Of a DNA stretch of 64,000 bases, positions 1 to 64,000 are shown piece by piece. The first letter of the stretch is position 1. Each line of letters starts with the position of its first letter. The notes under the pieces were generated by a model. The model saw only the letters and a program-made list of their open reading frames with translations. It was not told where the DNA came from and did not search any database. The position numbers and the translations under genes are program-made. The stretch comes from Gammaproteobacteria bacterium (lineage in GTDB: Bacteria; Pseudomonadota; Gammaproteobacteria; Eutrophobiales; Eutrophobiaceae), in the NCBI GenBank assembly GCA_021773235.1, contig JAJFKL010000041.1, forward strand, positions 1 through 64,000. Direction: 5' to 3'.

Positions 1-267
1 GCACTTCGTTGTGTTGATATTGTTCGTCCTTATCATGAACTTGAATATGTATCTGCATGCAAGGAATTGGATGTCGATATTTTCGTTATTGGAGAAGATT
101 GGGGCGACAAACCTCATAATCTAGATGTGGAGTTTTACTTAAAAAATAAAGGGAAAAAAATTGTTCAAGTTGATTATAACTCCCGAACTTCATCCACTAG
201 AATAAAACAAAATGTTAAAGATCAGCCGCATCGAAGCACGCATAGAGAACAACTTATTGTCCATTAG
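1..267 (+). CDS. Cytidylyltransferase-like protein, C-terminal part (partial)
   Basis: The frame is open from the first base of the window and ends with TAG at 265-267, so only the last 88 codons are present. The sequence carries the late motif of the nucleotidyltransferase superfamily, R-T-S-S-T-R-I-K, which corresponds to the RTxxxSTT-type substrate-binding motif of glycerol-3-phosphate and related cytidylyltransferases (TagD-like). Before it is a VIGEDW segment typical of the Rossmann-type fold. The last 15 residues are basic and low in similarity to the family. The likely reaction is transfer of CMP from CTP to a phosphorylated sugar or alcohol for a cell-surface precursor. The N-terminal HxGH motif would lie outside the window, so the exact substrate is unknown. 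Confidence 0.7.
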   Translation, partial: ALRCVDIVRPYHELEYVSACKELDVDIFVIGEDWGDKPHNLDVEFYLKNKGKKIVQVDYNSRTSSTRIKQNVKDQPHRSTHREQLIVH

Positions 268-318
268 TCACCGTTCTCCTCATTAGTATTGTTTATAAGT
301 TAACGTTAGCTGACACCA

Positions 319-852
319 TTAATTGCGCTCTCTTTCATTCAAGTAGTTCATCAACACCATATAGGTGAAGCCCCATAACGGCTTCTCACCTAAACGTATG
401 TAGGGAAACTCACGCTTATCATATTCTGGGGCGATCACACCTTTGTCGTGATTATCCGGATTGCTAAGAAAAGACAACTCCAGCCAACATGCCGTTGCGA
501 TCTCAGTCTCGTCTAGAGTAAGGTCTAGTCGTTCAGGGATTTCCCATAGAAACGGCGCAACAATAACTGGATGTTTTTGCAGGCGACCAGCTTTTGATAT
601 TGGTAAAGCTCGTTCGTAATGTTCAGGTGGCAAGTGACAGCCACACTCTTCCAGGACTTCGCGTTGACAGGTTGCTAATAGATCAGTATCTGACTCATCC
701 ACCTTACCACCCGGAAAGGCCCACTGTCCCGACCATGGGTCAGAGTCATGATCCGCCCGGCGTACCAACAATATTGACGGCGACTCGCGCGTGACAACAA
801 GGGCCACCGCCGCACTTGGATGTTCATTCTCATTAATTTCATTCACAGTCAT
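319..852 (-). CDS. Nudix hydrolase
   Basis: This 177-residue protein has a Nudix signature at residues 48-72, with GGK-VD, a REVLEE core and a following CG. The helix contains the REUxEE glutamates that bind the metal. The first glutamate of the classic box is replaced by the D-rich spacing GGKxDxxD, seen in CoA-pyrophosphatase-like (NudL/YeaB) members, and the preceding GQWAFPGGK also fits that group. It probably cleaves a nucleoside diphosphate linked to another moiety. The substrate cannot be fixed from sequence. It lies convergent with the partial gene upstream and is not clearly in an operon. Confidence 0.85.
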   Translation of the reverse strand: MTVNEINENEHPSAAVALVVTRESPSILLVRRADHDSDPWSGQWAFPGGKVDESDTDLLATCQREVLEECGCHLPPEHYERALPISKAGRLQKHPVIVAPFLWEIPERLDLTLDETEIATACWLELSFLSNPDNHDKGVIAPEYDKREFPYIRLGEKPLWGFTYMVLMNYLNERERN

Positions 853-973
853 ACTTTATCTAATACTGATAAAAAAGAGTACTGCATGTTAATGATGTAG
901 CAGAAACAATGAGATTTTTTGAGAATAAAAACGAGAAAGGTGAGAACTGAGCCGTGTCTGTGTTTTATCTTAG

Positions 974-1300
974 TTATCCCAGCTCAGGATTAAAAGAGCG
1001 CATGAGACGATACCAACCGTAACTCATAGCGAGTGCAAGAGGTAATACAAGGACAACCGCAAATAATCCCTTTTCACCACCACGAAAACCGCCCTGAGCA
1101 TTAGCATGAATTTCAAACATCTCTGGATATATCATCTCAAATAACCAAAGATTCGCTACTATGCCAAAGAAAAAGACAGGTACGGCTAATAAACAGAAAA
1201 TTGCTTTGAAAAAGAGTGGCATTTCAATATTTCGCCAGAGGATCACTGTGACAATAATATAAATGCAAAACCCTAAACCATATATGACGTCATAACTCAT
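974..1300 (-). CDS. Small membrane protein, three predicted helices
   Basis: A 108-residue protein with hydrophobic stretches at about residues 4-22, 31-55 and 77-95, each long enough to cross the membrane. A glycine-rich and charged loop (around residues 66-76) separates the last two. I do not recognise a family. It lies alone between the Nudix gene and an unknown protein on the same strand, with about 120 bases on each side, so it is probably transcribed separately. Confidence 0.6.
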   Translation of the reverse strand: MSYDVIYGLGFCIYIIVTVILWRNIEMPLFFKAIFCLLAVPVFFFGIVANLWLFEMIYPEMFEIHANAQGGFRGGEKGLFAVVLVLPLALAMSYGWYRLMRSFNPELG

Positions 1301-1420
1301 GTATGAATGAACTCTATATTAAACTGAGATTCTCATCGTATCGACTTTTTACTGGAAACCTTTAAGTATTTCTGGCTAGAGTGATAAAGGGTTCTAGCCC
1401 CATAACTTTTCTTGCTGTAA

Positions 1421-2179
1421 TCAAGCCAACCTATACAGAATCGGCATTGCCACAATATTGTTTACTGTGAAATTTTTTAGTACAAAATTATTTAAACTTG
1501 GTTTGAATATTAGTGAGGGTAAGACATCGATAAGCTTATCCCATCTACAATGATTGACCAGATTGTACTGAGAGCCACCTTCAACTGGTTGTATTGGTGT
1601 AGAGTTTGTCAAATTAGCTTTTGCAGTCCACCAACCGGCCGTGTATTCCCATACATCCAGCAAGGTCTGAGTATCTTCCGTATAAAAATAGTTAAATAGA
1701 AAAATACCATTTGAGTCCTTACTAACCTCATCAATCCGATTAGCATTTTTTGCAACCATTGAATGTGTATATGTGGCTTCTTCATTAAGAAGGTGTTCAA
1801 TTTTTTTGACCTCAGACGAATCCCTCACCGTTAAAGCATCATCAACGGAGATACATTCAATAAGAATCACGATATCGAATTTAGCAAGATGGACGTCATA
1901 GCCCTTTTTCTCTATCAGTTCCAAGCCTGGTTTTGCACCTGGTGGAATAATAATCGCGTCAAACAGATCCGCTCGTCGAACCGAGGAAGATGATGATTTT
2001 AATTCACCACAAAGTTCTTTAAGTTCAGCGAGTAGTGCACTTTTAGAAGCGCTATTAGATAAAAAAGGACGAGGTATTTCTACTTCTGCAGCAAGTTGTA
2101 TATATCCATACGAATTAGGCGGTTTAATCATGCCTTGTTCTTTAATACTATGTGCAAGGTGAGAATTAACAATTTCCAT
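1421..2179 (-). CDS. Hypothetical protein, 252 residues
   Basis: The frame is open back to 2227, but I place the start at the internal ATG at 2179. A CTGAGG element sits about 9 bases before it and the product then begins MEIVNSHL. The protein has no clear signal peptide or membrane span, a serine-rich patch near residues 60-65 (SSSSS) and mixed alpha/beta composition with an IILIEC-type strand in the middle. I do not recognise the family. Its neighbours (NTF2-like protein and NAD(P)-binding protein) are on the same strand, but about 90 bases separate it from the nearest. Confidence 0.6.
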   Translation of the reverse strand: MEIVNSHLAHSIKEQGMIKPPNSYGYIQLAAEVEIPRPFLSNSASKSALLAELKELCGELKSSSSSVRRADLFDAIIIPPGAKPGLELIEKKGYDVHLAKFDIVILIECISVDDALTVRDSSEVKKIEHLLNEEATYTHSMVAKNANRIDEVSKDSNGIFLFNYFYTEDTQTLLDVWEYTAGWWTAKANLTNSTPIQPVEGGSQYNLVNHCRWDKLIDVLPSLIFKPSLNNFVLKNFTVNNIVAMPILYRLA

Positions 2180-2266
2180 ATGAATAACCTCAGTATATTT
2201 TTGTTGAATATGCCTGATTGTAAACAAATAAAAAGGCGCTGACTCCCTTAGTTTTGTTTAATTTTC

Positions 2267-2650
2267 CTAATACATAGAATTATCATTTTTTGATCCCCCG
2301 GGGATTTCCTGCATCGAATCCCAATGTTCGACAATTTTTCCGGCTTCATCAAAACGAAAAAAATCCATCGTCACATACTGTTCGTCGCCAGGCCACGTTT
2401 GATGAGTATGGAGTGCGACAAGATCACCCTCCGCAACCGCGCGTATAAACTCGATACTCTTGCCAGGGTAACCTTTTGCCATCTCGTCAAAGTAGTCGAT
2501 AAATGCTTGCTTGCCATCGGCAACCAATGGATTGTGCTGTATGTATTCAGCGCCGACATAAAGATCAACTGCTTTGGATGGGTCGCCCAAATAGGACGTT
2601 CGATAAAATTCAATCGCGTTGCGTTTATTTGATTCCAAATCGTGTTCCAT
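2267..2650 (-). CDS. SnoaL/NTF2-like family protein
   Basis: A 127-residue protein with the layout of SnoaL-like polyketide cyclase or NTF2-fold proteins. An N-terminal helix ending in an FYRTSY segment is followed by YIQHNP, a strand-rich centre with HTHQTW, and the closing strand FFRFDEAGKIVEHWDSMQ. The last motif (D-x-F-R-F-x-x-G-K-I-x-E-H-W-D) is highly typical of the family. Such proteins bind small hydrophobic ligands or act as simple isomerases or hydratases, and the ligand is unknown here. The NAD(P)-binding gene begins upstream on the same strand with 35 bases between them, so they may be co-transcribed. Confidence 0.8.
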   Translation of the reverse strand: MEHDLESNKRNAIEFYRTSYLGDPSKAVDLYVGAEYIQHNPLVADGKQAFIDYFDEMAKGYPGKSIEFIRAVAEGDLVALHTHQTWPGDEQYVTMDFFRFDEAGKIVEHWDSMQEIPGGSKNDNSMY

Positions 2651-2685
2651 TCCACTCTCCCGTAATAAACCTGTTCCCTATCACA

Positions 2686-3411
2686 CTATGCATGGTTGTA
2701 AATTACCGGCATTTTTCCTTTCCATGTATCCCATAGATCTGAGTTGACGACTAGATTTGACATGAAATTTGCGACGTTAATTCGGCTAGTTGATCCAGCA
2801 TCAAAAATAGGATTTCTAGTCGGTGAGGGATGAATATCATATTCGCTAACATTGTCTTCATCTGTAAGGCCATCCGGACGGACTGCCACCCATTCAATGC
2901 ATTTGTGTGTTTGTCCAACATGAAGTCGAAGAAAATCAGCCGCCTCTTCATTATCTACATGTGGTGGCAGCAATAAACGCAAAAGCGATATAACAAATAG
3001 TTGCGAAAGTGGCGGTTTCTCAGGGATATCACGATTACTGTTGCCTGTTGTATTCATCAGGATAATCTTAACTTTCTTATCTGCGTCAATAGATTCCAGG
3101 ATGCGTGATATTTTTTCTATCGTGTTTGTAACTAATAATCTCGGTTTACCAAACATACCTTTGAAAGTTAATTTATGTCCTAAGCAAGAAAGTACGGCAT
3201 CACAGCCTTCGAGGCAGATAGCGAGATCGTCCTCTGACATGTCAGAAATGTTTGCCCTAATTAAATCCAAATTTGGCTGTATATCATTTGCCTGTGAAAA
3301 TGTGCTTGTAGCACGAACAATAGCGACAACCTTAATATCCTGTTGCAGCAGTTGTTGCACAAGTAATTTACCAGTGGCCCCGCTTGCTCCTACGATTAAT
3401 ACTTTTTTCAT
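2686..3411 (-). CDS. NAD(P)-binding atypical SDR / NmrA-like protein
   Basis: The 241-residue product starts with a Rossmann motif, V-G-A-S-G-A-T-G, at residues 7-14, the GxxGxxG pattern of atypical short-chain dehydrogenases. Further on it has a CDAVLSCLG strand and a VAVRPDGL segment typical of NmrA or epimerase-like folds. There is no obvious YxxxK catalytic pair, so it may be a redox sensor or an isoflavone-reductase-like enzyme. It lies between the LOG-family gene and the SnoaL-like gene on the same strand and could form a short operon with the latter. Confidence 0.8.
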   Translation of the reverse strand: MKKVLIVGASGATGKLLVQQLLQQDIKVVAIVRATSTFSQANDIQPNLDLIRANISDMSEDDLAICLEGCDAVLSCLGHKLTFKGMFGKPRLLVTNTIEKISRILESIDADKKVKIILMNTTGNSNRDIPEKPPLSQLFVISLLRLLLPPHVDNEEAADFLRLHVGQTHKCIEWVAVRPDGLTDEDNVSEYDIHPSPTRNPIFDAGSTSRINVANFMSNLVVNSDLWDTWKGKMPVIYNHA

Positions 3412-3450
3412 ATTGTTCCTGTGATGATTGAATTAATAGATCTAAAACCG

Positions 3451-3990
3451 TTAATAAGCTTCCATCAAAGTCAGAAGTTTTTCTGGACTATCCTCAACCA
3501 GTAACATTTCGCGATGATACGTTTTTACAAATTGTTCTTCTACAGCATGATCTAAAAAAGAACATAACTTATCGTAATAACCGCCAACGTTGAGCAAGCC
3601 ACATGGTTTTTGATGAAAGCCCAGTTGCGACCAGGTAAGCACTTCGAATAATTCTTCTTGAGTACCCAAGCCACCGGGAAGTGCAATAAACCCATCGGAG
3701 AGATCCATCATGACTTGCTTTCTTTCGTGCATCGAACCGACGACTTTTAGCTCTGTTAAGCCGTTATGAGCGACCTCTTTATTGGCCAATGCTTGAGGTA
3801 TAACGCCTATCACTTCACCGCCGACAGATAAAACCGCATCTGCAATCTCGCCCATAATACCGACACTGGCCCCACCATAAACCAGGCCAATACCACGGAG
3901 TGTTAGTACTTTTGCAAGACTACGCGCTGCGTATGCATACTCAGGCCGTTTACCAGTACTTGAACCACAATAAACACATACCTTTTTCAT
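3451..3990 (-). CDS. LOG family protein (TIGR00730), nucleotide 5'-monophosphate phosphoribohydrolase-like
   Basis: A 179-residue protein of normal family length. It carries both LOG hallmarks: SMHERK at about residues 86-91 and the PGGxGTxxE motif as PGGLGTQEE at 105-113. These proteins were once annotated as lysine decarboxylases. Characterised members release the base from nucleoside 5'-monophosphates, including cytokinin precursors. The start at 3990 gives the usual N-terminus MKKVCVYCGSS. The gene is followed after about 40 bases by the NAD(P)-binding protein gene. Confidence 0.9.
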   Translation of the reverse strand: MKKVCVYCGSSTGKRPEYAYAARSLAKVLTLRGIGLVYGGASVGIMGEIADAVLSVGGEVIGVIPQALANKEVAHNGLTELKVVGSMHERKQVMMDLSDGFIALPGGLGTQEELFEVLTWSQLGFHQKPCGLLNVGGYYDKLCSFLDHAVEEQFVKTYHREMLLVEDSPEKLLTLMEAY

Positions 3991-4288
3991 GAAAAATACT
4001 TAGATTGTTGAAATTCACACCTAGAATAACATTGCTAATTACCAAACACTGCAGCGGTTTTTTACTAATTAAAGGGCTCTCCACCCTAAAAAACAGCTGT
4101 TTTTCAGAAAAATGACCTAAAAAGATAGTCTTTCCGGGCGGAAATCTATAAGGTGCGGTCATTAGTAAAAATTTGTAGCGGTTCCCGGTAGTTTAGACGC
4201 AATGTAAAAGCAGCCTCTTCCGTAACAGTTCCACAACAATTTACATGCTAATACATTGTTTTATAAATAATTTAAGGGGTATCCAAAA
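3991..4288. other. Intergenic region before the cold-shock gene
   Basis: About 300 bases without a convincing gene. A 70-codon frame on the minus strand (3950-4162) overlaps the LOG gene start and looks like a chance reading frame. An AAAGGGCTCT string at 4072-4081 resembles the half-motif of the dispersed repeats seen later in the window. The stretch from about 4190 to 4288 is probably the promoter and long 5' leader of the cold-shock gene. Long structured leaders are typical of that family, but I could not fold it. Confidence 0.4.
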
Positions 4289-4492
4289 ATGGCTACAGGT
4301 ACAGTAAAATGGTTTAACGATAGTAAAGGTTTTGGTTTTATATCACCATCTGATGGCAGCGCTGATGTATTTGTTCATCATAGCTCTATACAGGCGGATG
4401 GTTTCAAGTCTCTAGCCGAAGGACAAAGCGTGAGCTTTGATACCGAGCAGGGTGAAAAAGGACCTAGTGCAATCAACGTAGTTGCACAATAG
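4289..4492 (+). CDS. Cold-shock protein, CspA family
   Basis: This 67-residue protein is a single cold-shock domain. RNP1 is visible as KGFGFI (residues 13-18) and RNP2 as VFVHH (27-31), and the N-terminus is the standard GTVKWFN. It should bind single-stranded RNA or DNA and act as an RNA chaperone. An AAGGGG ribosome-binding site lies at 4273-4278, ten bases before the ATG. A clear intrinsic terminator follows, so the gene is monocistronic. Whether it is cold-induced cannot be read from the sequence. Confidence 0.97.
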
Positions 4493-4570
4493 AAAAAATC
4501 AGACAGTTTTGCCTACATGGATTTAGGTAGTAGAGCGACACAAGAAGCAAAACCGAAAATTGTCTTGAAA

Positions 4571-4597
4571 AGCCTCGCAACTGCGAGGCTTTTTTAT
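4571..4597 (+). terminator. Intrinsic terminator of the cold-shock gene
   Basis: AGCCTCGC and GCGAGGCT form an eight-base-pair stem with loop AACT, directly followed by TTTTT. It ends the cold-shock transcript about 80 bases after the stop codon. Confidence 0.9.
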
Positions 4598-4719
4598 TTC
4601 TGTAACAATAAACACGCTGTCCTTATCAATCTTCCTTTGGCCTCCAGCCAACTTAAAATTCATATTTTGCAATAAGAAAAAAAGCATCTATAGTTATAGA
4701 CATATGATATCAAATCTAT

Positions 4720-5418
4720 TTGATGTTTATGGCCGTCAACACAAAGCCTGTTGATAATCAGCCAATCGTTATTGACTATCTGGGAAGAAACCCAAATTTC
4801 TTTCTAGACAACCCTACTCTGCTCTCAAAACTAAACCTCCCACATATTAATGGAAGAAACATCAGTTCATTGATCGAATACCAGGTTGACCATTTAAGAA
4901 AAAATGAGCAATTACTGAAAACGCAACTAGAAACATTAAGCAAAAATCAGGTTCAAAGTGATCGGTTGGCAGATGAAGCCTATAGACAGTCCTTTGCATT
5001 AATGGATGCCACATCTATAGAATCGCTTTACGACACCTTGTTTCTATTCCTAAAACGCGAGTATCAATGTAGCCATTTAATGATATTTTTCTTTGCCGAA
5101 AAACGGCCTTATCAGGACTATCGCAATCTTCGATTCAAACCAATTCATTCAAAATTACGCTATTTATTCTCGGGACTGTATAACATCAACAAACCACTAT
5201 GCGATAGCCTTCCATCAGAATACATAGACATATTGTTTGGCGAAGAATCGAATAAAATAAAATCCACTGCTTCTCTACCGATAAACAATGATGAACCGCT
5301 AGGTTTATTTATATTAGGTAGTCAGGAGTACAATGCATACCGACAAGGATTTTCAATTAGCCTATTAAATCATTTAAAAAACGTATTCGTAAAACAGTGT
5401 AATACGCTACTTAGGTAA
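4720..5418 (+). CDS. DUF484 family protein
   Basis: This 232-residue protein has the N-terminal signature of DUF484: a YLGRNPNFF segment, then LLSKLNLPH, then SLIEYQVDHLR and a coiled region. The C-terminal half resembles a degenerate GAF domain, as in this family. In many gammaproteobacteria DUF484 sits between dapF and xerC. Here it stands alone between the cold-shock gene and mtdB, which is unusual. Three in-frame ATGs (4720, 4723, 4729) compete for the start, and 4729 (MAVNTK) is possible. Function is unknown. Confidence 0.85.
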   Translation: MMFMAVNTKPVDNQPIVIDYLGRNPNFFLDNPTLLSKLNLPHINGRNISSLIEYQVDHLRKNEQLLKTQLETLSKNQVQSDRLADEAYRQSFALMDATSIESLYDTLFLFLKREYQCSHLMIFFFAEKRPYQDYRNLRFKPIHSKLRYLFSGLYNINKPLCDSLPSEYIDILFGEESNKIKSTASLPINNDEPLGLFILGSQEYNAYRQGFSISLLNHLKNVFVKQCNTLLR

Positions 5419-5499
5419 TTTAAAAATAAAGAGTGATTTATTAAAAACAATTACAGGGTTCTGTAAGAACTCCGCATATCTAGCGGTGCAAAGAAAAAG

Positions 5500-6396
5500 T
5501 TATTTTGCGGCAAAAGTCCTTGCAACTTCAAAGGCCTTTTCGTGATCAATATAGATTGGTTTATCTGATTCCCGCATCATTTCAAACAGCCGGTGATGAA
5601 CTTTGTTCTTTATATGACCAATCTTCAAAGCACCTATACCAACGGCCTTTTTCGGTGTAAAACCGAGTTCCTTGCCCATATCATTAATACCAACCCCTTC
5701 AATACCCTCGGGCGGAACAGCGTTTGCGTCTGTCGCAACTATCAACTCTGGCGCTTGTTGCAATTGAGATTTGGAAACAACCTGGAGTCCTGCCTTTGCT
5801 GCATTGATTATGACATCTGCTGTCTCTAATAATTTTTCAATAGCCTCATCCGAACCAATATTCTCACCCTGCATATTTACCTCAAAACGTGCATTATATT
5901 CATCCGCTATCGCTTGTCCGACTTTCTTTCCCCGTGTACTGCCAAGATAGACCTCCGCACCACATTTTGATGCCAGGATACCGGAACACACACCAACCGG
6001 CCCGGTTCCTCCGAGTATATGAATTTTCTTGCCTTCCAGTGATTCGCTTGTTATGTTTTTTACCCAGACTTCTACACAGGCCACCATTGCCGCTGCCGTT
6101 GTAATTGCACCACTTGGATCAGCAAATATTGATACCTCAAATGGTGGGAACATAGCGGCCTTAGCACGGTAAAACATGTCTATGGCTAAACCATAATCAC
6201 GACCACCAATAAAAATACCCGTGCGTTGCGAGCCTTGTGAGTAGATAAGATCTTGTGTCAGGTAGTGGATGTCATCGAGACCAACTTCTGTATAAGGGAT
6301 CACCCCTTCAATATTGGCACTATGCGCCATATTAACGTCAAACGGGCTGACATTGTTTGTAGGGGTAAATATATGCACAAAATAACGATCGTCCAT
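5500..6396 (-). CDS. mtdB: NAD(P)-dependent methylene-tetrahydromethanopterin dehydrogenase (MtdB type)
   Basis: The 298-residue protein matches MtdB across its length. The N-terminal domain has the SPFDVNMA motif, then IPYT-V-L-D, LTQD-IYS, RTGIFIGG and a PPF-x-x-FADP-G segment. The NADP-binding domain begins with GGTGPVG. A VATDANAVPP motif and a GIGALKIGHIKNK segment follow, as in characterised MtdB rather than MtdA. The enzyme oxidises methylene-H4MPT to methenyl-H4MPT in formaldehyde oxidation of methylotrophs. It stands alone, convergent with the DUF484 gene. Its presence agrees with the serine-cycle genes and pqqA elsewhere in the window. Confidence 0.92.
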   Translation of the reverse strand: MDDRYFVHIFTPTNNVSPFDVNMAHSANIEGVIPYTEVGLDDIHYLTQDLIYSQGSQRTGIFIGGRDYGLAIDMFYRAKAAMFPPFEVSIFADPSGAITTAAAMVACVEVWVKNITSESLEGKKIHILGGTGPVGVCSGILASKCGAEVYLGSTRGKKVGQAIADEYNARFEVNMQGENIGSDEAIEKLLETADVIINAAKAGLQVVSKSQLQQAPELIVATDANAVPPEGIEGVGINDMGKELGFTPKKAVGIGALKIGHIKNKVHHRLFEMMRESDKPIYIDHEKAFEVARTFAAK

Positions 6397-6491
6397 GTTT
6401 CATCATAGCATGGCAAAAATTAATTATGTAACCCAAGCGAGTGACAAATTAATGATGCCTGGCTCTGACTCCTTATTATTTGATTAATAAT

Positions 6492-6821
6492 CTATTGAAA
6501 GCTTACATTTTTATAATACGGGGAGTCCATGCCCTTACTTCCCTCTTCTACCACATCACCATTAAACAGCTTCACCGACAAATTACCATTAATTTTCTTT
6601 GTGAATGGCACCAGAAGTTCATCAATATACTTTTGAGCACAATCAAGCGATGTGAATTCATAAAAACCACCGACAGAATGGTTATTAATTCCGCTAAGCC
6701 AAGTCTTAGACTTCAAGCCCTCAAACTTCTTCATTTCAGGATTGATAGATTGCCAATCGATCTGATCAAATGGAACTGAGACCTGATACTCAGCATAAAG
6801 AAATATTTTTTCCTGGCCCAT
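6492..6821 (-). CDS. YdhR-like dimeric alpha/beta-barrel protein
   Basis: A 109-residue protein preceded by a strong AGGAGGT ribosome-binding site seven bases before its ATG. The pattern resembles YdhR-type putative mono-oxygenases of the dimeric ferredoxin-like barrel fold: an N-terminal strand, a helix containing INPEMKKF, then LKSKTWLSG, GGFYEFTS and a helix with A-x-x-YIDELLVPF. The usual TW and GG-YxF elements are present. No cofactor residue can be assigned. It follows mtdB on the same strand but is separated by a gap of about 95 bases, and a role in C1 metabolism is not implied. Confidence 0.6.
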   Translation of the reverse strand: MGQEKIFLYAEYQVSVPFDQIDWQSINPEMKKFEGLKSKTWLSGINNHSVGGFYEFTSLDCAQKYIDELLVPFTKKINGNLSVKLFNGDVVEEGSKGMDSPYYKNVSFQ

Positions 6822-7068
6822 TGTTTACCTCCTAAAAAGAAAAATCACATTAGTCCCTACTTATTCATATTCTAATGAAGCGCCCAAGAAAGGTATACGG
6901 CAGTGTGGCATTTAATCGATTATCGATGAACAAATACCTTTTAAATCATGTGTTTTCAGACAATAAAGCGCTGCCCATTCTCTTACTATTTGTTAATAAC
7001 TATTTATTACATTAACGTTTATATGACATACTCACATACTCGCTAACATCACAATAAAAGAAATAATT

Positions 7069-7749
7069 ATGCGCTCTGCCACACTCATGTTTTTAATTCT
7101 ATTAACTACATTCTCAGTCTCAGCAAAAATGTACAAATGGGTTGATGATGAGGGGAATGTCACATACTCTCAGACGCCTCCACCCGCGGATAGTAATATA
7201 GAAAAACAGGACATAAAAGTAGCGGGGCAAACTATAAAACCTCACAAAAAAGGCAAGCACCTATACTGTGGAAAAAGTAGATTGCCCAAAGTAAGCGACC
7301 GAGTTGATAGTGCAGTCTCCATGTTAGAAGAAAATGTTATTGGCTGGAAAGATTCAATCGCTAGTATAAAAGAACAACGCGGCGAATATACAAAAAAGAA
7401 TTCTAAAGATTTCAGTACCAAAAGATATACCGAAAGAATCAAATCATATGATAATAAAATTAAAGAAAACTCATGCAAAATAGAATGGGCAAAATCTGAA
7501 CTTGTAAACCTTGAAGATGATAAAACAAAAATATATGAAAATTATGACAACCTAGGTAATGCCATAAAAGAGCTTGAGCACGAAAAAAATATAGCTTGTG
7601 GCTCTAATAATTACGAAGGTATTGTTGTCATGGATGATGAGTCTCGAGAATATTTTAAATGCATAAAAAAATTCGATCGTGAAATAAAAAAGATTGAGAA
7701 AAAATTACGTACTGTAAAAAGACAAAAAGAAGTGATTGATAATTATTAG
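7069..7749 (+). CDS. DUF4124-domain secreted coiled-coil protein
   Basis: The 226-residue product opens with a signal peptide (MRSATLMFLILL to about S-V-S-A) and then the compact DUF4124 domain MYKWVDDEGNVTYSQTPPP. The rest (about residues 80-226) is highly charged, rich in K and E, and predicted to be a long coiled coil with a few cysteines. It should be periplasmic or attached to the envelope. Its stop codon TAG is followed immediately by the ATG of the next gene, so the two are translationally linked. Function is unknown. Confidence 0.8.
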   Translation: MRSATLMFLILLTTFSVSAKMYKWVDDEGNVTYSQTPPPADSNIEKQDIKVAGQTIKPHKKGKHLYCGKSRLPKVSDRVDSAVSMLEENVIGWKDSIASIKEQRGEYTKKNSKDFSTKRYTERIKSYDNKIKENSCKIEWAKSELVNLEDDKTKIYENYDNLGNAIKELEHEKNIACGSNNYEGIVVMDDESREYFKCIKKFDREIKKIEKKLRTVKRQKEVIDNY

Positions 7750-8772
7750 ATGCTAATAAAAAGAATTGTAAAACTTATAGCAATAGCATTATTTTTTTGG
7801 ATCGTTCTTTATGGTCCAAGTTATTTACAATATTATTCGATTGAAAAAACTCAGGTCGAATTAGGTGATCTACTTGAAAGCACAACCGTCGCTAGTTCAC
7901 TAAAATATAAAATAGCATCCTACTATAAGGAAAATGGTAAATTTCCTAGAGACAATGAATCACTGGCCGTAGGTGCACCAGAAACATTTGCGCAGTCAAA
8001 AGTTTCCAAAGTACTGATTGGTCCTGGAGGGCGCATTGAGATTTCACTGAATGACGTCATTGTCGAAAAATCATCCATCTATTATAAACCCTACATTTCT
8101 TATTCCGGCGTCGGCAGTGAAGTCAATTGGCAATGTTATTCCTTCTCTATAGAACAATCATACCTAGACCAATCAAGATCAGGCTGTGAATACAGAAAAG
8201 ATAAAACTCATCCAGGTTCTCCTCAACCTCCACCATGGGCCGTTGCTAACTCTGAAAACCTCATTAATGCTATATACCGAAAACGCCGCGGCATGGTTTT
8301 ACATTTCCTTAATGAAGGCATTAATGTAAATGTTAAAGGAAATGGCCAATTACCTTTACAGGTTGCTATTGAAGAAAATAATCTAGATATAGTTGAGGCC
8401 CTGATTAATGAAAACGCCAATGTGCACGCTCGTATATCAAATCAAAAAAATATGACCATGCTTATGTTTGCTGCAAGTAAGAAAAGAATTAACTCGAATA
8501 TCATTAATCTATTATTAAAAAAAGGTGCTGACATCAGATTCCAGGACGATGATGGACTCACGGCACTAATGCATGCTGCAAGGGTCGATAATTCTCATGT
8601 TGTAACTATCTTGATGCAGAATGGTGCGGACATTAATATGGTCGATAATAGAGGTAATACTGCCGTAAACCATGCTTTATCAAGTGGTAGTAATAAAAGC
8701 ACCTCATATTACAAACTCACTAAAGATCTTGATAAGAACAAAGACATCATCTATATATTGCCCGACAACTAA
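7750..8772 (+). CDS. Membrane-anchored protein with pilin-like region and ankyrin repeats
   Basis: The 340-residue protein starts with one membrane helix (about residues 8-28). Residues 35-130 resemble the globular part of a type IV pilin or minor pilin, with an A-S-x-K-x-x-I-x-x-Y-Y-x-x-N-G-x-F-P pattern. Residues 170-330 hold about four ankyrin repeats, seen as LPLQVAIEENN, ALINENANVHAR, TALMHAARVDN and LMQNGADIN. Ankyrin repeats normally mediate protein binding. The start codon abuts the stop of the DUF4124 gene, suggesting the two envelope proteins work together. The combination of domains is unusual. Confidence 0.75.
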   Translation: MLIKRIVKLIAIALFFWIVLYGPSYLQYYSIEKTQVELGDLLESTTVASSLKYKIASYYKENGKFPRDNESLAVGAPETFAQSKVSKVLIGPGGRIEISLNDVIVEKSSIYYKPYISYSGVGSEVNWQCYSFSIEQSYLDQSRSGCEYRKDKTHPGSPQPPPWAVANSENLINAIYRKRRGMVLHFLNEGINVNVKGNGQLPLQVAIEENNLDIVEALINENANVHARISNQKNMTMLMFAASKKRINSNIINLLLKKGADIRFQDDDGLTALMHAARVDNSHVVTILMQNGADINMVDNRGNTAVNHALSSGSNKSTSYYKLTKDLDKNKDIIYILPDN

Positions 8773-8897
8773 TAAAGAGAACGGATGACTTAATTCAATA
8801 GTTATTTAACTCAAAATTATTCCGTGCTTTTTACATCCGACCAAATCTAGTTCATAGTGCTTGCAGATTTAAATTAGTAACATTATTTAGCCCGTCC

Positions 8898-11042
8898 ATG
8901 AGAACTCAAGCAAAAGACCTTTTATCCTATCCAACCTACTGGGCTGAATGCTTCGGTATTGCGCCGTATTTACCGATGTCGCGTGCAGAAATGGACAAAT
9001 TGGGTTGGGATAGTTGTGACATCATATTGGTTACTGGCGATGCCTATATCGATCACCCGAGTTTTGGTATGGCGGTAATGGGACGCTTGCTTGAATCACA
9101 GGGTTTTCGTGTCGGTATTATTTCACAGCCCGATTGGCAAAACACCGATGATTTTATGCAACTGGGTGAGCCAAACCTTTATTTTGGCGTTACCGCAGGG
9201 AATATGGATTCCTTGATTAATCGTTATACCGCCGATCTGCGTTTCCGTAGTAATGATGCCTACACGCCAGATGGCGAAGCCGCTAAGCGGCCTGATCGTT
9301 CAGTTATTGTGTATAGCCAACGTTGTAAAGAGGCTTATAAAGATACCCCGATTGTAATAGGCGGTATTGAAGCGAGCCTACGGCGTATTGCGCATTATGA
9401 TTACTGGAGCGATAAGGTTAGAAAATCTGTATTGATTGATTCGGCAGCAGACATTTTACTGTTTGGTAATGCCGAACGCGCCATTGTGGAATTAACGCAT
9501 AAAATATCCCTCGGCGTGAAGATCAATGAACTTGGCAATATTCGTGGCACTGCCATTGTTCGAGAACACATGCCAGAAGACTGGACTGAGATTGATTCCA
9601 GTCGAATTGATTGGCCAAGTATGTGGCCGAAAGAAGTAGCTTCAAATAAAAATCCCTATGATTACGATCATAGCCCAGCAACTAATGAAAGCTGCGCTTC
9701 AAAAAATGAAGCCGGTAAGAATAAGGCGGATGAAGTAAAGGAAATAAAAATAATTCCGATGCCTTTGGCCAGCAAACAAAAATTGGATCCAGATAAAACC
9801 TGTATTCGTTTACCTTCGTTCGAGAAAGTACGAAATGATTCTGCCTTGTATGCACATACTTCGCGCATATTACATCTGGAGTCAAATCCGCATAATGCCA
9901 GACCATTGGTACAACGCCATGGGTCGAAAGACGTTTTAATCAATTTACCGCCAATACCATTAACGACAGAAGAAATGGACGCCGTATTTGCATTCCCATA
10001 TCAGCGTAAACCACATCCCAAATACGGTGATGCAAAAATCCCCGCTTATGACATGATCCGTTTTTCAGTCAACATCATGCGCGGTTGTTTTGGTGGTTGT
10101 ACCTTTTGTTCTATTACCGAACATGAAGGGCGCATTATTCAAAGTCGTTCACAAGAATCTGTATTGAAAGAGATCGAAGACATCCGCGACAAAGTACCTG
10201 GCTTCACGGGGACTATTTCTGACCTTGGTGGACCGACAGCAAATATGTATCACCTGAATTGCAAAGATGATGCGATTCAAGCAAGTTGTCGTCGACTTTC
10301 CTGTGTCTACCCTTCAGTTTGTAAAAATCTAAAAACGGATCACAGTGAAACAACATCTTTATATCGAAAGGCCCGAAAAATAAAAGGCATTAAACGCGTC
10401 ATGGTTGCTTCTGGACTGCGTTACGATTTGGCTGTTAAAGATCCAGAGTATGTAAAGGAACTGGTAACTCATCATGTTGGTGGCTATCTCAAAATCGCAC
10501 CAGAACATAGCGAAGAAGGTGTTTTGAGTAAGATGATGAAGCCCGGCATGGGAAGCTACGATGAATTCAAGCGTATGTTTGAACAATTTTCAAAAGAAGC
10601 CGGCAAGAAACAATATTTGATTCCTTATTTTATTGCTGCACATCCCGGTTCAGAAAATGAAGACATGATGAATTTAGCCTTGTGGTTAAAAAAGTATGAT
10701 TTCAAACTAGACCAAGTACAAACGTTCTATCCTTCACCAATGGCAATGGCAACGGCCATGTATCATTCTGAAAAGAACCCATTGAAAAAAGTAAGGTATA
10801 AAAGTGAGAAGATGTTTGTGCCAAAAGAACTGGAGCAACGCCGCTTACAAAAGGCATTTCTTCGTTATCATGACCCGCAAAACTGGGACGTAATACGCAC
10901 GGCTTTAAAAGAAATGAATAGATCTGAATTAATCGGTGATGGTGATAACCAACTCGTTCCCGCACCAGAATATTCACGAACGGGGAATCATAAGAAAGTG
11001 CATTCCAAGACAGGGCGCCGTAAAAAACCATCAAGAAGATAA
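8898..11042 (+). CDS. YgiQ family radical SAM protein
   Basis: The 714-residue protein is a full-length member of the YgiQ/UPF0313 family. The N-terminus has the typical FLPMSR-like region ([15 protein letters not shown]). The radical SAM cluster motif is CFGGCTFC at about residues 396-403. [10 protein letters not shown] segment and HPGSENEDM region are both family hallmarks, and the tail is basic. It should bind a 4Fe-4S cluster and S-adenosylmethionine; the reaction is unknown. No clear ribosome-binding site precedes the ATG at 8898, but the start matches family length. Confidence 0.93.
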
Positions 11043-11046
11043 TCTA

Positions 11047-11535
11047 TTGAATAATAAAAGTGTATTAATTTTACAGATTATCATCAAGCAATGGGATAAA
11101 AGCCAACGTTCAGAAGCACATGTGTTGAAAAGAGAAAATAGTCCTGATAAATATCCAATAAAAATACCACCCGCATTTTATGTTTTTGATAAGCAATGCG
11201 TCATAGACCAACACGGCGATGATTTACAAGGTGGTCGAGTAAAATATTCTCAGACAGCAGAAGGGAATTTAAAGCTTGATCGATTTCAAATAGATTTAAA
11301 CACAAACGAACTTGAGTATAGTGACGCTTCGGTAACTGATGCAGAGACGCAAACAATCGGTTCGCTTGAAAACAACTGGATACAATGCAGTTACAACTGG
11401 CGCTACAGCATCTTAGAAAATGAAATGTTTTATTGGTTATATGAAGATATAACGCTGAACGCAATATGTATCAAAACGCTAAACGAAAACGTCTTCCTGA
11501 ATTCAGAGCCAGCGATAGTTTACGAGGACATTTAA
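11047..11535 (+). CDS. Hypothetical protein, about 162 residues (TTG start)
   Basis: An open frame extends from inside ygiQ, but the usable start is probably the TTG at 11047, four bases after the ygiQ stop, with an AAGAAG element eight to ten bases before it. The product would be soluble and acidic, with segments such as YSQTAEGNLKLDRF and WYLYED-like aromatic patches, and no known motif. Start choice and reality of the gene are uncertain. The length of the open frame outside ygiQ and its position argue for it. Confidence 0.5.
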   Translation: MNNKSVLILQIIIKQWDKSQRSEAHVLKRENSPDKYPIKIPPAFYVFDKQCVIDQHGDDLQGGRVKYSQTAEGNLKLDRFQIDLNTNELEYSDASVTDAETQTIGSLENNWIQCSYNWRYSILENEMFYWLYEDITLNAICIKTLNENVFLNSEPAIVYEDI

Positions 11536-11614
11536 TGACAATTTAATAACCTGTCAAATAACAATATATATACCGCAGCGACAAACTTATACCTGCCCCA
11601 CTTATTATTCTGCC

Positions 11615-11628
11615 TTGATCTAGATCAA
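11615..11628. promoter_or_regulatory. FNR/Anr box in a class II promoter for the universal stress protein
   Basis: TTGATCTAGATCAA is a perfect match to the FNR/Anr consensus TTGAT-N4-ATCAA. A TACTAT element at 11650-11655 is a good -10 box. A start of transcription near 11662 would place the box centre at about -40.5, the position of class II activation. The next gene downstream is a tandem universal stress protein, and genes of this class are often under FNR/Anr control. The site is seen directly; activation by an oxygen sensor is inferred. Confidence 0.75.
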
Positions 11629-11751
11629 GGCATACCCCGAATATTGTTCTACTATTAAATAGAGGTCTGTCCAACTGAATGGAATAGATGGCGGCTAATG
11701 CTTATTAGCCAAACCGGATTATTTAGAGCCAATTTTATTGCAGAGTAAAAT

Positions 11752-12651
11752 ATGAATAAAAAAATACTTGTTGCGGTGCATTCTGGATTTACTGACGCAC
11801 CAGCTATAAAACGCGCCCTTGTACTGGCTAGTAGTACTGATGTGGACATTCTGCTTTATAGCGCTGTATATGATGAATATATTCCAAATTTAAATGTCGT
11901 TGCAGACCAAATACAAAAAATGCATCAGTCGATGCTTGATTCAGAAACCGCAAAACTTGAAGAAATTAAACGTCATTTAGTACAGGCCGCTAAATCAATA
12001 GAGGTTCTGGCACAATGGGAACCCTCTGTAACTGATGGCATCACAAAAGCTGCAAAACAATTTAATGCTGACTTAATTTTAGTTTCGAGCACCCGTCATT
12101 CAGCACTGTCTCGACTATTTTTATCGAACACAGATTGGGAAATATTGCGTCATGTCTATATGCCGATACTCTTCGCTCATCAGCATGATAATAAACCTTA
12201 TAAAAAAGTAGTAATCGCTGTTGAATCTGCCTATAAAAATGACAACACAACAGAATTAGAAGATCGAATGATAGCTATTGGCAAATGGATCTGCGAAACG
12301 TTTAATGGCGAATTACATTTAGCGCATGCTTACCCTTCTCAACTTACAGTAACAAGTATGGATTACATGATTCCTGCTGAATTAAGTGAGAAATTGAAAC
12401 AGGAGCATAAAAACACATTAAATCAACTAGCTTCCAGACATAATATCAATGAGCAAAATATTCATTTTATTGAGGATTTTCCACGCACAGCAATTCCAAA
12501 ACTTGCCAAAGACATTGAATCCGATCTAGTCATCATGGGACTTGTCTCTCGCAGTTTTATAGACCGATTTTTAATCGGATCTACGACAGAGTATCTATTA
12601 GACCATTTGGAATGCGATGTTCTAACAGTTCATGCAAACTACAAAGCTTAA
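11752..12651 (+). CDS. Tandem universal stress protein (UspE-like)
   Basis: The 299-residue protein has two Usp domains. The first (about residues 1-140) starts with the KKILVAV strand. The second (about 150-299) starts KKVVIAVESA and ends with a GLVSRSFIDRFLIGSTTEYLL segment, close to the G-x2-G-x9-G-S/T ATP-binding pattern. Such double-domain proteins respond to starvation, oxygen limitation or stress. A perfect FNR/Anr box about 125 bases upstream suggests induction at low oxygen. The gene is flanked by the convergent mtfA gene and appears monocistronic. Confidence 0.93.
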   Translation: MNKKILVAVHSGFTDAPAIKRALVLASSTDVDILLYSAVYDEYIPNLNVVADQIQKMHQSMLDSETAKLEEIKRHLVQAAKSIEVLAQWEPSVTDGITKAAKQFNADLILVSSTRHSALSRLFLSNTDWEILRHVYMPILFAHQHDNKPYKKVVIAVESAYKNDNTTELEDRMIAIGKWICETFNGELHLAHAYPSQLTVTSMDYMIPAELSEKLKQEHKNTLNQLASRHNINEQNIHFIEDFPRTAIPKLAKDIESDLVIMGLVSRSFIDRFLIGSTTEYLLDHLECDVLTVHANYKA

Positions 12652-12684
12652 AGATGAAATTAAAGTCATCAGTCTCCTTTAATT

Positions 12685-13494
12685 TCATTCCCACTCTAAT
12701 GGGTCTACACAGTAATAAGTTTTAAATTCATTATATAGCTCGGGATGTTTTCTAGACATTTGTTGTGGTTTTTCAAAAAAAGCTTCCGTAGCAACAGCAA
12801 AAAATTCAGCTGGGTTAGTCGCTCCATAATAATCCATTACCACTTTATCATGTCCTTCACTGGCTTTAACCAAAGATTCAAATTCTTTCGATAGTACCTT
12901 TGCCCAGAGCTGATAACTATTTTTCTTTAGTAAAGGCGCTCCATTTGCAGAGCCAGATTCACTGTCTAATTGATGAGAAAACTCATGCAAGACCACATTA
13001 TGACCATCATTAAAATTTTCAATACCGTGTTCAACATCATCCCAGGACAAAATAACCTTACTCGTATCCCAGGATTCACCAAGCAAGCCGCTGTTTACCA
13101 GACTAACCGTCCCATCCGGATTATGCTGCTGACGTTCCACCTTAAACGCATGTGGATAAACTAGAATATGTCGCAACGTGGGATAAATGCCTATGTTACG
13201 ATTCAATATTAACAAACATGCTTCTGCTGCAATAGTCACACGAATATCATCATTAATTTCGAGTCCTCCGCAACCATAAAAATTCTTCTTAACAACAAAC
13301 AGTTTAATCATATCTTGCAACTGTTTTTGTTCTGCTTCACTAAGCTTCTGTAAAAAAGGCAGACGTCGTTGCACAATAGCTTGCCAATGTGAGGGAAAAG
13401 AACGTTTAAGAATACGTTTATCGCGCCAGCTAGGATAGACGAATGAAATAATAACAATCGTCACCATAATAAAGAGTATGTAAATTGCAGTCAT
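12685..13494 (-). CDS. mtfA: MtfA family zinc peptidase (M90)
   Basis: This 269-residue protein has the MtfA zinc-binding motif HEFSHQLD at residues 170-177 (His170, Glu171, His174), close to the HExxH type of M90 peptidases. An N-terminal helix (residues 3-20) anchors it in the membrane, which many environmental MtfA proteins have and the E. coli one lacks. Known MtfA binds the Mlc repressor and controls glucose transport in E. coli. No Mlc target is visible here, so the local role is open. The gene is convergent with the universal stress gene and read toward it. Confidence 0.88.
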   Translation of the reverse strand: MTAIYILFIMVTIVIISFVYPSWRDKRILKRSFPSHWQAIVQRRLPFLQKLSEAEQKQLQDMIKLFVVKKNFYGCGGLEINDDIRVTIAAEACLLILNRNIGIYPTLRHILVYPHAFKVERQQHNPDGTVSLVNSGLLGESWDTSKVILSWDDVEHGIENFNDGHNVVLHEFSHQLDSESGSANGAPLLKKNSYQLWAKVLSKEFESLVKASEGHDKVVMDYYGATNPAEFFAVATEAFFEKPQQMSRKHPELYNEFKTYYCVDPLEWE

Positions 13495-13857
13495 CTTCTA
13501 AATTTAATCAATCAATACCTCAATTTCTATCTAATCTAATTTCATTTTATAACGTTTTAAATGATTTTCATTTCCGGAAGTGCGATCTGCCTAATTTAAA
13601 TCCTGAAAGTGATGAAATATCGACATCCTGATGGATATTCATCATTTAATATGGTTTATTTATCTTTTTGTAATAAAAATAATGACTTTAATATAGGCAA
13701 ACATCTTTTCCATACCCCCTGGAATTGAGACATTCGTCACATCGTCATAACAAAAGTGTGTCTCATTTGACAATTTACATACCTGATTTAGTTCATTCCA
13801 TTAACTTGGCATCTCTGTTGCAAAATATTAATTAATATTAATTTGTGGAGACATGAA
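13495..13857. other. Regulatory intergenic region between mtfA and the 68-residue membrane protein
   Basis: No gene is visible in these 363 bases. The right end holds the sigma-54-type promoter listed separately. Upstream of it, TGAGACA at 13726-13732 and TGTCTCA at 13759-13765 form an inverted pair whose centres lie 33 bases apart, about three helical turns. They could be half-sites for an enhancer-binding protein. The left half is AT-rich and probably holds the mtfA promoter, with no clear boxes. Confidence 0.45.
13806..13823 (+). promoter_or_regulatory. Sigma-54-type promoter (GG-N10-GC)
   Basis: The string TTGGCATCTCTGTTGCAA fits the -24/-12 consensus TGGCAC-N5-TTGCA with the exact ten-base spacing between GG (13808-13809) and GC (13820-13821). 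It points at the small membrane protein whose ATG is at 13858. The predicted transcription start is near 13833. Use by RpoN is inferred from the match. Confidence 0.65.
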
Positions 13858-14064
13858 ATGAATAATTTAAATCTAAATATACCATTGTCAATTATTGCAG
13901 TAGGCATCATGCTATTTCTATTAGCGCCTTTAGGATTAACTTCCCAATTTACTATTCAAGTAATATCTATGACGGGTTTATTGATCGAATTAGCTGGGAT
14001 CTTAGTAGGGTCAATTGTGTTTTACAGACATAAAGTAACTGAGATGTATTTGGAAGAAATTTAA
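13858..14064 (+). CDS. Small membrane protein, 68 residues
   Basis: The ATG at 13858 follows a TGGAG ribosome-binding site by about seven bases; an upstream TTG (13843) in the same frame is less likely. The product has two hydrophobic helices (about residues 8-27 and 33-57), joined by a short polar turn, and a charged C-terminus ending EMYLEEI. No family is recognised. A well-formed sigma-54-type promoter lies directly upstream, which is unusual for an isolated small membrane protein and suggests a conditional role, for example in nitrogen or envelope stress. Confidence 0.65.
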   Translation: MNNLNLNIPLSIIAVGIMLFLLAPLGLTSQFTIQVISMTGLLIELAGILVGSIVFYRHKVTEMYLEEI

Positions 14065-14084
14065 ATTAAAATGGTCTTTGATCC

Positions 14085-14300
14085 CTTGAATTGATTCTCA
14101 CTAAAGTATTAATTTAAATCGTGGTTAAGCATACGGACGACAGACAAGGATGTATAAGTGTTGCAAGACGCCTATATGGACATAGGCGATAGAACGAATC
14201 AGGAGCCAGAGTCGAGGACACGATTACAGAACGTAATCGATAGAGTCGAGTCTGGAACGGAGACCGAGGATGCCGTTATCGACCTGTCCCCTACTATTAT
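14085..14300. repeat. Hairpin-rich intergenic repeat element
   Basis: The stretch begins with GGTCTTTGATCCCTTGAATT and ends near GACCTGTCCCCTACTATTAT, both variants of the dispersed TCTGTCCCC motif. Between them are two perfect hairpins: CGCCTAT-ATGGAC-ATAGGCG around 14170-14189, and CGATTAC-AGAAC-GTAATCG at 14220-14238. Repeated GAGTCGAG strings are also present. No convincing gene is present. It looks like a decayed mobile intergenic element. Confidence 0.5.
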
Positions 14301-14310
14301 TTATCCAAAA

Positions 14311-14511
14311 TTATTTTTTTAATAATGGATTTAGTTTCTGAAACTCTTCCCATGCCTCCTGAAATTCGACCATGTCCTTCTGAGCAATAGCCATGGAGTT
14401 CATCGCTTTTTGCCCCTTTTCCATAAGTTCGTAATATTGAGCAGTTGTCTTTGCAGGCAAATTCATGAGTTTGAACATCTCTTCCATCATGTTTTCCATA
14501 GCTACCTCCAC
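14311..14511 (-). CDS. Small helical protein next to phaC (possible phasin-like)
   Basis: This 66-residue product is entirely helical in character, rich in methionine, glutamate and lysine, with heptad-like spacing (MEEMFKLMNL, then AQYYELMEKGQKAMNSMAIAQ). It lies just downstream of the PHA synthase gene on the same strand with about 70 bases between. The A-x-x-Y-x-E-L-x-x-K-G pattern recalls phasins, which coat PHA granules, but the protein is shorter than usual phasins. Phasin-like function is therefore only a suggestion. Confidence 0.6.
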   Translation of the reverse strand: MEVAMENMMEEMFKLMNLPAKTTAQYYELMEKGQKAMNSMAIAQKDMVEFQEAWEEFQKLNPLLKK

Positions 14512-14581
14512 AATGTCCTCGGAACGATTAAAAATAATACGCTACGTCCCCTAATAATCTCCCAAACACTTTTATTATAGA

Positions 14582-16391
14582 TCAGTCGTTGTAAATCGCT
14601 TTCACATAGGAACCTGGTGCATCTTCGATGACGCTAAGCTTACCAGCACCCGGTGTACGTGCAGGAACTTTTTCCTTACTGTGCTTCTTTAACCATTTAT
14701 GCCAATCAGTCCACCAGGAACCCGAGTGCTCTTTGGCCTGTTCGAGCCAGTTTTGTGGATCGGCTGGATTCTTGGAATGCGTCCAGTAAGCGTATTTTTT
14801 AGCGGCAGGCGGATTAATGATACCCGCAATATGACCAGAACCACCTAGGACAAATTTAACAGGGCCGGAGAATTCCTGCGTCACAGGGTAACAGGGTAAC
14901 AGGGTAACAGGATACCCATGGCGCGATATGATCTTCTTTAGTCGCCAGAACATAGGTCGGCGTTTTGATTTTGGTAACATCAATCTTCTCTCCGTTGAGC
15001 TCGAGATAGCCAGGTTTGATCAAACCATTTTCCAGATAAACCTTTTTCAGGTAATACAACAACATCTCGGCTGGCAGACGAGTAGAGTCTGAATTCCAGT
15101 AAAGCATATCGAAAGGCATGGGTTCGTTGCCTAATAAATAGTTGTTAACCACGAAGGACCAGATGAGATCGTTTTCACGCATCATGTTAAACATTTGTGC
15201 CATGTGCTTGCCATCGAGATAACCCTTCTCGCCAACATGCTTCTCTAAAGACGTAACAAGCTCTTCATCAACAAACACAGAAACCTCACCCACTTCCTGG
15301 AAGTCGAGCATGGTCGCCAACAAGGTGGCAGACTTGATTCTCTTGTCGCCTTTAGCAGCCATCCATGCCAGCGTCGTCTCTAGCAAGATTCCACCGATAC
15401 AAAAGCCGAGGGCATTAATCTCTATTTCACCTGTTGCCTTCTCTATGGCATCAATCGCTGCCAATGGGCCTTCCATCATATAATCACCAAAGTGTTTATG
15501 ACCTAGTTCCTCGGTAGGGTTGGCCCAGGAGATAACGAAGAGGGTATAGCCCTGATCGAGAATCCATTTGATGTAGCTATTCTTTGGTTGCAGATCCAGG
15601 ACGTAAAACTTGTTGATCCACGGAGGCACGATCAAGAGAGGCCGCTTATAAACTTCTTCGGTTGTCGGAGTGTATTGGATCAACTGCATGAGATCGTTCT
15701 GGAAAATAACCTTTCCCGGCGTGGTCGCAACATTCTCACCGACAGTGAAGGCCTCCATATCGGTCATAGACACTTTCAATTCACCGTCCCCACGTTCCAT
15801 GTCGCCAAGGATATTCTTTAAACCATCCAATAGATTTTGCCCGCCGGTTTCATGCACGCTCTTCATCACATCTGGATTAGTAGCAGCAAAATTGGTCGGC
15901 GACATAGCGCTGGTAAATTGACGTGAATAGAAGTCGACCTTTTGTTTAGTACCGGGATCCAGTCCTTCTACATCAGACACCAATGACTGTGTCCAGCGAC
16001 TGGTCAATAGATAAGATTGCTTGATGTAGTCAAAGGTCAATTCTTCATCCCAGGCGGCTTTTTTAAAACGACGATCACCCGGTTCAGGTTTGACCAGAGG
16101 CTCAACTTCCTGACCTGCCATACGCATCATGGTGTTCTGCCACAGAAGCAATGAATCCTTCCATAGTTGTTGTTGCGCTTCAGCTAGCTTCATGGGATCA
16201 GCCAGTAACTTCGCACTCATTTTCATAAAGGCATTGCCAATGCTCTTAGAATCGGAAACAGAGAATCCATCTCCGCCCTTCTGTCGGTCTATAAAAGCCG
16301 AAATAACACGCTGACTTTGCTCCCCCAGATCCTTCCACTGTTGTAACTTCTCTTCCGTACCAGATTCTTCTTGCTGTTCTTTGCTAGTCAT
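14582..16391 (-). pseudogene. phaC: Class I poly(3-hydroxyalkanoate) synthase, frameshifted by an 8-bp tandem repeat
   Basis: The first frame (16391 to 14856) encodes a class I PhaC with the lipase-like box GFCIGG (nucleophile Cys331), the PPWINKFYVLDL segment and the TKEDHIAPW motif with Asp487. After PW the frame meets three copies of CTGTTACC and then runs into 24 foreign residues and a stop. The next frame (down to 14582) holds the missing C-terminus with the catalytic SGHIAG histidine. With one copy instead of three, the sequence reads HIAPWVSCYPVTQEFSG and the gene becomes 597 codons, normal for class I. As written, the product lacks its catalytic histidine. A sequencing or assembly error in the repeat cannot be excluded. 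Confidence 0.92.
14883..14912 (-). repeat. 8-bp tandem repeat within phaC
   Basis: On the coding strand CTGTTACC occurs three times in a row, followed by the partial copy CTGTGACG. The 16 extra bases shift the frame. Copy numbers 1 and 4 would be in frame; 2 and 3 would not. Tandem octamers inside genes are classic sites of slipped-strand change. Confidence 0.9.
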
Positions 16392-16601
16392 GTGAAATAT
16401 TTAATTAATTAATGGATAACGAACACTGTGATATGTATACAGTCTATATTGTTTAAAGATTATAGCGAAATCGATTCCCCACTAAGAAAACCTTTCGGGT
16501 GATACTTACCATCGGCTCCAAGAAATGACCCTTTAGGATGATATTATCCAACCAATACAACCTAACCCAGTTATGTGCGCACTAGTAATTACTTTGTTAA
16601 C

Positions 16602-17369
16602 TTAATCAATAATAAACTCATACGAACTAGTATCAATCACCTGCGCATCTTTATCAAAAGAACGCTCAGAAAAGAAGACTTCTCCTCGTCTGTCTATTAA
16701 TAACACAGTCGAGCTACGCGTACCGTATCCTTCAGAATGTACAAAGAGTGAAGAAAGCCTGCGCTCCCATTCAATACTGACGCCCGTTGCAGGCAGTTCG
16801 CTATCTGCGACTATCGTTCTATCTGCAAGTAGATCAAATAATTTTTCTGCTTCCGGTTTTTCACTTGCCTGAGTAAGGTTCTTCAACGCAGTCTTACCCT
16901 TTTCCACTTTTGGCCAGGCACTATCCAGTTTACCGTTACTAATACCGTACAATCCGGGCATTAATGTCTGATAATCTTCTTCAACACTGCAAAAAAATAA
17001 TAATGATTGTTCATCACCCACCAACAAATTGAATTCGTCATAAGTATGGCGTTGTGCCATTACTTTTTGAATATAGTCTTCGGCAGATTCGTTGCTTCTC
17101 AGGTACTCACTGACCAAAGCACCTCTGGAGATCGCTTCAGGCTTACTCTCCGATGGCTCACGGTAATTGGTAACAGCGGCAATACGTCCATTTTTATCAA
17201 TCCCCATCCACGTCCCACCTTGACGCAGATCCTTCCCAGCAAGAATTGAGGGGTCATCATTCCAAAATGATGCCGCTTCGGTAGGTCGTTCGAAAAACTC
17301 ATCCCGATTCGCCGCCAGGATAACCGGATAGTCAGGGTGTTTGTTAAAACTAAATAAGAGCAGGCACAT
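16602..17369 (-). CDS. NRDE family (TANGO2-like) protein
   Basis: The protein is named for its NRDE motif, here ILAANRDEFFERP near the N-terminus. I set the start at 17369, which gives the conserved N-terminus MCLLLF; the cysteine after Met is a hallmark of this Ntn-hydrolase-like family, and the longer frame would add 22 unrelated residues. Other family motifs are AGKDLRQGGTWMG and IAAVTNYREP, then a RSSTVLLID segment near the end. The length (255 residues) is normal. Eukaryotic relatives act in haem or lipid trafficking; the bacterial role is unknown. It follows a secreted protein gene with 40 bases between. Confidence 0.92.
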   Translation of the reverse strand: MCLLLFSFNKHPDYPVILAANRDEFFERPTEAASFWNDDPSILAGKDLRQGGTWMGIDKNGRIAAVTNYREPSESKPEAISRGALVSEYLRSNESAEDYIQKVMAQRHTYDEFNLLVGDEQSLLFFCSVEEDYQTLMPGLYGISNGKLDSAWPKVEKGKTALKNLTQASEKPEAEKLFDLLADRTIVADSELPATGVSIEWERRLSSLFVHSEGYGTRSSTVLLIDRRGEVFFSERSFDKDAQVIDTSSYEFIID

Positions 17370-17409
17370 GGTGTCATTATAACTTAACGGGCCCTGATAG
17401 ATTAATTTA

Positions 17410-17922
17410 TCAAGGGACCTCGAAATCCAATTCAAGCGGATCTTTCTGTAACGCTATATCTTCGAATAATACTGGCCCAAGTTCAGAGATTAGTGGTTCG
17501 TCACATAGGACATGCGCAATTTGTTTACCCGATTTGTTTACAATAACGCCTTCTTTTTCCCAGCCTTTACCAATACCTGTAAACACCGTGTAGATGTAAT
17601 CACTTATACTAAATCTTAGAAACGCCGCGCCACCACCTGAATACGGTACCGTTCCTGATAGAAAATGCTCCTTCGGATGTTCCTGTCTTTTCGGAAAAAC
17701 AAGTTCGGGGATCTTACCTATAACACCATAACGATATTGTAAATAACCGTCAGACGCTGTGAGTATGGAAGAAGAACATAAGGAGATGGTTTTTCCTTTT
17801 GTTGAACTACATGAAAAGACAACTGCTTCATCAACAAAACAAAGACTGCCAACTGCAGGAGCAGCAGAAACGTTATACACCTTCACAAAGAAGATAAATA
17901 TAAAAAATACCAGCCTACCCAT
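17410..17922 (-). CDS. Secreted hypothetical protein
   Basis: The 170-residue product starts with a signal peptide, MGRLVFFIFIFFVKVYNVSA, cleaved probably before APAVG. The mature part contains a SLCFVDE and VVFSCSS pair of cysteines, a KGWEKEGVIVNKSGK hairpin and a HVLCDEPL segment, giving about four cysteines suited to disulphide bonds in the periplasm. No family recognised. It probably shares an operon with the NRDE gene downstream, as only 40 bases separate them. Confidence 0.7.
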   Translation of the reverse strand: MGRLVFFIFIFFVKVYNVSAAPAVGSLCFVDEAVVFSCSSTKGKTISLCSSSILTASDGYLQYRYGVIGKIPELVFPKRQEHPKEHFLSGTVPYSGGGAAFLRFSISDYIYTVFTGIGKGWEKEGVIVNKSGKQIAHVLCDEPLISELGPVLFEDIALQKDPLELDFEVP

Positions 17923-17999
17923 GTTTATATCTCTATCTTAAAGGTGCGCTCTATGACATCCATACACTTCATTTTAATCTTTAAAAGAAAAGGTGAGCG

Positions 18000-18245
18000 T
18001 CACGTTTGTTCACGCCGCCACTTAGCTGGTAGCCAAAGATTCCTGCCACTATAGGCAAGCAGCGGAAGAACCGACATCCATGCAACACCCCATCCCCATC
18101 CAAACCGTGTTGACATCATAATCGCCGGCGCAATAAAAAACATCCAAATGAAACCCAGTCCTATACAGGTATAAGCACTGTATAAAAATGCTTTTCCCAG
18201 AAACTGGCCTACTTGCTCAATTATTTTCATTATGTCCATGGGCAA
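18000..18245 (-). CDS. Small membrane protein, 81 residues
   Basis: The product has a short amphipathic N-terminus and two or three hydrophobic helices (about residues 17-40 and 48-66), rich in G and W (FGWGWGVAWM). It ends with a positively charged tail KWRREQT. No known motif. It lies about 80 bases upstream of the secreted protein gene on the same strand. Confidence 0.55.
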   Translation of the reverse strand: MPMDIMKIIEQVGQFLGKAFLYSAYTCIGLGFIWMFFIAPAIMMSTRFGWGWGVAWMSVLPLLAYSGRNLWLPAKWRREQT

Positions 18246-18323
18246 TAACCTATTTCAACCCCTCTAGTATACCAATGATGAATTTATCCGCGATCATGCT
18301 TGTGCCAATTAGTTTAAATTTAA

Positions 18324-18800
18324 TCAACAATCATTAATCTCGAATTCTGCAGTGGCTAACTTAATGCCATCATTACCAGAAAATTCATAGCTATAAATCA
18401 ATCCCAACTTCATTCTCTCCATAACTTCATCATTATCACAGATACTCTTTTTTATAACCTTCTTCACTCTTTTATTAAATACTTCCATATCAAATTCTTC
18501 AGTTGAAAAATTTGTGTAAGTATATTTAGTCATCAACCTGGGGCCAGGTTCCACCGATATACTATCAACTCTGGTATCGTCGTCTATTTGTTTCGGTAAG
18601 CCCTGATTCAAATTAATAACCTCAAGGTCTAGATTTCTTAATACTACATCTATTGTATTTTCTATAGAAATTTCTTGATTACTAGCTAATGTTGAGGGAG
18701 CAGCATTTGATCTAAAATAGACGTTGCCAAAATAAGCAACTGCACTGGTAATAATTACTAATAGTGTAAGGCTTAGTACGGGGTTTTTAATTATTTGCAT
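18324..18800 (-). CDS. Hypothetical membrane-anchored protein
   Basis: A 158-residue protein with one N-terminal helix (about residues 8-27) and a soluble, probably periplasmic domain. The domain contains a TKYTYTNFSTEEF stretch and two late cysteines, in KSICDNDEVM and at the C-terminal NDC. The shape (anchored, with a conserved pair of cysteines and a Y-S-Y-E-F strand) resembles many small envelope proteins, but no family is recognised. The zinc-ribbon gene ends 17 bases upstream, so the two may be co-transcribed. Confidence 0.6.
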   Translation of the reverse strand: MQIIKNPVLSLTLLVIITSAVAYFGNVYFRSNAAPSTLASNQEISIENTIDVVLRNLDLEVINLNQGLPKQIDDDTRVDSISVEPGPRLMTKYTYTNFSTEEFDMEVFNKRVKKVIKKSICDNDEVMERMKLGLIYSYEFSGNDGIKLATAEFEINDC

Positions 18801-18817
18801 TTTTGTCTCGTTATTAA

Positions 18818-19189
18818 TTATCTTTCTTTAGCCATGAGGTCTTTGATGAAGCTGAAAAGATCTTTTACGACAAAGTCTTTAAATTCACCTGCATCAAAGA
18901 AAACTGAAAAGCATTGACTGCAGCTTTCGTAATGAATATGAGGTTGGTCAGCGACAACCATTTTTATCATCGTTGCTGAACAACCCGGACAAGATATATC
19001 ACCTTTTTTATCGAATACCTTGCCGAACTCCGGATCGCCTGTATCGATTTCGTCTGCATCTTCCTGATCCCTCAGAAATTCATGTTTTGCATGATCAAAC
19101 CATAGACCTTTACAGGAGGAGCAACGGTTTACTATCACATTATAGATCTCAACATCTTCCATTTCAGCATCACATTTAGGACATTGCAT
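18818..19189 (-). CDS. Double zinc-ribbon protein (zf-TFIIB type)
   Basis: The 123-residue protein carries two zinc ribbons. The first has CPKC at the N-terminus and CSSCKGLWFD at about residues 23-32; the second has CPGC and CSQCFSVFFDAGEF further on. The C-x2-C-x-G-x-W/F-F-D/E pattern is that of zf-TFIIB domain proteins. A clear GGGAG ribosome-binding site precedes the ATG. Members of this family are metal-binding proteins of unknown role. Confidence 0.85.
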   Translation of the reverse strand: MQCPKCDAEMEDVEIYNVIVNRCSSCKGLWFDHAKHEFLRDQEDADEIDTGDPEFGKVFDKKGDISCPGCSATMIKMVVADQPHIHYESCSQCFSVFFDAGEFKDFVVKDLFSFIKDLMAKER

Positions 19190-19504
19190 ATCATCACTCC
19201 CTTGTTTTGACTATTCACATCAAATAAACGCCGGATCCACGACCCAGCCTATAAAACGAGCATTCATCCCTAAGAAATATATACCCTAAATTGGATAAAG
19301 TTTTTGCTCGAGATCAAGACATAATGCTATTTATTTATTATTCCAGGTTTGAAAAAGACAAGGCTCCGTCAATATTAGGGGTAGAAATGCAGGCTAATTA
19401 ATTAAGACGCCATGCCCCCATTTATTCATTTATAAGAATTGTTTGCGTGCAGATATGAGATTAGTATGGATTTACTCGACTTGGATGAAATTGGGGGCCA
19501 TATC
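19190..19504. other. Divergent intergenic region
   Basis: About 315 bases separate the zinc-ribbon gene (minus) and the DUF6159-like gene (plus). A near-match to the FNR/Anr consensus, TTGCT-CGAG-ATCAA at 19314-19327, differs from TTGAT-N4-ATCAA by one base. No well-placed -10 box could be fixed, so the target gene is uncertain. No other feature was seen. Confidence 0.4.
19314..19327. promoter_or_regulatory. Possible FNR/Anr-like site
   Basis: TTGCTCGAGATCAA matches TTGAT-N4-ATCAA at nine of ten conserved positions. It lies about 180 bases before the DUF6159-like gene. Weaker than the perfect site at 11615. Confidence 0.35.
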
Positions 19505-20347
19505 ATGTTTGAACGCATAATCGCAGGCTGGGAGCTTGCTAAACAAAGCTTGGCAGTATTAAGGTCCGATAAAGAACTCTTACTATTTCCCCTAATAAGC
19601 GGATTCTGCTTACTCATTGTCAGCGCCAGTTTCCTGCTGCCATTCATGACTAGCGAGTCAAATAGACAAATGTTTCTAGCCGAGAATGCAAGCCAGGATC
19701 CCATGGTTTACGTCACCGTCTTTCTCTTTTATTTCATCAATTATTTCATCATCCTGTTTTTTAATGCCGCTTTAATTGGCTGTGCCATAATTCGTTTTGA
19801 TGGTGGTAACCCAAACTTAGGTGATGGCTTTCGGACTGCCATGGAATGCCTACCGCAAATATTTGCTTGGTCATTAGTAAGCGCAACCGTCGGAATGATC
19901 TTAAAGATTATTGAATCGCGCTCAGAAAAAGTGGGGCAATTTGTGTCGGCTCTCTTAGGCATGGCCTGGAATGTGACGACCTACTTTGTTTTACCCATTC
20001 TCGTAGTGGAAAAAGTGGGGCCTATAGACGCCTTTAAGCGATCAACAAGTATCTTAAAAAAGACCTGGGGCGAAGCCCTTTCCGCAAATATTAGTATCGG
20101 CATCATTGTTTTTTTCTTAGAGATCTTAGCCTTACTCCCTGCTGCCATGGGCTTACTCATTGGCTCTACTGCAAGTATTTGGATCGGCATAGTGATTACT
20201 GTGATATGTGTAATTCTAGTAGCACTCACCTCGACCGCCACATCGACTATTATTACAGTCGCACTTTATGAACACGCCGAAAATCGTACCCCAAAGCAAT
20301 TTGACCAGAATTTATTAGAGCAAGCTTTTGCGACTAAAAGTAGATAA
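19505..20347 (+). CDS. Polytopic membrane protein (DUF6159-like)
   Basis: I start the gene at ATG 19505 (MFERIIAGW), which gives the family-typical beginning F-x-x-GW-x-LAKxSLxVLRxDKELLLFP; the frame is open further upstream but without conserved sequence. The 280-residue product has six or so hydrophobic helices and a PFF/FFNAALI region, then a DAFKRSTSILKKTWGEA segment that is conserved between helices. The role is unknown; such proteins are common next to MAPEG or transport genes. The MAPEG gene begins 54 bases downstream. Confidence 0.8.
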   Translation: MFERIIAGWELAKQSLAVLRSDKELLLFPLISGFCLLIVSASFLLPFMTSESNRQMFLAENASQDPMVYVTVFLFYFINYFIILFFNAALIGCAIIRFDGGNPNLGDGFRTAMECLPQIFAWSLVSATVGMILKIIESRSEKVGQFVSALLGMAWNVTTYFVLPILVVEKVGPIDAFKRSTSILKKTWGEALSANISIGIIVFFLEILALLPAAMGLLIGSTASIWIGIVITVICVILVALTSTATSTIITVALYEHAENRTPKQFDQNLLEQAFATKSR

Positions 20348-20401
20348 GTGCTTTCCTGATCCTGCATATATAAAATTGAAACCCACAATAAGAGTAGGTA
20401 A

Positions 20402-21259
20402 ATGACTGAACAAAAAGAAACCATTGATGTAAGCGCAAATAAAAAACTCCTTGGTAGCTGGATCGCTTCAGGTTGGTTATTTTTCTTCTTCGTTCTGTTT
20501 GTCACCTGGTGGGCCTTACCAGACGGCATGACCCTTGCACTCAATTCACTTTCCGCGCGACTGGTATTTGCAATAACAAATATATTCTGTGCAAGCTTGT
20601 TACTCTTCGTCGGCTTTTTGGCCGTCGGTGCAACCCGTTGGCAACTCGAGACAGCCGATGCTATGGTCAATCCCGCACTGAGTGGCGACAAGGCCGCTAT
20701 GACCAGTGTACACAACCGCGTTAATACACAATTCTTGAGTAATACAACCGAACAGTTCGTTATGTTCTCGGCCGCTGTATTAGCAGCAACACCTTTTTTG
20801 ACGACTCCTTATCTGCGTATCATTACACTCATGACGATTCTATGGATCGCTGGTCGTTTCTTCTTTTGGGGTGGTTATTGGTATACCGCAGCGCATGGTT
20901 TGCCAACCTATCCTCGTGCAGTCGGACTCGGCATGGGGCTACTCTGTACATTAGTAATGGCAAGTGTGGCAGCCATCGGCATCTGCTTGCATTACCCTTC
21001 GTTCAATGCAGTACTCGAACCCTCATCCACAGTAATAACCGCGTCATCAGGCTTCTCCTTTGCCGATATAATTATTCGACCAGAGACAACGATACAAGAA
21101 AGCAACCTTCTCCCTGTTGTTTATATCAGCATAGTCATTCTTATCATGCCGATCTTAGCCGTATTCCCGAGACACGCTCCACCCATCATCCCGATGGCTC
21201 TCATCAGTGTATTAGGCTGGGCTTGGTTACTCTTTTCAGGTTTTATTCCTATACGCTAA
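20402..21259 (+). CDS. MAPEG family membrane protein
   Basis: The 285-residue protein has a MAPEG-like core: an N-TTEQFVMF helix, then GR-FFFWGGYW with the arginine and glycine-aromatic pattern of the family, and several further helices. MAPEG proteins bind glutathione or lipid-like substrates. This one is longer than usual because of an extra N-terminal helical pair and C-terminal helices. It is probably co-transcribed with the DUF6159-like gene. Confidence 0.75.
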   Translation: MTEQKETIDVSANKKLLGSWIASGWLFFFFVLFVTWWALPDGMTLALNSLSARLVFAITNIFCASLLLFVGFLAVGATRWQLETADAMVNPALSGDKAAMTSVHNRVNTQFLSNTTEQFVMFSAAVLAATPFLTTPYLRIITLMTILWIAGRFFFWGGYWYTAAHGLPTYPRAVGLGMGLLCTLVMASVAAIGICLHYPSFNAVLEPSSTVITASSGFSFADIIIRPETTIQESNLLPVVYISIVILIMPILAVFPRHAPPIIPMALISVLGWAWLLFSGFIPIR

Positions 21260-21294
21260 TTTTTAAAGGAATCTGTCGCCTTTTATTTAACTTG

Positions 21295-21522
21295 TCATAC
21301 TCGAGTGTCGAGCAAACTTCCTTTGAGTTGATCATCGACTTTTAAGATATTGGCAGAGGCTTCAACCTGAAGCTGACCCAGTTTTAAATCAACAATACTC
21401 GTGGCTAGATCTGCCGGATCAATGTTTCTGTTGGCAGTGGCAATATTACTTGCCGCATTTGTCACCTGCTGCAAGCCGCGCTGGATACCGGTTACGGCAG
21501 ATTGAGATATAGAAGGAACCAT
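21295..21522 (-). CDS. Flagellar rod/hook C-terminus-like small protein
   Basis: The 75-residue protein resembles the terminal helices of flagellar axial proteins: an N-terminal helix with a NAASNIATANRN pattern, then DLATSIVDL and QVEASANILKVDDQLKGSLLD, matching the V-D-L-x-x-A-x-x-x-Y-x-A-N-x-x-x-x-x-x-D-x-x-x-x-x-L-L-D arrangement at the end of FlgE/FlgG. Such short proteins occur in genomes with and without flagella. Function is unknown; it is not part of a flagellar cluster here. Confidence 0.7.
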   Translation of the reverse strand: MVPSISQSAVTGIQRGLQQVTNAASNIATANRNIDPADLATSIVDLKLGQLQVEASANILKVDDQLKGSLLDTRV

Positions 21523-21676
21523 ATTATTTAACGGTGTTTAGAATGATAAGAATTTAGCTGCCATTTCTCTGAATCCTTGAGAAGGTCCTTGCTAAATTGC
21601 GACACAAGTCACAAAAGTCTTTATGTCGTATCGAATTCGAGATTTTTTATTTAAAAATTAAAGATGGCTGACCGAA

Positions 21677-21713
21677 GTGCATGGACCTCGGCACCCCCTT
21701 GAGGGGTGTGCAC
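21677..21713. repeat. 37-bp palindromic repeat, copy 1
   Basis: Reads GTGCATGGACCTCGGCACCC then CCTTGAGGGGTGTGCAC. The ends GTGCA and TGCAC are inverted, with an internal CCCCTTGAGGGG palindrome. Same element as at 38474, 48424 and 53932. A GACAT-GG-ATGTC hairpin follows at about 21751-21762. Confidence 0.85.
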
Positions 21714-21788
21714 AAATGTTTCCGAAGGTTATGCCCTTGGGTGCGCGGTGACATGGATGTCAAAAACCAACCCTTTAATTCTGACTAA

Positions 21789-22559
21789 CTATTTCAAGAC
21801 ACAAAGATTTTTAATACATTTAACCTTTAAGCTGGCAGGAACGTAACAGTCATACATGCATATCATTTCTTGGTCTTTATTATAGTCACCTACCTTCTCA
21901 TTAATCTGTTGCAAGATGTCCTTATTAATAGCAGTACCACAACCAAAAGGACAACCAAACCCTGCCCGTACACAATCACTATCGACTTCACATATTTTTG
22001 CTTCTTCTATGAGGCTATGTATCTCTGACTCTGCTTTTTCACGCGCTTGCCATTTCTCATATCTACCGCTTTCAACCAACGCGATTAAATCTTCAATTTC
22101 ACCTTGTTCATTTTCAAACAAGCCATTATCCGTCCAGACAGCGATTGCTTTTTCTAATGTCATTTTTGCAGTCTGGTATTGCACCATATCACCCTTTGCA
22201 GCTTCCTTTTGAACAAGGTATTGATTGAAAAACTGCTCAGCTTCATTCATTTTTTTTGCAAGTGATTCTCGTGCTTGCGCATCTTTTTGTTCATCTTTAA
22301 TCACAGCAACATCCAGCATATTTTTCACACCAGACAATTGACCCGCATCCAACGACTTTTGTATACCTTCATGACCGACAGTCATCTTGATAGGCTTAAT
22401 CCTCTCCACTCCGGAGGCCCCTTTAACGATGATGCCTCCCTGCGGAACGACATCACCATGGAGAATAACCTCTCCCTGCTGTACGGCATCCCCCTTAACT
22501 GAAAGAGTAAAAATAAGACTCGATACTAAACAAGAAAGATATAAGTATTTTCTGGTCAT
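21789..22559 (-). CDS. Secreted cysteine-containing hypothetical protein
   Basis: I choose the ATG at 22559; an upstream TTG (22571) is possible. The 256-residue product has a signal peptide and then a repeat-like segment (VQQGEVILHGDVVPQGGIIVKG region) of alternating G and hydrophobic residues. Next comes a long charged helical part (about 90-180) and a cysteine-rich C-terminal domain (CEVDSDC, CPFGC, CMYDCYVP, CIKNLC). The cysteine spacing suggests a disulphide-stabilised periplasmic module. I recognise no family. Confidence 0.7.
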   Translation of the reverse strand: MTRKYLYLSCLVSSLIFTLSVKGDAVQQGEVILHGDVVPQGGIIVKGASGVERIKPIKMTVGHEGIQKSLDAGQLSGVKNMLDVAVIKDEQKDAQARESLAKKMNEAEQFFNQYLVQKEAAKGDMVQYQTAKMTLEKAIAVWTDNGLFENEQGEIEDLIALVESGRYEKWQAREKAESEIHSLIEEAKICEVDSDCVRAGFGCPFGCGTAINKDILQQINEKVGDYNKDQEMICMYDCYVPASLKVKCIKNLCVLK

Positions 22560-22601
22560 TTTTGTACCCAATCTACTTTTTAAAACATTCTATTATTTAA
22601 C

Positions 22602-23483
22602 TTAGCACGCTTCAGTCTGTTCAATATTATTTTTCTTATTTATCAGCCAGCCAAAAAGTGCGCCAGTAAAAAACATAATGATTGAGTAGGTTACAGCAGG
22701 AATCATCATCGTATTATTACCAATCAAAGTACCCGCCACAACAAGTGCCAAAGTGCCGTTCTGGATCCCTATTTCAAAACCAATCGCGGTAGATTGTTTG
22801 CCATCGAGTTTTGCCCAGTGTGCAAGTTGGTAACCTAGCGTTAACACCACGAGATTAAGCACGACAGTAGCAGCACCTGCTTGCGCAAAAAAGCTAGCCA
22901 TATTGGCTGAGTTTTTCATGATAATTAAAGCAATAATTAAAAATAAGAAAAAGATAGAAAACCATTTAAGTACATTTTCTATTTTCTTAGCGGCTATTGG
23001 AAAGCTTGATAAAGCAAACATGCCGAGAGCAATGGGAATCACGGTGATCACTAATAACTGGACAATCGTTTTAACGACAGGTAGCTCAAATTCTGTATTG
23101 CTCTCCATAAAGTAAAGCATACTCAAAGAAGCGAGCAATGGAATTGTAAAAGGGGTAACCAAACTAGTCAGTAACGTTAAACTTACCGAGAGTGAAACGT
23201 CACCTTTATATAAATAAGTGAACATATTAGAAGTCGCACCGCCAGGCGCTAAGGAGATGATGATTAAACCGACAGCCAATTCAGCAGGCAACTTAAAAAC
23301 AAGCGCAAGAACAAAGGCGATAAGCGGTAGTAAAATTAATTGCCCCATTAACCCAACAATAACCGCTTTAGGGAATCTAAAAATATTTTTAAAATCAGAA
23401 AGCCGCAAAGAAATGCCAATGCCAAACATAATCAGAAAAAGAGACAGCGGAAGGATGACTTTCGTTAAAACATCAGCTTGCAT
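22602..23483 (-). CDS. Bile acid:sodium symporter family transporter (BASS)
   Basis: The 293-residue protein has nine or ten hydrophobic helices and typical family segments: LSLFLIMFGIGISLRLSDF near the N-terminus, a SLAPGGATSNMFTYL motif in helix 4, and an AIGFEIGIQNGTLALVVAG segment near the C-terminus. The GG-x-x-SN and E-x-G-x-QN motifs line the sodium-binding sites in the fold. The substrate is probably an organic anion. The gene stands before the 5-oxoprolinase operon on the same strand, 40 bases away, so a shared transcript is possible. Confidence 0.9.
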   Translation of the reverse strand: MQADVLTKVILPLSLFLIMFGIGISLRLSDFKNIFRFPKAVIVGLMGQLILLPLIAFVLALVFKLPAELAVGLIIISLAPGGATSNMFTYLYKGDVSLSVSLTLLTSLVTPFTIPLLASLSMLYFMESNTEFELPVVKTIVQLLVITVIPIALGMFALSSFPIAAKKIENVLKWFSIFFLFLIIALIIMKNSANMASFFAQAGAATVVLNLVVLTLGYQLAHWAKLDGKQSTAIGFEIGIQNGTLALVVAGTLIGNNTMMIPAVTYSIIMFFTGALFGWLINKKNNIEQTEAC

Positions 23484-23523
23484 ACTTTACCCCGATATAA
23501 ATATTCAAAGAGACCTGCTCCAC

Positions 23524-24453
23524 TTATTCTAACAACAATTTATCTAGAAACGTTTGTTTCTGTTTCAGAAGTTGCCATGCCTTCTCTCGCGAGACGGACA
23601 GACAGCCAATCTTATCACCTGCCTTTAATTGCCCGAGAATATTTAAATCAGAACTAATAACATTCGCTATTCTCGGATAGCCACCGATGGTTTGCCCATC
23701 AACAGAGGAGATAATCGGAAAGCCAGAAGGCGGGAGTTGAATACTGCCTTGCGTCAAACCGCTCGAGATTATCTCAATGGATGTCTTCATTGGCACAGGT
23801 TCTCCCTCCAAGCGTAGCCCCATGCGATTGGAATCGTTTGAAACAACATAAGTGGCATCATAAAAAGTATCTAAGCTTTCCTGTTCAAACTGTTCTGTTT
23901 CAATACCCGCACAACATCGTAATAGATAATTACCGGTGAATGACGGTTGATACGCTTCTGGCAACACACGCTTTTTTATATCTGGTGCCGATAAAACCGC
24001 TAACACATCATCACTCTGAAACTGTCGCCCGTTATAGCCACCAAACTTGGCCATTAAGTGTGTCGATTGACTCGCAAAAGAGGAATCGACATCAAGCTTT
24101 CCACCAATGGCAAGATACGCTCTTGCGCCCTGTCGTATGCCCTTAAATGCCAATACATCCCCTGCTCTAACCTTTATCGTTTCATTATTAAACACGGGCG
24201 CATCATTAAGCGAAAGATCAAACTCTGCACCACAAATGGCAATTGAAAGATGTTCAGTAATTTCAATCGTCGGCCCAGCAAGGGTCACTTCTATTGCCGC
24301 CTGATTGATTGGATTGGATACCAACCAGTTGGCTAACTGTAGTGACAAGGGATCCATCGCCCCGCTTTTGGAAATACCCTGATGCATAAAACCCGAACGA
24401 CCCACATCCTGAATACTCGTTTGCTGTCCCGCTTGGATAAATCGCAAACTCAT
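23524..24453 (-). CDS. pxpC: 5-oxoprolinase subunit C (biotin-dependent carboxylase-like domain)
   Basis: The 309-residue protein is the KipA/PxpC subunit. It has the opening GQQTSIQDVGRSGFMHQGIS segment and a SGAMDPLSLQLAN motif. With PxpA and PxpB it forms the ATP-dependent 5-oxoprolinase that opens pyroglutamate to glutamate. Its start overlaps the stop of pxpB by four bases (ATGA), showing translational coupling. Length is normal. Confidence 0.93.
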   Translation of the reverse strand: MSLRFIQAGQQTSIQDVGRSGFMHQGISKSGAMDPLSLQLANWLVSNPINQAAIEVTLAGPTIEITEHLSIAICGAEFDLSLNDAPVFNNETIKVRAGDVLAFKGIRQGARAYLAIGGKLDVDSSFASQSTHLMAKFGGYNGRQFQSDDVLAVLSAPDIKKRVLPEAYQPSFTGNYLLRCCAGIETEQFEQESLDTFYDATYVVSNDSNRMGLRLEGEPVPMKTSIEIISSGLTQGSIQLPPSGFPIISSVDGQTIGGYPRIANVISSDLNILGQLKAGDKIGCLSVSREKAWQLLKQKQTFLDKLLLE

Positions 24454-25169
24454 GTTTGTTCGCCTTTCAGCTTTTCAAACATTTCAACATCAATCGGTAC
24501 AAAACGAATCCGATCGAGTGCTTGTGCGATAAAAGGCTCTTTAGCAGTAGGGTTAAAAAGTGAAAGCGGAGTTTGGCCAATGATATGCCAGCCACCCGGA
24601 CTCGCAACGGGATAGACACCCGTTTGATTGCCGCCTATCCCGACAGCACCAGCCGGCACATTCAACGACGGACTTTCTTTACGCGGACAATGTAATTGTT
24701 CATCAAGTCCGCTTAGATAAAGAAAACCGGGAAGAAACCCCAGCATATTCACCAAATAAGTCTTTTTTGTATGTTGCTGTATGACTTCATCAGGACTCAG
24801 CTTGCAGTACGCCGCCAAGCTTATTAAATCAGGCGCGTAAGCACCTTGGTAACACACCGGGATGTCCATGATTTCTATATTTTGGGAAGTCTGTGTTTCC
24901 TTTGCATCAGTGATGCCGTTATCTATCACTTGTCTGATTGAGTCTTCAATAGACGCTGGCGCGATAGACAAGGGTTCAAAACACAGCGTCAAACTTTGAT
25001 AGGCAGGAATGGCCTCAACAATCATTTCTGGGAAAGTCGATTTAAAGACATTTATCAACGATAAGATATGCCGCGTTAAATCTTCACTAGCTTCCTCATC
25101 AAAAAAAAGCGTTAATGCACTGTCGCCATTCCATTGAACCTTGGTTTTTGTCTCCGACAGCTTAATCAC
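24450..25169 (-). CDS. pxpB: 5-oxoprolinase subunit B (KipI-like)
   Basis: The 239-residue protein is the KipI/PxpB subunit. It begins with the GDSALTLFF strand and carries family motifs FLPGFLYLSGL, PRKESPSLNVPAGAVGIGG and TGVYPVASPGGW. It pairs with PxpC. It overlaps pxpA upstream by four bases and pxpC downstream by four bases. Confidence 0.93.
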   Translation of the reverse strand: MIKLSETKTKVQWNGDSALTLFFDEEASEDLTRHILSLINVFKSTFPEMIVEAIPAYQSLTLCFEPLSIAPASIEDSIRQVIDNGITDAKETQTSQNIEIMDIPVCYQGAYAPDLISLAAYCKLSPDEVIQQHTKKTYLVNMLGFLPGFLYLSGLDEQLHCPRKESPSLNVPAGAVGIGGNQTGVYPVASPGGWHIIGQTPLSLFNPTAKEPFIAQALDRIRFVPIDVEMFEKLKGEQT

Positions 25170-25924
25170 CCGACAGTAATATCATAATTGGCAAACTCTA
25201 CATGCAGCTGACGCACGACACTTAATGCATTTTCATTATCCCCATGCAAACAGATCGTTTCGACCTCAGGTGAAATCAAGGCGCCGGTTGAAGACACAAC
25301 TGGTTGGCTTCTTGCGAGGGCAAGCGCTTGTTGAATACACTGTTTTTCTTCGCTAATGACAGCACCCGTTTCCGAGCGCGACAATAATGTCCCGTTAGTT
25401 TGATAACGTCTATCCATAAACCCTTCAGCAATAAAGTTTAGATTTTTACTTTCGCAAACAGACTGAAACTGCCCTTGGGCCAAACCAAAGATATGAGCAC
25501 CGGGAAAATCAACAACAAAATAATCAGCAATTACATCGGCAAGCCCACGATCATATTCAACATCATTGTATAAGGCACCATGCAGCTTGATATGATTAAG
25601 CGTGGTATTGTTTTTATTCAACACACCAATAAATAAATCCATTTGCTGACGCAAAGACTCAATAATCGCGTTAGCAGAAAGCCCTAAACTATCTCGGCCA
25701 AAGCTATCCTGATCCGGATACCCGGGGTGCGCACCAATCTTTAACTGATGCTGCAATGCATTTTTAATCGCCTGGTCGATCGTATCCAAATTACCCGCGT
25801 GACCACCACAAGCAATATTACAACTCGATAAAAAGGGCATTAACAAGGCATCGTTGTCACTATCCTGAAGTGAATTCCCCTCGCCTAAATCACAATTAAT
25901 ATCGATAGTGACTGCGTTATTCAT
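25166..25924 (-). CDS. pxpA: 5-oxoprolinase subunit A (LamB/YcsF)
   Basis: The 252-residue protein starts with DINCDLGEG, the signature of LamB/YcsF, and continues with a SCNIACGGHAG motif, IGAHPGYPD and an HIKLHGALYN segment. These are the conserved metal-binding or catalytic pieces of PxpA. It is the first gene of pxpABC, transcribed leftward toward the BASS transporter gene. Confidence 0.95.
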   Translation of the reverse strand: MNNAVTIDINCDLGEGNSLQDSDNDALLMPFLSSCNIACGGHAGNLDTIDQAIKNALQHQLKIGAHPGYPDQDSFGRDSLGLSANAIIESLRQQMDLFIGVLNKNNTTLNHIKLHGALYNDVEYDRGLADVIADYFVVDFPGAHIFGLAQGQFQSVCESKNLNFIAEGFMDRRYQTNGTLLSRSETGAVISEEKQCIQQALALARSQPVVSSTGALISPEVETICLHGDNENALSVVRQLHVEFANYDITVG

Positions 25925-25945
25925 TTATCAAAACCTTGGCCCTTT

Positions 25946-26461
25946 CTAATTCAGCTTATTAGGAAGTCTTTCTTCAGTGCCTACGGAATATTCGATGTAA
26001 ACGATGAAATTATCCATATAGTTCCAAGGCCCTTCATTTTTATAGATCATTATATCCTTACTCACACCTACTGTACTCAAACTACCAGCACCATAGCCGG
26101 ACATAATAGTTTTGCTATAACCGCTCCATTCAAACTGTTTAATCACATCTGTTATATCTTCTCCCTCGTTTATGCCTACATATAAGACTTCTTCTGGAAG
26201 AGTTATTCCTTCAACCGCCGCACCAAACGTCATTATCGAAGAGGCGTTCTCTGCAGCCGCATCAATAACACGAAGTAAATCCCCATATTCTTGATCGATA
26301 TATTCTTGTTTCCCATAGTCAGGCAGGTCTAGTAATTCCGGCAAACCTTCAGCCACGTTCTTCAACTCGGTGGTTATGGCATCCTTGTTATACCAGATAA
26401 CTAAACCACCACCTGCCACCAGTGCTAACAGTATGGCAATAGCAATTAAGCATCCTTTCAT
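25946..26461 (-). CDS. Hypothetical membrane-anchored protein
   Basis: A 171-residue protein with an N-terminal helix (KGCLIAIAILLALVAGGGLVIW, residues 2-23) that may be a signal anchor. The soluble part is acidic, with a SIMTFGAAVEG segment and a GYGAGSLSTVGV strand-turn region; it has no cysteines beyond residue 4. No family recognised. It lies 21 bases before pxpA on the same strand but need not belong to the operon. Confidence 0.6.
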   Translation of the reverse strand: MKGCLIAIAILLALVAGGGLVIWYNKDAITTELKNVAEGLPELLDLPDYGKQEYIDQEYGDLLRVIDAAAENASSIMTFGAAVEGITLPEEVLYVGINEGEDITDVIKQFEWSGYSKTIMSGYGAGSLSTVGVSKDIMIYKNEGPWNYMDNFIVYIEYSVGTEERLPNKLN

Positions 26462-26611
26462 AATGAATTACCCTCGGTTTCTAATTAAACTTTTCTGCTG
26501 TAATTATAGGACGCTGTCCCCATTAATTTTTGGTAAATCAAAATGTAATTCTGCATTAAATAAAGTAATTGGAGGACAGATCACAGTTTTCATTTAAGCA
26601 ACAAGTCCCTT

Positions 26612-26641
26612 TCCAAAAAAACCGTGGATCTGTCCACGGTT
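26612..26641 (-). terminator. Intrinsic terminator of the gene ending at 26650
   Basis: On the minus strand AACCGTGGA-CAGA-TCCACGGTT forms a nine-base-pair stem followed by TTTTTTT. It ends the secreted protein gene that finishes at 26650. The stem shares the string ACCGTGG with the dispersed CCGTGGTCTGTCCCC repeats. Confidence 0.85.
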
Positions 26642-26649
26642 ATTCGTTC

Positions 26650-27009
26650 TTATTTCTTACCTTTCTTACTCTCATATAACTTCATTAACTTTGCATCCAA
26701 CGCTTCATACTCAGACCAATCAATTTCATCCCACTTACCTTGATCAGCCAGAGTTCCCGCATGCCGCTTAATCTCAGCCATACGGGTATAAATGCTGGCA
26801 ATATCTGACATACCTTTATCTTCGTATTTTTTAGCTCGGCTCTCATAATTCATTGCTGTTTTACGAAAATCATCTCCACCAAGATCGTTATCATTATCTT
26901 CTGCAAAAGCAGTTGTGGTAAGAACAAGTGTTAAAACAAAAGCAGACAAGATAACAGAACAATACCTGATCATTTCGAACCCGCTAACGTAATTTTGTTG
27001 TAGCTTCAT
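26650..27009 (-). CDS. Small secreted protein
   Basis: I place the start at ATG 27009, seven bases after a GGAGAG ribosome-binding site; an upstream GTG in the frame overlaps that site. The 119-residue product has a signal peptide, with the hydrophobic core SVILSAFVLTLVLTTTAFA, and a mature acidic, helical part (RAKKYEDKGMSDIASIYTRMAEIKRH). The mature part is short, lacks cysteine and is rich in charged helices. No family recognised. Confidence 0.7.
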   Translation of the reverse strand: MKLQQNYVSGFEMIRYCSVILSAFVLTLVLTTTAFAEDNDNDLGGDDFRKTAMNYESRAKKYEDKGMSDIASIYTRMAEIKRHAGTLADQGKWDEIDWSEYEALDAKLMKLYESKKGKK

Positions 27010-27093
27010 TTGCACTCTCCTATATTTTTATTGCCTGACATTTGACCTTACTTCTTTTAATTAAAACATATATCGTAATTTAATAAACACAAA

Positions 27094-27795
27094 TCATTCG
27101 AGAAACTTGCCCTTTTTATTTTGACTATTGTAAACAAGCAAGAGTAAAGAAAAACTAACAAAAGGAAGCAAACATCGTTTAATCCAATCAATTATTCTTT
27201 TCTTTTCCGCACTAGCAAGATCAGGCGTGTATAGAATAATATTGAGGCTTCGACTTTGAAAAAATGTGTTAGTTACATCTGGGTTAAACAAAACATCAAT
27301 CTCTGATCCTGCTGGAAATTTCCGACTAACCTTAGATGCAGAAATATTTTTAATATCCACCAGTGATTGGTCGGCCAAGCGAGTGGTAGTGCCATCAACA
27401 TCACCTTTCAAACTCCACTGCAATCCATCTTCTGTGTTATTGGTAAAACTAAGTGCTGATACGGTAAAGGTTCCTTTCTCATAACCATCCAGACTGAACA
27501 AAATGATAATACTGGCCAGTAGAATGATGCTATTGATAAACAACCATACGAAAGAAAGAAAAACCCCAAGGCCAAGTATCGTTTGTACTTTTGAATAAGG
27601 TTTCAATTGCGGAGTATTGACTACCGCAGATGCTTTCTGATTAAGCTCCCCCTCAAGATTATTAGCCAAGAAGTCCTCTACCGCAGTTTTAGCCTCTAAC
27701 AAATTCATGCCCGTTTCTTCACGCAAGAGTTTGATAGCTTCAAGTTTGCGATTCTGCTTTAACTCATGGGCGACTCTTCTAGATATCTCAGTCAT
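27094..27795 (-). CDS. L7/L12 C-terminal-like domain fused to a DUF3592-like membrane protein
   Basis: The first 45 residues resemble the C-terminal domain of ribosomal protein L7/L12 (a K-x-E-A-I-K-L-L-R-E-x-T-G-M-x-L-x-E-A-K pattern, then VEDFLANN). After residue 70 the sequence changes to a membrane segment (VFLSFVWLFINSIILLASIIILF), a periplasmic DUF3592-like region (FPAGSEIDVLFNPD) and a second membrane helix near the C-terminus. The L7/L12-like module may mediate protein contacts, not translation. Function unknown. Confidence 0.65.
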   Translation of the reverse strand: MTEISRRVAHELKQNRKLEAIKLLREETGMNLLEAKTAVEDFLANNLEGELNQKASAVVNTPQLKPYSKVQTILGLGVFLSFVWLFINSIILLASIIILFSLDGYEKGTFTVSALSFTNNTEDGLQWSLKGDVDGTTTRLADQSLVDIKNISASKVSRKFPAGSEIDVLFNPDVTNTFFQSRSLNIILYTPDLASAEKKRIIDWIKRCLLPFVSFSLLLLVYNSQNKKGKFLE

Positions 27796-27910
27796 GTTTA
27801 CTCTTCAATTTTCCTACAAATTATTTTCCGCTTTTTCTTTACGCTTTTTCTTTACGCTTTTTTATTCTTTCATCTTCTCTTGAAAGTAAATACCACCAAT
27901 CGGGCTTTTC

Positions 27911-27930
27911 GTGGTCTGTCCCCGATTATC
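27911..27930. repeat. Dispersed GTGGTCTGTCCCC-type repeat
   Basis: Reads GTGGTCTGTCCCCGATTATC. It shares the GTGGTCTGTCCCC core with copies at 37663, 38532, 40912 and 44894. Confidence 0.6.
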
Positions 27931-28039
27931 CCGATTGTTATATAAGTGAGACAAGAAGTAAAAGAGACAGACCCCTATAATTTAATACACTATAATTCTA
28001 AGAGTAAATTAATAATAATCAGAATTAATAGATATCCAA

Positions 28040-29632
28040 ATGGAAGCTAAAATAAAAAAACCCATTCCTTTATGGGGCTGGCCTCTGCTTATATTACTTC
28101 TTGGTGCCTCTGGTCTAATATTATCATTTATAGGTAGTGATTTTGTTATTGCCAATGCACATTGGTCAGATGGAATTTGGTGGGGTATTGCTGCAGGTAT
28201 TCCATTAGCCTTCAGTCTTTGGTCTTGCCGAGTTCGTTCTGAATCACTTACATTAATTGTTGCTATTTTCTTTTTCTTCTTCATCCAGGTTAATACTCAA
28301 ATTAATTACTACAGTAAGAGTAAATCAGAGTTATTTACAATTATTCAAAACGCTGAGGACAATGAATGGCCTAATGAATGGAAGCAATTGGATAGAGATA
28401 CGCTATACAATACTTTCACAGAACAAAGAATCAACACCTCTGGCTTTAAATGGTTAGACCATTTACGAGTTCAAGCAGATATCGGTGTTATTAGAGTTGA
28501 ACAGCAAGGCCACCGAAAATATGGTGGTCGTAAAGGTGTCGAAGTTTATCGACAAGGGTTCTGGATGTGGTGGGGCTGGTTCATCTGTTATTTATTACTA
28601 GCTGTAGGCTGTTTTTTTGGCATGGCTGGCTCTAGTTTTATTGACAAGGAAGAATCAAAAGAAAAGAAAGTGGCGGATATCATTGTAGGCCGCATGACCA
28701 AGGTTCTAAAAGAAAAAGGACTTTCGGACGAAAACATTCGCAACATCACTCAGAGACAAAAAAATTATTACAAAACTCTTAATGCTGACGAAGTTCATGA
28801 ATTATTGCCCATAGAAGATGAGAAAATAAGCAGCGATATAGTAAACGATCTAATGCTATCAAAAGAGTGGTATGTGAATTCAAAAATAGAACGCACTATT
28901 GATGAACATAAATTAGTACGCTTGAATTCCCTATTAAACAAATATTACCAAAGGACATTAAGTAATGAAGACAAATTATATTCATACTATTTAGTTTTAC
29001 TTGCTGCAGACACGTTATGTAGCAATAGCGATAATATGAGTTTCTATCAAAGCTTACTATGCATTACTGATATAGCTGAAATATTAAACATTCCTCACAA
29101 TATCACATCATTTAATACACTAGATCTGAATGGAATAAATTATAAGACACTAGCTGTTGGTGAGATTTGGGCACCACTGTTTGGCAGAGAACAATCATTT
29201 TATTCCTATAACTCTAACTGGGAATTGCTTGAAGACAATAAAGCAGACGATATCCCTGAAGAAGCTTATCTGGCAATCATTTACCAGTATTGCCATCAAC
29301 CGGACCCAAGAGGCTATGAGATGTGGCAAGGCACCACGCCATCAGAATTTATGGAGATTCTTTCACCTAAATTACGTGATGCCATTTTGACTTACCTATC
29401 TCTATCCCAATCATCATTTCCTGAACAACATTTAAGTAAATTAATGCAATTAGCCGATTGGGCTGCCTATTGGTCAGATGAACAAGCCGAAGAAATATTC
29501 AAACGCTGTATACAAGCAGGCTGGCGTCAATCACTTAGAAAGATTCCGGAGACGCCATCATGGAGAAAATTTATTGAAGAAAACGATAATACGCCTTTTG
29601 GTAATCTGAGTAATGTAGTTGAATGGTTTTAA
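28040..29632 (+). CDS. Large hypothetical membrane protein
   Basis: The 530-residue protein has two hydrophobic helices near the N-terminus (about residues 12-35 and 45-60), a third and a fourth (about 75-95 and 180-205), then a long soluble domain without cysteine motifs. The soluble part holds a KVLKEKGLSDENIRNITQRQ segment, an aromatic patch and a PDPRGYEMWQGTTPSEFME segment. I recognise no family. It may act at the inner face of the membrane. The start at 28040 has no strong ribosome-binding site. Confidence 0.6.
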   Translation: MEAKIKKPIPLWGWPLLILLLGASGLILSFIGSDFVIANAHWSDGIWWGIAAGIPLAFSLWSCRVRSESLTLIVAIFFFFFIQVNTQINYYSKSKSELFTIIQNAEDNEWPNEWKQLDRDTLYNTFTEQRINTSGFKWLDHLRVQADIGVIRVEQQGHRKYGGRKGVEVYRQGFWMWWGWFICYLLLAVGCFFGMAGSSFIDKEESKEKKVADIIVGRMTKVLKEKGLSDENIRNITQRQKNYYKTLNADEVHELLPIEDEKISSDIVNDLMLSKEWYVNSKIERTIDEHKLVRLNSLLNKYYQRTLSNEDKLYSYYLVLLAADTLCSNSDNMSFYQSLLCITDIAEILNIPHNITSFNTLDLNGINYKTLAVGEIWAPLFGREQSFYSYNSNWELLEDNKADDIPEEAYLAIIYQYCHQPDPRGYEMWQGTTPSEFMEILSPKLRDAILTYLSLSQSSFPEQHLSKLMQLADWAAYWSDEQAEEIFKRCIQAGWRQSLRKIPETPSWRKFIEENDNTPFGNLSNVVEWF

Positions 29633-29762
29633 AGCCCGAGCAATAACATAACTAAATTGGGTCTGTGTAAACCTATTCCACTTAAATTCAATTATGAAAA
29701 AATAATTAAGTGTATAATAAATAGATTGAACACCTGTCAATTACACCGCATAAAACTAGCAA

Positions 29763-30650
29763 ATGTTTCCCAACTATATTGAACCACTCTATCGACCGCC
29801 AAGCGAAGCTAATTCGCTGATACTCCAGGTAACAAACGGATGCTCCTGGAATAAGTGTAGTTTTTGCGACATGTACACAGCGCCGCAGAAGAAGTTTCAT
29901 CTAAAACCACAAGAACAGATCGAAGCTGAATTGAGCACCATCGCACGCTCTGAGAAATCGACAAGAAGGATTTTTCTAGCCGATGGCGACGTCATGACCT
30001 TATCCTTTCGACGCCTGAAAGACATCATGCGTGCGATTAATCAATATTTACCTGATGTGCAACGAGTTTCATCTTACTGTCTACCTCGAAACATTAAGAA
30101 TAAAACAGTAGAAGAATTGAGCGAATTGCAATCAATGGGCTTGAGTCTGGTCTATATAGGTTGTGAATCCGGTGATGATGAAATCCTTACAAAAATAATC
30201 AAAGGTGAAACCTACCAGTCCTCGCTAAGCGCATTGCAAAAAACACAACAGGCAGGGATCAAGCGATCAGTGATGATTCTCAATGGCCTTGGCGGAAAAA
30301 AATATAGTGAACAACATGCCATCAATTCAGCGCGTCTGATGAATGATGCTCAACCCGAATACCTCTCTACATTAGTCGTTTCATTTCCATTAGGTGTCGA
30401 AAGATTTCAAAATGATTTCGGGGGAGATTTTACCCCTCTGTCTCAAATTGAATTGATACATGAAATGGAAACACTGCTATCGACATTGCAACTGGAAAAA
30501 ACTATTTTCCGCAGCGACCATGCATCAAATTACCTTATCTTAAAAGGCACTCTTAATCAGGATCGAGATAAATTATTGCAGACCGTGCGTTCTGCAATCG
30601 CGCAACCGGGCTCTGTTCCCTTACGCCAGGAATGGCAACGTGGTCTCTGA
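29763..30650 (+). CDS. Radical SAM protein with CX4CX2C cluster motif
   Basis: The 295-residue protein has the motif NGCSWNKCSFCDMY at about residues 26-39. The spacing C-x4-C-x2-C differs by one residue from the classic CX3CX2C, a variant found in a known subgroup of radical SAM enzymes with CTxNxCxFC. Further motifs are FLADGDVM and IGCESGDDEIL in the SAM-binding half of the barrel. The length is normal for a minimal radical SAM enzyme. The substrate is not known. It stands alone and is convergent with pepE. Confidence 0.88.
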   Translation: MFPNYIEPLYRPPSEANSLILQVTNGCSWNKCSFCDMYTAPQKKFHLKPQEQIEAELSTIARSEKSTRRIFLADGDVMTLSFRRLKDIMRAINQYLPDVQRVSSYCLPRNIKNKTVEELSELQSMGLSLVYIGCESGDDEILTKIIKGETYQSSLSALQKTQQAGIKRSVMILNGLGGKKYSEQHAINSARLMNDAQPEYLSTLVVSFPLGVERFQNDFGGDFTPLSQIELIHEMETLLSTLQLEKTIFRSDHASNYLILKGTLNQDRDKLLQTVRSAIAQPGSVPLRQEWQRGL

Positions 30651-30711
30651 TGTTTTCTTTGCTGGATAAAAACAGCCAGAGACAAGACCTGAACCCGCAA
30701 CTATTAAAAAA

Positions 30712-31473
30712 CTAATTACTCTTTGTTAATTCAATTATCGGTTGAAAGTTATCAGATGGCTTTAAGGCTTGCTTCACGTATTCGCCCTGTTTCCAATAAA
30801 TGAGGTACGCCTTTTTGTACTTCTTTGATGTAAGGATACGATATTTATCATCTTTAATATGAATGGCGGCACAATTTTCTAAGGCAACAGCGACACCTCG
30901 TGTTGTTTTCATCATCCTCTTTAAGGCAGGCTGGCGGTGTTTTTCAACATCATAATGGGGACACATCAACAAATCAGCGTAATTCAAACCGGTGACTTTT
31001 ATTAAGGTCTTATTGCTCTCGTCTTTAAACTTACGCGAGTCACTATTGCCTTGTCGAAACCAACAAATCGAACCCGCACTCAAACCGCATAATACCGCAC
31101 CCCGTTTCCTGGCTTTATCTAACGCCTTATCAACACCTAATTGACGCCATAAGTTCATCATACGCAGTGTATTACCACCACCGACATAAATAATATCGCT
31201 TTGCCCAATAAGCATTTGTATTTTTCTGTTTGAAGGTCGATTTCGATACAGCAACAACTCCTGAACAGAACAACCCAAGCGTTCTTCATACTGCTTTCGG
31301 AAAGCGTCACAGTACTCCGCATTGTCTTCACTCGCAGTAGGAATAAATAACACCTTAGGTGATTTTCGTTTTGCTTGTTGAACAATGCATTGATCAATCG
31401 ATAAGGTTTGTGGTTCACGATTGCTAGGCACCATTATCTTTCCACCACCAATGGCAATAATATTTCTTTTCAT
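30712..31473 (-). CDS. Peptidase S51 family protein (dipeptidase E/cyanophycinase-like)
   Basis: The 253-residue protein has the S51 signature: a GGGNTLRMM segment followed by the nucleophile elbow G-L-S-A-G-S-I-C-W, whose serine is catalytic. It begins with NIIAIGGGKIM and has IPTASEDN after the first strand. Family members cut aspartyl dipeptides or cyanophycin. No cyanophycin synthetase is nearby, so the dipeptidase role is favoured. A shared hairpin terminator lies upstream at 31591. Confidence 0.85.
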   Translation of the reverse strand: MKRNIIAIGGGKIMVPSNREPQTLSIDQCIVQQAKRKSPKVLFIPTASEDNAEYCDAFRKQYEERLGCSVQELLLYRNRPSNRKIQMLIGQSDIIYVGGGNTLRMMNLWRQLGVDKALDKARKRGAVLCGLSAGSICWFRQGNSDSRKFKDESNKTLIKVTGLNYADLLMCPHYDVEKHRQPALKRMMKTTRGVAVALENCAAIHIKDDKYRILTSKKYKKAYLIYWKQGEYVKQALKPSDNFQPIIELTKSN

Positions 31474-31590
31474 GGTTTTAATTTATTAATTTAAACAAAC
31501 ATTATAATAGAATTATGAAAGAGTACTGACCCTTTTGATTCTGTATTGATATAACAAGAAAATAATTTCTTACAAACACCACCCATATAT

Positions 31591-31615
31591 AAAAACCGGC
31601 GTTATGCCGGTTTTT
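31591..31615. terminator. Intrinsic terminator, bidirectional
   Basis: AAAAACCGGC-GTTAT-GCCGGTTTTT is a perfect ten-base-pair hairpin with A and T runs on both sides. It lies just after the SPFH gene (minus) and can work in both directions. Confidence 0.9.
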
Positions 31616-31652
31616 ATAGTTAGTTAAAATAAGGCAACTATCAATTAGTACT

Positions 31653-32897
31653 CTATTTCTTAATACTCATATCTAGAGAGAGATCTTTAGCTGCCTTAAC
31701 ACCCATCATTTCTATAAGCATCATAGCATTTGAACCACCATCACTATGAGAATCACCCATTTGGATTTCAGGAACCCATTTTTGTTTCTCGACCGCAGTT
31801 GCAAAACGACCCATCACTCTTTCATAGGTTGCAAGCTTTTGCGCAAGCGCGCCATCGGCTTCAATGACAAGACGTTTATATGCGCCGTCACCTTCACCAC
31901 GTAGAATCTGCTCTTCTTTATATTCAGCAGCAGCTAATTTCTTTTGTTCAGCTTCCAATTTTTGTTGCCTAGCCACTTCAACACTTTTTTCGGCTGAAAT
32001 TACCGCGACTTGCTTTTCTCTTTCTGCATCAACAACAGCTTGCTCCTTAACAACCTCCTTCTCATACTTTGCTGTCATCACATTTGCTTTACCTTGTTCT
32101 TCAGAAGTAATGGCATCCTGTTTAGCTCGTTCAGCATTAGCTATAGCCGTAATAATCGCCATCGTTGCTTCGCGCTTGGTAGCGATTTGTTGGAGTGTCT
32201 TAGGCTCAAAATCCCAATCGGTTATTTGGAAACCATTTACATCAATTCCATAATCAGCTAAATCACTATCCAAGTGAACTGGCAAACCATTCTCGCCATA
32301 GCTGATAACAGGAACATTTTTTGTTACTGTTTTACCAGTACTTTCGTCTACAGTTCGAATTTTTTCTAATTTTGTCTGGAACTTACCTTTAGAAATTTGT
32401 TGGCTTGCCCATTGTGTATAGATACTACGTTTTTCTGCGTAGGCTTCCTCAGAACTCATTAAACCGGCCGTTAAGTTCATACCTTCTTCCGTAACGGTTT
32501 TAATTAATTTCTGAGAAACACCTCTATTAGACCGAAATGCTTTATGCAAATGAAGCATAGTATCTTCATCATTTGGTAAGGAAAATCGTGCTTTACCATA
32601 GACAGTACCCGTACCACCATCTTGGTAACGAACAGAAATACCTACTTGGTCAATCGATGAACCAACATCAGAATCTGCTTTGTCATAATCAAATGTAATT
32701 ACGTCGTTGTAAACTTCTGTAGTACCAAACCATTGAGGATAAATACCAGGTGTAAATTTTACATAAAGTGTTCCAGTTGGATATTGCACTACTGTTCTAT
32801 GACCAGCATTGTTGATTCCGAATGCCATAAAACCAATCGCTAACGTTCCTACAAACAATAAACCAACAACTAATAACTTAGCGGGAATTCTATCCAT
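31653..32897 (-). CDS. SPFH/Band 7 domain membrane protein
   Basis: The 414-residue protein has one N-terminal helix (about residues 8-30). A stomatin/prohibitin-type domain follows, with VVQYPTGTLYVKFTPGIYP and a VTFDYDK-like strand, and then a very long alanine- and glutamate-rich coiled coil (about 225-345, including AEREKQVAVISAEKSVEVA). It ends with a glycine/serine-rich patch and a short helix. Such proteins form cage-like assemblies on the inner membrane and often scaffold proteases. The small membrane protein upstream overlaps it by eight bases. Confidence 0.85.
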   Translation of the reverse strand: MDRIPAKLLVVGLLFVGTLAIGFMAFGINNAGHRTVVQYPTGTLYVKFTPGIYPQWFGTTEVYNDVITFDYDKADSDVGSSIDQVGISVRYQDGGTGTVYGKARFSLPNDEDTMLHLHKAFRSNRGVSQKLIKTVTEEGMNLTAGLMSSEEAYAEKRSIYTQWASQQISKGKFQTKLEKIRTVDESTGKTVTKNVPVISYGENGLPVHLDSDLADYGIDVNGFQITDWDFEPKTLQQIATKREATMAIITAIANAERAKQDAITSEEQGKANVMTAKYEKEVVKEQAVVDAEREKQVAVISAEKSVEVARQQKLEAEQKKLAAAEYKEEQILRGEGDGAYKRLVIEADGALAQKLATYERVMGRFATAVEKQKWVPEIQMGDSHSDGGSNAMMLIEMMGVKAAKDLSLDMSIKK

Positions 32898-33135
32898 TAT
32901 CCTTTTCCTCCTGTTTAATATTATTTTGTGAACTTATATCTTGAATTTCAGATACCACATCTTGCTGACGCACTTTTTCTTCAGCAATTTCTTTATCGAT
33001 ATCTACTAAATCACCTTCTAATTCAATTCCTCGAAGCTCTTCCAGTTTTTTATCGCGAGTTAAATAGCTTTTAAGTTGCGATATAAAAACGAACAACAAT
33101 AAAATAATTAGAAGTAAAAAAAACAATCTAAGCAT
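32890..33135 (-). CDS. Small membrane protein coupled to the SPFH gene
   Basis: The 81-residue product has one hydrophobic helix (LRLFFLLLIILLLFVFISQL, residues 2-21) and a charged coiled-coil tail. Its last codons overlap the SPFH start by eight bases, so the two are translationally linked. The arrangement suggests a small partner of the SPFH protein. No family recognised. Confidence 0.65.
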   Translation of the reverse strand: MLRLFFLLLIILLLFVFISQLKSYLTRDKKLEELRGIELEGDLVDIDKEIAEEKVRQQDVVSEIQDISSQNNIKQEEKDNG

Positions 33136-33217
33136 TATTTATCACTCCTCTATTATGTGAATTTAAGTAATTGAATTACCCTAAATATAATTATTTACAA
33201 TTCGCTATATAGGGTCA

Positions 33218-33484
33218 CTACTTTACATTGTCATAAATCATCTTTATTTGAGATGCCTTAATTGAATCAACGCCAATTACAAGAATCAGTTGTAAAAACA
33301 ATTGTGTCCCCAGTGTCCCTTTCGCAATCTTTTGCCGTAAATTTTCTTCTGTTTGAATAATCCCAAATCGCTCTTTCAGTCCCTCTGATAAGCCACGGTA
33401 TTTCACACCATGCGCTTCCATTTCAGATTTAAGAAGGCGCTTTACTACTGCACGCCATTCATGCGTATTGACTAAGCTTTCCAT
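33218..33484 (-). CDS. DUF6471 domain protein
   Basis: The 88-residue protein fits DUF6471, a short helical domain with an H-E-W-R-A-V-V-K-R-L-L-K-S-E-M opening and a K-Y-R-G-L-S-E-G-L-K-E-R-F-G-I-x-x-T-E-E-N-L segment, then RQKIAKGTLG. The helix-turn-helix-like layout suggests DNA binding, though no function is established. It lies alone between the SPFH pair and a repeat-rich spacer. Confidence 0.7.
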   Translation of the reverse strand: MESLVNTHEWRAVVKRLLKSEMEAHGVKYRGLSEGLKERFGIIQTEENLRQKIAKGTLGTQLFLQLILVIGVDSIKASQIKMIYDNVK

Positions 33485-33569
33485 TGTGATTATATCATTC
33501 TATTTGTGATGTTTATATATAATATGTGAATTATAGTTCACTTTATAGTTGACATCAAGCTAAATTGTA

Positions 33570-33700
33570 TGTCCATACATAGGGGATATTTATGTTGATT
33601 TCTGCATGGACGTGGAGCAAAGCATAGCCACAAGAACGTGGCGTAATAGAGCAATTCGGGAACAATTACTGAGAATAATTAAAAGGCTTGGACCCCTTTA
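33570..33700. repeat. Decayed intergenic repeat element
   Basis: Contains GCATGGACGTGG and, further on, CCACAAGAACGTGGCG, resembling the hairpin layout of the element at 14085-14300. It ends with GGCTTGGACCCCTTTAAATTGATT, which resembles GGTCTTTGATCCCTTGAATTGATT at 14090. Likely the same family in a decayed state. Confidence 0.4.
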
Positions 33701-33740
33701 AATTGATTGGAATACCATCTACAAAAGTATATAAATATAA

Positions 33741-34223
33741 TTAAATGAGTCTGATTTTTTTTAATTTTCGAATGATGCTCATTTTTTTAGAATTTGATTC
33801 TTCTTCGTCCTCATTGTCAATGATAAGCACATAGAATGCGATATATTCTTTACCTTGTGCTTTTACAGGTGCCGCATACGACTTAAAAAAGATACCTGAC
33901 TTTTTTATGCTTCCAGCTAACTCTAAAGGTTCTTTTTCTACTGGTGTTAAATTATATTGACTGAAAAGTGGTTTGAAAGTAGTTGGCCAATCATTTTTTA
34001 GAAGTTCCTCAGACGTTTCAATAATCTGAATAAATTTTTTCGCAGTATTAAATTCTTGACCATCTATTGTATAAAAATGATTAGTGACTTGTCCTCCACG
34101 CATTTTCTTTACATGGGAATATGTTTCGCCATTAAATTGAAAGTCTTGATTAAAAGAAGAACTTTTTATAAAGAAGAAATAAACTACTAAAACAATCACT
34201 GATATTATAATTATATTTTTCAT
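33741..34223 (-). CDS. Hypothetical membrane-anchored protein
   Basis: The 160-residue protein has an N-terminal anchor (IIIISVIVLVVYFFF, residues 4-18) and a soluble part with a Y-S-H-V-K-K-M-R-G-G-Q segment and an acidic run near the end (DNEDEEESNSKK). The region around KEYIAFYVLII is strand-like. No family is recognised and it has no cysteine. It is transcribed leftward, separate from neighbours. Confidence 0.55.
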   Translation of the reverse strand: MKNIIIISVIVLVVYFFFIKSSSFNQDFQFNGETYSHVKKMRGGQVTNHFYTIDGQEFNTAKKFIQIIETSEELLKNDWPTTFKPLFSQYNLTPVEKEPLELAGSIKKSGIFFKSYAAPVKAQGKEYIAFYVLIIDNEDEEESNSKKMSIIRKLKKIRLI

Positions 34224-34315
34224 AATATTAACCTGTAGTTTTCACCTATAGAATGATGAAAGGGCTTTGCCCCCCCTTTAATTTATCATTTTTAGTTTAG
34301 TAATTTAATTTATTT

Positions 34316-34738
34316 TTATTCATCCAGCTCAGTATTCTTCACTTTATCCTTTGTACAGATAAAGTAATAACTTAAAAATGACAGACTAAATAAAGGAATA
34401 AATGCACCAAATATTATTTTTGCTTTCATCACATCATCACCAAAACACAGAAAACTAACTAGCGCAGCGAATAGTAACGATACGATAACTCCTGCGCTCA
34501 CTTTTCGGGTCAATGTCGTCAGGGATGCCCATAGTGGAAGAACGACCACGACATTAATTAATCCAAAGGCAACAAAACCAACACCGAATAACAGCACTTC
34601 AAAAACAATGGGAATATAAATGGAATCCGGGCGGGTCATAAGCTGAATGGATTGTGGGATGGTAAATAACAACGCAGCAATAACCGTTGGATAGATGGCT
34701 ATTTTTATACTCATAAATGATTTTAGATCTAATGGCAT
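34316..34738 (-). CDS. Membrane protein, 140 residues
   Basis: The product has four hydrophobic helices (about residues 10-28, 42-70, 78-98 and 103-125), a charged tail KDKVKNTELDE and no recognised motif. It is likely an inner-membrane protein. It lies about 50 bases downstream of the SLC13-like transporter gene on the same strand and could be part of its transcript. Confidence 0.55.
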   Translation of the reverse strand: MPLDLKSFMSIKIAIYPTVIAALLFTIPQSIQLMTRPDSIYIPIVFEVLLFGVGFVAFGLINVVVVLPLWASLTTLTRKVSAGVIVSLLFAALVSFLCFGDDVMKAKIIFGAFIPLFSLSFLSYYFICTKDKVKNTELDE

Positions 34739-34789
34739 TTAAAAAAGTCCTATTTGAGCATACTTATTATTAACATAAATATCGGAATA

Positions 34790-36565
34790 CTAAAGTGGCC
34801 AAACCACTAAGATCATAGGAATACCGACTAACACCACAAGGATTTCCAAAGGCAAACCCATGCGCCAGTAGTCACCAAAACTGTAACCGCCCGGCCCCAT
34901 AATGATCGTATTGTTCTTGTGGCCTATGGGCGTCAGAAATGCGCAGGAAGCCGCAACGGCAACCGCCATTAAGAACGAATCAGGGTTGACGTTCAGTTGC
35001 TGCGCGATATCGACACTGATGGGCGCTGCAATCAAGGCAGTCGCAACATTATTCAATACATCTGACATGGTCATCGTGATCAACATAATGACCGTTAACA
35101 CAACGACCGGGGACATCCCTTGCGTCACATCAACGATGGCTTGTGCCACCAGTGTCGTACCACCACTGGACTCCAAGGCCGAACTGATCGGGATGAGGCA
35201 GGCCAGTAACACAATCACAGGCCACTCTACGGAAGTATAGATCTGAGATAAGGGAATGATTTTAAGTAACACATAAGCCACCACCACACCCATTAATGCC
35301 ACGGGTAAATACAGCCAACCGACACTTGCGACAATAACAGCCAATGCGAACAGGCCCACTGCCAATATCGCCTTGTGGCGTTGGATGACTTGTAATCCGC
35401 GTTTAGCCAGAGACAGACAACCCAACCACGTTACGACATCGGGTAACTGATCTTCTGGCCCGAGTAATAATAAAATATCACCCGCCTGAATCTTCAGCTT
35501 GCGTACGCGATCGCGAAAACGAGATCCTTTTCGTGATACACCCAGTAATGAAACACCTTGTCGGTACAATAGTCGTACATCCATAGCGGAACGCCCTTCT
35601 ATAAAAGCACCCTCCGGGACAACGACTTCAACTAAAGAAAGGTTCTCACTAACTATACTGGGCTGTTTATCCGTCCCAATGAATTTTAAACCTGCCGCAC
35701 CCACGAATTTTTCTATCGCATCCGGTCTGGCTTCGAGTACCAGGATATCGTTCTCTCTTAAAACAAAATTTCTTGCAGTGCCCGGCAAACGCTTTCCATG
35801 GCGTATCAAGCCCAATACATTGACATCAGTTTCTGTACCCAAGTCATCTAAATCGCGCAGCTGCTTATCGATGAACTTAGAATCAGCCTGAATAATGGCT
35901 TCGGCAACATAGCCCTCCAAATCCATGAGCTCTTCTCGCATATCATGTTTACTTCGATCTTGTGGTATCAGTCGCCAACCGATGGTCGCCACGTACAAGA
36001 TGCCGATACCCGCAACCACAATACCGACCGGGGTGAAATCAAACATCTGATAGGGTTCGCCTAAGGCTTGTTCACGAAACGTGGCAATGACCACATTCGT
36101 TGGCGTACCAATCAAGGTCACCATACCGCCCAGTATGGTGGCGAAAGATAATGGCATGAGCGTTAAGGCCGGGCTACGTTTCGCCTTGCTTGCTGCCTGC
36201 ATATCCACAGGCATAAGTAACGCGAGAGTCGCCACATTATTCATCAAGCCTGAAAGCGCCGCACCGATAGTCGACATGAGACCAATATGCGTGCCCAATT
36301 TGCGAGATCCATCCACCAAGAAGCGGGATAATAATTCAATCGCACCCGAGTTCGACAAACCACGACTAACAATAAGCACCAATGCGACGATGATGGTGGC
36401 AGGATGAGAAAAACCAGAGAAGACATTCTCATGCGGAATAACACCGACGACAAAGGCAATAAACAATGCGGTTATTGCAACGATGTCATAGCGAATTTTT
36501 CCCCAAAGCAATAAGGAAAAAATAAAAAAAAGCAGGCCAAACAAAAATACTTGGTCAAAGGTCAT
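34790..36565 (-). CDS. SLC13/DASS-type anion transporter with two RCK_C (TrkA-C) domains
   Basis: The 591-residue protein has six or more N-terminal helices with a GLSNSGAIELLSR segment, a central soluble part with two TrkA-C modules (about 205-290 and 300-375, with ILVLEARPDAI and ILLLLGPEDQL) and further C-terminal helices. The motifs ATILGGMVTLIGTPTNV and AFLTPIGHKNNTIIMGPGGY are the paired SNT/P-loop-like motifs of the SLC13 family. It probably moves sulphate or dicarboxylate. The hydrophobic sections make it a plausible sodium-coupled permease. Confidence 0.9.
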   Translation of the reverse strand: MTFDQVFLFGLLFFIFSLLLWGKIRYDIVAITALFIAFVVGVIPHENVFSGFSHPATIIVALVLIVSRGLSNSGAIELLSRFLVDGSRKLGTHIGLMSTIGAALSGLMNNVATLALLMPVDMQAASKAKRSPALTLMPLSFATILGGMVTLIGTPTNVVIATFREQALGEPYQMFDFTPVGIVVAGIGILYVATIGWRLIPQDRSKHDMREELMDLEGYVAEAIIQADSKFIDKQLRDLDDLGTETDVNVLGLIRHGKRLPGTARNFVLRENDILVLEARPDAIEKFVGAAGLKFIGTDKQPSIVSENLSLVEVVVPEGAFIEGRSAMDVRLLYRQGVSLLGVSRKGSRFRDRVRKLKIQAGDILLLLGPEDQLPDVVTWLGCLSLAKRGLQVIQRHKAILAVGLFALAVIVASVGWLYLPVALMGVVVAYVLLKIIPLSQIYTSVEWPVIVLLACLIPISSALESSGGTTLVAQAIVDVTQGMSPVVVLTVIMLITMTMSDVLNNVATALIAAPISVDIAQQLNVNPDSFLMAVAVAASCAFLTPIGHKNNTIIMGPGGYSFGDYWRMGLPLEILVVLVGIPMILVVWPL

Positions 36566-36736
36566 AAGATAATCTCAGATAACAAACCAATTTAAATAAT
36601 TAGTTGCTTCAGTTTACCAGTGAAACTATTTGGGTTAAATCTATGTGTTTTTGTTACAGGATTTAACCTTTTCTGTCATTTTAATTGTGCCTAAACAGAT
36701 AATATTGAATCACCCCGGTACCTTTGATCCGTGCTA

Positions 36737-36970
36737 TTACCCACTGGATTGCGAATACGCAAAAAATGCCAATGCCAGAATAACAAATCCAATAATAATC
36801 GAGAAAACAGGCCTTATCACTATATCCCCTTCGGCAATTGGGGTATTCATGCGTCTAGCTTGCTTATCACCGATATGGTTAATAACCTTCTGCATAACGC
36901 TAGTAGATTGAGTTGGAAAGACAATACAAATAATACCAATAGTAAATAAAATCAATCCGGCCAACATCAT
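36737..36970 (-). CDS. Small membrane protein, 77 residues
   Basis: The product has two hydrophobic helices (about residues 2-20 and 52-70) separated by a polar loop with a DKQARRMNTPIAEGD segment. No family recognised. It lies just upstream of the SLC13 gene on the same strand but 170 bases away. Confidence 0.6.
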   Translation of the reverse strand: MMLAGLILFTIGIICIVFPTQSTSVMQKVINHIGDKQARRMNTPIAEGDIVIRPVFSIIIGFVILALAFFAYSQSSG

Positions 36971-37019
36971 TCCCCTTAAAAATAAATTTACAGATCTAAT
37001 TTAGCGGCATATAGAAGAA

Positions 37020-37604
37020 TCACTGAATAGGTTTTATGAGTATAAATGGTTTGCTAATCGGCTGACCTGTTTCCTCATTAAAAAACGGGTTGGGAGAATA
37101 ACGCTTTAACAATCGCCCGATTAATAAACTAATAATAATCTTGAGTGTAAGGAGCTTAGAAAAACCTGCATTAGCACCTTCAGGCGCATCACCAATACAG
37201 TACTTGGCCATACAGTAATACTTAACAGGGCCCAACACGTCATCTTTGTTCAAACCCGAAAAATCAAGGCAGTTGAGAATCACACCGGCAAAGGCCATTT
37301 TATAAGAAATGGTATTGGCAATCGGAGTATTACAACAGCTCGTATACCAGCGGAGAATCCCTTTTTGTGTTAAACGCAAACAAGTTAAATTCTCCTGCCC
37401 CTGAGTAAACTTGATACTCGACGGAGAGACTTGAAATATTTCAGTGCCCCCGTTTTCATCTAAGATATGAGTTTCATTATTGAGATATTCTGCAAAACGC
37501 TGGCAATCATCACACATACACTTAAGATGATTCCCGCACTTCGGAGAAACATCTTCAAGATAACCTTGTACCTTGGAACAAGAACATTTGATAGGGACAT
37601 TCAT
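37020..37604 (-). CDS. DUF6151 (Gfa-like) protein
   Basis: The 194-residue protein carries several cysteine pairs: CSCSK near residue 8, CMCDDCQRFAEYL and YTSCCNTPIANT. This spacing matches the glutathione-dependent formaldehyde-activating (Gfa)-like family, in particular DUF6151. The C-terminal part is more hydrophobic. Gfa-type zinc proteins bind small thiol adducts, so a link with formaldehyde is thinkable in this methylotroph but not shown. Confidence 0.7.
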   Translation of the reverse strand: MNVPIKCSCSKVQGYLEDVSPKCGNHLKCMCDDCQRFAEYLNNETHILDENGGTEIFQVSPSSIKFTQGQENLTCLRLTQKGILRWYTSCCNTPIANTISYKMAFAGVILNCLDFSGLNKDDVLGPVKYYCMAKYCIGDAPEGANAGFSKLLTLKIIISLLIGRLLKRYSPNPFFNEETGQPISKPFILIKPIQ

Positions 37605-37662
37605 GTAATATAGTTTACTGTAACTTGTATAAAAGGGCTCTGGCCCCTTTTAATTTTATTAT

Positions 37663-37688
37663 AAAACCGTGGTCTGTCCCCTATTATT
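37663..37688. repeat. Dispersed CCGTGGTCTGTCCCC repeat, long copy
   Basis: AAAACCGTGGTCTGTCCCCT then ATTATT. It is preceded by AAAAGGGCTCTGGCCCCTTT at 37631-37650. The same 26-base string recurs exactly at 40912. Confidence 0.85.
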
Positions 37689-37769
37689 GATTCCTTGCAG
37701 GCATTTAAAAATAAATAGATCTTCCCCTTTTTATTTCTCTATTTAAAAAATATATTATATCCTTTAACT

Positions 37770-38030
37770 ATGAAATATTTTTGTTTATGTCTGTTAATAC
37801 TCAATATACAAGCATGTAGCCCGAATGCGGATGAAAGTTATAGATCCGGATATGATGATGGATACGCAGAGGGTTACAAAACAGCTTGTAAAATTGAATC
37901 ATCTCCTATTAAGGGTGATTGGCAAAACGAACATTATTCTAAAGGTTATAGCGATGGCCAACTTGATGGAGCTGCTAAAGGTGTAAGTGCTTTTCACGCT
38001 GATAATTGCAAGGCCAGCGTATATCATTAA
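37770..38030 (+). CDS. Small lipoprotein
   Basis: The 86-residue product begins with a lipoprotein signal: a hydrophobic run, then LNIQAC as the lipobox, with the cysteine at residue 16 as the lipid attachment site. The mature part has glycine- and tyrosine-rich repeats (YRSGYDDGYAEGYK and HYSKGYSDGQLDG) and two further cysteines. No family recognised. A membrane location is clear; the role is not. Confidence 0.7.
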   Translation: MKYFCLCLLILNIQACSPNADESYRSGYDDGYAEGYKTACKIESSPIKGDWQNEHYSKGYSDGQLDGAAKGVSAFHADNCKASVYH

Positions 38031-38079
38031 TCTTAACTCTATAAAACGAGCAATATCTATAGTGTGCTGGTTAAAAAAT

Positions 38080-38100
38080 AAATCTGTCCCCTTTTATTCT
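38080..38100. repeat. Dispersed TCTGTCCCC repeat, short copy
   Basis: AAATCTGTCCCCTTTTATTC then T. Related to the copy at 42244-42262, which shares AAATCTGTCCCCTTTTATTC. Confidence 0.7.
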
Positions 38101-38265
38101 CCGACACTATTAATTCTTGCGGTGACATTGAAGACAGATTAGTTTTTACTATAGCTATAATAGGAACAATTAATTTTATTTATTTCAGCCACTAGTCTAT
38201 ATTTACACACAGGCATTAAGAAAAGAGCAGCATTACATTTTAACTAACAAAAAGAGGTAAGTATC

Positions 38266-38340
38266 ATGAACTGGCAAACACCTGAATATAACGACATCCG
38301 TTTTGGTTTCGAAGTTACCATGTACATCAACAACAAGTAA
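38266..38340 (+). CDS. pqqA: PQQ precursor peptide PqqA
   Basis: A 24-codon gene that is easily missed. Its peptide reads MNWQTPEYNDIRFGFEVTMY then INNK, in close agreement with PqqA. The conserved core is the E-V-T-M-Y pair, in which Glu16 and Tyr20 are cross-linked and become pyrroloquinoline quinone. An AAAGAGG ribosome-binding site lies at 38251-38257, about eight bases before the ATG. An intrinsic terminator follows 25 bases after the stop, so pqqA is transcribed alone; pqqBCDE are not in this window. The product feeds PQQ-dependent methanol dehydrogenase, in keeping with the serine-cycle genes. Confidence 0.95.
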   Translation: MNWQTPEYNDIRFGFEVTMYINNK

Positions 38341-38364
38341 TTTCAACCACGTTGTAAAAAAAAT

Positions 38365-38387
38365 AAAAGGGCTGAGAGGCCCTTTTT
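38365..38387 (+). terminator. Intrinsic terminator of pqqA
   Basis: AAAAGGGC-TGAGAG-GCCCTTTT is an eight-base-pair stem followed by T bases, about 25 bases after the pqqA stop. Confidence 0.9.
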
Positions 38388-38473
38388 ATATTAAAGCCCC
38401 CTTTAATTAAATATTATATCAATCGACACTGCCCCTATTGATTGTTCCTGCGCTCCTTGCGCTTACGGCATTA

Positions 38474-38510
38474 GTGCACACCCCTCAAGGGGGTACCGAG
38501 GTCCATGCAC
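38474..38510. repeat. 37-bp palindromic repeat, copy 2
   Basis: Reads GTGCACACCCCTCAAGGGGG then TACCGAGGTCCATGCAC, the reverse orientation of copy 1 with only one internal change (TACC for TGCC). Ends are inverted GTGCA/TGCAC. Confidence 0.85.
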
Positions 38511-38531
38511 GTCACACTGACTCTTGATTAA

Positions 38532-38555
38532 AAAACCGTGGTCTGTCCCCTTATT
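38532..38555. repeat. Dispersed CCGTGGTCTGTCCCC repeat
   Basis: AAAACCGTGGTCTGTCCCCT then TATT. It touches the end of the MarR gene (stop near 38551). Confidence 0.75.
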
Positions 38556-39120
38556 CCACAACACTTTCATGCTCTCGACAAATAAGACTAATATCTACTT
38601 TAGATAAAGGTTCTTGGGTTAACCCGCAAAAATGACTATCACTTTTGATTTTCTGGTTATATCGACATGTATTACAGACACCGAATGATTTCATTTCGTT
38701 TTCCTGCTGTATCACCTGAAGTAATTCTTTAAGAGAATTTATAATTTGTGTTTGTGTAGACTCGGAGAGTTTTTTAGACACTTGTGTATAGACTGGGGTA
38801 GGAATGAGTTTTTGTAATAACTTATTACCCTTACTGGATACTTTTAAATGCGTAATTCTTTTGTCATTACTATCTGTAGTTTTTATTAAGAAATTCTTCT
38901 TTTCAAGTAACTTCAACGTCTGCGACACAGTACCTTTTGTTTGATTTAAATATTCAGTGACCGCCATAGGCGTATCTGAATACCGATTACATATAGAAAG
39001 GTAACGTAACGCTTCTAATTGTATCGGTTGCATACCATAGGGAATACCAACTTGCCTTGATTCGCTTCGTAGCAGATTGGCTAAACGTTCTACATGGTCA
39101 TAAATCTCTTTCGATTTCAT
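38551..39120 (-). CDS. MarR family regulator with cysteine-rich C-terminus
   Basis: I start the gene at ATG 39120 (MKSKEIYDH), not the upstream TTG. The 189-residue product has a winged helix (about 50-110): the recognition helix region carries TKGTVSQTLKLLEKK and the wing KRITHLKVSSKG. The C-terminal 40 residues have four cysteines (CNTC, FCGL and ICREH), which could bind metal or sense oxidants. It is divergent from the thiol-redox operon, and a large dyad covers its start region and the -35 box of the divergent operon, suggesting repression of both and autoregulation. Confidence 0.88.
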   Translation of the reverse strand: MKSKEIYDHVERLANLLRSESRQVGIPYGMQPIQLEALRYLSICNRYSDTPMAVTEYLNQTKGTVSQTLKLLEKKNFLIKTTDSNDKRITHLKVSSKGNKLLQKLIPTPVYTQVSKKLSESTQTQIINSLKELLQVIQQENEMKSFGVCNTCRYNQKIKSDSHFCGLTQEPLSKVDISLICREHESVVE

Positions 39121-39124
39121 TGGT

Positions 39125-39149
39125 ATATAGTATCGATTCAATACTATAT
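39125..39149. promoter_or_regulatory. Operator dyad for the MarR regulator
   Basis: ATATAGTAT and ATACTATAT are perfect nine-base inverted arms at 39125-39133 and 39141-39149 around CGATTCA; the dyad continues inward with one mismatch pair. It lies five bases upstream of the regulator ATG and touches the TTGACA box at 39149. Confidence 0.8.
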
Positions 39150-39177
39150 TGACAAGAGGAATATTCTCACCTACAGT
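39149..39177 (+). promoter_or_regulatory. Promoter of the thiol-redox operon
   Basis: TTGACA at 39149-39154 and TACAGT at 39172-39177 with a 17-base spacer form a strong -35/-10 pair reading toward the thioredoxin-like gene. The operator dyad overlaps the -35 box. Confidence 0.7.
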
Positions 39178-39223
39178 AATACTTGTTTCGACTCGAAACC
39201 ATTAAATCATTGAGGATACTATT

Positions 39224-39466
39224 ATGAATAAAGCTACTTTTTACCATGCAGGTTGCCCTGTTTGTATCAGTGCAGAACAACAAGTACTCGAGGCATTAGA
39301 TAAAAACCGTTTTACTATAGAACTTGTACACCTAGGAGAAAATAAAACACGTATTAGCGAAGCAGAACAAGCCGGCATAAAATCAGTTCCTGCTCTCCTG
39401 TTAGACGGAAATGCGTTCCATATCAATTTCGGTGCATCACTTAATGATGTTAAAGGAGGTGCATAA
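39224..39466 (+). CDS. Glutaredoxin/thioredoxin-like protein
   Basis: The 80-residue protein has a redox-active CPVC at residues 11-14 after a strand-turn (TFYHAG), and a VPALLLDG segment that supplies the cis-proline of the thioredoxin fold. The size fits a small glutaredoxin-like protein. The first gene of a three-gene operon, it lies next to a MarR regulator. Its stop overlaps the next gene start (TAATG at 39464-39468). Probably cytoplasmic. Confidence 0.85.
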   Translation: MNKATFYHAGCPVCISAEQQVLEALDKNRFTIELVHLGENKTRISEAEQAGIKSVPALLLDGNAFHINFGASLNDVKGGA

Positions 39467-40206
39467 TGCTAAAGCGAATACTTTTTATCTCACTCCTAAC
39501 AACAAGCTTATCGTTTGCTGTCAACGCGCATGATCATACGGGCGGTATCCAGGCAACAAAAAATAAAGCGACCTTGGCCCCGTTTGACATCATTCATACA
39601 AAGATTACAACCGAGAAAAATGTAGCTACATTTCATATGGCCGTTTCAAACAAGGCAGGTCAATCTAAACCGACACCTTCTGGTCAACTAGCGGGTAGCA
39701 ATGTATTTTCATATGTCTGGCCGACCTCAATAGATAGCTATGATGTTGGTTTCGAGAAAAAAGCGGGAATACTCGCCTTGGCAGTCACATCACACCCTGA
39801 TTTCGATGACACACCGCTTTATGACGAAAATGCGGATGGGGATGTCGCTAATGATGGCAATATTTGGCATAGCCATTGGGTCGTTTTATCACCAAACGAA
39901 CATTGTGGAGAAGGGTCATTGGGCGTTGTCGATATTCCCAAAGATGCTAAACCAAGATTACCTAAAACCTGGCCCGGCTTGCCTATTCTGTTAGACAGTC
40001 CCGGTTGGAATCCGACATTCAACGCTGAAACTGTGGAAGTGCGCATACCATTCGATGATATTGGTATTGTTAAAAATGCAAATTTTGACGGCGTGACAGC
40101 AGGTCTTCGCGTAAACCATAGTGTGCATGCACCCCTACTCTGCGTCGTAGATGTTATGGACGTTGCCTCAGGCGACTTAAGTTTACCCGGCAAAGTTAAT
40201 CAATAA
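39466..40206 (+). CDS. Periplasmic protein of unknown function in the thiol-redox operon
   Basis: The 246-residue product has a signal peptide (KRILFISLLTTSLSFAVNA) and a histidine-rich start of the mature part, HDHTGG. It contains a WHSHWVVLSPNEHCGEG segment and a NHSVHAPLLCVVDV segment, each with histidine and cysteine, possibly a metal site. It starts at 39466 overlapping the stop of the thioredoxin-like gene, so translation is coupled. It is followed by a peroxiredoxin-like gene. I do not recognise the family; metal or thiol chemistry is suggested only by its residues and neighbours. Confidence 0.75.
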   Translation: MLKRILFISLLTTSLSFAVNAHDHTGGIQATKNKATLAPFDIIHTKITTEKNVATFHMAVSNKAGQSKPTPSGQLAGSNVFSYVWPTSIDSYDVGFEKKAGILALAVTSHPDFDDTPLYDENADGDVANDGNIWHSHWVVLSPNEHCGEGSLGVVDIPKDAKPRLPKTWPGLPILLDSPGWNPTFNAETVEVRIPFDDIGIVKNANFDGVTAGLRVNHSVHAPLLCVVDVMDVASGDLSLPGKVNQ

Positions 40207-40260
40207 ACCGCCTTCAAACGACAAGGAAGTCACTTACTATTTTTAAAGAGAGAGAATACG

Positions 40261-40821
40261 ATGAATAATGAATACATATTAGCCCCAGAGCTGGAAGTAA
40301 CTGATTGGCTAAACACATCTGAACCGCTAAAACTATCAAACTTACAAGGCAACGTGATTGTACTACATGCGTTTCAAATGTTATGTCCGGGTTGCGTACT
40401 GCATGGCATCCCACAAACCACTTCGATATATGAGCTGTATAAAAATGAGCCCGTAAAAGTTATCGGTTTACATTCAGTATTTGAACATCACGAGGTCATG
40501 AATAAAGACGCCTTATCTGCATTTATACATGAATACCGAATACCATTTCCAATAGCCATTGATAAACCATCAACAGATGAGGCTATTCCATTAACGATGA
40601 AGAAATATAAGTTACAAGGTACTCCAAGTCTTATCTTGATAGATCACCGCGGAAAAATAAGGCTTAACCATTTTGGCAGACTAAGTGACATTCAAGTTGG
40701 AAATGCTATTGGACAATTACTTTCAGACGCAAATAATTTAAGTGTCGCCGAGCAAGGTCGAAGTTCAAGTAACGAAACGGAAGGCAATAATTGCGACGAT
40801 AATAAATGTACTCCAGCTTAA
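40261..40821 (+). CDS. Redoxin/AhpC-TSA-TlpA-like protein
   Basis: The 186-residue protein has the thioredoxin fold of the redoxin family: a strand NVIVLHAFQM leads to the motif CPGC at about residues 43-46, and a TPSLILIDHRGKIRLNHFG segment carries the cis-proline. A serine-rich tail with a cysteine pair (NNCDDNKC) follows at the C-terminus. An AGAGAGA ribosome-binding site precedes the ATG. It closes the MarR-controlled operon. No signal peptide is seen, so it is probably cytoplasmic. Confidence 0.85.
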   Translation: MNNEYILAPELEVTDWLNTSEPLKLSNLQGNVIVLHAFQMLCPGCVLHGIPQTTSIYELYKNEPVKVIGLHSVFEHHEVMNKDALSAFIHEYRIPFPIAIDKPSTDEAIPLTMKKYKLQGTPSLILIDHRGKIRLNHFGRLSDIQVGNAIGQLLSDANNLSVAEQGRSSSNETEGNNCDDNKCTPA

Positions 40822-41220
40822 TAGTGCCAGAGTGGTGTGTTTAAATCACTCCAGTATCTTTTAATGTTGTATTCCTTCAAGATAAATCCATCGCCACTGA
40901 CTCTCTATTATAAAACCGTGGTCTGTCCCCTATTATTCTCCGTGCTATTTATGTGATGGACGTTTAATTAAATAAGATTAAATGATATGAACATGAAGTT
41001 TGGTTATGTAATTGCAATATAACTTATCAGGATAAGAGCATTTAACGCATGTTTATATTCTTAGCCATTTTTTTCTTATAAATCAAATCCTTACAATATA
41101 TTTATAAAGTTATATAAGTTAAAGGCCGATAAATATTTTTAAGTTTGTCGTTAATAAATGACAGTATTTATACTGTAGCTGAATAAAAATAAGAAGAAGG
41201 GTAATAAGGTAACCTTAATA
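40822..41220. other. Intergenic region between the redoxin gene and the GGDEF gene
   Basis: About 400 bases without a convincing gene. Near the left end, AGAGTGGTGTGTTTAAATCACTCC is an imperfect stem that may end the thiol-redox operon. A copy of the CCGTGGTCTGTCCCC repeat sits at 40912. The right part is AT-rich and probably holds the promoter of the GGDEF gene. Confidence 0.45.
40912..40937. repeat. Dispersed CCGTGGTCTGTCCCC repeat, long copy
   Basis: Identical over 26 bases to the copy at 37663-37688 (AAAACCGTGGTCTGTCCCCT then ATTATT). Confidence 0.85.
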
Positions 41221-42207
41221 TTGAAGATTTTTAATCATGAGAATAGCTTACAGGAGTTGCACTATCGAAATTTGATGCTTTTAGGTTGGGCCACCATTCC
41301 TCTTGCGCTTCCATTCTCGATTAATTGTTTTTTACAAGGACGTTACATTACAGGCGAGCTTTCAGTTCTTCTTATGTGCCTTGCCGTATCGAATTCCTTG
41401 TCTATAAATTTAAAGCATCGACTGGCAGTATCTTACTGGATATTTTTTGTTGTTAATCTTCTGACGGTGCTTTTCACAATCATCGAAGTCGGTGATATAG
41501 GACTGTTATGGTCTTACCCTTTTATTTTTTCTGTATTCTTCGTTCAACCACGTTATCCAGCACGGATCATGAGTGGGATAGCATTAGTCAGCTTGATTAG
41601 CTTATCAGCTTACTTGCTTGAACCAGCGACAGTTGCCCGTTTTGTATTTACTTTACTTATGCTGACTGTTTTTTGTGATGTGATCGTTAGTGTATTGATG
41701 AGAATGGAATTTAAATTGAGGGAACAGGCTATACGTGATCCATTAACCGATGCTTATAATCGACGTTTCATGAATATTTGTCTGGAAAATACCATTGAAG
41801 AAACTCGTCGTGCTTTTGGTCCTGCATGTTTGATTCAGCTTGATGTTGATAAATTCAAAAAGGTTAACGATAGGTTTGGGCATATTGCCGGTGATAGAGT
41901 ATTAAAAAAGCTTGTTGAATTGTTGCACAAAAGACAACGCAAACTGGATTATATTTTTCGTACAGGTGGTGAAGAGTTTGTCTTGTTATTACGCAATACC
42001 AGTTTACAACAAGCAATAGCACTAGCAGAAAATTTACGTAAGAACATTGAAGAAACCGAATTACTCGAAGGACATACGATCACGGTCAGTCTTGGTGTTG
42101 CAGAATATCAATCCGGCGAGACAGATGATGAATGGTTACACCGTGCAGATAAGAATCTTTATGAAGCAAAAGATAATGGTCGTAATTGTGTTCGTCCAAT
42201 AAAATAA
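41221..42207 (+). CDS. Membrane-bound diguanylate cyclase (GGDEF)
   Basis: The 328-residue protein starts with TTG at 41221. The first half has five or six hydrophobic helices and no known sensor motif. The second half is a complete GGDEF domain: DPLTDAYNRRFMN, then D-V-D-K-F-K-K-V-N-D and the active site RTGGEEF around residues 246-252, followed by the HRADKNLYEAKDNGRNCV end segment. The GGEEF form is active in known enzymes, so it should make cyclic di-GMP. It precedes a large hairpin that probably ends its transcript. Confidence 0.9.
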   Translation: MKIFNHENSLQELHYRNLMLLGWATIPLALPFSINCFLQGRYITGELSVLLMCLAVSNSLSINLKHRLAVSYWIFFVVNLLTVLFTIIEVGDIGLLWSYPFIFSVFFVQPRYPARIMSGIALVSLISLSAYLLEPATVARFVFTLLMLTVFCDVIVSVLMRMEFKLREQAIRDPLTDAYNRRFMNICLENTIEETRRAFGPACLIQLDVDKFKKVNDRFGHIAGDRVLKKLVELLHKRQRKLDYIFRTGGEEFVLLLRNTSLQQAIALAENLRKNIEETELLEGHTITVSLGVAEYQSGETDDEWLHRADKNLYEAKDNGRNCVRPIK

Positions 42208-42262
42208 AGGGGTCAGATTTATTTATTCTGCTATTTAAAAATCAAATAAATCTGTCCCCTTT
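42206..42262 (+). terminator. Large hairpin after the GGDEF gene
   Basis: AAAGGGGTCAGATTTATTT and AAATAAATCTGTCCCCTTT pair over 19 bases with one mismatch, around a loop of 19 bases, then TTATT. The arms are two oppositely placed copies of the dispersed TCTGTCCCC repeat. It begins at the stop of the GGDEF gene. Confidence 0.75.
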
Positions 42263-42354
42263 TATTCTCGCCGGTGATCTCGCGCACCATGTTAATTCGA
42301 CCCTATAAATCTAATGCGATCTGTACCCATTAATTCACCCTTTTAAATCTTCGA

Positions 42355-42376
42355 TCGTGTCTCCTGATTGACACGA
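42355..42376. promoter_or_regulatory. Dyad TCGTGTC-N8-GACACGA upstream of the class V aminotransferase gene
   Basis: TCGTGTC and GACACGA are perfect seven-base inverted arms around TCCTGATT. A related dyad lies 174 bases downstream. The pair may bind a LysR-type or similar regulator of the aminotransferase gene. Confidence 0.5.
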
Positions 42377-42533
42377 AGCAAATCCTTTAGAACATTCCAA
42401 AACCCAGCGCCGATATAGCGATAAGCAGCTATTGATAATCTGGACAAACAGCTATAAAACCCCTGTAAAATGAATAAAACGCCTGAATTCCAGGTGCTTA
42501 TCCTGTACTATATGCACCTCTAAATTTCTAGTC

Positions 42534-42550
42534 GTGTCACCTGCTGACAC
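42534..42550. promoter_or_regulatory. Second dyad GTGTCA-N5-TGACAC, 55 bases before the aminotransferase start
   Basis: GTGTCA and TGACAC are perfect six-base arms around CCTGC. It shares GTGTC-x-CCTG-x-x-GACAC with the first dyad at 42355. Confidence 0.5.
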
Positions 42551-42604
42551 ATAATAATTACAATTCGATAAACACTTAAATAAAAAACTGTGAGAGGGAA
42601 AGAT

Positions 42605-43831
42605 ATGTCAACTATTTATCCAACATTGGAGATACCAGAGACGTTAGCCGCTGGGCCAGGGCCTGGTAATACAGATCCCAGGGTACTGGAGCGATTTTAC
42701 AAAACGGGTGTCGCAGATCATATGCAAGCTGATGTCGTGAGGGGCATGGCAGAAGCGAAAGAGATGCTACGTACTGCATGGGGAACAAAAAACATTCATA
42801 CCTTTGGTGTCGGTGGTACTGGTTTCAGTGGTCTGGATTGCGCTTACAGCCCTATCCTTCCCGGAGACAAGGTTGTGGCTTTTGTAAATGGGACTTTCAG
42901 TGGTATTGATGGTCTTGCCATCCGCATGAAGGCATCAAGTCTTGAAGATCTGGCGGCAGACCCGCTGAATCCACAACCATCAAACGTCACCATCGTTGAC
43001 GTTCCACATGGTCAGTCTGTCACCGGCGATATCGTCGATGCAGCATTGGCGAAAGACAAACCGATGTGGGCTTGTATGGCACATTGGGAAACAGGCAGCG
43101 GCCGTATCAATGATCTTCAGGGCTTCAACGACGCCTGTGCGAAGCATGGTGTAATGGGTATTGTCGATGCGGTTTCTAGCTTGGGTATCGCGAAATTTGA
43201 TATCGATGACTATCCAGCCGTTAAGATCTGGGCGTCTTGCCCGCAGAAGGGCGTGCTCGCACTTCCGCTGACCTATGCACCGGTTAGCTTTACCGACGAT
43301 GCTATTGCTGTTCTCGCCAAGCGCGGTTGTTACACCTACGTACATAACCCGATTCTTGAAGCCCGTCACTGGGGTGTTGTCGATGGTAAGGATGGCGTTG
43401 CGGCCGGTTATCACCGCACACACTCTTGTTATGCTGTAGCTTCTTTCCACGAAGCGCTGCGTCTATTGTTGACTCACGGCCGTGAACAAAAGGCAGCTGA
43501 CTATACTTTCCACGAAAAGATTCTCAGTGAAGCAGTTCAAGGGTTAGGTTGTGAGGTCACTTCAAATATGACCAGTCTGGTGGTATTGAATCTACCCGGT
43601 AAATTTGCCGGTAGAGAAAAAGAACTGGTAGGCGGATGCCGTGCTGAAAACTTCGGCATCTGGCCAACACTGTCAGAACCCACTCAGATCCGTATTGGTA
43701 TCCTCAACCAGCTCACCGAAGCAGCGATTACGGAAATCGTCAGCCGGTTCGCAGATGCCATGATTAAGATGGGCGCTGAAGTCGATAAGGATGGCGTGTT
43801 AAGCAAAGTGAAAGCTGATTTCGCAGCTTAA
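42605..43831 (+). CDS. Class V aminotransferase, serine-glyoxylate aminotransferase-like
   Basis: I use the ATG at 42605, with GAGAGGGA just upstream, not the GTG at 42590. The 408-residue protein is a fold-type I PLP enzyme of class V: AAGPGPGNTDPRVL near the N-terminus, Asp188 in GIVDAVSSLG and the Schiff-base lysine Lys215 in SCPQKG. It probably converts serine and glyoxylate to hydroxypyruvate and glycine, or a related reaction, in the serine cycle. It is not the canonical family member: the opening differs from the PGPTNIP type. A strong terminator follows, so the gene is monocistronic. Confidence 0.85.
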   Translation: MSTIYPTLEIPETLAAGPGPGNTDPRVLERFYKTGVADHMQADVVRGMAEAKEMLRTAWGTKNIHTFGVGGTGFSGLDCAYSPILPGDKVVAFVNGTFSGIDGLAIRMKASSLEDLAADPLNPQPSNVTIVDVPHGQSVTGDIVDAALAKDKPMWACMAHWETGSGRINDLQGFNDACAKHGVMGIVDAVSSLGIAKFDIDDYPAVKIWASCPQKGVLALPLTYAPVSFTDDAIAVLAKRGCYTYVHNPILEARHWGVVDGKDGVAAGYHRTHSCYAVASFHEALRLLLTHGREQKAADYTFHEKILSEAVQGLGCEVTSNMTSLVVLNLPGKFAGREKELVGGCRAENFGIWPTLSEPTQIRIGILNQLTEAAITEIVSRFADAMIKMGAEVDKDGVLSKVKADFAA

Positions 43832-43853
43832 TACTTTCCTTAGGTTTAAGAAG

Positions 43854-43891
43854 CCGGAGTGGTTATGTTTAAAACCACTCCGGTTTTTTTT
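43854..43891 (+). terminator. Intrinsic terminator of the class V aminotransferase gene
   Basis: CCGGAGTGGTT and AACCACTCCGG make an 11-base-pair stem with an eight-base loop, followed by eight T bases. Confidence 0.95.
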
Positions 43892-43917
43892 AACCAATTT
43901 AAAGGGCTCTGACCCAC

Positions 43918-44814
43918 TTATTCATGTGTTTCATTTTTTAAATAATTGAAAATTTGATTTACTTCATCGTTATCAAATATTTCATCAAAATATTGAATAT
44001 ATCCATTTAGCTGATCTAAAGTTAATACTTTAACGTGTTTGAATTCTTCTTTGGGCTTCACCTTAGTCATTACTATAACATTTCTAATTGGAATTCTTGC
44101 ACTTCCCCAATGATGACGAATTAGCTCAACATTTGACTCGCTATTTAAAAGTACAAATAATGCGTAACTAGTTCTTGAGACTTGTTTGACTGGTGACCTT
44201 AGATCGAGACTCTCAATTGATTTATTACTCCAGTTTTTGGTTTCAAGAATAAAGACTCCTGATTTGCAAATTAATAAATGATCTATTTGAATACTAAATA
44301 TCCTATCGTCTTCATTTCTATTATAAATAGGTGGATCAAACTCTATTGAAAAGTCATTAATTAAATAATATTCATTTGATAGCTTTTCTAATTCTTTTAC
44401 AGTTAGGTTTTCTCCAATTGCTCCGGCTATAAGTGGGTAAAGGTTATCAACAATTTCTTTTGTGGAATCCAGTTTTTCACAAGCTTGTACACACCTGGTT
44501 GATAGAATATCTTCATAATTAAGTTCTAAGTTCGACTTTCTCTTTAGATTTTTTTTTACTTTAAAGTATAAAAGTATTTTATTGATTATATTTTTACTGC
44601 TGTCTTTTATAGCCTGATTAGTTGTTTTTTCTATTGCTTTGATTTCCTCATCTAATGAGACTTTAGTGATATTGATTAATTCTTCTTTTTCAGAATCATA
44701 ATTTTTCAAAAATTCATTAGTCTCACCAATAGAATTAAATCTAGTTATATCGTTATCATTTAATATATCTTTGATTTTCTTCAGAGGTTCTATTTTTCCA
44801 ACAATAACAGCCAT
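43918..44814 (-). CDS. NERD-domain (nuclease-related) protein
   Basis: The 298-residue protein has an N-terminal helical, lysine-rich half and a C-terminal NERD domain. The core is I-Q-I-D-H-L-L-I-C-K-S-G-V-F-I-L-E-T-K-N-W, the D...E-x-K arrangement of PD-(D/E)xK nucleases. A late segment, RNVIVMTKVK, is also typical. NERD proteins are often linked to DNA processing and defence. It is the leftmost gene of an AT-rich group of minus-strand genes that sits between two aminotransferase genes. Confidence 0.8.
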   Translation of the reverse strand: MAVIVGKIEPLKKIKDILNDNDITRFNSIGETNEFLKNYDSEKEELINITKVSLDEEIKAIEKTTNQAIKDSSKNIINKILLYFKVKKNLKRKSNLELNYEDILSTRCVQACEKLDSTKEIVDNLYPLIAGAIGENLTVKELEKLSNEYYLINDFSIEFDPPIYNRNEDDRIFSIQIDHLLICKSGVFILETKNWSNKSIESLDLRSPVKQVSRTSYALFVLLNSESNVELIRHHWGSARIPIRNVIVMTKVKPKEEFKHVKVLTLDQLNGYIQYFDEIFDNDEVNQIFNYLKNETHE

Positions 44815-44857
44815 AAATAAGAATAAATAATATGTTTAGAAAATTAAGCTATCAATA

Positions 44858-44915
44858 TTAAAGGGCTCTGACCCCTTTAATTGTTTAATTTATAAACCGT
44901 GGTCTGTCCCCTTTA
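44858..44915. repeat. Paired dispersed repeats within the islet
   Basis: AAAGGGCTCTGACCCCTTTA at about 44859-44878 is followed by AAACCGTGGTCTGTCCCCTTTA at 44894-44915. The second copy encodes the last eight residues and the stop of the small membrane protein that ends at 44890. Confidence 0.75.
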
Positions 44916-45150
44916 CACTTTTGATTTCGTGTAAGATGGTATATAAACTTTTTGAAGCATCCAATTTAAACTGAAATATTTTTTCTGAATTCTTTAATAT
45001 GAACTTATGATCTTCAAGCTGTTTTTTATAGACACTACCAATTGACTCTTTTATTCCCGTTTCTATAAATATTTTCAACACTAACCATGTGCTAACTCCT
45101 GTAAACCCTCCCACACCTAAGATAGTCATCACTAAATCTGTGGTTTCCAT
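44890..45150 (-). CDS. Small membrane protein, probably truncated by a repeat
   Basis: The 86-residue product has one N-terminal helix (about residues 5-27) and a charged helical part with YKKQLEDHKFILKNSEKIF and F-K-L-D-A-S-K-S-L-Y. A strong GGGAGG ribosome-binding site precedes the ATG. The last residues, V-K-G-T-D-H-G-L, are encoded by a dispersed repeat rather than by ordinary coding sequence. This suggests that repeat insertion cut off a longer gene. Relatives with this helix pattern are usually longer, to my recollection. Confidence 0.55.
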   Translation of the reverse strand: METTDLVMTILGVGGFTGVSTWLVLKIFIETGIKESIGSVYKKQLEDHKFILKNSEKIFQFKLDASKSLYTILHEIKSVKGTDHGL

Positions 45151-45208
45151 ATTACCTCCCTAATAATTAAGGGGTCTGCCCCCTATTGTCCTATTTATTT
45201 TTCAGCCA

Positions 45209-46120
45209 TTAAATAAATAAAAAATGGTTTCTAATGAAATCTAAGACCTCTAATTCATTATCAGGTAAATTCAATTGACTATCTTTGTATTTACCTATAA
45301 TTCTATTTTTTTCTAACTCTGTTAACCCAAATGCACTGCCTACTATTAATTGTTTATTTTGAGTATCAATATCTCTAAACCGCAACCTTTTCATATTAAT
45401 ATCGTGATAACCAAAACCTAATAGACATATTCTCTCGGCTGCATCTAATAGCGTACGAGCTTTATTCAGCTCAACGCTTTCTTCAATATTTTCATGTATT
45501 ATTTTTATTTGTTTAGCGGCGATATCTAGAATTGCTGCATTTGAATCATTAGAGTATATTTTAGATGTATTTGACTTTGTGTTTTGCCATGGCAGATACC
45601 CCAATTGTCCATGCACATGTATAATATTAATTTTTTTTATTACTTCAACAGTCTCATCATATGTCTTGCCGTAAAAGTTCTGTACTGAATTAAATAAGAA
45701 CTCCTCGAAAGACCTATCGTAGTTAAAAGTAATAATAGAAAGTTTATTTTTAGAAAACTCATCAAATGGCCCATTCATTTTATCAAAAATATATTTGTAC
45801 CAATTATTTTTAGCCCTAAATAGACTATCTTTTTTTTCTAATGGGCAAAGAACATATGCTATTGCTCTCTTCCCAATATCAATATATTCATTTCTATGCT
45901 CTAAAAACTGATCAATTGAGGTTGTCCCTGAATAATTTAATGCATCAGAAAAATCAGAAATTTCTGCAGGCCTTGTCGAATATTGACTCAAATATTGAAA
46001 CAGACTCCCTCTGTTCCTTAAACCTTCAACGATGGTATTCATTAATTTAATTCCAGAGGGAAAATCTAAATGCATACTTGCGCCGGCACCTAAAACTAAT
46101 ACCGTTCTATTCTTAATCAT
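45209..46120 (-). CDS. SIR2-like domain protein (NAD-binding)
   Basis: The 303-residue protein opens with VLVLGAGAS (Gly11 to Ser15), the SIR2-type NAD-binding loop. It also has T-F-N-Y-D-R-S-F-E-E-F in the middle and an HVHGQLG segment with the histidine seen in SIR2-like proteins. There is no CxxC zinc module. SIR2-like proteins without zinc modules often act as NADases in antiphage systems. The gene is next to a NERD protein and a DUF262-HNH protein, which supports a defence role, but that is inference. Confidence 0.8.
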   Translation of the reverse strand: MIKNRTVLVLGAGASMHLDFPSGIKLMNTIVEGLRNRGSLFQYLSQYSTRPAEISDFSDALNYSGTTSIDQFLEHRNEYIDIGKRAIAYVLCPLEKKDSLFRAKNNWYKYIFDKMNGPFDEFSKNKLSIITFNYDRSFEEFLFNSVQNFYGKTYDETVEVIKKINIIHVHGQLGYLPWQNTKSNTSKIYSNDSNAAILDIAAKQIKIIHENIEESVELNKARTLLDAAERICLLGFGYHDINMKRLRFRDIDTQNKQLIVGSAFGLTELEKNRIIGKYKDSQLNLPDNELEVLDFIRNHFLFI

Positions 46121-46158
46121 AATTATAAATTAAAGAACTCTGTTTTTTAACAATGAAC

Positions 46159-46632
46159 TTATAAATCATGTTTTGCTAACTTAATTATTTTTGGAAAGTA
46201 TTCATCAACTAGATCTCTAACTTTGACAGCGTGGCTTCCAAAATGAAATTCAGCTTCCTGACCTTCCATGCCCATTCCATCATCTTCAACTTTATATTTT
46301 TCTGAGTAAATCTTCTTTAAGAACTCATCAATTAATTGACAAAATTCTTCATTAAAAAGAAGTGAGCCTGCTACACGATAGTGCTCAACTTTTCTCATTG
46401 CATCATTTAAATATTCATAAGGCTGGACACCATCAGGGAAGCCAGTAGTGGGAACCATATAAACAGAATTGCTCATCTCTTCACCCCAATATCGGATTTT
46501 CTCAACTGCAGAAATTAAGTCTCTATATGATTCATAACGTTCTTGCCATAAGCGTTGGCGCTTAAATGTAAGCAAGGTTAAGTAGCTGCCTATAATAGCG
46601 GCAATAAGTGCAGTTAAAATTGAAATCAACAT
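46159..46632 (-). CDS. Membrane-anchored hypothetical protein
   Basis: The 157-residue protein has one N-terminal helix (residues 2-22, ending LTLLTF) followed by a helical soluble domain with KRQRLWQERYESYRDLISAVEKIRYW and an acidic C-terminal part. The R-Q-R-L-W-x-E-R-Y-x-S-Y pattern is also found in small membrane partners in defence loci, though I cannot assign a family. It is on the same strand as the SIR2 and DUF262-HNH genes, with short gaps. Confidence 0.6.
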   Translation of the reverse strand: MLISILTALIAAIIGSYLTLLTFKRQRLWQERYESYRDLISAVEKIRYWGEEMSNSVYMVPTTGFPDGVQPYEYLNDAMRKVEHYRVAGSLLFNEEFCQLIDEFLKKIYSEKYKVEDDGMGMEGQEAEFHFGSHAVKVRDLVDEYFPKIIKLAKHDL

Positions 46633-46641
46633 AGTTATTAA

Positions 46642-48192
46642 TTAATTTTTAAATGTCGAGTTACAATAAGGATGCGCCAATTGACCATTATCAACCACAC
46701 CAATACCACCATCTTCTTTCCTTTCAATATGGTCAATTGTAATTGAGTTTTTATGTATAAAACCATTACAGATCTTGCATTTAATTCCATTTTCCAATGC
46801 CTGCTTAATGAAAACCGCAGACTTTGATTCTGTATCAAAATCTTTCCTTTTATAATCAACGCCTTCATTTTCCTCTAACAGGACTATGAAATTAAATTCA
46901 CTAGTTTCTATTGTTCTTCTAAGCGCCCCTTTATAATCTAATCCGTTATTTATGTTATCAATGATAGAAAAAAATAGTCTCGAAACATAAGGCAGACCCT
47001 TTAAAGCTGTTCTGTACTTTCTGTTGATTTGCTGTATTACATAATCATAATTAATAATAAATTTCTCAAATTCTTCTCTTGCTCTAGTAAATTCATTTAA
47101 TTTATTTTTTTTAATTAACTCCAATATAAAATTAGTAATCGCATAAAAAGAAGCTGTTTTATAATTACCTTCTTTTGAATAAAAATATATTATTGGATGT
47201 AACCCTAAAGAAGAAGAGTGCACACTATTTATTCGCCAAGCTACTTTTCTTGTGTTTTTCAAAAAGTTAACCGTGCTTTCTCCTTGTGTATCATCATCTA
47301 AAATATCTTTAAATTTGATAGGGATATTATTTACTTGATTCACGAATTCAAGAATCAATGGTAATGTTTGTGCACTAGATATTTTACCGCCAATAGGAAT
47401 ATCCATTGTTTTAACAGGAGTTGTTAGTTGTGGAGAAAATAATATGGTATTTATTTCTTCAGCAAGATTCTGGATTGTGCCTTGATTTTCAGCGCTAAAG
47501 TTTGACCAGTACTTATGTCCTTTTCCTGCTCTAATTATTGCTCGTGCTGATATGCAGTTTGGTTTTTTTCTTGATTCTAGTAATTTAAGTTCCGTTGGAT
47601 CTATTTTTGATGCTTTTTGATTTATTTTAAAAAATGAATTTTCTGCTTTTATAGCATCGCCTGGAACCCATTGGACCTGTATGGCATTCACACCGATATT
47701 GTTAGCTCTATTGATATGTTCTATCAATGATTCATTTTCGCTTGAAGCGTTACTTACTTCTGCATACGAGCCTATTTTCTTTTCAATTAGCTTTCTTGTG
47801 TTTTTTGCAATATCAATTTGATCATCTGGGATATTATCTTCATAAAATACTCTAGAAGTATCTCCATCTCCATAATCATCATATATCCATGAGATTAATG
47901 CGCTCAATCTATGCGCTCCATCGATAACAAAAATTAAACCACTTTCGCTACGCCATAGAATAATCGATGGAATTAAATCTCCTTCAATAAAGCTATCAAC
48001 AAACTCATGTATTTTTTTTGCATCCCATTCATTTGTCTCTCTTTGAAAGTCTGGTTTTCTCAGCAATTGATAAAAGAAGTTATTTGATAAGTCAGTAATA
48101 GATAGGCTAGCAATTTGAGCGGCTGTCGTTTTATTTCCAGATATTTCAAAATCCTCTCTTGGGATTAAGGCATCAAGATTAATTTTTGGCAC
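46642..48192 (-). CDS. DUF262 domain protein with C-terminal HNH motif
   Basis: The 516-residue protein begins with the DUF262 pattern: KPDFQRETNEWDAKKI at about residues 47-62, then FVIDGAHRLSALISW at about 88-102, a form of the D-G-x-x-R motif. The last 45 residues form an HNH-type module: CKICNGFI, then ITIDHIERKEDGG and LAHPYCNS, with four metal-binding cysteine/histidine residues. DUF262 proteins include the GmrSD restriction enzymes, which attack modified phage DNA. This enzyme probably also cuts foreign DNA, but the target is unknown. Confidence 0.85.
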   Translation of the reverse strand: MPKINLDALIPREDFEISGNKTTAAQIASLSITDLSNNFFYQLLRKPDFQRETNEWDAKKIHEFVDSFIEGDLIPSIILWRSESGLIFVIDGAHRLSALISWIYDDYGDGDTSRVFYEDNIPDDQIDIAKNTRKLIEKKIGSYAEVSNASSENESLIEHINRANNIGVNAIQVQWVPGDAIKAENSFFKINQKASKIDPTELKLLESRKKPNCISARAIIRAGKGHKYWSNFSAENQGTIQNLAEEINTILFSPQLTTPVKTMDIPIGGKISSAQTLPLILEFVNQVNNIPIKFKDILDDDTQGESTVNFLKNTRKVAWRINSVHSSSLGLHPIIYFYSKEGNYKTASFYAITNFILELIKKNKLNEFTRAREEFEKFIINYDYVIQQINRKYRTALKGLPYVSRLFFSIIDNINNGLDYKGALRRTIETSEFNFIVLLEENEGVDYKRKDFDTESKSAVFIKQALENGIKCKICNGFIHKNSITIDHIERKEDGGIGVVDNGQLAHPYCNSTFKN

Positions 48193-48250
48193 GGTTAGAT
48201 TCCCTTCTTGTTATATCTTAAGTTCTGAAATCCTACTCCTTCTAAAAAGA

Positions 48251-48418
48251 ATGACCAAGTACAACCTAACCAATAGGCAGAACTATTTTGTTAGTACAAG
48301 TCGGAATGCCTTTGAAGAATCGGAGTTTACTCTAGTAAATGAGTATTCTGAAAATGTGCGACAACACTTACAGGTTTTTGCCCCTGCACCAATAACAGGC
48401 GCTTTAGGCGAAACCTGA
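48251..48418 (+). CDS. Small hypothetical protein, 55 residues
   Basis: An ATG-to-TGA frame of 56 codons on the plus strand, between minus-strand genes. The product starts MTKYNLTNRQNYF, has ESEFTLVNEYSENVRQHLQVF and ends with a PAPITGALGET tail. It has no membrane segment and balanced composition, which favours a real gene over chance. A weak AAAAAGA precedes the ATG. No family recognised; it may instead be a remnant. Confidence 0.35.
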   Translation: MTKYNLTNRQNYFVSTSRNAFEESEFTLVNEYSENVRQHLQVFAPAPITGALGET

Positions 48419-48423
48419 ATATT

Positions 48424-48462
48424 CACCACACCCCTCCCAAAGGGGTACCGAGGTCCATGGTG
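48424..48462. repeat. Palindromic repeat, copy 3 (diverged)
   Basis: Reads CACCACACCCCTCCCAAAGG then GGTACCGAGGTCCATGGTG. It keeps GGTACCGAGGTCCATG, and the inverted ends are changed to CACCA/TGGTG in a compensatory way. Confidence 0.8.
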
Positions 48463-48487
48463 GTCATGGCGAAAAATAAACTGTCTG

Positions 48488-48614
48488 GATAGGACGGAGA
48501 TAGTTTTCGCTAAGACAAGGCGCGAGCCGATGAGGACACGGAATTTATATGTAATAAATGAGTACCGCAGACGGCGAAGCAACGCCGTCATAGCGGAAAA
48601 TAGCCCGTCCTATC
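48488..48614. repeat. 127-bp element with 10-bp terminal inverted repeats
   Basis: GATAGGACGG at 48488-48497 and CCGTCCTATC at 48605-48614 are exact inverted repeats. Inside are GACGGCG-AAGCAA-CGCCGTC at about 48571-48590 and the string TTTTCGCTAAGACAAGGCG. The right end covers the stop codon (48610-48612) of the aminotransferase gene. No transposase is encoded. It looks like a miniature element. Confidence 0.7.
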
Positions 48615-49980
48615 GGCCGTATGCGTCAACACCCGGCAATGGTCTGTGATACTTAACAACTTCTCTATATGTTTTAGTCGCAGCTGCAATACCTTTTTCA
48701 ACGTCTACCGGTATTCCCGCTTCTTCACATGCCATCAAGAAAGCAATAGAAGCAGCCATTGCGTGTTGTGGTTGTATACCGCCAGTCGCACAGAGACGCC
48801 AGCCCAGATTTGGCTCTCCTGGAATAGCGGCCGCTTCTACGCCGTGCTTTGAAAACATGATGTTAAGTACTTCCGTGATTTTTTTCACACCAAAACCTTC
48901 TGGTGATTTAACTGCCGTCACCGCATTTGATCGAAGATGTTCTTCTTTTGCGACCAATTCAAAGCCTGCGGCCAGTACGGCTGCACGGTAGACTTCAGAA
49001 CAATCTTTATGACGCTCGCATACGCGATCAATACCTTCGATGGCTAAAGTATCCAATGCCACAGCGAATTGAGCATAATTTCCTGGCGTTTCAATATGCA
49101 AGCCCATACTGTCCATCGCATCAATCATCTTGGTAAGGTGGAGGTAGTGTTGGCCTTTTTTAATGCCTGCATCTGCAAGCGCTTTGTCGGCTTCATATGC
49201 TTTCTCTACCGCTTTAGGGCTGAGCGAAAGCATGCCGATACCGGGTGTACCCATGATTCCTTTTTGGCTACAGCCCATGAGCATGTCGATGCCCATTTCA
49301 GTCATATTGGCTGGCATACTGCCAATGGCAGAAATACCGTCAATAACGACTAACGCAGGGTGCTTTAGTTCATCCAATAGGGCTCGTATTTTCTTAGGGT
49401 CAGTCGTCACGCCTGTACCGGTTTCGTTTAGCGGCGCCATAACTAACTGAACCTTATGTTCTGTGTCTTTTTCCAGGACTTCTCTACACTTGTCATAAGC
49501 TAGATCTTCACCAAGCTCACTTTTCAGACGTACTACATTCCTACCCAGGTTTTCAACGCAGTTACCCATTGCCGTACTGAACGCACCGATCTCCATAGTG
49601 ATAACGGCTGGTGTATCGGAATCGGCTTCGCTAGGGAAACGACATGAGCCTGCAGCCGCTTCTGTACCAGTGGTGCCTGAGCCGGTGAAGAACAATGCTC
49701 TACCACCTTCTTGCATACCGACCATCTTGGCGTACTCTGCGCGCACCGTTGTAAAAAATCGCGCGACGTCTGGACCACGCATACCGCGTGTCTGGGTTGA
49801 TGAAAATTGATCCACCAGCTCAGAGCCCCAAGCAGGGCCCGGTGTCACGTTTATGATCTTGTTATGTGGAGACCAAACAGGATCTTTACCATCAAGAAAT
49901 GTGTTTTCATTTGGTCCAACTTGATCCGTTTCGATAAGACGTCTAAGTCCGGAAAGTGGAGAGATTAATTCATTTGTCAT
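48610..49980 (-). CDS. Class V aminotransferase, second paralogue in the serine-cycle operon
   Basis: I start at ATG 49980 (MTNELISP); the frame extends back into ppc but without conserved sequence. The 456-residue product has class V features: INVTPGPAWGSEL, a FFTGSGTTGTEA turn that binds the PLP phosphate, Asp214 in VVIDGISAIGS and Lys240 in GCSQKG. It lies downstream of ppc on the same strand, consistent with the glyoxylate amination step. It differs clearly from the paralogue at 42605 and from the canonical enzyme whose remnant lies at 57370. Substrates are inferred from context. Confidence 0.85.
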   Translation of the reverse strand: MTNELISPLSGLRRLIETDQVGPNENTFLDGKDPVWSPHNKIINVTPGPAWGSELVDQFSSTQTRGMRGPDVARFFTTVRAEYAKMVGMQEGGRALFFTGSGTTGTEAAAGSCRFPSEADSDTPAVITMEIGAFSTAMGNCVENLGRNVVRLKSELGEDLAYDKCREVLEKDTEHKVQLVMAPLNETGTGVTTDPKKIRALLDELKHPALVVIDGISAIGSMPANMTEMGIDMLMGCSQKGIMGTPGIGMLSLSPKAVEKAYEADKALADAGIKKGQHYLHLTKMIDAMDSMGLHIETPGNYAQFAVALDTLAIEGIDRVCERHKDCSEVYRAAVLAAGFELVAKEEHLRSNAVTAVKSPEGFGVKKITEVLNIMFSKHGVEAAAIPGEPNLGWRLCATGGIQPQHAMAASIAFLMACEEAGIPVDVEKGIAAATKTYREVVKYHRPLPGVDAYGR

Positions 49981-50021
49981 TTTGAAGTACCCATAATTAT
50001 TTATAAATTCGTTTCTGGTGA

Positions 50022-52769
50022 TTAACCCGTCCAGCCGAGACCGGCGGATATGCAATTTATTGATAACAACAACGGCACCAGGCCTTCCAACACATCATCA
50101 CCCTCTTCCCGACTACGGAATTCCTTCACCAGCTGCACTTGTTCCATGCCCGCTTGATAAAGGACAGGGGAACGGCGATTGAGTTTACGGCTGAATTTTT
50201 TGAAGCGTTCGCAGAGTTGTTCTTCGCCGGTGATCTTCAGCACCATTTCGACGGATAGCTTGTATTCCTCGACGACCATATTGAATACGGTGTCGCGGAG
50301 TTTTTCGTTTTCGACGAGTTTGGAATAGGACTCGGAAACATCTAAATCGACCAGTGCTAGCGTCTTTTCAGCCTCATTAAGTATCAAGCGAAACAAGCGT
50401 GTGTCGTTGAACATGCTCTTCAGTAGCGCTTCGCCTTCGGCACCACGTTCATCGATAAATGATTTCAATGCGGTACCGACACCATACCAACCGGGTACGA
50501 GGTGTCGGTTTTGTGTCCAGGCAAAGACCCACGGTATTGCGCGTAGATCGCTTAATGATTTCGCGCCAAAGCGTCTGGCGGGTCGCGAACCGATATTCAT
50601 CTTTGCCAGTTCTTCTACGGGACTTGCCGCGCTGTAATAATCGATCAGGTCGTCTGTCTCGGCCAATTCGCGATATTTATTAAAGGCGAGTTCGGACAGG
50701 CTTTCCATCGCCACATCAAACTCTGGCGTTGGTTTTAATTCTTCTTCGTCTAATGACTTTATGGTGTGTTCAAACACACTCGCGGCCAACAGTTCCATCT
50801 GGTACTGCGCAGTACCCTCATTGGCATACTTAGATGAGACCACTTCACCCTGTTCGGTGATACGCATTTGTCCGTGAATTGATCCTGCAGGTTGAGCAGC
50901 GATGGCATGTCCGGTGGGTGCGCCACCACGACTGACCGATCCGCCTCTACCGTGAAAGAAGGAGATTGGAATACCTGCTTCCTCCCCTGTTTTGGTTAGA
51001 TTGGCCTGCGCCTTGGTCAATTCCCAGTTTGCAGTGAGGTAGCCACCGTCTTTATTGGAATCGGAATAACCGATCATGACTTCTTGTACACCGGTGAGAT
51101 GTTTGATGGATTGTTTGATGATCGGAATCGTAAATAACTCGGTCATCATCTCGGGGCCGCGTTGTAGATCATCAATCGTTTCAAACAAGGGGACGATGGG
51201 TAAGGAACAGTAAGCTTCGCCATCCTTCTCTTCAAACAAGCCGGCCATCTTTGCCAGTAAATAGATACCCAGCACATCACTGACCGACTGCGTCATCGAT
51301 AAGATGAAATGACCGAAGGCCTCGCGATCCATTTTTTTCATCATCTTTGCAGACATTTGGAACAAGCCGAGTGTCGATGCGGAGGCTTCGTCCAGATTAG
51401 AAAACTGCGGTAGATTTTCGCCTAAGGGTTTATTAATCTCTTCCAGCAACAAGGCCTTCCATTCGTCACTATCCAAACTAGGTGGTTCTGCATCATGCCC
51501 GTGCATGGCTTTATAAATAGCAATCAGCGTATTGTTTGTTGTTGTTGAATTCTCGCGCAGATCAAGTCGCGCACTGCGAAAGCGAAACGCTTCGGCTTCT
51601 TGTAATAGTGGAATGACATGCGTGCGGGAGAGCTGTCGGCAATCGGCTTCGCGTAAGCCAGACATGAGTTGTTTGATGTGTGTGATGAATTCATCAGCAT
51701 CGACATAGCGGATACCACTATAGTGTCCTGCTTCATCGCTCTCTAAAGTACCGCGTAGCTTAATCAGCATGCAGGTTAGGAATTGACGGAACACTTCGCC
51801 CGGGTTTCTCTCCGAGACATGTTCCAGTTCGTCGATACCTTTTAGTATCGCTTGCAGATCGTCTTCAAAGGATTTTGCCAAGTTGATATTGGTACTGGAC
51901 ATACTCAGGTGTTCGACCAAGTCTTCTAGTCGCTCAATATAATGTACCAACACCATCTGCCGATGCTTTAATAGTGTCTCTTTAGTCACATCGTTAGTAA
52001 CAAAAGGATTACCATCGCGATCACCACCGATCCATGAACCAAACTGGAAGAAGGGTTGCAGGGTAAAATCAGTGTCGGGGTAGCTTTGCTTTAACGCCCA
52101 TTTTAATTTTTCATGTGTCTCGGGGACACGTTCATATAATGATTGCTCGAAGAAATGTAATCCCCACACCACTTCTTGCGGTACTGATGGTTTTTCCAGA
52201 CGTAGTTCGCCGGTTAACCAGAGCAGGTCGATCTCGTTACGCAAACCATCAATAAATTTTTGACGCTCGCGCTCTGTCCAACGTTCACCTTCCAGTCGAT
52301 AGAGCAAGACATAGATACGACGGTGTATCTCTAATACCGTGACGCGCTTGGCTTCAGTAGGGTGCGCGGTTAATGTCGGACGTATATGCGCAACATCTAA
52401 TAGTTTTTGAACCTCTTCGGCACTGACGCCTGATTCACTGGCTTGTTTAAAGACATTGGCAAAGGTACCCGGTACATTTTCTAATCCATTTTCTTTTTCC
52501 GCCATACGTCGACGACGCATACCGGTATTTTCTTCCGCGACATTGAGTAACTGAAACCAGATACCCCAAGCCTGTAGGATACCCAATAATATATCTTTAT
52601 TACCCGGCGGGATCGCCAACTCGCCACGGACATAGGGCAGTATCTCGCTATGGCGCTGTTCAATAACTTGAATGAGTTGATCGGTCAGAATGCCAACCAC
52701 TTCTTTAGCGTAACTCGCTGAAGCGGCATCGAGAGTACGTTCGTTAGATTCGACTTGTGCTGGTGTCAT
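50022..52769 (-). CDS. ppc: Phosphoenolpyruvate carboxylase
   Basis: The 915-residue protein is a full-length PEP carboxylase. Visible motifs are TAHPTEAKR with the catalytic His136, GYSDSNKDGG, FHGRGGSVSRGG with the glycine-rich PEP loop, and the final TG. It carboxylates PEP to oxaloacetate, the carbon-fixing step of the serine cycle. It is transcribed with hprA upstream and the second aminotransferase downstream. The intergenic hairpin at 52832 may modulate its expression. Confidence 0.97.
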   Translation of the reverse strand: MTPAQVESNERTLDAASASYAKEVVGILTDQLIQVIEQRHSEILPYVRGELAIPPGNKDILLGILQAWGIWFQLLNVAEENTGMRRRRMAEKENGLENVPGTFANVFKQASESGVSAEEVQKLLDVAHIRPTLTAHPTEAKRVTVLEIHRRIYVLLYRLEGERWTERERQKFIDGLRNEIDLLWLTGELRLEKPSVPQEVVWGLHFFEQSLYERVPETHEKLKWALKQSYPDTDFTLQPFFQFGSWIGGDRDGNPFVTNDVTKETLLKHRQMVLVHYIERLEDLVEHLSMSSTNINLAKSFEDDLQAILKGIDELEHVSERNPGEVFRQFLTCMLIKLRGTLESDEAGHYSGIRYVDADEFITHIKQLMSGLREADCRQLSRTHVIPLLQEAEAFRFRSARLDLRENSTTTNNTLIAIYKAMHGHDAEPPSLDSDEWKALLLEEINKPLGENLPQFSNLDEASASTLGLFQMSAKMMKKMDREAFGHFILSMTQSVSDVLGIYLLAKMAGLFEEKDGEAYCSLPIVPLFETIDDLQRGPEMMTELFTIPIIKQSIKHLTGVQEVMIGYSDSNKDGGYLTANWELTKAQANLTKTGEEAGIPISFFHGRGGSVSRGGAPTGHAIAAQPAGSIHGQMRITEQGEVVSSKYANEGTAQYQMELLAASVFEHTIKSLDEEELKPTPEFDVAMESLSELAFNKYRELAETDDLIDYYSAASPVEELAKMNIGSRPARRFGAKSLSDLRAIPWVFAWTQNRHLVPGWYGVGTALKSFIDERGAEGEALLKSMFNDTRLFRLILNEAEKTLALVDLDVSESYSKLVENEKLRDTVFNMVVEEYKLSVEMVLKITGEEQLCERFKKFSRKLNRRSPVLYQAGMEQVQLVKEFRSREEGDDVLEGLVPLLLSINCISAGLGWTG

Positions 52770-52831
52770 AAAAACTACCTACAATTTAATAGTGGTATTT
52801 CTTAATACTATGTTATTAAAAATAGCGCTGT

Positions 52832-52866
52832 AGCTCCGTGTAAGAGGGGCCCAAACACGGAGCTAG
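52832..52866 (-). terminator. Hairpin between hprA and ppc
   Basis: TAGCTCCGTGT and ACACGGAGCTA pair perfectly over 11 bases around a GC-rich loop, and on the minus strand a short T run follows about eight bases later. It may be a partial terminator or stability hairpin between hprA and ppc. Confidence 0.65.
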
Positions 52867-52890
52867 CAACGCTATTACAAAAAGACCTTG

Positions 52891-53865
52891 CTAGGCGACG
52901 CGGTCGCCCGGTTCATCACCATCGAAAAATGCCTTTACATTGGCGAGTGAGCGTAAGCCCATAGCAACGCGGGTTTCTGTTGTTGCGCTACCCAAGTGCG
53001 GCAGCAGAACGACATTTTCCATCGACAATAAGTCTTCGGTCACCGTCGGTTCTTTGGCGAACACATCCAAACCAGCACCTGCAATAACACCATCCTTTAA
53101 TGCTTGTACCAATGCAGGCTCATCAACCACATCACCGCGTGCGGTGTTGATCAAGAACGCTGAATTTTTCATCATGCCTAAACGTTCGGCATTCATCAGG
53201 TTGGTATTCGCACCACCACCCGGACAATGCAAGGTGACAAAGTCTGCGCCTTTAAGGACGTCTTCAACGGTGTCCAATTGTGTCGCACTGAATTTTTTAA
53301 TCACCTCATCCTTTGGCGGATACGGATCATAAAAGCTGATTTCCATGCCAAACCCAAAGTGTGCTTTTTGGGCTACTGCCTGCGCAATACGACCAAAACC
53401 AATAAAGCCGAGTTTCTTACCAGTCACCTTGGTTGCCAACATATGCGTTGGACACCAACCATCCCACTTCTTGTCGCGTACCAAACGTTCGCCTTCGCCG
53501 ACGCGACGCGAGACCGTCAACAACAAGCTCATGGCAATATCGGCTGTACAATCGGTCAAGACTTCAGGCGTGTTTGTAACAACAACACCTGCCGCTTTCG
53601 CGGCGTCGGTATCGATGTTATTAAAACCGACACCAAAGTTTGAAACGATCTTGCACTTGCGTCCATCGACAGCAAAGATATCTGAATTGATTTGAAAATC
53701 AGAAACTGTTGGGCAAATCGCATCTGCAGTTTGCATTGCAGCTTTAAGCTCATCGACTGACATCTTGTGGTCGTCTTCGTTCAAGACAACATCAAACAGT
53801 TCTTGTGCTTTAGCCTCTGCTTCTGCAGGCCACTTGCGGGTTAATATTACCTTTGGTTTACTCAC
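52891..53865 (-). CDS. hprA: D-2-hydroxyacid dehydrogenase (hydroxypyruvate/glyoxylate reductase)
   Basis: The 324-residue protein has the family layout: an NAD-binding GFGRIAQAVAQ, an NTARGDVVDEPAL segment carrying the catalytic arginine, and a LLPHLGSATTETR segment with the catalytic histidine. It should reduce hydroxypyruvate to glycerate with NAD(P)H, the next serine-cycle step after the aminotransferase. It lies between mtkB and ppc on the same strand, in a canonical serine-cycle context. The enzyme may also use glyoxylate. Confidence 0.92.
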   Translation of the reverse strand: MSKPKVILTRKWPAEAEAKAQELFDVVLNEDDHKMSVDELKAAMQTADAICPTVSDFQINSDIFAVDGRKCKIVSNFGVGFNNIDTDAAKAAGVVVTNTPEVLTDCTADIAMSLLLTVSRRVGEGERLVRDKKWDGWCPTHMLATKVTGKKLGFIGFGRIAQAVAQKAHFGFGMEISFYDPYPPKDEVIKKFSATQLDTVEDVLKGADFVTLHCPGGGANTNLMNAERLGMMKNSAFLINTARGDVVDEPALVQALKDGVIAGAGLDVFAKEPTVTEDLLSMENVVLLPHLGSATTETRVAMGLRSLANVKAFFDGDEPGDRVA

Positions 53866-53901
53866 TTATAGTCTCCCATAAATATAATTTAATAGTAGAT
53901 G

Positions 53902-53917
53902 ACCGCCATGGATGGCG
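53902..53917. repeat. Hairpin CCGCCAT-GG-ATGGCGG
   Basis: A perfect seven-base-pair hairpin just upstream of hprA. It belongs to the small group of ATGGAT-centred hairpins seen also at 14170 and 21751. Confidence 0.6.
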
Positions 53918-53922
53918 GAAAT

Positions 53923-53974
53923 ACTTGCAATGCATGGACCTCGGTACCCCCTTGAGGGGTGTGCAATTGCAAGT
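53923..53974. repeat. 37-bp palindromic repeat, copy 4, with flanking hairpin arms
   Basis: The core, TGCATGGACCTCGGTACCCC then CTTGAGGGGTGTGCA at about 53931-53965, is the same element as copy 1. It is enclosed by ACTTGCAAT (53923-53931) and ATTGCAAGT (53966-53974), perfect inverted arms. It sits between hprA and mtkB. Confidence 0.85.
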
Positions 53975-54029
53975 GCATTTTTATCATCTCCAATCCGATA
54001 ATTAATTTTTACAAAATTCTTTATATTTG

Positions 54030-54135
54030 CCACAGAGAACACAGAGGTCTCAGAGAAAGTCAAAAGCACTTAAGCTTTCTGATGTGTCATTAACATGTAC
54101 TGTTATCTTTTTTTTCTCTGTGTACTCTGTGGCTT
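54030..54135. repeat. Inverted CACAGAG repeat between hprA and mtkB
   Basis: GCCACAGAGAACACAGAG at 54032-54049 followed by TCTCAGAGAAA, and TTTCTCTGTGTACTCTGTGGC near 54113-54133, are inverted and can pair into a long stem after mtkB on the minus strand. The motif resembles widely dispersed GCCACAGAGxACACAGAG repeats. It may act as a structure at the end of mtkB. Confidence 0.6.
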
Positions 54136-54145
54136 ATTTATTTCT

Positions 54146-55036
54146 TTAGCTTACTTTTGCTAAAACTTCTTGTACGACTGAAGCAAACGATGATGGATTA
54201 GGTACGACATGCACACCACATTCCTGAAGTATTTCTACTTTTTCTGCGGCACTTTCGCCAACAGCAGAAATAATCGCGCCAGCATGACCCATGCGACGTC
54301 CTTTAGGTGCGGTCAATCCAGCAACATAACCAATAACCGGTTTGGACATGTTTTCTTTTGCCCACATTGCTGCATCAACTTCTTGTGGTCCACCAATCTC
54401 ACCAATGATAACAACCGCATCAGTTTGATCATCTTCTTCAAAGGCGGCTAAATGATCGCGGAAAGAACTACCGTTGATAGGATCGCCACCAATACCAATA
54501 CTGGAAGACACACCAATACCCACGTCTTTCATCTGTGAAGCGGCTTCGTAACCTAATGTACCGGAACGACCGACGATGCCCACATTACCCTGAAGATAAA
54601 TATGGCCCGGCATGATACCCATCATGCATTTCCCAGGACTAATAGAACCGGCACAGTTAGGTCCAGTCAAAATCATCTTGCTATCTGATCTGTAACGGCG
54701 CATGTAACGTTTAACACGGATCATATCCTGTGAAGGGATACCATCGGTGATTGCTACGCAGTATCGAATACCGGCATCTGCCGCTTCCATAATACTGTCT
54801 GCTGCAAACGGTGGTGGTACAAAGATAATACTTGCATCAGCCTCGGTTGCTTCGACCGCTTCTTTCATCGTATTGAACACTGGTTTATCCAGATGTTTAG
54901 TACCGCCTTTGCCCGGCGTGACACCACCGACAACATTAGTACCGTACTTAATCATGTCGGTCGCATGGAAAGAACCAATTTGACCGGTAAAACCTTGAAC
55001 TAAAACTTTTGTATTTTCATCTAAATGAATTGCCAT
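54146..55036 (-). CDS. mtkB: Malate-CoA ligase subunit alpha
   Basis: The 296-residue protein is of the succinyl-CoA synthetase alpha type. It has GFTGQIGSFH near the N-terminus, GPNCAGSISPGKCMMGIMPG and the phosphohistidine motif MGHAGAI near the end. In the serine cycle MtkB with MtkA makes malyl-CoA from malate, ATP and CoA. Its position between mtkA and hprA supports malate rather than succinate as substrate. An AAGGGGAAA ribosome-binding site precedes the ATG. Confidence 0.93.
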   Translation of the reverse strand: MAIHLDENTKVLVQGFTGQIGSFHATDMIKYGTNVVGGVTPGKGGTKHLDKPVFNTMKEAVEATEADASIIFVPPPFAADSIMEAADAGIRYCVAITDGIPSQDMIRVKRYMRRYRSDSKMILTGPNCAGSISPGKCMMGIMPGHIYLQGNVGIVGRSGTLGYEAASQMKDVGIGVSSSIGIGGDPINGSSFRDHLAAFEEDDQTDAVVIIGEIGGPQEVDAAMWAKENMSKPVIGYVAGLTAPKGRRMGHAGAIISAVGESAAEKVEILQECGVHVVPNPSSFASVVQEVLAKVS

Positions 55037-55048
55037 AATCGTTTCCCC

Positions 55049-56224
55049 TTACTTACCAGTCGTTTCTTTCCAGACAGCAACAGCTTTATCTGCCGCTTCC
55101 TTCAAGGTATCAGCCATAATAATTGGCAGGCCACTATCGATAAGAATCTTGCGACCCTCTTCGACATTCGTACCTGATAATCTAACGACTAGTGGGACTT
55201 TAAGATCGATTTGTTGAACGGCCTGAACCACGCCTTCGGCGATCCAGTCACAACGGTTAATACCCGCGAAGATGTTAACCAGAATACATTCAACCTTGTC
55301 ATCTGAGAGCACAAGATTAAACGCCTTGGTGGTACGTTCTGGTGATGCACCACCACCGATGTCTAAAAAGTTGGCAGGTTCGCCGCCGGCATGCATGATC
55401 ATATCCATGGTCGCCATTGCTAAACCGGCGCCATTAATAATACAACCGATGTTGCCGTCCAGTCCGACATAACTCAGTCCACGATCTGCTGCACGCATTT
55501 CACGCGCATCTTCTTGAGACTTATCTCTGAGTTCAGCGATGTTGCTGTGACGAAATAATGCGTTATCGTCAAAACCCATCTTTGCATCGACTGCCATGAT
55601 GTTGCCTTCTTTGGTAACCACCAATGGATTGATCTCAACCATGGTCGCGTCCAAATCACGCATCGCTCGGTAACAACCTAAGATAGTTGTGACGGCTTGA
55701 TTGACCTGTGATTTATCCAGACCTAATGCAAAGGCAATTTCGCGTGCCTGAAACGGCTGCATACCGACTGCTGCTTCGACTGCAATCTTGATGATCGATT
55801 CAGGTTTGGTAACCGCAAGTTCTTCGATCTCCATACCGCCTTCAGCAGAAGCAACAACGGTGACACTTTCGTTAGCACGATCTAATACAAAGGCGAGATA
55901 GATTTCACGTTCAATATTACAACCCGCTTCTATATATAAGCGATGGCAAATCTTGCCCTGTGGGCCTGTTTGATGCGTTATCAATTTTGCGCCGAGTAAT
56001 TCTTCGGCGGCCTTTGAAACTTCATCTTCTGTTTTACAAACTTTAATACCGCCTGCCTTACCACGTGCACCGGAATGAATTTGAGCCTTAACGACCCAGA
56101 CTTCACCACCAATCTCTATAGCACGATAGGCTGCTTGTTCGGGACTGTAGGCGAGTCCGCCTTTGCCAATCGGCACACCATAATCTGCAAGTATTTCTTT
56201 AGACTGATATTCATGAATATCCAT
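55049..56224 (-). CDS. mtkA: Malate-CoA ligase subunit beta
   Basis: The 391-residue protein is an ATP-grasp enzyme of the succinyl-CoA synthetase beta type. It shows the N-terminal [12 protein letters not shown], the [14 protein letters not shown] nucleotide-binding segment, MVEINPL and [16 protein letters not shown]. It pairs with MtkB to form malate-CoA ligase. A strong AGGAGGT ribosome-binding site lies before the ATG. Twelve bases separate it from mtkB. Confidence 0.95.
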
Positions 56225-56266
56225 GAGTTCAACCTCCTAATAGTTTTGAATTATATTTTATTGAGT

Positions 56267-57214
56267 TTATTTGCCTGCGATTTGATCGGCTTGCGCAATT
56301 ACGTTGCGCGCCATACGCTCGGAAGCGATATCAATCATCTTGCCATCTAATTGTGCTGCACCCTTACCGGCCTTGGCCGCTTCTTCAAGTGCTTCGAGTA
56401 CACGACGTGCACGAGTCACTTCTGCATCAGGTGGCGACATCACTTCATTGGCCAATTCAATTTGCGATGGGTGTATTGCCCATTTACCTTCATATCCCAA
56501 AGCGGCAACGCGACGCGCTGCTTCTCTAAAAGCATCGGCATCACTGAAATCACCAAACGGGCCATCAATAGCACGTAGGCCATAGGCGCGACATGCCGTT
56601 AGCATTTGCACCTGTGCGGCATGCCATTGGTCAATCTCAACACCCTTACAAGCATAATCCGGATTTAAACCACCAATCACGGTAGTACGTGAGCGTAGGC
56701 TGGCAGCATAATCTGCTACGCCAAAGTGGAAGGCTTCGAGACGAGGGCTTGCCTGTGCAATGCTGAATACGTTTGCGCCACCGAGTGCGGTTTCAATCAA
56801 ACATTCAAGACCGATTTTTTTCTTCAGTCCCATTGCGGTTTCGATTTGGGTCACCATCATATCGATGGCATAAACATCTTCTGCAGTTCCTACTTTAGGA
56901 ATCAGAATGGTATCCAGATTGTTACCCGCTTGCTCCAGAATATCGACAACGTCACGATACATATAATGTGTATCCAGACCATTGATTCGCACGGACATGG
57001 TTTTGTTGCCCCAATCGATATCATTCAATCCTTCAATGATATTTTTGCGTGCTTGTTCCTTATCGTCTGGAACAACGGCATCTTCACAATCAAGAAAAAT
57101 ATAATCGGCGTCGCTCTTGGCGGCCTTTTCGAACATCCCTGGATTGGAACCGGGGACGGCTAACTCACTTCTTTGTAGACGCGCACGCGCCTGCTCATAC
57201 TGTGTAAAACTCAT
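56267..57214 (-). CDS. mcl: L-malyl-CoA/beta-methylmalyl-CoA lyase
   Basis: The 315-residue protein belongs to the HpcH/HpaI aldolase family in the CitE/malyl-CoA lyase branch. It has the RSELAVPGSNPGMFEKAAKSDAD-type start, LDCEDAVVPDDKEQAR with the metal-binding acid, VRINGLDT and a KWAIHPSQI segment. It cleaves malyl-CoA to acetyl-CoA and glyoxylate, the key step of the serine cycle. A GGAGGG ribosome-binding site precedes it. It is the first intact gene of the serine-cycle operon. Confidence 0.95.
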   Translation of the reverse strand: MSFTQYEQARARLQRSELAVPGSNPGMFEKAAKSDADYIFLDCEDAVVPDDKEQARKNIIEGLNDIDWGNKTMSVRINGLDTHYMYRDVVDILEQAGNNLDTILIPKVGTAEDVYAIDMMVTQIETAMGLKKKIGLECLIETALGGANVFSIAQASPRLEAFHFGVADYAASLRSRTTVIGGLNPDYACKGVEIDQWHAAQVQMLTACRAYGLRAIDGPFGDFSDADAFREAARRVAALGYEGKWAIHPSQIELANEVMSPPDAEVTRARRVLEALEEAAKAGKGAAQLDGKMIDIASERMARNVIAQADQIAGK

Positions 57215-57321
57215 ACTGATTACCCTCCGTTTTACTAATTACTACAGGATGCAATTAGCAAAAACTTATTAAAACACTAAATAACAGAATACCCAGCACC
57301 GAAACACCGGGATGGTTTTAT

Positions 57322-57350
57322 AAAAAAAATAGCGGGCTCTACGCCCGCCA
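57322..57350 (-). terminator. Intrinsic terminator between the aminotransferase remnant and mcl
   Basis: On the minus strand GCGGGC-GTAGA-GCCCGC is followed by TATTTTTTTT. It ends the transcript of the remnant gene before mcl begins, so mcl probably has its own promoter or depends on read-through. Confidence 0.9.
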
Positions 57351-57369
57351 TTAAGCTTGGTTTTTATTA

Positions 57370-57610
57370 TTATTGTATTCTTGGTTTAGAAGTTGAACGC
57401 AAGTATTCCTGCGCTGCGGCAACACCACTACCCAGTTCAATTGGGTAGCCCAGATCTTTCATGCTTATTTCAGCATCATTGATCGGGGTCAGAACCATCA
57501 GTTTACTCATATCACCCATGTGACCGAGACGGAATGCTTGATCTTGCATTCTGAATACGGCGTGGCACTGTAGTTGGGTCAGGGATAAATAAAAAGTTAC
57601 GTTCAGGCAT
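57370..57610 (-). pseudogene. Remnant of canonical serine-glyoxylate aminotransferase with large internal deletion
   Basis: The original ATG at 57610, with a perfect GGAGGG ribosome-binding site, opens a frame reading MPERNFLFIPDPTTVPRRIQ then NA, which is the canonical SGAT start. Immediately after, in another frame, comes the SGAT C-terminus: Q-D-Q-A-F-R-L-G-H-M-G-D, a PIELGSGVAAAQEYL segment and the stop at 57370. About 310 internal codons, including the PLP lysine, are missing. The two parts are out of frame. The canonical enzyme of the serine cycle was therefore lost at the head of the operon. A misassembly is possible but would have to be very precise. Confidence 0.88.
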
Positions 57611-57826
57611 GGTGTACCCTCCAATGTTGTGAAAAAAATGTCCTTTACAAATAAAAAAGGGATCGCCGCTTTTTTATTTTATGTACTCTTGTTTTAGGAG
57701 CTTTCGCTAAGACATCTCTTCAGCGGTGCGCGCTAGTATCAATTCATATTATTTTATTATTTTTAACGCAATTAGCACTGAGTGCTTGATTGCGGCGATT
57801 GATAGCAGCAACGCAGTCTAACTAAT

Positions 57827-57849
57827 AAACATTGATCAAATCAATGTTT
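57827..57849. promoter_or_regulatory. Perfect 10-bp dyad upstream of the serine-cycle operon
   Basis: AAACATTGAT and ATCAATGTTT are exact inverted arms around CAA. It lies about 220 bases upstream of the SGAT remnant start and after the metZ stop. The arms include TTGAT and ATCAA, but with three bases between them rather than FNR's four. It may be an operator of the serine-cycle operon or a hairpin after metZ. Confidence 0.5.
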
Positions 57850-57899
57850 TGAGGGATTTTAATCATTTCGTCAAATTTTAGTCACACTCGACCAGACCG

Positions 57900-59078
57900 C
57901 TATGAGGCCTGATCCAGATCATTTATTAAGTCAATGGCAGCTTCAAGGCCAACTGAAAGGCGAATTAAACCCGGTTTGATACCAGATTTAGCAGCCTGTT
58001 CATCAGTCAGTCTATGGTGCGTCGTCGTCCGCGGATGTGTAATGGTACTCTTGGTATCACCCAAATTAGCGGTAATGGAGAGTAGCTTGATCGAGTCGAT
58101 AAAATTCCAGGCTGCCTCTTTTCCGCCCTTCACTTCAAAACTGACAATCCCGCCTGCGCCGGATTGTTGCTGTTGTGCCAGCGCATATTGAGGATGCGAC
58201 TCAAGCCCTGGATAATAGACTTTCTCGACAAATTTCTGACTTTCCAGCCACTCGGCGATTTTCTGCGCATTTTGGCAATGAGCCTGCATTCTTATCGATA
58301 ATGTCTCCAATCCTTTCAAAAACACCCAAGCATTGAATGGGCTCATGGTCACACCGCCAGTACGTAATATGGGAAATATGTGCTCTTTAAGTAAAGAGTC
58401 ACTACCCACGATAGCCCCTCCTACACAACGACCTTGGCCATCAAGGTATTTAGTTGCTGAATGAATAACGATATCTGCACCGAGTTTTAGTGGTAATTGT
58501 AAAACAGGTGTACAAAAACAATTGTCGACAATCAGGAGCTTTCCATCATCGTGAGCAATTTCGGCCAATTTTGTAATATCGGCAATTTCAGTGAGTGGAT
58601 TAGAGGGTGTCTCCAAAAAAAGTAGCTTTGTTTCCGGTTTTATCGCATTTTTCCATGCTTCATAATCGGTCAAATCGACAAAAGTGGTCGTTATTCCATA
58701 TCGCGGCAATATATTTGATAACAAATTAACCGTTGTACCAAAAATACTGCGTGATGAAACAATATGATCACCCGCCTTCAGCAAGCCTAAAAATGTAGAT
58801 AATATTGCGCTCATTCCAGATGAAGTTGCTATACAACTTTCACCACATTCCAGAGCAGCCAGTCTCTGTTCAAATGTGCGCACGGTGGGGTTGGTAAACC
58901 GCGAGTAGATATTTCCCGGGCTATCGCCCGCAAAACGAGCTGCTGCCTCAGCGGCATTGGCAAAGACATAGCTGGAACTGGTAAATATCAATTCACTATG
59001 TTCACCTTCCTGGCTCCTGACCTGCCCTGCACGAACGGCAAGGGTGTCGGCACTTAATTGTTTTGTTTCGTCTGTCAT
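57900..59078 (-). CDS. metZ: O-succinylhomoserine sulfhydrylase
   Basis: The 392-residue protein is a gamma-family PLP enzyme (Cys/Met metabolism). It has the YSRFTNPTVRTFEQRLAALE segment, ATSSGMSAI and the Schiff-base lysine in HSATKYLDGQGR. It has the length and motifs of MetZ rather than cystathionine lyase, and makes homocysteine from O-succinylhomoserine and sulphide. It is read toward the serine-cycle operon. No riboswitch is apparent upstream. Confidence 0.9.
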   Translation of the reverse strand: MTDETKQLSADTLAVRAGQVRSQEGEHSELIFTSSSYVFANAAEAAARFAGDSPGNIYSRFTNPTVRTFEQRLAALECGESCIATSSGMSAILSTFLGLLKAGDHIVSSRSIFGTTVNLLSNILPRYGITTTFVDLTDYEAWKNAIKPETKLLFLETPSNPLTEIADITKLAEIAHDDGKLLIVDNCFCTPVLQLPLKLGADIVIHSATKYLDGQGRCVGGAIVGSDSLLKEHIFPILRTGGVTMSPFNAWVFLKGLETLSIRMQAHCQNAQKIAEWLESQKFVEKVYYPGLESHPQYALAQQQQSGAGGIVSFEVKGGKEAAWNFIDSIKLLSITANLGDTKSTITHPRTTTHHRLTDEQAAKSGIKPGLIRLSVGLEAAIDLINDLDQAS

Positions 59079-59449
59079 CTTGGCATCCTCAATAGTAATA
59101 ATTAAAGCTTTGCAGAGTCAGCCTGGGATAAGTTTTACTGAAGTGAACGTGGGGGAGAGATTCTTTATGAATTTTTCGACAACTTGTTCCACAGACGTCG
59201 CCTAAGGCGCCTACGGTTGGTGTCTACCGCCTACATCCCTGTAGGCGACCCGCGTTCAGCTTCAGCTAAAGCAGGTTGTCTCTTTAGCGGTATTTTTATT
59301 GCGCCCGCAAGCTGATTTCAAATCGGCGCATACAAAGAAAATAGAGATTTTTTTGTCTTATGTCAATTACTTAAATGTTATTTAATAGTTAAAATAGCTA
59401 CTAATATATAAAGACATGAAATAATAATATTTTACAGGGAGAAAGTATT
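59079..59449. other. Divergent region between metZ and icd
   Basis: The 371 bases hold no gene. A hairpin CGCCTAC-ATCCCT-GTAGGCG lies at 59228-59247, again of the small hairpin family. The area around 59195-59290 (GTCGCCTAAGGCGCCTACGG and CGTTCAGCTTCAGCTAAAGC) is repeat-like. The icd promoter is probably in the AT-rich part after 59340. Confidence 0.45.
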
Positions 59450-60745
59450 TTGGCCGCATCTAAAAAAGCACCTAGTGGTGGTAAAAAGATATCCATTAAG
59501 AATGGCAAATTAAATGTCCCGGATACGCCTGTTATACCTTATATAGAGGGTGATGGTATTGGCCCCGATGTTTGGAAAGCCTCGCAACGTGTATTAGATG
59601 CTGCTGTAGCAAAAGCCTATGGCGGCAAAAAAGAGATTAAATGGCTTGAGGTTTATGCTGGCGAAAAGGCGAATAAAATAACCGGCAGCTGGTTGCCTGA
59701 TGAAACCATAGACACTTGTCGCGAGTTTCTGGTTGCGATCAAAGGACCATTAACGACGCCAATTGGTGGTGGCATTAGTTCACTCAATGTCGCTCTACGA
59801 CAAATTCTGGATTTATATGTCTGCCTGAGACCCGTGCGTTGGTATAAAGGTGTCCCCTCTCCCGTCCGACATCCGGAATTAATCGACATGGTGATCTTTC
59901 GTGAAAACACAGAAGATATCTACACCGGTATTGAGTTTGAGCAAGGTAGTGAAGAGAATAAAAAATTCCTCGACTTGTTTAAAGAAGCTTTTCCTAATTA
60001 TTATCAAAAGATTCGATTCCCGAACACCTGCGGTATTGGCATAAAACCTATCTCACAAGAAGGCACTGCTCGTCTGGTTCGTGCCGCTATTAAATACGCG
60101 CTAGATAACAAACGTAAAAGCGTTACCTTTGTGCATAAAGGTAACATCATGAAATTCACCGAAGGTGCTTTTAGAAACTGGGGTTATGAACTAGCCGAAA
60201 CTGAGTTTGCCAATGAAACCTATAGTTGGGATATCTGGGAACGCACCCGTGCTGAAAAAGGTACACAGGCTGCACAAGACGAAATGGCACAGGCTGAAAA
60301 AGATGGCAAGGTGTTGATCAAAGATGCAATAGCCGATATTACCCTGCAACAAGTGTTGACCCGCCCTGAAGATTTTGAAGTTATTGCTACCATGAATCTG
60401 AATGGTGATTATCTATCCGATGCATTGGCGGCTCAGGTAGGCGGGATTGGCATCGCACCTGGGGGTAATATTAATTACGACACTGGTCATGCAATCTTTG
60501 AAGCAACACACGGCACCGCACCAAAGTATGCTGATCAGGATAAAGTTAATCCGGGTTCACTTCTATTATCTGGTGAGATGATGTTGCGTTATCTTGGTTG
60601 GACTGAAGCAGCAGATCGCGTAATCGGAGCAATGGATAAGACCATTGCGAATAAAACGGTTACCTATGATTTTGCCCGTCTGATGGATGGTGCAACAGAG
60701 ATTAAATGTAGTGAATTTGCAGATGCATTAATCTCAAATCTGTGA
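59450..60745 (+). CDS. icd: NADP-dependent isocitrate dehydrogenase
   Basis: The 431-residue protein begins with a TTG codon at 59450, with GGGAGA about ten bases upstream, and aligns with the start of known Icd ([14 protein letters not shown], then [10 protein letters not shown]). The phosphorylation site is conserved as [13 protein letters not shown] with Ser111, the counterpart of Ser113 in the E. coli enzyme that AceK phosphorylates. Isocitrate is oxidised to 2-oxoglutarate with NADP. aceK follows 24 bases downstream, so enzyme and regulator are co-expressed. Confidence 0.95.
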
Positions 60746-60769
60746 TTTATTGAGAATTAAATAAAGACT

Positions 60770-62497
60770 ATGTCAGATAGAGATCTGATTGCAGAATGCT
60801 CGCAGATTATCTACGACGGCTTTATTCGTTATAACAATAACTTTCACCGTACTACAAAGCGTGCACGGACTCGTTTTGAACAACGGGACTGGAAAGGACA
60901 TCAACAGGATATTGTTGATCGTGTTGACCTCTATGAAAAATCAATCCGGCGTATCGTGCAGACATTACGTAAGACTCTGGACGAGCGCGTTAATGATAAA
61001 GAACTATGGCATAAGGTAAGAAGTTACTTTGGCGAACGCCTGGATCAGGTACCTGATAATGATTTTATAAAAACCTTCTTCAACTCAACCACACGACGTA
61101 TATTTGGCACCGAGGGTGTTAACCAGGAAATAGAATTTACTTCCTCCAGTCCTTCAGATGATCTGCATCTGATAATGTCTCTCAACATAAGGCGCTACCC
61201 ATACTGGGTTTCACTGCAGCGTATCTTCGAAACTATTCTTGACGACTTTTCATTTCGCATCCCCTATGACGATATCAGTGACAATGCCAAACGCATTGAG
61301 AAGATGATAAACGCCGATACTAAATTAAAATTTAGCAAAGATGTCGAGTACATAAGATTCGAATTTATCGATTCATTTTTTTATCAAGCCGCACGCGCTT
61401 ACTTGGTTGGCAAGTTAATACTTAGTGAAGGCGAGACGCCTATTGTGATCGCGTTTAAAAACGAAGACCATGGCATCATGGTCGATGCCGTTTTTCTCAG
61501 CGAAAAAGAGATCAGCTTAATCTTCGGCTATACACGATCATATTATTTTGCTGATCCTAATTCTGTAATTGGTGCCGTTCATTTTCTTAAATCAATACTT
61601 CCTAAAAAACCTATTGATGAGTTATACACTGTGCTTGGCCGTTTACGACAGGGCAAGACCGAACGTCACAGGACATTCACCACACACTTAAGTAATACCA
61701 AAGACAAATTTGTACATGCTGAAGGTGATACTGGGCTTGTCATGATTGTATTTACATTGCCATCATACAATCTGGTGTTCAAGGTTATACGCGATAAGTT
61801 TGGTTATCCAAAAACTGTTTCACGTGATGAAGTTATTTGGAAATACAAACTGGTATCTAAACATGATAGAGCCGGTAGATTGATTGACACACAAGAGTTT
61901 CTCAACCTTAAATTTCCAATAAATCGATTCTCTAGAGAACTCTTGGTTGAGTTATTAGAAGGCGCATCCGAAAGCGTACGTATGGAAGGCAAGTACCTTC
62001 TCTTGCAAAGAGTCTATACAGAACGACGTGTACGTCCATTAAATCTATATATAAATGAAGTTGCAGAAGAAGAAGCTATCGCTGCAGTAGTTGATTATGG
62101 ACAGACTATTAAAGACCTGGCGCAAACAAATATTTTCACCGGCGATCTGCTTTTAAAAAACTTTGGTGTTACACCACACAAGCGCGTTATTTTCTACGAT
62201 TATGATGAGGTGTCATTGGTAACTGAATGTAACTTTCGTGAAATTCCCGAAGCAAGTGACTTTGAGGATGAGATGTTGGCAGACACCTGGTATTACGTTG
62301 GTGAAAACGATATGTTTCCCGAAGAGTTTATTAAATTTTTATCCATGAACGAAAAACTTAAAATTGAATTCATGAAACATCATCAAGATTTATTAACAGC
62401 TCAATACTGGCGTAAGGTACAACAACATCATATTAGTGGAGAGGTTTCACTAATTGTTCCCTATACTTCTACTACTGCAACACTTAAAGAAAAATAG
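60770..62497 (+). CDS. aceK: Isocitrate dehydrogenase kinase/phosphatase
   Basis: The 575-residue protein is close to the 578 residues of E. coli AceK. It shows VFTLPSYNLVFKVIRDKFGYPK, with the lysine of the ATP site, and a LLLKNFGVTPHKRVIFYDYDEV segment with the catalytic D-Y-D-E region. It reversibly phosphorylates Icd, which sends isocitrate to the glyoxylate bypass. Usually it sits with aceBA; here it follows icd directly. Its presence implies that an isocitrate lyase exists elsewhere, which would regenerate glyoxylate for the serine cycle. Confidence 0.96.
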   Translation: MSDRDLIAECSQIIYDGFIRYNNNFHRTTKRARTRFEQRDWKGHQQDIVDRVDLYEKSIRRIVQTLRKTLDERVNDKELWHKVRSYFGERLDQVPDNDFIKTFFNSTTRRIFGTEGVNQEIEFTSSSPSDDLHLIMSLNIRRYPYWVSLQRIFETILDDFSFRIPYDDISDNAKRIEKMINADTKLKFSKDVEYIRFEFIDSFFYQAARAYLVGKLILSEGETPIVIAFKNEDHGIMVDAVFLSEKEISLIFGYTRSYYFADPNSVIGAVHFLKSILPKKPIDELYTVLGRLRQGKTERHRTFTTHLSNTKDKFVHAEGDTGLVMIVFTLPSYNLVFKVIRDKFGYPKTVSRDEVIWKYKLVSKHDRAGRLIDTQEFLNLKFPINRFSRELLVELLEGASESVRMEGKYLLLQRVYTERRVRPLNLYINEVAEEEAIAAVVDYGQTIKDLAQTNIFTGDLLLKNFGVTPHKRVIFYDYDEVSLVTECNFREIPEASDFEDEMLADTWYYVGENDMFPEEFIKFLSMNEKLKIEFMKHHQDLLTAQYWRKVQQHHISGEVSLIVPYTSTTATLKEK

Positions 62498-62506
62498 ACT
62501 ACTGTT

Positions 62507-63139
62507 TTACTCTTCTATTTTTATGCCATGCTTTTCAATAACTGATTTAAGAAATTTGTTTCGGACATAAACTTTATCGCACTCAGAAAACACTCGATTT
62601 ATATAAACAGAAATAACAAACATTATAAATGCGTATATAAGAACGATTCCGCCCAGAAACGAATGATATTTATCCCCTTGTGCCACTAGCAATAAGCATT
62701 GAGGTATTACCGCAGGTACTGAAAAACTCAAATATACTGTTTTACTTGCGGAATAAGTAATGATCGAACCAGCAATTAAAGTCGCAATGAATAATAATAG
62801 GATCCCATGATGTAAAATAGACTCGAGTAAAGGAAGTGCTCCCTTAGGTATAAATATAAAACCCGTAAGTCCCCATAACGTTCCTGATATTACTGAGGCG
62901 ACTAAAAAAGTCATCATCCAAACATCAGGGTTTTTCTCGTGATCACTGTTATTAAATTTCCATGTAAGGAAAAAGCGTGCCGATGTAAATATCGTAAACG
63001 TTATGAACCAAGTATTTAAAACCGCATCAGGTGTAATGTCTTTAAATAACCAAAATGCCATAACAGCACCAAAATACGTGGCTGTATAAGAAAAATATGA
63101 CTGGTCATAAAGTCTCTGTATTTGATTCTTATCTATCAT
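62507..63139 (-). CDS. Membrane protein resembling sensor domains of GGDEF/EAL proteins
   Basis: The 210-residue product has five or six hydrophobic helices and a positively charged tail (YVRNKFLKSVIEKHGIKIEE). The layout, with an N-terminal LYDQSYFSYTATYFGAVMAF start and SARFFLTWKF, recalls the membrane sensor half of diguanylate cyclases. Here no output domain follows, so the protein is either a stand-alone sensor or a truncated one. It is convergent with aceK and read toward it. Confidence 0.55.
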   Translation of the reverse strand: MIDKNQIQRLYDQSYFSYTATYFGAVMAFWLFKDITPDAVLNTWFITFTIFTSARFFLTWKFNNSDHEKNPDVWMMTFLVASVISGTLWGLTGFIFIPKGALPLLESILHHGILLLFIATLIAGSIITYSASKTVYLSFSVPAVIPQCLLLVAQGDKYHSFLGGIVLIYAFIMFVISVYINRVFSECDKVYVRNKFLKSVIEKHGIKIEE

Positions 63140-63180
63140 AACAAACGGTTAATATAATAATCTTTAATTAACAATATTTT

Positions 63181-63999
<819 letters not shown>

Positions 64000-64000
64000 A

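Follow-up and report, generated by a model that had tools for sequence, protein, structure and literature searches.

In commensal Neisseria, Nps-Npa/PilS-PilR control the type IV pilin gene pilE through sigma-54 and, among the pilus genes, control is reported for pilE alone in the sections of that article considered here (PMC6528607). PspG, according to the considered sections of another article, belongs to a response induced by secretins (PMC2763126). Our literature searches, judged by title and the start of the abstract, returned no description of a sigma-54 enhancer-binding protein (EBP) of an MSHA operon. Here, we analysed a 64-kb stretch of gammaproteobacterial DNA (the window) that carries a gene for a small membrane protein. 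We consider it fairly probable that this gene is an orphan single-gene unit in the sigma-54 regulon of an MSHA-like type IV pilus, with the EBP supplied by the pilus operon.

An earlier note on this DNA had proposed a near-canonical sigma-54-type promoter for an uncharacterised 68-residue membrane protein, and both parts of this proposal held. The GG-N10-GC element lies where it had been placed (Table 1), and a GGAG precedes the ATG of the 68-codon ORF. The product was predicted to form a two-helix hairpin, with an AlphaFold model (pLDDT 88.9) placing the helices at residues 7–25 and 33–67; the protein had no Pfam match at E ≤ 1, the PspG family included, and no NCBIfam match at E ≤ 1e-5. An Rfam-type search near the gene gave no credible known RNA family. 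The GGA-rich stretch directly 3′ of the gene, which contains short inverted repeats and has no Rfam match, may represent a CsrB-like RNA or else belong to the local repeats.

Table 1. Positions of features in the window
Feature	Position	Strand	Remarks
UAS-A, distal upstream activating element	13610–13644	+	two 16-bp palindromic sites, 19 bp start to start
UAS-A site 1	13610–13625		TGATGAAATATCGACA
UAS-A site 2	13629–13644		TGATGGATATTCATCA
UAS-B, proximal element	13726–13772	+	conserved block; includes the TGAGACA/TGTCTCA pair
Inverted pair in UAS-B	13726–13732 and 13759–13765		TGAGACA and TGTCTCA, centres 33 bp apart
Sigma-54-type −24/−12 promoter	13806–13822	+	TTGGCATCTCTGTTGCA; GG-N10-GC, 50 bp upstream of the small ORF
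Small gene (68-aa two-helix membrane protein)	13858–14064	+	ATG at 13858, stop ends at 14064
GGA-rich stretch	14120–14300	+	short inverted repeats
PhaC gene, two parts	14856–16391 and 14582–14983	−	split by a frameshift
Tandem repeat at the PhaC frameshift	14883–14911		8-bp unit ACAGGGTA, 3.6 copies
REP-like dispersed repeats	21678, 38477, 48429, 53931		TGCATGGACCTCGGTACCCCC...
REP-like dispersed repeats	37646, 38515, 40895, 44876		AAACCGTGGTCTGTCCCCT
SAM_alpha riboswitch	59263–59339	−	over the gathering score

The window also contains a PhaC gene whose frameshift coincides with a short tandem repeat, reflecting either phase variation or an assembly error, as well as two sets of REP-like dispersed repeats and a SAM_alpha riboswitch, the latter in a gammaproteobacterial genome.

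Homologues of the small protein were found in 9 of the 58 genomes searched (its own included), which together carry 10 genes. All belong to one family, represented by 37 of the 58 genomes; one relative is the MAG Thiotrichaceae bacterium UBA973 (Gammaproteobacteria), and the window's own genome (G000) has two intact copies. When 369 genomes across the class were searched with a profile, the only matches were to the latter genome, another small-gene genome (G016) and one weak candidate with an internal stop, so that no credible new member was added. The window protein was 43–72% identical to the other nine homologues, and M1, N7, P9, G16, F20, L21, P24, G47 and R57 were invariant in all ten. 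Among 28 codon-level pairs drawn from 8 of the 10 genes, dN/dS was below 1 in 27, the remaining pair being saturated in dS. Judged from these codon comparisons, purifying selection acts on the small protein.

The earlier note had named missing conservation of promoter or protein in relatives as evidence against its proposal; instead, the ten genes in 9 of the 58 genomes have the promoter at the same place. GG-N10-GC, in a TGGCAY/TTGCA context, was present at −50 to −63 from the ATG in 10/10 genes. The string TTGGCAYNNNNNTTGCA occurred three times in the 2.87-Mb assembly (backward control, 0); two of the occurrences precede members of the small-gene family, and the third (contig C43) adjoins unrelated genes. 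Upstream conservation came in blocks, namely UAS-A, UAS-B, the −24/−12 element and the Shine-Dalgarno region, separated by less conserved spacers. The predicted sigma-54-type promoter is thus dedicated to the small gene and conserved in its relatives. The search for rpoN suggested in the earlier note succeeded in 35 of the 37 family genomes but not in the window's own assembly (81% complete); the other assembly in which rpoN was absent was G011 (87% complete). It is very unlikely that other regulators occupy the upstream blocks or that GG-N10-GC does not serve as a promoter. Such a reading could appeal to the missing rpoN in the window's own assembly and to a promoter recognised from sequence alone, whereas the element and its spacing to the ATG were kept in all ten genes while the spacers diverged, and rpoN is nearly universal in the family.

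The earlier note had further pointed to an inverted TGAGACA/TGTCTCA pair as the site of an EBP. The pair is real and part of a conserved element, UAS-B, but the exact words occur only in the window copy among the small genes. The conserved form is TGAGACAC-N2-GTCACA .. TGTGACTCA-N-TTGACA, which is divergent in G011 and partly so in G001. PilR had come into consideration as the UAS-B binder owing to GTCACA/TTGACA words before pilA, and was ruled out by a matrix test: when seven regions upstream of pilA were scored, between 41 and 178 of 200 shuffles did equally well.

The best conserved upstream element was UAS-A, which lies outside the interval first noted (13726–14064). All ten small genes are preceded by a pair of 16-bp palindromes resembling TGATGAAATTTCATCA, with starts 19–20 bp apart, and the distance from the end of the pair to the −24 GG is 163 bp in the window and 153–164 bp across the ten. 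Mean column identity over the ten genes was 80% for UAS-A versus 71% for UAS-B. UAS-A was the top-scoring tandem in the 64-kb window (37.5; runner-up, 18.0), and its profile reached an E-value of 3.9e-12 in the window's own genome. That genome also holds a decayed third copy of the small gene (contig C10; L013:12490–12620), in which UAS-A is followed almost immediately by the last ORF codons; the intact second copy is about 4.6 kb away, with other genes intervening. The gene downstream of the decayed copy is presumably PhoU-like, judging by its sequence.

A profile built from small-gene UAS-A only (R1) was used to score up to 150 first-look candidates per genome in 40 genomes. At E ≤ 0.01 it gave 16 matches: 8 small genes, the decayed copy, 5 promoters of a prepilin gene, each with its own GG-N10-GC, and 2 others. 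This MSHA-like pilin gene was found in 29 of 36 family genomes. We also scored 29 regions upstream of the pilin gene, from 28 genomes, with a matrix derived from the small-gene sites alone, and 22 of them exceeded its 99% shuffle threshold; G034 was omitted because its pilin match lacks the N-terminus. In 20 of the 26 regions examined, the pilin UAS ended 64–68 bp before the −24 GG; a point against a common regulator is that the small genes have UAS-A roughly 97 bp more distant from the promoter than the pilin genes do. Tandem scores of at least 24 were reached in 18 of 2746 300-bp segments of the collected sequence, with some loci represented twice; 17 of these were small-gene or pilin loci, the single other locus being L066. 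By these measures, the predicted tandem site is common to the pilin and the small gene. Since both genes have the same upstream control site, they are probably switched on together; against this, the small gene is absent from most pilin-bearing genomes.

The pilus operon itself starts with an EBP gene. In G016, metF is followed by genes for a response-regulator EBP (receiver, AAA+ and Fis-type HTH domains), an AAA_22 ATPase, an MshL-like secretin, a TPR protein, an MshE-like ATPase and a T2SSF protein, and the same cluster encodes a membrane protein that weakly matches histidine kinases. The best match of the secretin was TIGR02519 MshL (245.4, cut-off 250.2), and the MshEN domain and MshE-related c-di-GMP motif of the ATPase scored above their cut-offs. 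In this genome, the small gene adjoins further ORFs (L018 7203–7907 and 8487–16001), which we take to encode a PEP-CTERM-like protein and an apparent dedicated sortase system with a two-component pair. Among equivalog models, none names the pilus EBP, whose best NCBIfam match was PEP_resp_reg. Control of the PrsR/PEP-CTERM type was ruled out by a differing motif and by the score of the G017 orthologue (L122) against TIGR02915 (348.7 bits, cut-off 502.6).

Of the 37 family genomes, 23 have an EBP orthologue and G021 has a truncated match besides; EBP and pilin genes shared a contig in 13 of the 21 genomes with both, 8–21 kb apart. The pilin UAS was present in 19/21 genomes with the EBP versus 3/7 without it (Fisher p = 0.02, genomes treated as independent), and the pilin GG-N10-GC in 21/21 versus 3/7 (p = 0.0017, on the same assumption); these tables exclude the second pilin copy of G032. 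Conversely, 19 of the 22 genomes with a pilin site have the EBP; against the association, G015, G018 and G023 (83–93% complete) lack the EBP yet have the site, and in G007 and G014 the EBP is present but no pilin site exceeds the threshold.

Among the nine small-gene genomes, the EBP was found in seven; the exceptions, G000 and G030, count against control by the pilus EBP. In G000, we detected no EBP orthologue, rpoN or such pilin; since the assembly is 81% complete, these absences may represent an assembly gap. In G030 (estimated 100% complete), metF is directly followed by an ABC permease gene, with no EBP or pilus operon there; its pilin gene has neither UAS nor sigma-54 site, and its small gene retains UAS-A, UAS-B and promoter. 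In genomes without the pilus EBP, the small gene would be either read by another EBP or a relic. G003 has a broken MSHA-like operon (L210:5025–6999), with a truncated ATPase gene and two transposase-like ORFs; the secretin-to-pseudopilin genes are missing, and EBP and pilin remain.

The nitrogen response that the earlier note had considered was not supported by these comparisons: the top enhancer-like element is common to an MSHA-like pilin gene, and the pilus operon has its own EBP. Because UAS-A precedes the pilin gene and the pilus operon opens with an EBP gene, the likeliest reading is that an EBP dedicated to the pilus has the small protein as its second target. It seems unlikely that UAS-A is instead read by a general EBP (NtrC or NtrX), with pilin and small protein as targets of a global, e.g. 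nitrogen, response. Presence/absence profiling of 105 EBPs in 16 genomes found NtrC in 15 and NtrX in 14, and NtrC was the only EBP group in all seven small-gene genomes profiled, which keeps this explanation alive, as does the retention of the small-gene UAS-A in G030 without the pilus EBP. Against it, the pilin of G030, in the presence of NtrC and absence of the pilus EBP, has neither UAS nor sigma-54 site; strong R1 matches were almost confined to pilin and small genes among the up to 150 candidates scored per genome; and UAS-A (TGTCGA-N4-TCGACA/TGATGAATATTCATCA) does not resemble the NtrC operator.

We infer that the protein binding UAS-A is the pilus EBP. The response-regulator EBP, encoded at the start of the pilus operon and possibly activated by the membrane histidine-kinase-like protein of the same cluster, would bind the tandem 16-bp palindromes before the pilin and small genes and open the sigma-54 promoters of both, presumably through DNA looping between UAS-A and promoter. 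The product would sit in the inner membrane as a short hairpin whose two ends probably face the cytoplasm. As to its role, our best guess is an accessory factor of the membrane that is produced along with the pilin and either guards against pilin/secretin stress, as PspG might, or modulates the pilus platform or sensor. Such a guard or modulator is plausible by analogy because co-expression with the pilin of a secretin-bearing pilus is predicted, whereas a strictly structural pilus part is disfavoured since the small gene persists in G030, where the operon is lost, and in G003, where it is interrupted.

We give little credence to a related possibility, that the small gene encodes an envelope-stress effector akin to PspG and has a regulator of its own that binds UAS-B, with UAS-A secondary or ancestral. 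PspG is indeed sigma-54/PspF-dependent and located in the inner membrane, with two predicted helices and both ends cytoplasmic, in the sections of the source considered (PMC2763126); UAS-B, a conserved element, lies as far from the promoter as enhancers typically do, and the small gene survives loss of the pilus operon or its transposase-like interruption. However, the protein matched no Pfam family at E ≤ 1, and UAS-A is both the better conserved element and the one common to the pilin.

For a pilus-coupled protein, we tentatively propose, as rather less than an even chance, that a two-component sigma-54 regulator is dedicated to the MSHA-like pilus and that the regulon of this regulator extends beyond the pilus to a new orphan two-helix family with two enhancers (UAS-A and UAS-B), duplicated and outliving the pilus, which would represent a new kind of pilus-coupled guard or feedback protein. 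A regulator, an operator and a second target of an MSHA-like pilus are thereby predicted solely from DNA and protein sequences, and a hypothetical small membrane protein is tied by this prediction to surface attachment. Most small membrane proteins have no assigned place, and a precise operator common to the pilin offers a direct, testable route to function.

The regulation proposed here resembles Nps-Npa/PilS-PilR of Neisseria in that a two-component EBP with RpoN drives a pilin gene. Unlike in Neisseria, the EBP gene stands at the start of an MSHA-like operon, the predicted site consists of tandem TGTCGA-N4-TCGACA-like palindromes, and the second target is the gene of an orphan two-helix protein. 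The resemblance to the MSHA cluster lies in the AAA_22 ATPase, MshL-like secretin, TPR protein, MshE-like ATPase, F-type protein and pseudopilins; it differs in that the operon here starts with an EBP gene and the MshL score is slightly under the cut-off. Like the PEP-CTERM box/PrsR system in the portions of its description considered (PMC1569441), the locus has single-gene units, long upstream regions, a repeatable enhancer motif with −24/−12 and a response-regulator EBP, PEP_resp_reg being the best match of the pilus EBP; motif 1 of that system, in contrast, has TTTACA at its end and is separated from motif 2 by about 63 nt (PMC1569441, same portions). By analogy, PspG would be the nearest functional parallel: pspG, a gene of the phage-shock response controlled by PspF, likewise has a sigma-54 promoter and encodes a short two-helix inner-membrane protein, as far as the considered sections describe it (PMC2763126), whereas the small protein has no family match and its enhancer is common to a pilin gene.
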